Under the pieces are notes generated by a model. It was not told the origin of the DNA. It ran no database searches and worked only from the letters and a program-made list of their open reading frames with translations. Positions 1 through 12,967 of a stretch of 12,967 nt of DNA are shown here, piece after piece. The stretch is from the NCBI GenBank assembly GCA_016789245.1, contig JAEURM010000030.1:1-12967 (forward strand). Direction: 5' to 3'. Origin of the DNA: Anaerolineales bacterium (lineage in GTDB: Bacteria; Chloroflexota; Anaerolineae; Anaerolineales; UBA6663). The position numbers and the translations under genes are program-made. The first letter of the stretch is position 1; every line of letters starts with the position of its first letter.

Positions 1-1
1 C

Positions 2-238
2 GCTGGGCAATCGTTTGGCTCGGTGGAATCCGTCAAAGCGGCTTCGGAAGTTTACCTGCCGGTGGCGGGCAAAGTAACAGCCGTGAATGATGAACTGGCC
101 AGCAAGCCGGAACTAATTAACCAAGACCCTTACGGCGCAGGCTGGATTTTGAAAATTGAAATTACCGATGCCGGCAATTTGAGCAACCTGTTAGATGCCG
201 CCGCCTACCAAGCGCATTGCGAAGCGCGAAAACACTAA
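2..238 (+). CDS. gcvH: Glycine cleavage system H protein, C-terminal part (5' end outside window)
   Basis: H-protein is the lipoylated carrier that shuttles the aminomethyl group between P-, T- and L-proteins. The reading frame is open from base 2, so the gene begins upstream; 78 codons are visible of a family usually about 125-130 residues long. The lipoylation motif [10 protein letters not shown] is present, with the modified lysine encoded at 35-37. It is followed by the family's P-V-x-G-x-V-x-x-V-N hairpin ([11 protein letters not shown]), the NxDPYGxGW motif and the acidic-to-C-terminal helix ending at TAA 236-238. It is the first visible gene of a gcvH-gcvPA-gcvPB set on the same strand; gcvPA begins after a gap of at most about 60 bases. 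Identification is near certain. What is unknown is whether a separate gcvT lies upstream, which matters because a T-protein is fused to GlyA further right. Confidence 0.95.
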
Positions 239-241
239 ACC

Positions 242-273
242 ATTGAGTGATTGGCCGATTGGGTGATTATCAT
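242..273. repeat. 8-base tandem repeat (ATTGRSYG-like) between gcvH and gcvPA
   Basis: Three imperfect octamers (ATTGAGTG, ATTGGCCG, ATTGGGTG) and the start of a fourth (ATTATCAT) lie just after the gcvH stop. Both candidate upstream start codons for gcvPA (TTG 251, GTG 263) fall inside this repeat. That suggests the predicted extra N-terminal residues come from intergenic repeat DNA and are not real protein. Confidence 0.5.
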
Positions 274-1639
274 TCACACCCAGTGCCTCAATACTCCAAG
301 GAGTTACTATCCTCACACAGACCAAGACCGAGCCGAGATGCTGGCGGCGGTGGGCGTGAACAGCGTGGAAGAGCTGTTTGCCGATGTGCCCGCCAAGCAC
401 CGGTTCCCTAAACTCAATATCCCCGCCGGCCTTTCTGAAATGGAAACGTTAGCTGAACTGCGCTCCCTTTCTGAAGGCAACTTGCACGCGCAGAAAAATG
501 CTTGCTTCCTTGGGGCGGGCGCGTACCAGCACTTTAGCCCGTCCGTGGTGAATTACATGATTCAGCGCGGCGAATTTTTAACGGCGTACACGCCCTACCA
601 GCCGGAAGTTTCGCAAGGCACGCTCCAAGCCATTTATGAATACCAAAGCATGATTTGTGCGCTGACGGCAATGGATGTGGCGAATGCGTCTCACTACGAT
701 GGGGCCACGTCGGTGGCGGAAGCGGTGGTTATGGCCTTTCATCATCACCGTGAGAAGCGCAAGAAAGTTCTGCTCTCGCCCACGGTGCACCCACATTACC
801 GCCAAGTGGTACGCACGTATACCCAAGGCATGGGCCTAAAAGTTGTGGGTGACCATACCACCAGTGCGGATCTAAATGAACTCGTCAGCCAATTAGATTC
901 AGACACCATGATGCTGGTGGTGCAATCGCCTAACTTCTTAGGGCAGATTGAAGATTTGACCGGTTTAGCGGCCAAATGCCATGCGGTGGGCGCTCTGCTG
1001 TGCGTGGCCACCGAGCCGGTTTCACTGGGTTTGCTTAAGCCGCCCGGCCAGTATGGCGCGGATGTTGTTACGGGCGAAGGCCAATCCCTCGGTTTGCCGC
1101 TTTCTTTTGGTGGGCCGTATTTAGGCTTTTTTGCCACGCGCAAAGAATACGTGCGCAAGATGGCGGGCCGCTTGGTAGGCGAGGCGCATGATAAAAATGG
1201 CCAGCGAGGCTTTGTGCTCACCCTCTCCACCCGGGAGCAACACATCAAACGCGATAAGGCTACGTCCAACATCTGTACCAACCAAGGCTTAATGGCAATT
1301 GCGGCCACAGTGTATTTAGCCACCTTAGGCAAACAGGGCTTACGCCGGGTGGCCGAACTATGTTGGCACAAGAGCCACTACGCCGCGGAACGCATTGCGG
1401 AAATCCCCGGCTACAGCGTGGATACATCTAAGCCGTTCTTCCAAGAATTTATTGTGAAGTGCCCCAAGCCCGTCAAAGAAATCAATCACTTCTTGCTGAA
1501 CGAGCGCAACATCATTGGCGGCTATGACTTGGGCCAAGATTATGCCCACCTGCGCCAACACATGTTGGTGTGTGTGAGCGAGTTGAATTCCAGTGAAGAA
1601 ATTAGTGAGTTGGTGGAAGCGTTGAAGGAGATGGCGTAA
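251..1639 (+). CDS. gcvPA: Glycine dehydrogenase (decarboxylating) subunit 1, P-protein alpha
   Basis: This is the N-terminal-half subunit of the two-subunit glycine decarboxylase. With GcvPB it decarboxylates glycine through PLP and loads the aminomethyl group onto lipoyl-GcvH. Family signatures are clear: YYPHTDQDRAEML at the start (residues 19-31 of the 462-codon frame), FLGAGAYQHF (86-95), TAYTPYQPE (111-119), NASHYDGATS (145-153) and REQHIKRDKATSNICTNQ (328-345). The family is about 450 residues and normally starts one or two residues before the Y-x-P-H-T motif. Here the codon in that place is AGG (299-301), not ATG. The only in-frame initiators that keep the motif are TTG 251 and GTG 263, both in repeat-like DNA; ATG 338 would cut into the conserved N-terminus. 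A Shine-Dalgarno-like AAGGAG at 298-303 has no in-frame initiator behind it. The true start is therefore unresolved. The stop TAA overlaps the gcvPB ATG by one base, so the two are translationally coupled. Confidence 0.93.
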   Translation: MADWVIIIHTQCLNTPRSYYPHTDQDRAEMLAAVGVNSVEELFADVPAKHRFPKLNIPAGLSEMETLAELRSLSEGNLHAQKNACFLGAGAYQHFSPSVVNYMIQRGEFLTAYTPYQPEVSQGTLQAIYEYQSMICALTAMDVANASHYDGATSVAEAVVMAFHHHREKRKKVLLSPTVHPHYRQVVRTYTQGMGLKVVGDHTTSADLNELVSQLDSDTMMLVVQSPNFLGQIEDLTGLAAKCHAVGALLCVATEPVSLGLLKPPGQYGADVVTGEGQSLGLPLSFGGPYLGFFATRKEYVRKMAGRLVGEAHDKNGQRGFVLTLSTREQHIKRDKATSNICTNQGLMAIAATVYLATLGKQGLRRVAELCWHKSHYAAERIAEIPGYSVDTSKPFFQEFIVKCPKPVKEINHFLLNERNIIGGYDLGQDYAHLRQHMLVCVSELNSSEEISELVEALKEMA

Positions 1640-3120
1640 TGTCTCTTGAACCCCTAATCTATGATTTGAGCCGGCCGGGCCGGACCGGCATTAGTTTGCC
1701 GGATGCGGATGTGCCGGAAACGGCCTTTCCGGCGGATTTGCTCCGCAGTGAATTGGATTTGCCCGAAGTGGACCAACTGAGCGTGGTGCGCCACTTTACG
1801 CGGCTTTCGCAACTTAATTTTTCGATTGATACCCGCATGTATCCCCTCGGTTCTTGCACTATGAAGTACAACCCGCGGGTGAACGAAGATGCCGCGCGCC
1901 TGCCCGGCTTTGCGGCCAGCCATCCTATGCAAGACCCGGATACCATGCAGGGCAACCTGATGCTCATGTATCAATTGCAAGAGTGGCTGAAGGAAATTGG
2001 CGGCTTTGCGGGCGTGAGCTTGCAACCTGCGGCGGGCGCACACGGTGAACTGACCGGCGTACTAATGATGCGGGCCTACCACTTAGACCGAGGTGATATC
2101 AAGCGCACCAAAGTTCTTATTCCAAACTCGGCGCACGGCACGAACCCGGCCACCGCTAGCATGGCTGGCTTGGATGTGGTGGAACTGCCCTCCGATGCGC
2201 GCGGCAATGTGGATTTGAACGCTCTGCACCAGTACATTGCTGAACACGGCGCGGAAGTGGTGGGCTTGATGATTACCAACCCCAACACGCTGGGCTTGTT
2301 TGAAGAGCACGTGGAAGAAGTGGTGGCGGCCGTGCACGCTTGCGGCGGCTTGGTATATGGCGATGGCGCTAACATGAACGCCATTGTGGGCATTGTGCGC
2401 CCCGGTGATTTGGGCTTTGATGTTTTGCACTACAACCTGCACAAAACGTTCAGCACGCCGCATGGCGGTGGCGGGCCGGGTTCCGGGCCGGTGGGCGTTT
2501 CCGCGCGGCTGTTAGATTTTCTGCCCGGGCCAGTAGTGGGCATTCTGCCGGATAGCGAAAAAAGCAAGCCGCCGCATTACGGCTTTATCACGCCTAAAAA
2601 ATCTATTGGCCGCATGAAGGCTTTTTGGGGCAATTTTGGGATGCATGTGCGCGCGTACACTTACATGCGCGTACACGGGGCCAGCGGCTTGCGCGGCAAC
2701 TCGGAGTATGCCGTGCTAAACGCCAATTACTTGCTGAGCAAACTGCGCGGTAAGTGGAACGTGGCCTATGACCGGCTGTGCAAGCATGAATTTGTGCTGG
2801 AAGGCGTGTGGGCCGAAGTGCCCGGCGTGCACGCGCTGGATGTTTCTAAGCGGTTGATGGATTACAGTTTCCATCCGCCTACTAACTACTTCCCGCTGAT
2901 TGTGCGGGAGGCATTGATGATTGAACCAACCGAGACGGAAAACAAAGAGACGTTGGATCAATTTGCGGATGCGATGCTGAAGATTGCGGAGGAAGCGCAC
3001 ACGCAACCAGAATTACTAACGCAAGCCCCGCACACCACGCCCATCTCGCGGCTAGATGAAGTGAGCGCGGCCAAGCAGTTAGTGCTCTGTTGCCGGCCCA
3101 TTCCTGCATGGGCGGAATAA
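1639..3120 (+). CDS. gcvPB: Glycine dehydrogenase (decarboxylating) subunit 2, P-protein beta
   Basis: This is the catalytic PLP-binding subunit of the heteromeric P-protein. The 493 residues match the usual subunit-2 length of about 480-500. Visible signatures are YPLGSCTMKYNPR (68-80), the NSAHGTNPATA motif, the G-D-G-A-N-M-N-A motif, and the PLP site NLHKTFSTPHGGGGPG with Schiff-base Lys269 (codon 2443-2445). Near the C-terminus, FHPPTNYFPL and EPTETENKETLD are typical of the family. ATG 1639 is preceded by AAGGAG (1625-1630) at good spacing and overlaps the gcvPA stop (TAATG). The gene ends the gcv set, and a strong terminator follows within 35 bases. It is intact, with no missing key residues seen. 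The partner T-protein activity is on the opposite strand, fused to GlyA, about 4.5 kb to the right. Confidence 0.96.
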   Translation: MSLEPLIYDLSRPGRTGISLPDADVPETAFPADLLRSELDLPEVDQLSVVRHFTRLSQLNFSIDTRMYPLGSCTMKYNPRVNEDAARLPGFAASHPMQDPDTMQGNLMLMYQLQEWLKEIGGFAGVSLQPAAGAHGELTGVLMMRAYHLDRGDIKRTKVLIPNSAHGTNPATASMAGLDVVELPSDARGNVDLNALHQYIAEHGAEVVGLMITNPNTLGLFEEHVEEVVAAVHACGGLVYGDGANMNAIVGIVRPGDLGFDVLHYNLHKTFSTPHGGGGPGSGPVGVSARLLDFLPGPVVGILPDSEKSKPPHYGFITPKKSIGRMKAFWGNFGMHVRAYTYMRVHGASGLRGNSEYAVLNANYLLSKLRGKWNVAYDRLCKHEFVLEGVWAEVPGVHALDVSKRLMDYSFHPPTNYFPLIVREALMIEPTETENKETLDQFADAMLKIAEEAHTQPELLTQAPHTTPISRLDEVSAAKQLVLCCRPIPAWAE

Positions 3121-3150
3121 CGCGCGTAAACGGAAACTAGGGAACTGAAG

Positions 3151-3183
3151 AAAGCACCCGCCTCAACTGAGGCGGGTGCTTTT
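3151..3183 (+). terminator. Intrinsic terminator of the gcv operon
   Basis: A perfect 14-bp inverted repeat (AAAGCACCCGCCTC at 3151-3164, complement at 3169-3182) encloses an AACT tetraloop. It ends in a short T-run (3180-3183) 30 bases after the gcvPB stop. The A-rich left arm means it could also work in the other direction. Confidence 0.85.
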
Positions 3184-3301
3184 GACTTAGTAAATCATCT
3201 TGCGCGGTAGGTGCCATTTGTAGCATAGCCTTTCATGGCCGCGCGGGCTGAACCAACGCCGTATTCCTATCCATTCTCTAAACTCGCGGTGTCAGGCGGT
3301 G

Positions 3302-3310
3302 TGCTAGAAT
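3302..3310 (+). promoter_or_regulatory. Possible extended -10 promoter for the lipoprotein gene
   Basis: TGC-TAGAAT (3302-3310) matches an extended -10 element (TGn-TATAAT with one mismatch in the hexamer). No convincing -35 is seen at 16-18 bp spacing. The ATG follows 36 bases later, leaving room for a short leader with the SD-like GAAAGG (3332-3337). The rest of the 3184-3346 gap shows no RNA gene or other element that I can recognise. Confidence 0.4.
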
Positions 3311-3346
3311 TTTTACACTTTTTCAATTGATGAAAGGCGGCCCAGT

Positions 3347-4603
3347 ATGGCTCGCAAATCCTCCGCACTCCTTCCTCTGCTCGCCGCATCGCTTTGCCTC
3401 AGCGCCTGTTTGCCGGAGGGCGTCAAACTCCCACAAGATGAATTCCTCGCATTCCTTGAACCAAAATCAGGTTTGATTGCCTACATCGGTGTAGATGGCA
3501 ACGTATATACCATTGATCAGGGCGGCGGCAACCAACAGCAACTCACTACGGATGCCGGCTCAGGGAGTGATGGCTACCGTTTGTATCGTTTGCCCACTTG
3601 GTCACCAGATGGCAACACGCTCGCCTTTAGCATGCTAGAAGCCGATATTGAGCAAAACCCCACTAAAAACAGCTTATTCACTGTAACAAGAGATGGCTCA
3701 GCCCTGACGGAGGCTTATAACGAAGGCGATGGCGTAGTGTATTACTACTGGGCGCCGGATAGTGAGCAGATTGGCGTGCTGGCGCAAACGCCGCGCACTT
3801 TGGCCCTACGACTGGTGCCAGCGGCTGGTGGAGAATTTCAAACGCTGGATACCGGCGCGCCCCTCTACTGGACGTGGGCGCCAGATAGCCGCTCGGTGCT
3901 AATCCATGCGGATGGCGAGCTGGGCCGCCTCTCCCTTTTGCAATTGGGTGAAACTATTTCTGAGCAAAGCTTAGGCATTACACCGGCGGAATTTAAAGCG
4001 CCGGCCTTTGCGCCTAATGGTGAGCAAGTGCTGGTGGCGCGCAAGAACAGTGATAATAAATCCTTAGTGCTGGCCAACTTAGATGGTAGTGAGGCGCGCA
4101 AGATTACGGATTACACCTCCGATATTGCTTTTGGCTGGAGCCCGGATGGCAAACGGATTGCGTATATTGAAAGCCAAGAATTAGTTGGCCCGCTCACTGT
4201 GGCCGATGCGGCGGGCACACAAGACCCTATCAAACTGGATGAGCAGGTGTATGCCTTCTTTTGGTCGCCGGATAGTAAATCGCTGGCGTATTTTGCGCTG
4301 GGTGAGATGGAACTAGAAAACGGTGAAAAAGGTACCGTCTCGCGGCTGAAGGTTTTAGATGTGGGCAGTGGCCGTGCCCGTGAAATTTCTATTGTCTTTC
4401 CCACACAAACATTTTTTGATTTGGTGCCGTACTTTGATCAATACCACCAATCACTAACGATTTGGAGCCCGGACAGCCAGAATTTGGTGGTGAGCACACA
4501 ATATAATAGTGATGCAACCGGCATTTTTGTGTTCAATGCTTCCGGCACACTAGAGCCGCGCTACATTGCTGATGGGGAAGTGGGATTTTGGTCTTGGAAA
4601 TAA
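3347..4603 (+). CDS. TolB-like beta-propeller lipoprotein (PD40/WD40-like repeats)
   Basis: This is a predicted exported lipoprotein of 418 residues. The N-terminus has basic residues (ARK), a hydrophobic stretch and a lipobox L-S-A-C with the modified Cys at position 21. The rest is a beta-propeller of TolB/PD40 type. Seven W-(S/A)-P-(D/N)-(G/S) blade motifs start at about residues 85, 135, 177, 221 (Phe instead of Trp), 264, 306 and 373, and a final short strand (GFWSWK) could close the ring with the N-terminal strand LIAYIGVDGNVYTID. No enzymatic domain is seen. Known propellers of this kind bind proteins or ligands at the cell surface; the partner here is unknown. It has its own possible promoter and is bounded by terminators on both sides, so it looks monocistronic. 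The gene is intact. It is probably not TolB itself, since no Tol-Pal genes are nearby and the N-terminal TolB domain is absent. Confidence 0.85.
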   Translation: MARKSSALLPLLAASLCLSACLPEGVKLPQDEFLAFLEPKSGLIAYIGVDGNVYTIDQGGGNQQQLTTDAGSGSDGYRLYRLPTWSPDGNTLAFSMLEADIEQNPTKNSLFTVTRDGSALTEAYNEGDGVVYYYWAPDSEQIGVLAQTPRTLALRLVPAAGGEFQTLDTGAPLYWTWAPDSRSVLIHADGELGRLSLLQLGETISEQSLGITPAEFKAPAFAPNGEQVLVARKNSDNKSLVLANLDGSEARKITDYTSDIAFGWSPDGKRIAYIESQELVGPLTVADAAGTQDPIKLDEQVYAFFWSPDSKSLAYFALGEMELENGEKGTVSRLKVLDVGSGRAREISIVFPTQTFFDLVPYFDQYHQSLTIWSPDSQNLVVSTQYNSDATGIFVFNASGTLEPRYIADGEVGFWSWK

Positions 4604-4620
4604 TTTGCGCGAAGATTATT

Positions 4621-4680
4621 CACAAAGGCATACGAAGGTGCCACGAAGAGACACGAAGATTACACAAAGGCACACGAAGA
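4621..4680. repeat. Imperfect CACGAAG / CACAAAGGCA repeat cluster
   Basis: After the lipoprotein stop, ACGAAG occurs four times (from 4632, 4643, 4652 and 4675), and CACAAAGGCA occurs twice (4621-4630 and 4663-4672), about 42 bases apart. The stretch is purine- and AC-rich, unlike the neighbouring coding DNA. Similar ACGAAG/ACAAAG strings are common between genes in some bacterial genomes; I recognise the style but cannot count copies here. Confidence 0.6.
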
Positions 4681-4712
4681 AAAACGCCGCTGAGTTTTCT
4701 CAGCGGCGTTTT
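4681..4712. terminator. Bidirectional terminator between convergent genes
   Basis: A perfect 14-bp stem (4681-4694 with 4699-4712) has a TTTT loop, A4 on the left and T4 on the right. Read on either strand it gives a GC-rich hairpin followed by a T-run. It therefore fits both the lipoprotein gene from the left and the FtsH-like gene from the right. Confidence 0.85.
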
Positions 4713-4749
4713 AGTGTAAGGATGAATTATGGGGAAGCGGCTGATTTAG

Positions 4750-6777
4750 TTAGGCCGGTTCACTTCCGTGGCCGTTGGTGTGGCCGTTAGCCAAGGCGGC
4801 GTTTTTGGCTGGTTCAGCCGCAGATTTCTCAGGCTCCGTAGGTGGGCGGCGGGCGGCCATTTGTTGGGGGGTGGGCGGCACGGCCATCCGCACAGTTCCC
4901 CGGCCATTGGTATCAAACGTAGTGGCCTGCACCAGCACATCTTTGGCTTTGGCCAAAGACGGCGCTACTGCCGCCGGGGCGCTAAGGACGAGCGGTTTAG
5001 CTTGCGGCAAGCCAATCAACTTCAGTTCCGGCGGGAAAGCCGTTTCGCTGTGTTGCCAGCCGTTATCACCTAACAACGCCATTACTTCATCATGGGCTAA
5101 GCTATCTTTTTCTAACAAAGCTTGAGTAATGGCTTCCACTTCATTGGCGTGTTGCCGCAAAAGATTCTCCGTTTGTTCTTCCATAACGCGCCAGAAACGC
5201 TCTAGCATGGGGCCAGCGTATGGCGGGATGCCATCACCGCCACCGTTTTCCCAACCCATCACGGGCGGGCCAAAATAGCCAAAGGAATACAGCGCCCACA
5301 AATTTCTCCGGATGGAGCTGTTATCACCGGTTGCGCCCGTCCAATATTCGCCCATAAAGAGTTTAGTTGCCACATGCCCGGCCATCGCCACGATAATATC
5401 AGCGGCAATGCGGCGCAGTGGCTCGGCGTAAATTTCTACGCGGTCAACCGGCATCATGTAGCCCAGTGCCCCGCCACGGCGCACAATCGTCAACCGCACA
5501 ATGCGCTGATCGGGCATCACATAGTGTTGGGCAACGGCATGGCCCGCTTCGTGGTAGGCCACCTGCCGCCGTTGCTCGGGGTCAAATTCTTCAATCGGCT
5601 GTTCAATGCCTAAGGCTTGCTCTTGCAAAGCATCGTCAATATCGCGTTGGGCAATGGCATTGCGGCCTTTGAACATAGCAATCCGCACGGCATCTTTGGT
5701 GATGGCCGAAGCAATTTTAGCCGGCGTGGCGCGTGGTGTATCTTCCACAATCGCTTCAATGTTCACCGTCTCATCGTGTCTGATGCGTTTGAGATAGCCC
5801 CGGACGATTTCGCGGCGGCCGGCTTTATCGGGCCGGTCTACCTGAATCTTCATATCAAACCGGCCCGGGCGGAGCAGGGCGGCATCCAACACATCTGGCC
5901 GGTTGGTGGAACCCATAAAGAGCACATGCCAGTTGCGCTTGGGCGGCTCTTTGCCGATGAACTGGTACCACCGCGCGCGGAATTTTTCCCAGCGCGTTTG
6001 CTCTTCCACGCCGTCCATCTCATATAACAAACGCGTGAGTGCGCCGCTGGCACCTCCACCACCCATCATGCCCATCATATTGCCGCCGCCCATCACGCCG
6101 CCCCGGCTTTGGCCCACCGCATCAATTTCATCAATATAGGCAATGCACGCGCCATACTCACGGGCCAGCTTTTTAGCTTTGCCCACGTACTGAATCATGC
6201 GGAGCACATCTACGCCCCAGAACATGCCACGGAAGCCAGAGCCTTCTACGGAGATGAAAGGGATGCCGGCTTCACCGGCCATGGCTTTGGCCAACATTGT
6301 TTTGCCGGTGCCGGGCGGGCCGTACAGCAAAATACCGTTGATGTACCGGCCACCCATGCTCACAAACTGGTCTCGGTCAGAGAGGAGCGTAATCCACTGG
6401 CGCACCACTTTCACCAAGTTGGGCTGGCCCCAGTAATCTTTAAAGGAGAGGGACTTGGCATCTTCCGGCCGGATGCTTTCCATCTTGGTTTGGCTCATAA
6501 ACCAGAAGATGGCCACAAATTGGATAATGGCAAAGAAGAGCGCAAACGCCAAGCGTAAAGCAAACCCGAGAATGGTGAGGGTGATGTTGAGCACCACCGG
6601 GTTGACCCAACACCAAATGCCGAGGCCAATTAAAAACGCCCACGGCGCAATGGAGCGAATGGAGCGCCACAAGCGGGCCAGTGGCCGATTACGCCGGCTC
6701 ATAATGTCATTCTTGGATTTGGGCGGTTGTTGCCCAGTGGCAGGGGGCGTGCTAGGGGTGAGGGCCGTCTGTTCCAT
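4750..6777 (-). CDS. FtsH-like membrane AAA ATPase / zinc metalloprotease (divergent)
   Basis: This is a predicted inner-membrane ATP-dependent protease of 675 residues. Two hydrophobic segments at about 44-70 and 71-94 form a hairpin. The AAA module has Walker A GPPGTGKT (153-160), a pore loop around G-M-F-W-G-V (184-189), Walker B with D216/E217, and the second region of homology TNRPDVLDAALLRPGRFD with Arg303 and Arg306. The peptidase M41 domain has HEAGH (409-413), with a likely third zinc ligand D485 in the TGATGD motif. All catalytic elements of FtsH are present. It differs from canonical FtsH in four ways: no periplasmic domain, a Gly/Met-rich loop (226-242), an insertion of about 22 residues after MDGVEEQ (around 261-282), and a Pro/Ala-rich C-terminal tail from about 590 with an NGHTNGHG end. 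The start at 6777 has AAAGGA seven bases upstream; Met26 is a possible alternative. The bidirectional terminator at 4681-4712 lies beyond its 3' end. Substrates are unknown. Confidence 0.88.
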   Translation of the reverse strand: MEQTALTPSTPPATGQQPPKSKNDIMSRRNRPLARLWRSIRSIAPWAFLIGLGIWCWVNPVVLNITLTILGFALRLAFALFFAIIQFVAIFWFMSQTKMESIRPEDAKSLSFKDYWGQPNLVKVVRQWITLLSDRDQFVSMGGRYINGILLYGPPGTGKTMLAKAMAGEAGIPFISVEGSGFRGMFWGVDVLRMIQYVGKAKKLAREYGACIAYIDEIDAVGQSRGGVMGGGNMMGMMGGGGASGALTRLLYEMDGVEEQTRWEKFRARWYQFIGKEPPKRNWHVLFMGSTNRPDVLDAALLRPGRFDMKIQVDRPDKAGRREIVRGYLKRIRHDETVNIEAIVEDTPRATPAKIASAITKDAVRIAMFKGRNAIAQRDIDDALQEQALGIEQPIEEFDPEQRRQVAYHEAGHAVAQHYVMPDQRIVRLTIVRRGGALGYMMPVDRVEIYAEPLRRIAADIIVAMAGHVATKLFMGEYWTGATGDNSSIRRNLWALYSFGYFGPPVMGWENGGGDGIPPYAGPMLERFWRVMEEQTENLLRQHANEVEAITQALLEKDSLAHDEVMALLGDNGWQHSETAFPPELKLIGLPQAKPLVLSAPAAVAPSLAKAKDVLVQATTFDTNGRGTVRMAVPPTPQQMAARRPPTEPEKSAAEPAKNAALANGHTNGHGSEPA

Positions 6778-6837
6778 ACCAAAGTCCTTTCTGGACTGTT
6801 AAAAAGCATTCAAGAGGTAATCAAACAGTAGGGACTA

Positions 6838-6866
6838 AGTGTAGCCCCGATTGCCGTGCTTTTCAA
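6838..6866 (-). promoter_or_regulatory. Sigma-70 promoter of the FtsH-like gene
   Basis: Read on the minus strand, TTGAAA (6866-6861) and TACACT (6843-6838) are separated by exactly 17 bases. This predicts a start near 6831 and a leader of about 50 bases carrying the SD AAAGGA. It indicates the FtsH-like gene is transcribed independently of the phosphatase gene upstream. Confidence 0.65.
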
Positions 6867-6915
6867 CGCTCAGTTTAATTACTTTATCAACTTCTCATTC
6901 TGGCGAAAAGTTCAA

Positions 6916-6934
6916 ACGGGCTATTCCAGCCCGT
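6916..6934 (-). terminator. Weak hairpin terminator at the phosphatase stop codon
   Basis: A 7-bp stem (6916-6922 with 6928-6934) has a 5-base loop and spans the last codons and stop of the phosphatase gene. On the minus strand it is followed by TTGAACTTTT, a poor but plausible T-rich tail. Together with the separate promoter just downstream it probably ends the glyA-gcvT/phosphatase transcript. Confidence 0.4.
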
Positions 6935-7517
6935 CTAAGTGGGCGGTTTCGCCCAGCCTCAGCAGGCGCACGCTCTCACCACGCACCTGCACTTGGGCTA
7001 GGCTGGCATTTTCAAAAGCAAAAACGCCGTGTTGGCTGACAAACAAATTGGAGAGGAAGGTATTGAGCGTGCCGCCATGGCTAACGACGGCGATATTAGT
7101 ATCCGGGTGGGCGGCCAAAATCTCGTTAAAAACCACTTCCACGCGGGCTATCAACTCCGCCTGAGATTCTCCGCCGGGCGCGCCCTTCGTCCACCAGCCC
7201 GGCTTATAGCTATCCGGGTAGCGCGCCTTCACTTCTTCGGAGGTTAATCCGGCCCACTCACCCACGTTGCGTTCCATCAGCCGATTATCGGCTATCAGCG
7301 GCGCGTGGCAGGTGGCGGCCACAATCTCCGCCGTTTGCTTGGCGCGCTGGAGCGGGCTGGTGTAAATGGCGGCCAGCGCTTCATCTTGCAGGCGTGCGGC
7401 CACGGCGTGAGCTTGCTTTCTGCCCAACTCATCCAGCGGCGGGTCAGCTTGCCCTTGCCAGCGGCCTTCCGCATTCCATGTAGAGCGCGCGTGGCGGACT
7501 AGAAACAATAAAGTCAT
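6921..7517 (-). CDS. Histidine phosphatase superfamily (phosphoglycerate-mutase-like) protein
   Basis: This 198-residue enzyme belongs to the branch-1 histidine phosphatase fold. Catalytic features are LVRHARSTWN with phospho-accepting His9 and Arg8 (RHA where RHG is usual), the R-x-Q-G element, TSPLQRAKQTA with Arg58, ERNVGEWAGL with Glu82 as likely acid, and the second histidine in VVSHGGTLN (His147). The frame is open 70 codons further upstream, but that part overlaps the end of the fusion gene and is rich in Arg and Ser. The start at 7517, giving MTLLFLVRH, is the family norm. No good Shine-Dalgarno is seen there. It lies 62 bases downstream of the glyA-gcvT stop on the same strand and may be co-transcribed. 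Members act on phosphoglycerate, ribazole phosphate, phosphoserine or many other phosphoesters, so the substrate cannot be called. The serine/glycine context makes a metal-independent phosphoserine phosphatase worth testing. Confidence 0.85.
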   Translation of the reverse strand: MTLLFLVRHARSTWNAEGRWQGQADPPLDELGRKQAHAVAARLQDEALAAIYTSPLQRAKQTAEIVAATCHAPLIADNRLMERNVGEWAGLTSEEVKARYPDSYKPGWWTKGAPGGESQAELIARVEVVFNEILAAHPDTNIAVVSHGGTLNTFLSNLFVSQHGVFAFENASLAQVQVRGESVRLLRLGETAHLDGLE

Positions 7518-7530
7518 GTAGATGATAGAG

Positions 7531-7551
7531 CGCGTATTGCGTATTTCGTAT
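7531..7551. repeat. Three tandem heptamers NNCGTAT (ATACGNN on the minus strand)
   Basis: CGCGTAT, TGCGTAT and TTCGTAT follow one another without gaps, in the gap between the fusion gene and the phosphatase gene. On the coding (minus) strand this reads ATACGAA-ATACGCA-ATACGCG and ends 13 bases before the phosphatase ATG. It is a short tandem repeat with no function I can assign. Confidence 0.6.
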
Positions 7552-7559
7552 GGGCGTAA

Positions 7560-7579
7560 GGGCGCATCGCGATGCGCCC
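7560..7579. repeat. Perfect 20-base palindrome abutting the glyA-gcvT stop codon
   Basis: GGGCGCATCG and its exact complement CGATGCGCCC form a 20-base palindrome starting one base after the TAG stop (7582-7580). On the minus strand the stop is embedded in GTAGGGGCGCATCG. There is no T-run after it, so it is a poor terminator. It resembles the extragenic palindromic GTAGGGGCGC repeats scattered in many genomes and may stabilise or attenuate the transcript before the phosphatase gene. Confidence 0.65.
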
Positions 7580-10500
7580 CTACTTTTTCTTCGGAAAACG
7601 GCTCACTACACTCGCCGCTTCGGGCGCGCGTACTTTGACGCCGCTGGCGGTGAGCGCGGCTTCCAGTTCGGCCTGAGTGCTTGGTTTGGGTGCGGCTTTG
7701 GTAAACGCTTCCGCCGCGCCTTGCCACACAGCAATGGCCGCACCTTCCGCGCCCGCGTTAAAATTCAGGTGCGCTTGCCCCAGCCGGAAGCCCTCACTAT
7801 CAATGGAACAGCACGTCACTTCGCCAATCACGTGGCCTTGGGCATCCGTCACCGGGTCACCGTTGTGGGCCATGCGCCCGCTCTTCTGCGTAAAACGGAA
7901 GCGCACCACCTCTCGCTTGCGCGCGCGCTCTTGGTTAAGGAACGCCGAACGGCCAATAAACCACGGCTTGTGCGCTTTCACGTAGCTATCAAAGCCAGAG
8001 TCACCCACGCCTAAATCTAGGCGGCCAGCCAATTCATCACCGTACAACGGCAAACCGGCCTCCGTGCGCAGTGAATCACGCGCGGCGAGGCCACACGGTT
8101 GCGCACCCGCCAGCACCAACGCGCTCCACAACTCCACCACGCGGCTGGGGTGCACAAACAACTCAAAGCCTATCAGTTCACCGGTATAGCCCGTGCGGGA
8201 AACGATTAGCTCGAATCCGCCGATGGTGGCGTAGCACACTTCCGTGCGCTTGAGTTTTGTGATTAGCGATTTGTTATGGGAGTCTGCGCCGAGGGCCAAT
8301 AAAATCTCGCGGCTCTTGGGGCCTTGCAGGGCAATATCCACGCGTTGGTCGGTGCCACTTTCCGGTGCGCGCAAATTGCGGAGCGTTACGCCGTGCCGCC
8401 CGGGGGCCGTGGCCCATTGCCGCTCGGCATCAATCATCACCTCGCCGCGTTGCACCGCCGTAATCCACGCCCAATCTTTATCATCATTGCTGGCGTTCAC
8501 CACTATTAAGAAATGGTCTAGCGCCAAGCAATACACGTAGCAATCATCATGCACGTGGCCGTTGGGCGCTAGCAGGTGCGAATATTGGCTTTCGCCCGGC
8601 TTGAGCGCGGTGGCTTCGTTGCCCGTCACTGCGTCTAAAAATTCGGCCGCGTCCGGGCCGCGCGCTTCCCACACGCCCATGTGGCTCACATCAAACAAGC
8701 CAGCGCCGGTGCGCGTGGCGGTGTGCTCAGCCAACACGCCGGTGTACTGCACTGGCATTTCCCAACCGGCAAACGGCACCATCTTGGCTCCCAAAGCGCG
8801 GTGCGTTTCATTCAGCCGCGTCATCTTCAGCGGCGCGTTGTCTATTTCCTTCCACTGAAACTGCGGCAGAGCAGGCGGCGTATCCACGGCCCACTTGCTC
8901 ATGCCCACAAAGTACGGCTTGGTTTGGTCTACGCCGTCTCCAGCAACTTTGGGCAGGGCGGCCACCGGCTTGGCCTCACGCACAATTACTGGGCCGGGGA
9001 GTTTGCGTTGCAAGTCCACCAAATCTGGCGCTACAAAACCATCGGATAAATCGCGCAACCAAGTGGTGATGAGCACCGCCTTATCCGTGGGAACGGTGAG
9101 CGCGTAATTGTTGCCGCGCCGTGTGAGCGCGCCTTCCACTTGGCCGCGAGGCGTATATAAGCGGCTGGCTTGGCTTTGGCCATCTTTCAATGCATACACA
9201 TCGCTGGCCGTAGCCCAGTACAAAAATTCATCCGCGCGCTCGCCCACCACTTCAATTTCACCAAATGGCCCGTTGGGCGCGGCATCATCTAAAAAGTAGA
9301 AGTGTGGATAACCGTGTTTCGGCGGCTCAAAATCAATGCCCACGCTGTGCGCCAAATCGCGCACTTTCAGTTTGACTTCATTGAAGGTTTCAAAATCAAT
9401 CTTGGCGCGGAACAAATCACCTTTGCGGCCCGGATATTTGTACGGCACACACGCCTTGAGAATCTGCGCAATGACATCGGCCAACGCATCAATTTCTTTT
9501 TCACGGAAGCCGCGTTGCGTAATCCACGGCGCACCAATGCGGATGCCGGACGGCGTGACGGCGCTTTTATCTCCGGGGATGGTGTTGCGGTTCACCACAA
9601 TGCCAGCGTTATCCAAAATGCGTGCGGCCACATCACCCATCAGCGGCGTGCCATCCGGCCCTTTTACAGATTTGCAATCTACGTTGAGCAAGTGACTTTC
9701 GGTGCCGCCAAACGGAATTTCAAACCCATGAGCCTTTAAGCGCTCACACAGTCGCGCGGCGTTCTTCACCGTTTGGTGTTGCAGTTCTTTCCACTGCGGT
9801 GATTGCGCAATCTTGAAGGTGGCGGCGAGGGCGGCAAACACATTCACGTGCGGGCCACCTTGCTCACCGGGGAATACGGCGCGGTCAATCTTCTTAGCCA
9901 GTGCGGCATCATGCGTGATGATGCAAGCGCCGCGTGGGCCGTTGAGCGTTTTGTGCGTGGTGAAGGTGACGATGTGCGCAATGCCCACCGGCGAGGGATA
10001 CGCGCCGGCCGCAATCAGACCGGCCACATGCGCCATATCCGCCAGCAGGTACGCGCCCACTGAATCGGCAATCTCACGGAAGCGCTTGAAATCCGCCATC
10101 CACGGATACGAAGAGTAGCCCACAATAATCATCTTGGGCTTGTGCTCTTGCGCCAGCCGCGCCACTTCATCCATATCAATGCGGCCCGTGGCGGGGTTCA
10201 CATCATAAGAAACAATCTTGTAATACTTGCCAGAGCGGTTAGCCGCTGAGCCGTGTGTGAGGTGGCCCCCAAACAGCAAGTTCATGCCCATCACGGTATC
10301 ACCCGGCGTTACCAGCGCGTTGTACACGGCGTTGTTGGCGGGCGCGCCGGAGAGCGCTTGCACGTTCACATATAACTGGTTCGCCGTTAGGCCGTTGGCG
10401 GCAAACGCTTCCGCGCAACGCCGCCGCGCCAGAGATTCAATCAGGTTGGCGTACTCAGTACCCTTGTAGTAGCGCGGGTCACTGTAGCGTCGGAACTGCG

Positions 10501-10744
10501 TCAGCCGCGCTTCGTAATCCAAAATCTCGCCGTCCGTCATCCAGCGCGTTTCATCATCCGGGTAGCCTTCGGCGTACAAATTGTGAAAGCGCGTGCTCAG
10601 CGCTTCTAACACTGCTTGCGGCGCTGTGCTTTCAGAGGGGATGAGAATTAATTTGTGATACTGACGTTCGGCTTCAATCTGAGCCAGTTCATAAACATCG
10701 GGGTCAATATCGCGTAAAGAGCCACGGAAGAGAGAATCAGACAT
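7580..10744 (-). CDS. GlyA-GcvT fusion: serine hydroxymethyltransferase + aminomethyltransferase (T-protein)
   Basis: A single 1054-codon frame joins two folate enzymes of the serine-glycine cycle. Residues 1-472 are SHMT: YAEGYP (57-62), RYYKGTEY (91-98), SGAPAN (132-137), GGHLTHG (159-165), Asp236/His239, PLP lysine Lys265 in TTHKTLNGPRG, and SGIRIG with carboxylate-binding Arg402. A 28-residue insertion (63-90) separates YAEGYP from RYY, which are adjacent in most SHMTs. Residues 641 to about 1015 are GcvT: ALGAKMVPFAGWEMPVQY, GLFDVSHMG, the catalytic Asp pair 733/734 in GHVHDDCYVY, ALQGPKS, SRTGYTGE and GLAARDSLRTEAGLPLYGDEL. Both active sites look intact. The 475-590 linker resembles the N-terminal part of GcvT without the Asp pair. 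The start at 10744 has GGAG five bases upstream, and a clean sigma-70 promoter lies above. In a cell, SHMT and T-protein share 5,10-methylene-THF, so the fusion could channel folate; that is inference. No frame break is seen, so an assembly artefact is unlikely. Confidence 0.95.
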   Translation of the reverse strand: MSDSLFRGSLRDIDPDVYELAQIEAERQYHKLILIPSESTAPQAVLEALSTRFHNLYAEGYPDDETRWMTDGEILDYEARLTQFRRYSDPRYYKGTEYANLIESLARRRCAEAFAANGLTANQLYVNVQALSGAPANNAVYNALVTPGDTVMGMNLLFGGHLTHGSAANRSGKYYKIVSYDVNPATGRIDMDEVARLAQEHKPKMIIVGYSSYPWMADFKRFREIADSVGAYLLADMAHVAGLIAAGAYPSPVGIAHIVTFTTHKTLNGPRGACIITHDAALAKKIDRAVFPGEQGGPHVNVFAALAATFKIAQSPQWKELQHQTVKNAARLCERLKAHGFEIPFGGTESHLLNVDCKSVKGPDGTPLMGDVAARILDNAGIVVNRNTIPGDKSAVTPSGIRIGAPWITQRGFREKEIDALADVIAQILKACVPYKYPGRKGDLFRAKIDFETFNEVKLKVRDLAHSVGIDFEPPKHGYPHFYFLDDAAPNGPFGEIEVVGERADEFLYWATASDVYALKDGQSQASRLYTPRGQVEGALTRRGNNYALTVPTDKAVLITTWLRDLSDGFVAPDLVDLQRKLPGPVIVREAKPVAALPKVAGDGVDQTKPYFVGMSKWAVDTPPALPQFQWKEIDNAPLKMTRLNETHRALGAKMVPFAGWEMPVQYTGVLAEHTATRTGAGLFDVSHMGVWEARGPDAAEFLDAVTGNEATALKPGESQYSHLLAPNGHVHDDCYVYCLALDHFLIVVNASNDDKDWAWITAVQRGEVMIDAERQWATAPGRHGVTLRNLRAPESGTDQRVDIALQGPKSREILLALGADSHNKSLITKLKRTEVCYATIGGFELIVSRTGYTGELIGFELFVHPSRVVELWSALVLAGAQPCGLAARDSLRTEAGLPLYGDELAGRLDLGVGDSGFDSYVKAHKPWFIGRSAFLNQERARKREVVRFRFTQKSGRMAHNGDPVTDAQGHVIGEVTCCSIDSEGFRLGQAHLNFNAGAEGAAIAVWQGAAEAFTKAAPKPSTQAELEAALTASGVKVRAPEAASVVSRFPKKK

Positions 10745-10782
10745 GTGAACTCCGAGAAAAGGAGGATGAGACGTGCGTGAAG

Positions 10783-10811
10783 ATTGTAGGCGAGGCGGGA
10801 GGGCGGGTCAA
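10783..10811 (-). promoter_or_regulatory. Sigma-70 promoter of the glyA-gcvT fusion
   Basis: On the minus strand TTGACC (10811-10806) and TACAAT (10788-10783) are separated by 17 bases, each hexamer one mismatch from consensus. The predicted start near 10776 leaves a leader of about 30 bases. That is too short for a glycine or THF riboswitch, so no riboswitch control is visible here. Confidence 0.75.
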
Positions 10812-10970
10812 GGAAATGGATGTTTGAGATGGAACGCAAGGGTCTTTTGGCGCTGGGCTTGGTCATTAGCCAAAGTCTACAAAATGATACGGTCTCGTTT
10901 CTCCCAGCGGGCCAACTGGTGGCAGTGAATAAGCCTTGCCCAAGCTGAAAGATTCCGCCCAGTTCCGCAT

Positions 10971-10976
10971 TAAACT
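10971..10976 (+). promoter_or_regulatory. Possible -10 element of the ECF sigma gene, perhaps leaderless
   Basis: TAAACT lies seven bases before ATG 10984, the distance expected if transcription starts at or next to the start codon. No Shine-Dalgarno precedes that ATG, in keeping with a leaderless message. No standard -35 is seen. Two TTCCGC copies (10953-10958 and 10963-10968), ten bases apart, sit just upstream and could be a regulator site. The rest of the 10745-10983 gap contains only the glyA-gcvT promoter. Confidence 0.3.
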
Positions 10977-10983
10977 AGTGCTT

Positions 10984-11520
10984 ATGAATGATGAACCGGA
11001 ACTTATCCGGCAGGCGCAGAAAGACCCGCAGGCGTTTGGCTGGCTATATGACCGTTATGTGCGGCGGATTTATGCCTTTGTGTATCACCGCTGTGGCGAT
11101 AGTGCGGTGACGCAGGATGTAACCGCCGCCACCTTTGAGAAGGCTTTGCAAAACATAGGCCGCTTTCGGTGGCAGGGCGTGGCCTTTGGCGCATGGCTGT
11201 ACCGCATTGCACGCAATGAGTTGAACGGGCACTACCGGCGCGAACGCCACACTCAGGATGTGGATTGGCGCGTGCTAGAAACGCACATCGCGCCCAGCCG
11301 CAACGGCAAGCATGATGCTCTGCACGCCGCGTTCGGCGCACTGCCGGATGATGACCGGGAACTGCTCACCCTGCGCTTTTTTGAAGATTTATCCAGCACT
11401 GAAGTGGCCGAGGTACTCAATACATCGGTGAGCAATATTTACGTGCGCGTGCATCGCGCCCTGCAACGGCTCCGGGTGGAAATAGAGAAGTTAGAAACTG
11501 TGGAGGCTGACCATGTCTAA
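10984..11520 (+). CDS. ECF-type RNA polymerase sigma factor
   Basis: This small sigma-70-family protein of 178 residues has only regions 2 and 4, the ECF layout. Region 2 runs about 18-86, with FGWLYDRYVRRIYAFVY and the core-binding helix ending in TFEKALQNIGRF, then AWLYRIARNELNGHYRR. Region 4 runs about 115-165, with LPDDDRELLTLRFFEDLSSTEVAEVL and the recognition helix SVSNIYVRVHRALQRLR. ATG 10984 is preferred over an upstream in-frame TTG (10936), because it gives the usual 6-15 residues before region 2 and the TTG extension is not conserved-looking. Its last eight bases overlap the next gene, which encodes a membrane protein, the normal arrangement of an ECF factor and its anti-sigma. Region 1.1 and the region 3 linker are absent, as expected. 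The regulon and inducing signal cannot be told. Confidence 0.9.
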   Translation: MNDEPELIRQAQKDPQAFGWLYDRYVRRIYAFVYHRCGDSAVTQDVTAATFEKALQNIGRFRWQGVAFGAWLYRIARNELNGHYRRERHTQDVDWRVLETHIAPSRNGKHDALHAAFGALPDDDRELLTLRFFEDLSSTEVAEVLNTSVSNIYVRVHRALQRLRVEIEKLETVEADHV

Positions 11521-12967
11521 TGAAATGAATGATTGGGGCCGCCGCTTGGATGCGGGCGAAACCGATGACGCAGAACTAAAACTGGCGGCGCGTTTGCGGG
11601 CCGCGCGGCCTCCAGTGCAATCTATGCCCTCGGCCACCGAAGCCGCCATCCGTGCGCGGGTGCTGAATAGCGGTAGTGCCACCGCCAAGCCGCGCTTTGG
11701 ATTTAATTGGCCGCGTCTAAATTTGAATTGGGTAGCGGGCACGGCACTCTCTGGCGTAATGCTCGTCTTGGCGGTGGCCATGTTTTCAGTGTTGAGCCAA
11801 CCTCAGCCCGCCACAACCCCAACGGAAGCCATCGTCCTCGCCACGGCCTCGGCTAATCAGCTCACGCCCCTGCCCGCCATTGCCTGTGACGGCGCGGCAG
11901 GTGAAGCGCTCGCCACCATCACCAGCGCCACGTTTGAACAACACATTCCCTTGCCCCCCGGCCCACTCGATTTATCTTTGTTGATTGATTCTTCTTTTAG
12001 CCCTGCCATGGCCGAACGCGCCACGCTGTATGTGGGCTTTGCCAGCCCAGAGCGCGCGGCGGCGTGGAACACCTCCAACGCCAACCTTGCGCCGGATGGC
12101 GTAGAGGGCCTCACCCGTTTGGAAATTGAAGCGGGCCGCCGTACCACGGTGGTGCGGATGCGCCCAATCAACACGGAGGCGCTTTACAACGTTGCCCAAG
12201 ATGGGCGCGTAGCTGTGTTTTTGGCCATTGTGTGTAATGCGGATACGGTTTCCCCTACGGTGTTGTTTTCGGCGGTGCAAAAAGATTATGCCTTTACATT
12301 GCCGTTGGCGGGTTTGCCCAACGGCGCGTTGGCGGGCAGTTACACGGTAGTAGCGAGGGATACGTGCCTAAGCATCGCTACCCAGTTCGGCGTGACGCTA
12401 GAAGATTTGCTCACTGCCAATCGAGACCAACTCAACACTGAGTGTAGTAACTTACAAGCCGGGCAAACACTAAGGATTCCGTTGGCCTTCAGCGGCGCGG
12501 GCGACCAAGTGCAAATCCTTGCGGCCAAACCGGCAGGCGGTTGGCTGGCCGGTGAAATTGAAGTGACGGTGGCCTACACACTCACCTCCGCATCGGCGGC
12601 CACTTTGCAAATTGCTTTTGTTAATCCCACGTGGGATGGAAATTTTTCGCCGGTGGTAAATCCAGAACCGTGGGAAGGCGGTTTAGAAACGGCAGTGAGC
12701 GCGTTGGGGAGCAATCAATCTAACGCCACTGTTACCGTGCGCGTGCCCGCCGCCCCACCAGAAGATTTGCAACGGCTGGCAGAGGATGGGCGGGTGGCCT
12801 TGTACGCCGCGCTCACCCGCGTAGATGAACGCAATATCAGCTCACGCTTGGCCTATGATATTGAACGCGAGCAGGTGTATGACGTTCCCACTAACCTCAC
12901 TTGTAATGCAACGCGCGGCCTGGATAGCGTCCGCTTCAAATCCGTTTCTATTGCGCCCAACAGCCAA
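11513..12967 (+). CDS. Membrane-anchored LysM-domain protein, probable anti-sigma partner (3' end outside window)
   Basis: An open frame of 485 codons starts at ATG 11513 and has no stop before the window end. GGAGG at 11502-11506 is ideally placed, and the start overlaps the sigma gene by 8 bases, implying coupled translation. The first 70 residues are cytoplasmic and helical (ELKLAARLRAARPP, TEAAIRARVL). A single membrane span covers about 72-94, followed by a Pro/Thr/Ala-rich linker and a large outer part. A LysM domain occupies 276-322 (YTVVARDTCLSIATQFGV to LQAGQTLRIP), with a Cys pair at 285/311 that may form a disulphide. Segments on either side of LysM resemble each other (about 150-240 and 348-437). 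The typical zinc anti-sigma motif (H-x3-C-x2-C) is absent, so the anti-sigma role rests on gene order and topology. LysM suggests binding of peptidoglycan or a related glycan outside the cell. Confidence 0.8.
   Translation, partial: MSNEMNDWGRRLDAGETDDAELKLAARLRAARPPVQSMPSATEAAIRARVLNSGSATAKPRFGFNWPRLNLNWVAGTALSGVMLVLAVAMFSVLSQPQPATTPTEAIVLATASANQLTPLPAIACDGAAGEALATITSATFEQHIPLPPGPLDLSLLIDSSFSPAMAERATLYVGFASPERAAAWNTSNANLAPDGVEGLTRLEIEAGRRTTVVRMRPINTEALYNVAQDGRVAVFLAIVCNADTVSPTVLFSAVQKDYAFTLPLAGLPNGALAGSYTVVARDTCLSIATQFGVTLEDLLTANRDQLNTECSNLQAGQTLRIPLAFSGAGDQVQILAAKPAGGWLAGEIEVTVAYTLTSASAATLQIAFVNPTWDGNFSPVVNPEPWEGGLETAVSALGSNQSNATVTVRVPAAPPEDLQRLAEDGRVALYAALTRVDERNISSRLAYDIEREQVYDVPTNLTCNATRGLDSVRFKSVSIAPNSQ

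Follow-up and report, generated by a model that had tools for sequence, protein, structure and literature searches.

Probable remains of a duplicated T-protein between the serine hydroxymethyltransferase and GcvT modules of a Chloroflexota fusion protein

The region that joins serine hydroxymethyltransferase (SHMT) to the glycine-cleavage T-protein (GcvT) in a fusion protein of an Anaerolineales bacterium is very probably what remains of a duplicated T-protein, kept in a non-catalytic structural role. Judged by sequence comparison, it is a pseudoenzyme module with its stages preserved among living relatives. Pseudoenzymes are usually seen as end points; the relatives found here include near-complete, partial, single-subdomain and split forms. 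They allow the change from enzyme to structural part to be traced, with reduction repeated in separate lineages, and so make this a testable case.

The window, that is, the whole stretch of DNA analysed, is 12,967 nucleotides long and carries the fusion gene together with genes of the glycine cleavage system:

2..238, plus strand: C-terminal portion of a GcvH-like protein that runs off the window edge (identified by eye, ESVKA motif)
251..1639, plus strand: gcvPA, glycine decarboxylase subunit 1 (PF02347; true start possibly downstream)
1639..3120, plus strand: gcvPB, glycine decarboxylase subunit 2 (PF21478, PF02347)
7580..10744, minus strand: coding sequence of 1054 residues, SHMT - pseudo-GcvT piece - GcvT
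9320..10744, minus strand: SHMT module, residues 1-475 (PF00464, E 5.7e-128)
8825..9319, minus strand: interdomain region, residues 476-640 (Pfam, profile comparison, predicted fold)
7583..8824, minus strand: complete GcvT (T-protein), residues 641-1054 (PF01571, E 2.4e-80; 11/11 checked positions as in E. coli GcvT)
8543..8548, minus strand: intact Asp pair D733-D734 of the second, real GcvT

The GcvH-like end, gcvPA and gcvPB place the P and H parts of the glycine cleavage system near the fusion, which was the sole SHMT and the sole GCV_T match in five of five genomes. Other frames of the window were read by eye. One on the plus strand (3347-4603, 418 residues) has a lipoprotein-like start and repeated SPD motifs like those of a TolB-type propeller, one on the minus strand (4750-6777, 675 residues) resembles an FtsH-type AAA+ membrane protease (Walker A GPPGTGKT, HEAGH), and another on the plus strand (10936-11520, 194 residues) looks like a sigma-70 family (ECF) factor.

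Residues 1-475 belong to SHMT by the PF00464 profile and by the presence of K265, which we take to be the PLP lysine, and they also exceeded the PRK00011 cut-off in an NCBIfam scan. H264 and K265 were invariant in all 181 members of a fusion set picked throughout by similarity to the window protein. This similarity-chosen set comprised the 104 of 121 proteins that had at least 990 residues (the search behind them listed 120 of 237 matches) and 77 of 80 loci. A second set, also of 181, pooled proteins of at least 960 residues with fused frames from the fetched loci (the 960-residue pool below), and counts one protein twice, as P0122 and L125. Most of the sequences analysed came from metagenome assemblies.

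GcvT subdomain 2 in the interdomain region

A sequence-only reading of this DNA had aligned residues 495-536 without gaps to residues 690-731 of the same protein and counted 19 identities in 42, exactly the number that we obtained. Among 454,581 ungapped self-comparisons of 42 residues, made at a spacing of 60 residues or more, this pair ranked top. Local alignment of the linker (476-640) with GcvT (641-1020) scored 74, while 1000 shuffled linkers gave a mean of 31.6 (s.d. 4.7) and a maximum of 54. The likeness between the two stretches is real and far beyond chance.

Profile methods led to the same family. The linker alone matched PF01571 (GCV_T) at E 5.2e-6 and 26.3 bits, narrowly passing the curated cut-off of 25.6. 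In the profile-profile comparison that the reading had proposed, the linker profile matched the GcvT profile of the same 181 fusions over residues 495-590 (hhalign, probability 96.9, E 1.9e-10). Placement in an unrelated family, the outcome named there as counting against homology, was ruled out, Pfam and NCBIfam scans of the linker alone giving GcvT families only, and SHMT was ruled out as its source (profile comparison, E 0.24). A single-sequence search of the PDB with the linker returned one chain, a GcvT, at E 0.024. The profile search returned ten chains at E up to 10, six of them aminomethyltransferases and the other four, all at E >0.1, two designed proteins and two trimethylamine N-oxide demethylases.

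The predicted structure of the linker, for which an overlay on GcvT had also been suggested, found GcvT-type folds as its best matches. The VIA range against 1yx2 placed model residues 22-155 on chain residues 49-279, and that against the human DMGDH structure ended at model residue 150 and chain residue 761. A passage of PMC5082570 assigns residues 538-625 and 729-770 of human DMGDH to subdomain 2 of its folate domain. The full-length fusion was modelled at pLDDT 90.8 and pTM 0.85, scores that point to a defined arrangement of the predicted fusion.

The homologous piece is subdomain 2 of GcvT, and not the N-terminal domain as it had been labelled. The beta-alpha correspondence proposed up to about residue 590 held for residues 494-590, but the homologous piece appears to extend to about residue 631. 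The linker looks like both sequence pieces of subdomain 2 (approximately 494-590, and 600-631 with KPYFVG), with the rest removed:

8975..9265, minus strand: piece 1 of GcvT subdomain 2, residues 494-590, strand-helix-three strands-helix (hhalign E 1.9e-10, models, fold matches)
9131..9136, minus strand: E537-G538, where GcvT has its Asp pair (E. coli D97, D98)
9023..9061, minus strand: signature WLRDLSDGFVAPD, residues 562-574, specific to first copies
8981..9007, minus strand: RKLPGPVIV, residues 580-588, second conserved signature
8921..8974, minus strand: variable junction, residues 591-608, at the site of the removed second part of subdomain 1
8903..8920, minus strand: KPYFVG, residues 609-614, second piece of subdomain 2 and counterpart of KPWFIG (926-931) in the real GcvT
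8852..8869, minus strand: LPQFQW, residues 626-631, perhaps the strand with which the lost C-terminal barrel began (compare VVRFRF of the real GcvT)

The stretch with KPYFVG and LPQFQW gave a second, weak hhalign alignment with GcvT (probability 29, E 5.8e-4), and LPQFQW was conserved among the fusions in the linker conservation profile. GcvT membership of the linker is indicated by a PF01571 match above cut-off and by the subdomain 2 fold. The three-subdomain cloverleaf is absent, the 166 residues between SHMT and GcvT holding subdomain 2 and a trace only.

The catalytic Asp pair is likewise absent from the window linker, where Glu-Gly takes its place, as the reading had stated. Across the similarity-chosen set, the position of D97 was Glu in 88/181 linkers and still Asp in 37/181, and that of D98 was Gly or Ala in 172/181; the second GcvT kept both Asp residues in 181/181. 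The loose form of WLRxLSDGY occurred in 178 of 183 interdomain segments, in none of 181 second copies at the matching place and in none of 21 standalone frames. A stricter pattern was found in 153 of the 183 segments, missing 30, and a GP-x-x-V-like pattern in 172. The distance from LSDG to KPYFIG was 30-69 residues in 120, and 130-159 residues in 19, of the 139 segments with both patterns.

Median dN/dS was 0.073 in residues 477-590 of the linker and 0.156 in the tail (591-640), as compared with 0.031 in SHMT and 0.028 in GcvT, each median coming from 17-20 usable pairs of 23 locus pairs above 80% identity. The low value in the linker argues against neutral decay. Mean identity to the window protein over the similarity-chosen set was 52% for the linker, 70% for SHMT and 63-67% for GcvT, and GYPHF, WLRDLSDG, GP and KP were near-invariant in the linker. 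The word 'decayed', used in the sequence-only reading, suits the catalytic positions alone; purifying selection acts on the piece, and a fold is predicted for it. With homology to an enzyme, changed catalytic positions and a constrained sequence, the linker is apparently a pseudoenzyme and is predicted to be non-catalytic.

We also found 77 short standalone proteins that hold the GcvT-derived piece, many with part of the SHMT end or of the GcvT start attached. They were left out of the evidence, since each may be either a protein in its own right or a fragment of an interrupted gene; P0202, P0211, P0217 and P0236 lie on contigs of 190 kb to 1.4 Mb, and some others are also on long contigs.

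Fuller first copies, split forms and the order of events

Of 151 genomes of the phylum searched with a profile, 65 had a match, in many cases a plain GcvT. Judged from the tabulated matches and a check of the architecture, 31 of the 151 carry the fusion (in G133 the contig end truncates it) and two carry a split form, with SHMT plus the piece in one protein and GcvT in another. Counts of Pfam stretches were unusable as a sign of a second copy, the window protein and the tandem forms alike giving two GCV_T stretches.

One fusion (L125, from G020) has a far fuller first copy, covering positions 1-297 of 345 of the GcvT profile and positions 2-237 of 255 of Pfam GCV_T at 151.8 bits; unlike the stretch counts, this Pfam match to the first copy does set tandem forms apart. 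A protein search with this copy returned 72 proteins. In 22 of them a near-complete first copy (profile span >270) is combined with a complete second copy; in P0152 and P0160 the first copy is near-complete and the second is truncated; and in others the first copy is without start and middle. The near-complete first copies have subdomains 1 and 2 and no C-terminal barrel (profile end <=314). At positions that hardly vary in other GcvTs, H51 (E. coli numbering) is replaced by Asp and both Y85 and Q148 are lost in 22/22; in 22/22, D97 and D98 are kept, along with the K of column 259, the F of column 264 and the G of column 266. We infer that these copies are inactive, although they may still bind folate, since D97 is kept in all of them. 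Changes at H51, Y85 and Q148 in copies that are still near-complete indicate that alteration of the active site preceded removal of subdomains. That the linker is the relic of an earlier GcvT, one of two origins offered by the sequence-only reading, is supported by the profile and fold matches and, decisively, by these relatives.

The source of P0152, a tandem-type protein, names Candidatus Poribacteria; going by this name, tandem forms may also occur outside Chloroflexota. One assembly of about 6.9 Mb (G014), which is possibly mixed, has fusions of both the tandem type and the linker type (L126 and L127).

In the split forms (L135 in G141, L136 in G037) the SHMT frame ends just past GPVxV or its equivalent. 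The piece was seen with the linker profile at 70.7 and 57.2 bits; Pfam reported no GCV_T in these SHMT proteins at E 0.01. The separate GcvT gene is adjacent in G141 and on another contig in G037. Both separate GcvTs fall among the fused second copies, so the split forms look like fissions in which the piece stayed with SHMT. Two other candidates for natural SHMT-plus-linker proteins, P0112 and P0193, were rejected by eye, both ending in an apparently frame-shifted GcvT.

The tree of SHMT plus second copy and that of the reduced set, both described below, were 'quick' trees and gave long-branch warnings. One clade held all 22 near-complete first copies (SH-aLRT 100). Of 18 linker-form second copies, 17 formed a clade with both split-form GcvTs (100), which sits among the tandem second copies on placing branches with support of only 87-91; the eighteenth, P0148, grouped with the tandem forms P0134-P0136 (99). 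In a tree of SHMT plus second copy, P0148 grouped with three full forms (100) and P0144 with two (100). Full forms were found among short ones, for example 13 full and 31 short in a group of 58 (SH-aLRT 99), and at least nine changes between full-or-partial and short forms were needed. This coding grouped 'partial' forms with full ones and the long subdomain-2 forms (among them P0144, L128 and L129) with short ones, and L126 was labelled 'full' by hand though its profile match starts at position 35. With a reduced set (84 rows minus 25 removed for long or unstable branches or for thinning), the minimum was five changes, and an AU test rejected a single origin for the short forms (p 8.9e-95). 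The AU test presumes a group named before the tree is seen; the short-form group was here named afterwards.

A stretch of sequence, once lost, would not be expected to grow back. Full forms placed among short ones hence imply that the ancestors were full and that reduction was repeated, whatever the root. On these trees, reduction of the first copy happened more than once. The number of reductions is uncertain because P0175, a long-branched short form, branches first in the tree of SHMT plus second copy, because five further short forms (L132, L133, L137, L134 and P0166) are unplaced near its base, and because all six, which lie near the base, were among the rows dropped from the reduced set.

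The other origin that had been offered, internal duplication, is favoured by the stretch from W124 to G149 (E. coli numbering), which in both copies is about 20 residues longer than in ordinary standalone GcvTs. It measures 41-49 residues in the 22 first copies and 46-49 in 40 second copies, as against 24-29 in 19 of the 22 rows labelled standalone; the other three are the split-form GcvTs, at 32 and 34, and an aberrant frame, L141, at 55. The piece could instead have been recruited separately, from a different GcvT-family protein and not by duplication of the fused GcvT. The first copies do form a clade of their own on a long branch, and a sister relation of first and second copies cannot be demonstrated with a tree of three groups that has no distant outgroup. 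Separate recruitment would leave the long stretch common to both copies to be accounted for, and we consider it improbable; duplication of the fused GcvT is the favoured origin. L141 (from G035) is a standalone GcvT-like frame that aligns abnormally past its first part, has a long branch and odd spacing, and is possibly interrupted.

Second copies have in general stayed intact. We checked 11 GcvT positions chosen by conservation (H51, Y85, D97, D98, N114, Q148, Y189, E192, R224, R228 and E230, E. coli numbering). The window GcvT (641-1054) kept all 11, as did the second copies of 176/181 fusions in the 960-residue pool. Those of P0159 and P0173 have one and two changes, and those of L133, L137 and L134 have lost nine, nine and five of the positions. 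A separate GcvT is present in the genomes of these last three (G086, G126 and G113, respectively). That of G086 (L158), the one of the three that was aligned, kept all 11 positions. The fusion is the sole SHMT match in G086 and G126; G113 has two more SHMTs.

Role of the GcvT-derived piece

The sequences support the following course of events. In SHMT-GcvT-GcvT proteins, the first GcvT has changed at invariant positions while near full length. In other lineages, the first GcvT has lost subdomains 1 and 3, with both pieces of subdomain 2 becoming joined. In the large clade of the window protein, the reduced first copy is now a domain of about 130 residues that is conserved and has a fold predicted with confidence. 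As a non-catalytic structural module, it may pack on SHMT through the motifs specific to first copies, WLRxLSDGY and RKxxGPV, and so may hold the real T-protein at a fixed place beside SHMT. SHMT could then draw on methylene-tetrahydrofolate made by the T-protein to synthesise serine, and transfer could also run in the opposite direction. Folate transfer of this kind is plausible from the chemistry and from the channelling described for DMGO/DMGDH, in which, according to a passage of PMC5082570, the intermediate is channelled through an internal cavity towards the folate site; by this analogy we put transfer forward tentatively.

The piece itself is most likely a structural or docking module of SHMT. 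Docking on SHMT is preferred to docking on the fused T-protein because the module survives where the fused T-protein has been lost. A coupling analysis of 258 proteins (effective number 149) recovered SHMT 379 - linker 570, within the WLRxLSDGY signature, in 8/8 subsamples and SHMT 78 - linker 589 in 7/8. In a neighbour-support control for the SHMT-linker couplings, six pairs were found against a shuffled mean of 5.0, and 428 of 1000 shuffles were as high. With this control negative, the couplings are a hint only, and SHMT docking therefore rests mainly on the two split genomes.

A role in folate handling is the strongest of the other readings, and we still think it unlikely. The piece, alone or paired across the SHMT dimer as the related N-terminal domain of MnmE pairs, would bind or steer tetrahydrofolate between the two active sites. 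The structural match of the MnmE domain to the linker was far weaker than that of GcvT and lies in a range that possibly means a common arrangement only, and no MnmE sequence match to the linker was found in Pfam, NCBIfam and single-sequence PDB searches. In the short forms, moreover, D97 is mostly replaced, D98 is Gly or Ala in 172/181, and subdomains 1 and 3 are gone.

Somewhat less likely again is that the piece is a docking site for another glycine-cleavage protein, the H-protein or P-protein, retained from the partners of the ancestral T-protein. T-proteins bind H-protein, and the titles of the PDB entries matched include such complexes; an H-protein was encoded in 14 of 14 genomes checked, and the window itself holds the GcvH-like end, gcvPA and gcvPB. 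H-protein is also present alongside ordinary GcvT, so its presence carries little weight. A passive spacer, for which any sequence of equal length would serve to separate SHMT and GcvT, would suit the position between two enzymes and the tail (591-640) of variable length and sequence, but is very improbable given the median dN/dS of residues 477-590, the near-invariant WLRDLSDG, GP and KP and the two genomes that keep the piece at the SHMT end with GcvT as a separate gene.

With a docking module of SHMT as the preferred reading, a wider and more speculative proposal, which we consider rather doubtful, can be stated. In Chloroflexota, and possibly beyond, SHMT may repeatedly have taken over T-proteins as non-catalytic parts. 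The first GcvT would have been distilled more than once towards the same two-piece subdomain, giving a specific module for SHMT docking or folate transfer, and in some lineages the second GcvT would be following, with a separate GcvT taking over catalysis. If this is true, evolution has singled out the smallest part of the T-protein that SHMT requires for coupling. The stages preserved among the relatives bear on which piece of the T-protein matters to SHMT, and also on whether methylene-tetrahydrofolate passes directly from glycine cleavage to serine synthesis where the fusion is the sole SHMT and T-protein found.

Relation to known systems

No paper on an SHMT-GcvT fusion or a pseudo-GcvT was found in the open-licence PMC literature, which is weak evidence of novelty. 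In the source databases the fusions are labelled as glycine or serine hydroxymethyltransferase or as GcvT, and GCV_T is already annotated in them by Pfam.

The N-terminal module of the window protein is an SHMT by profile (PF00464; PRK00011-like) and has H264-K265; unlike SHMT, the protein adds a C-terminal GcvT-derived piece and a GcvT. With GcvT (PF01571, TIGR00528) the linker shares the sequence and predicted fold of subdomain 2 and probably the K-x-x-F-I-G segment. It differs in lacking subdomain 1 and the barrel, in its changed Asp pair and in carrying WLRxLSDGY and RKxxGPV, the former absent from the standalone frames and second copies counted above. Dimethylglycine dehydrogenase/oxidase, sarcosine oxidase alpha and trimethylamine N-oxide demethylase also have a GcvT-type module fused to another enzyme. 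Each of those multidomain enzymes has one complete GcvT-type module, whereas in the window fusion a reduced, apparently dead copy precedes a complete GcvT, and the partner is SHMT.
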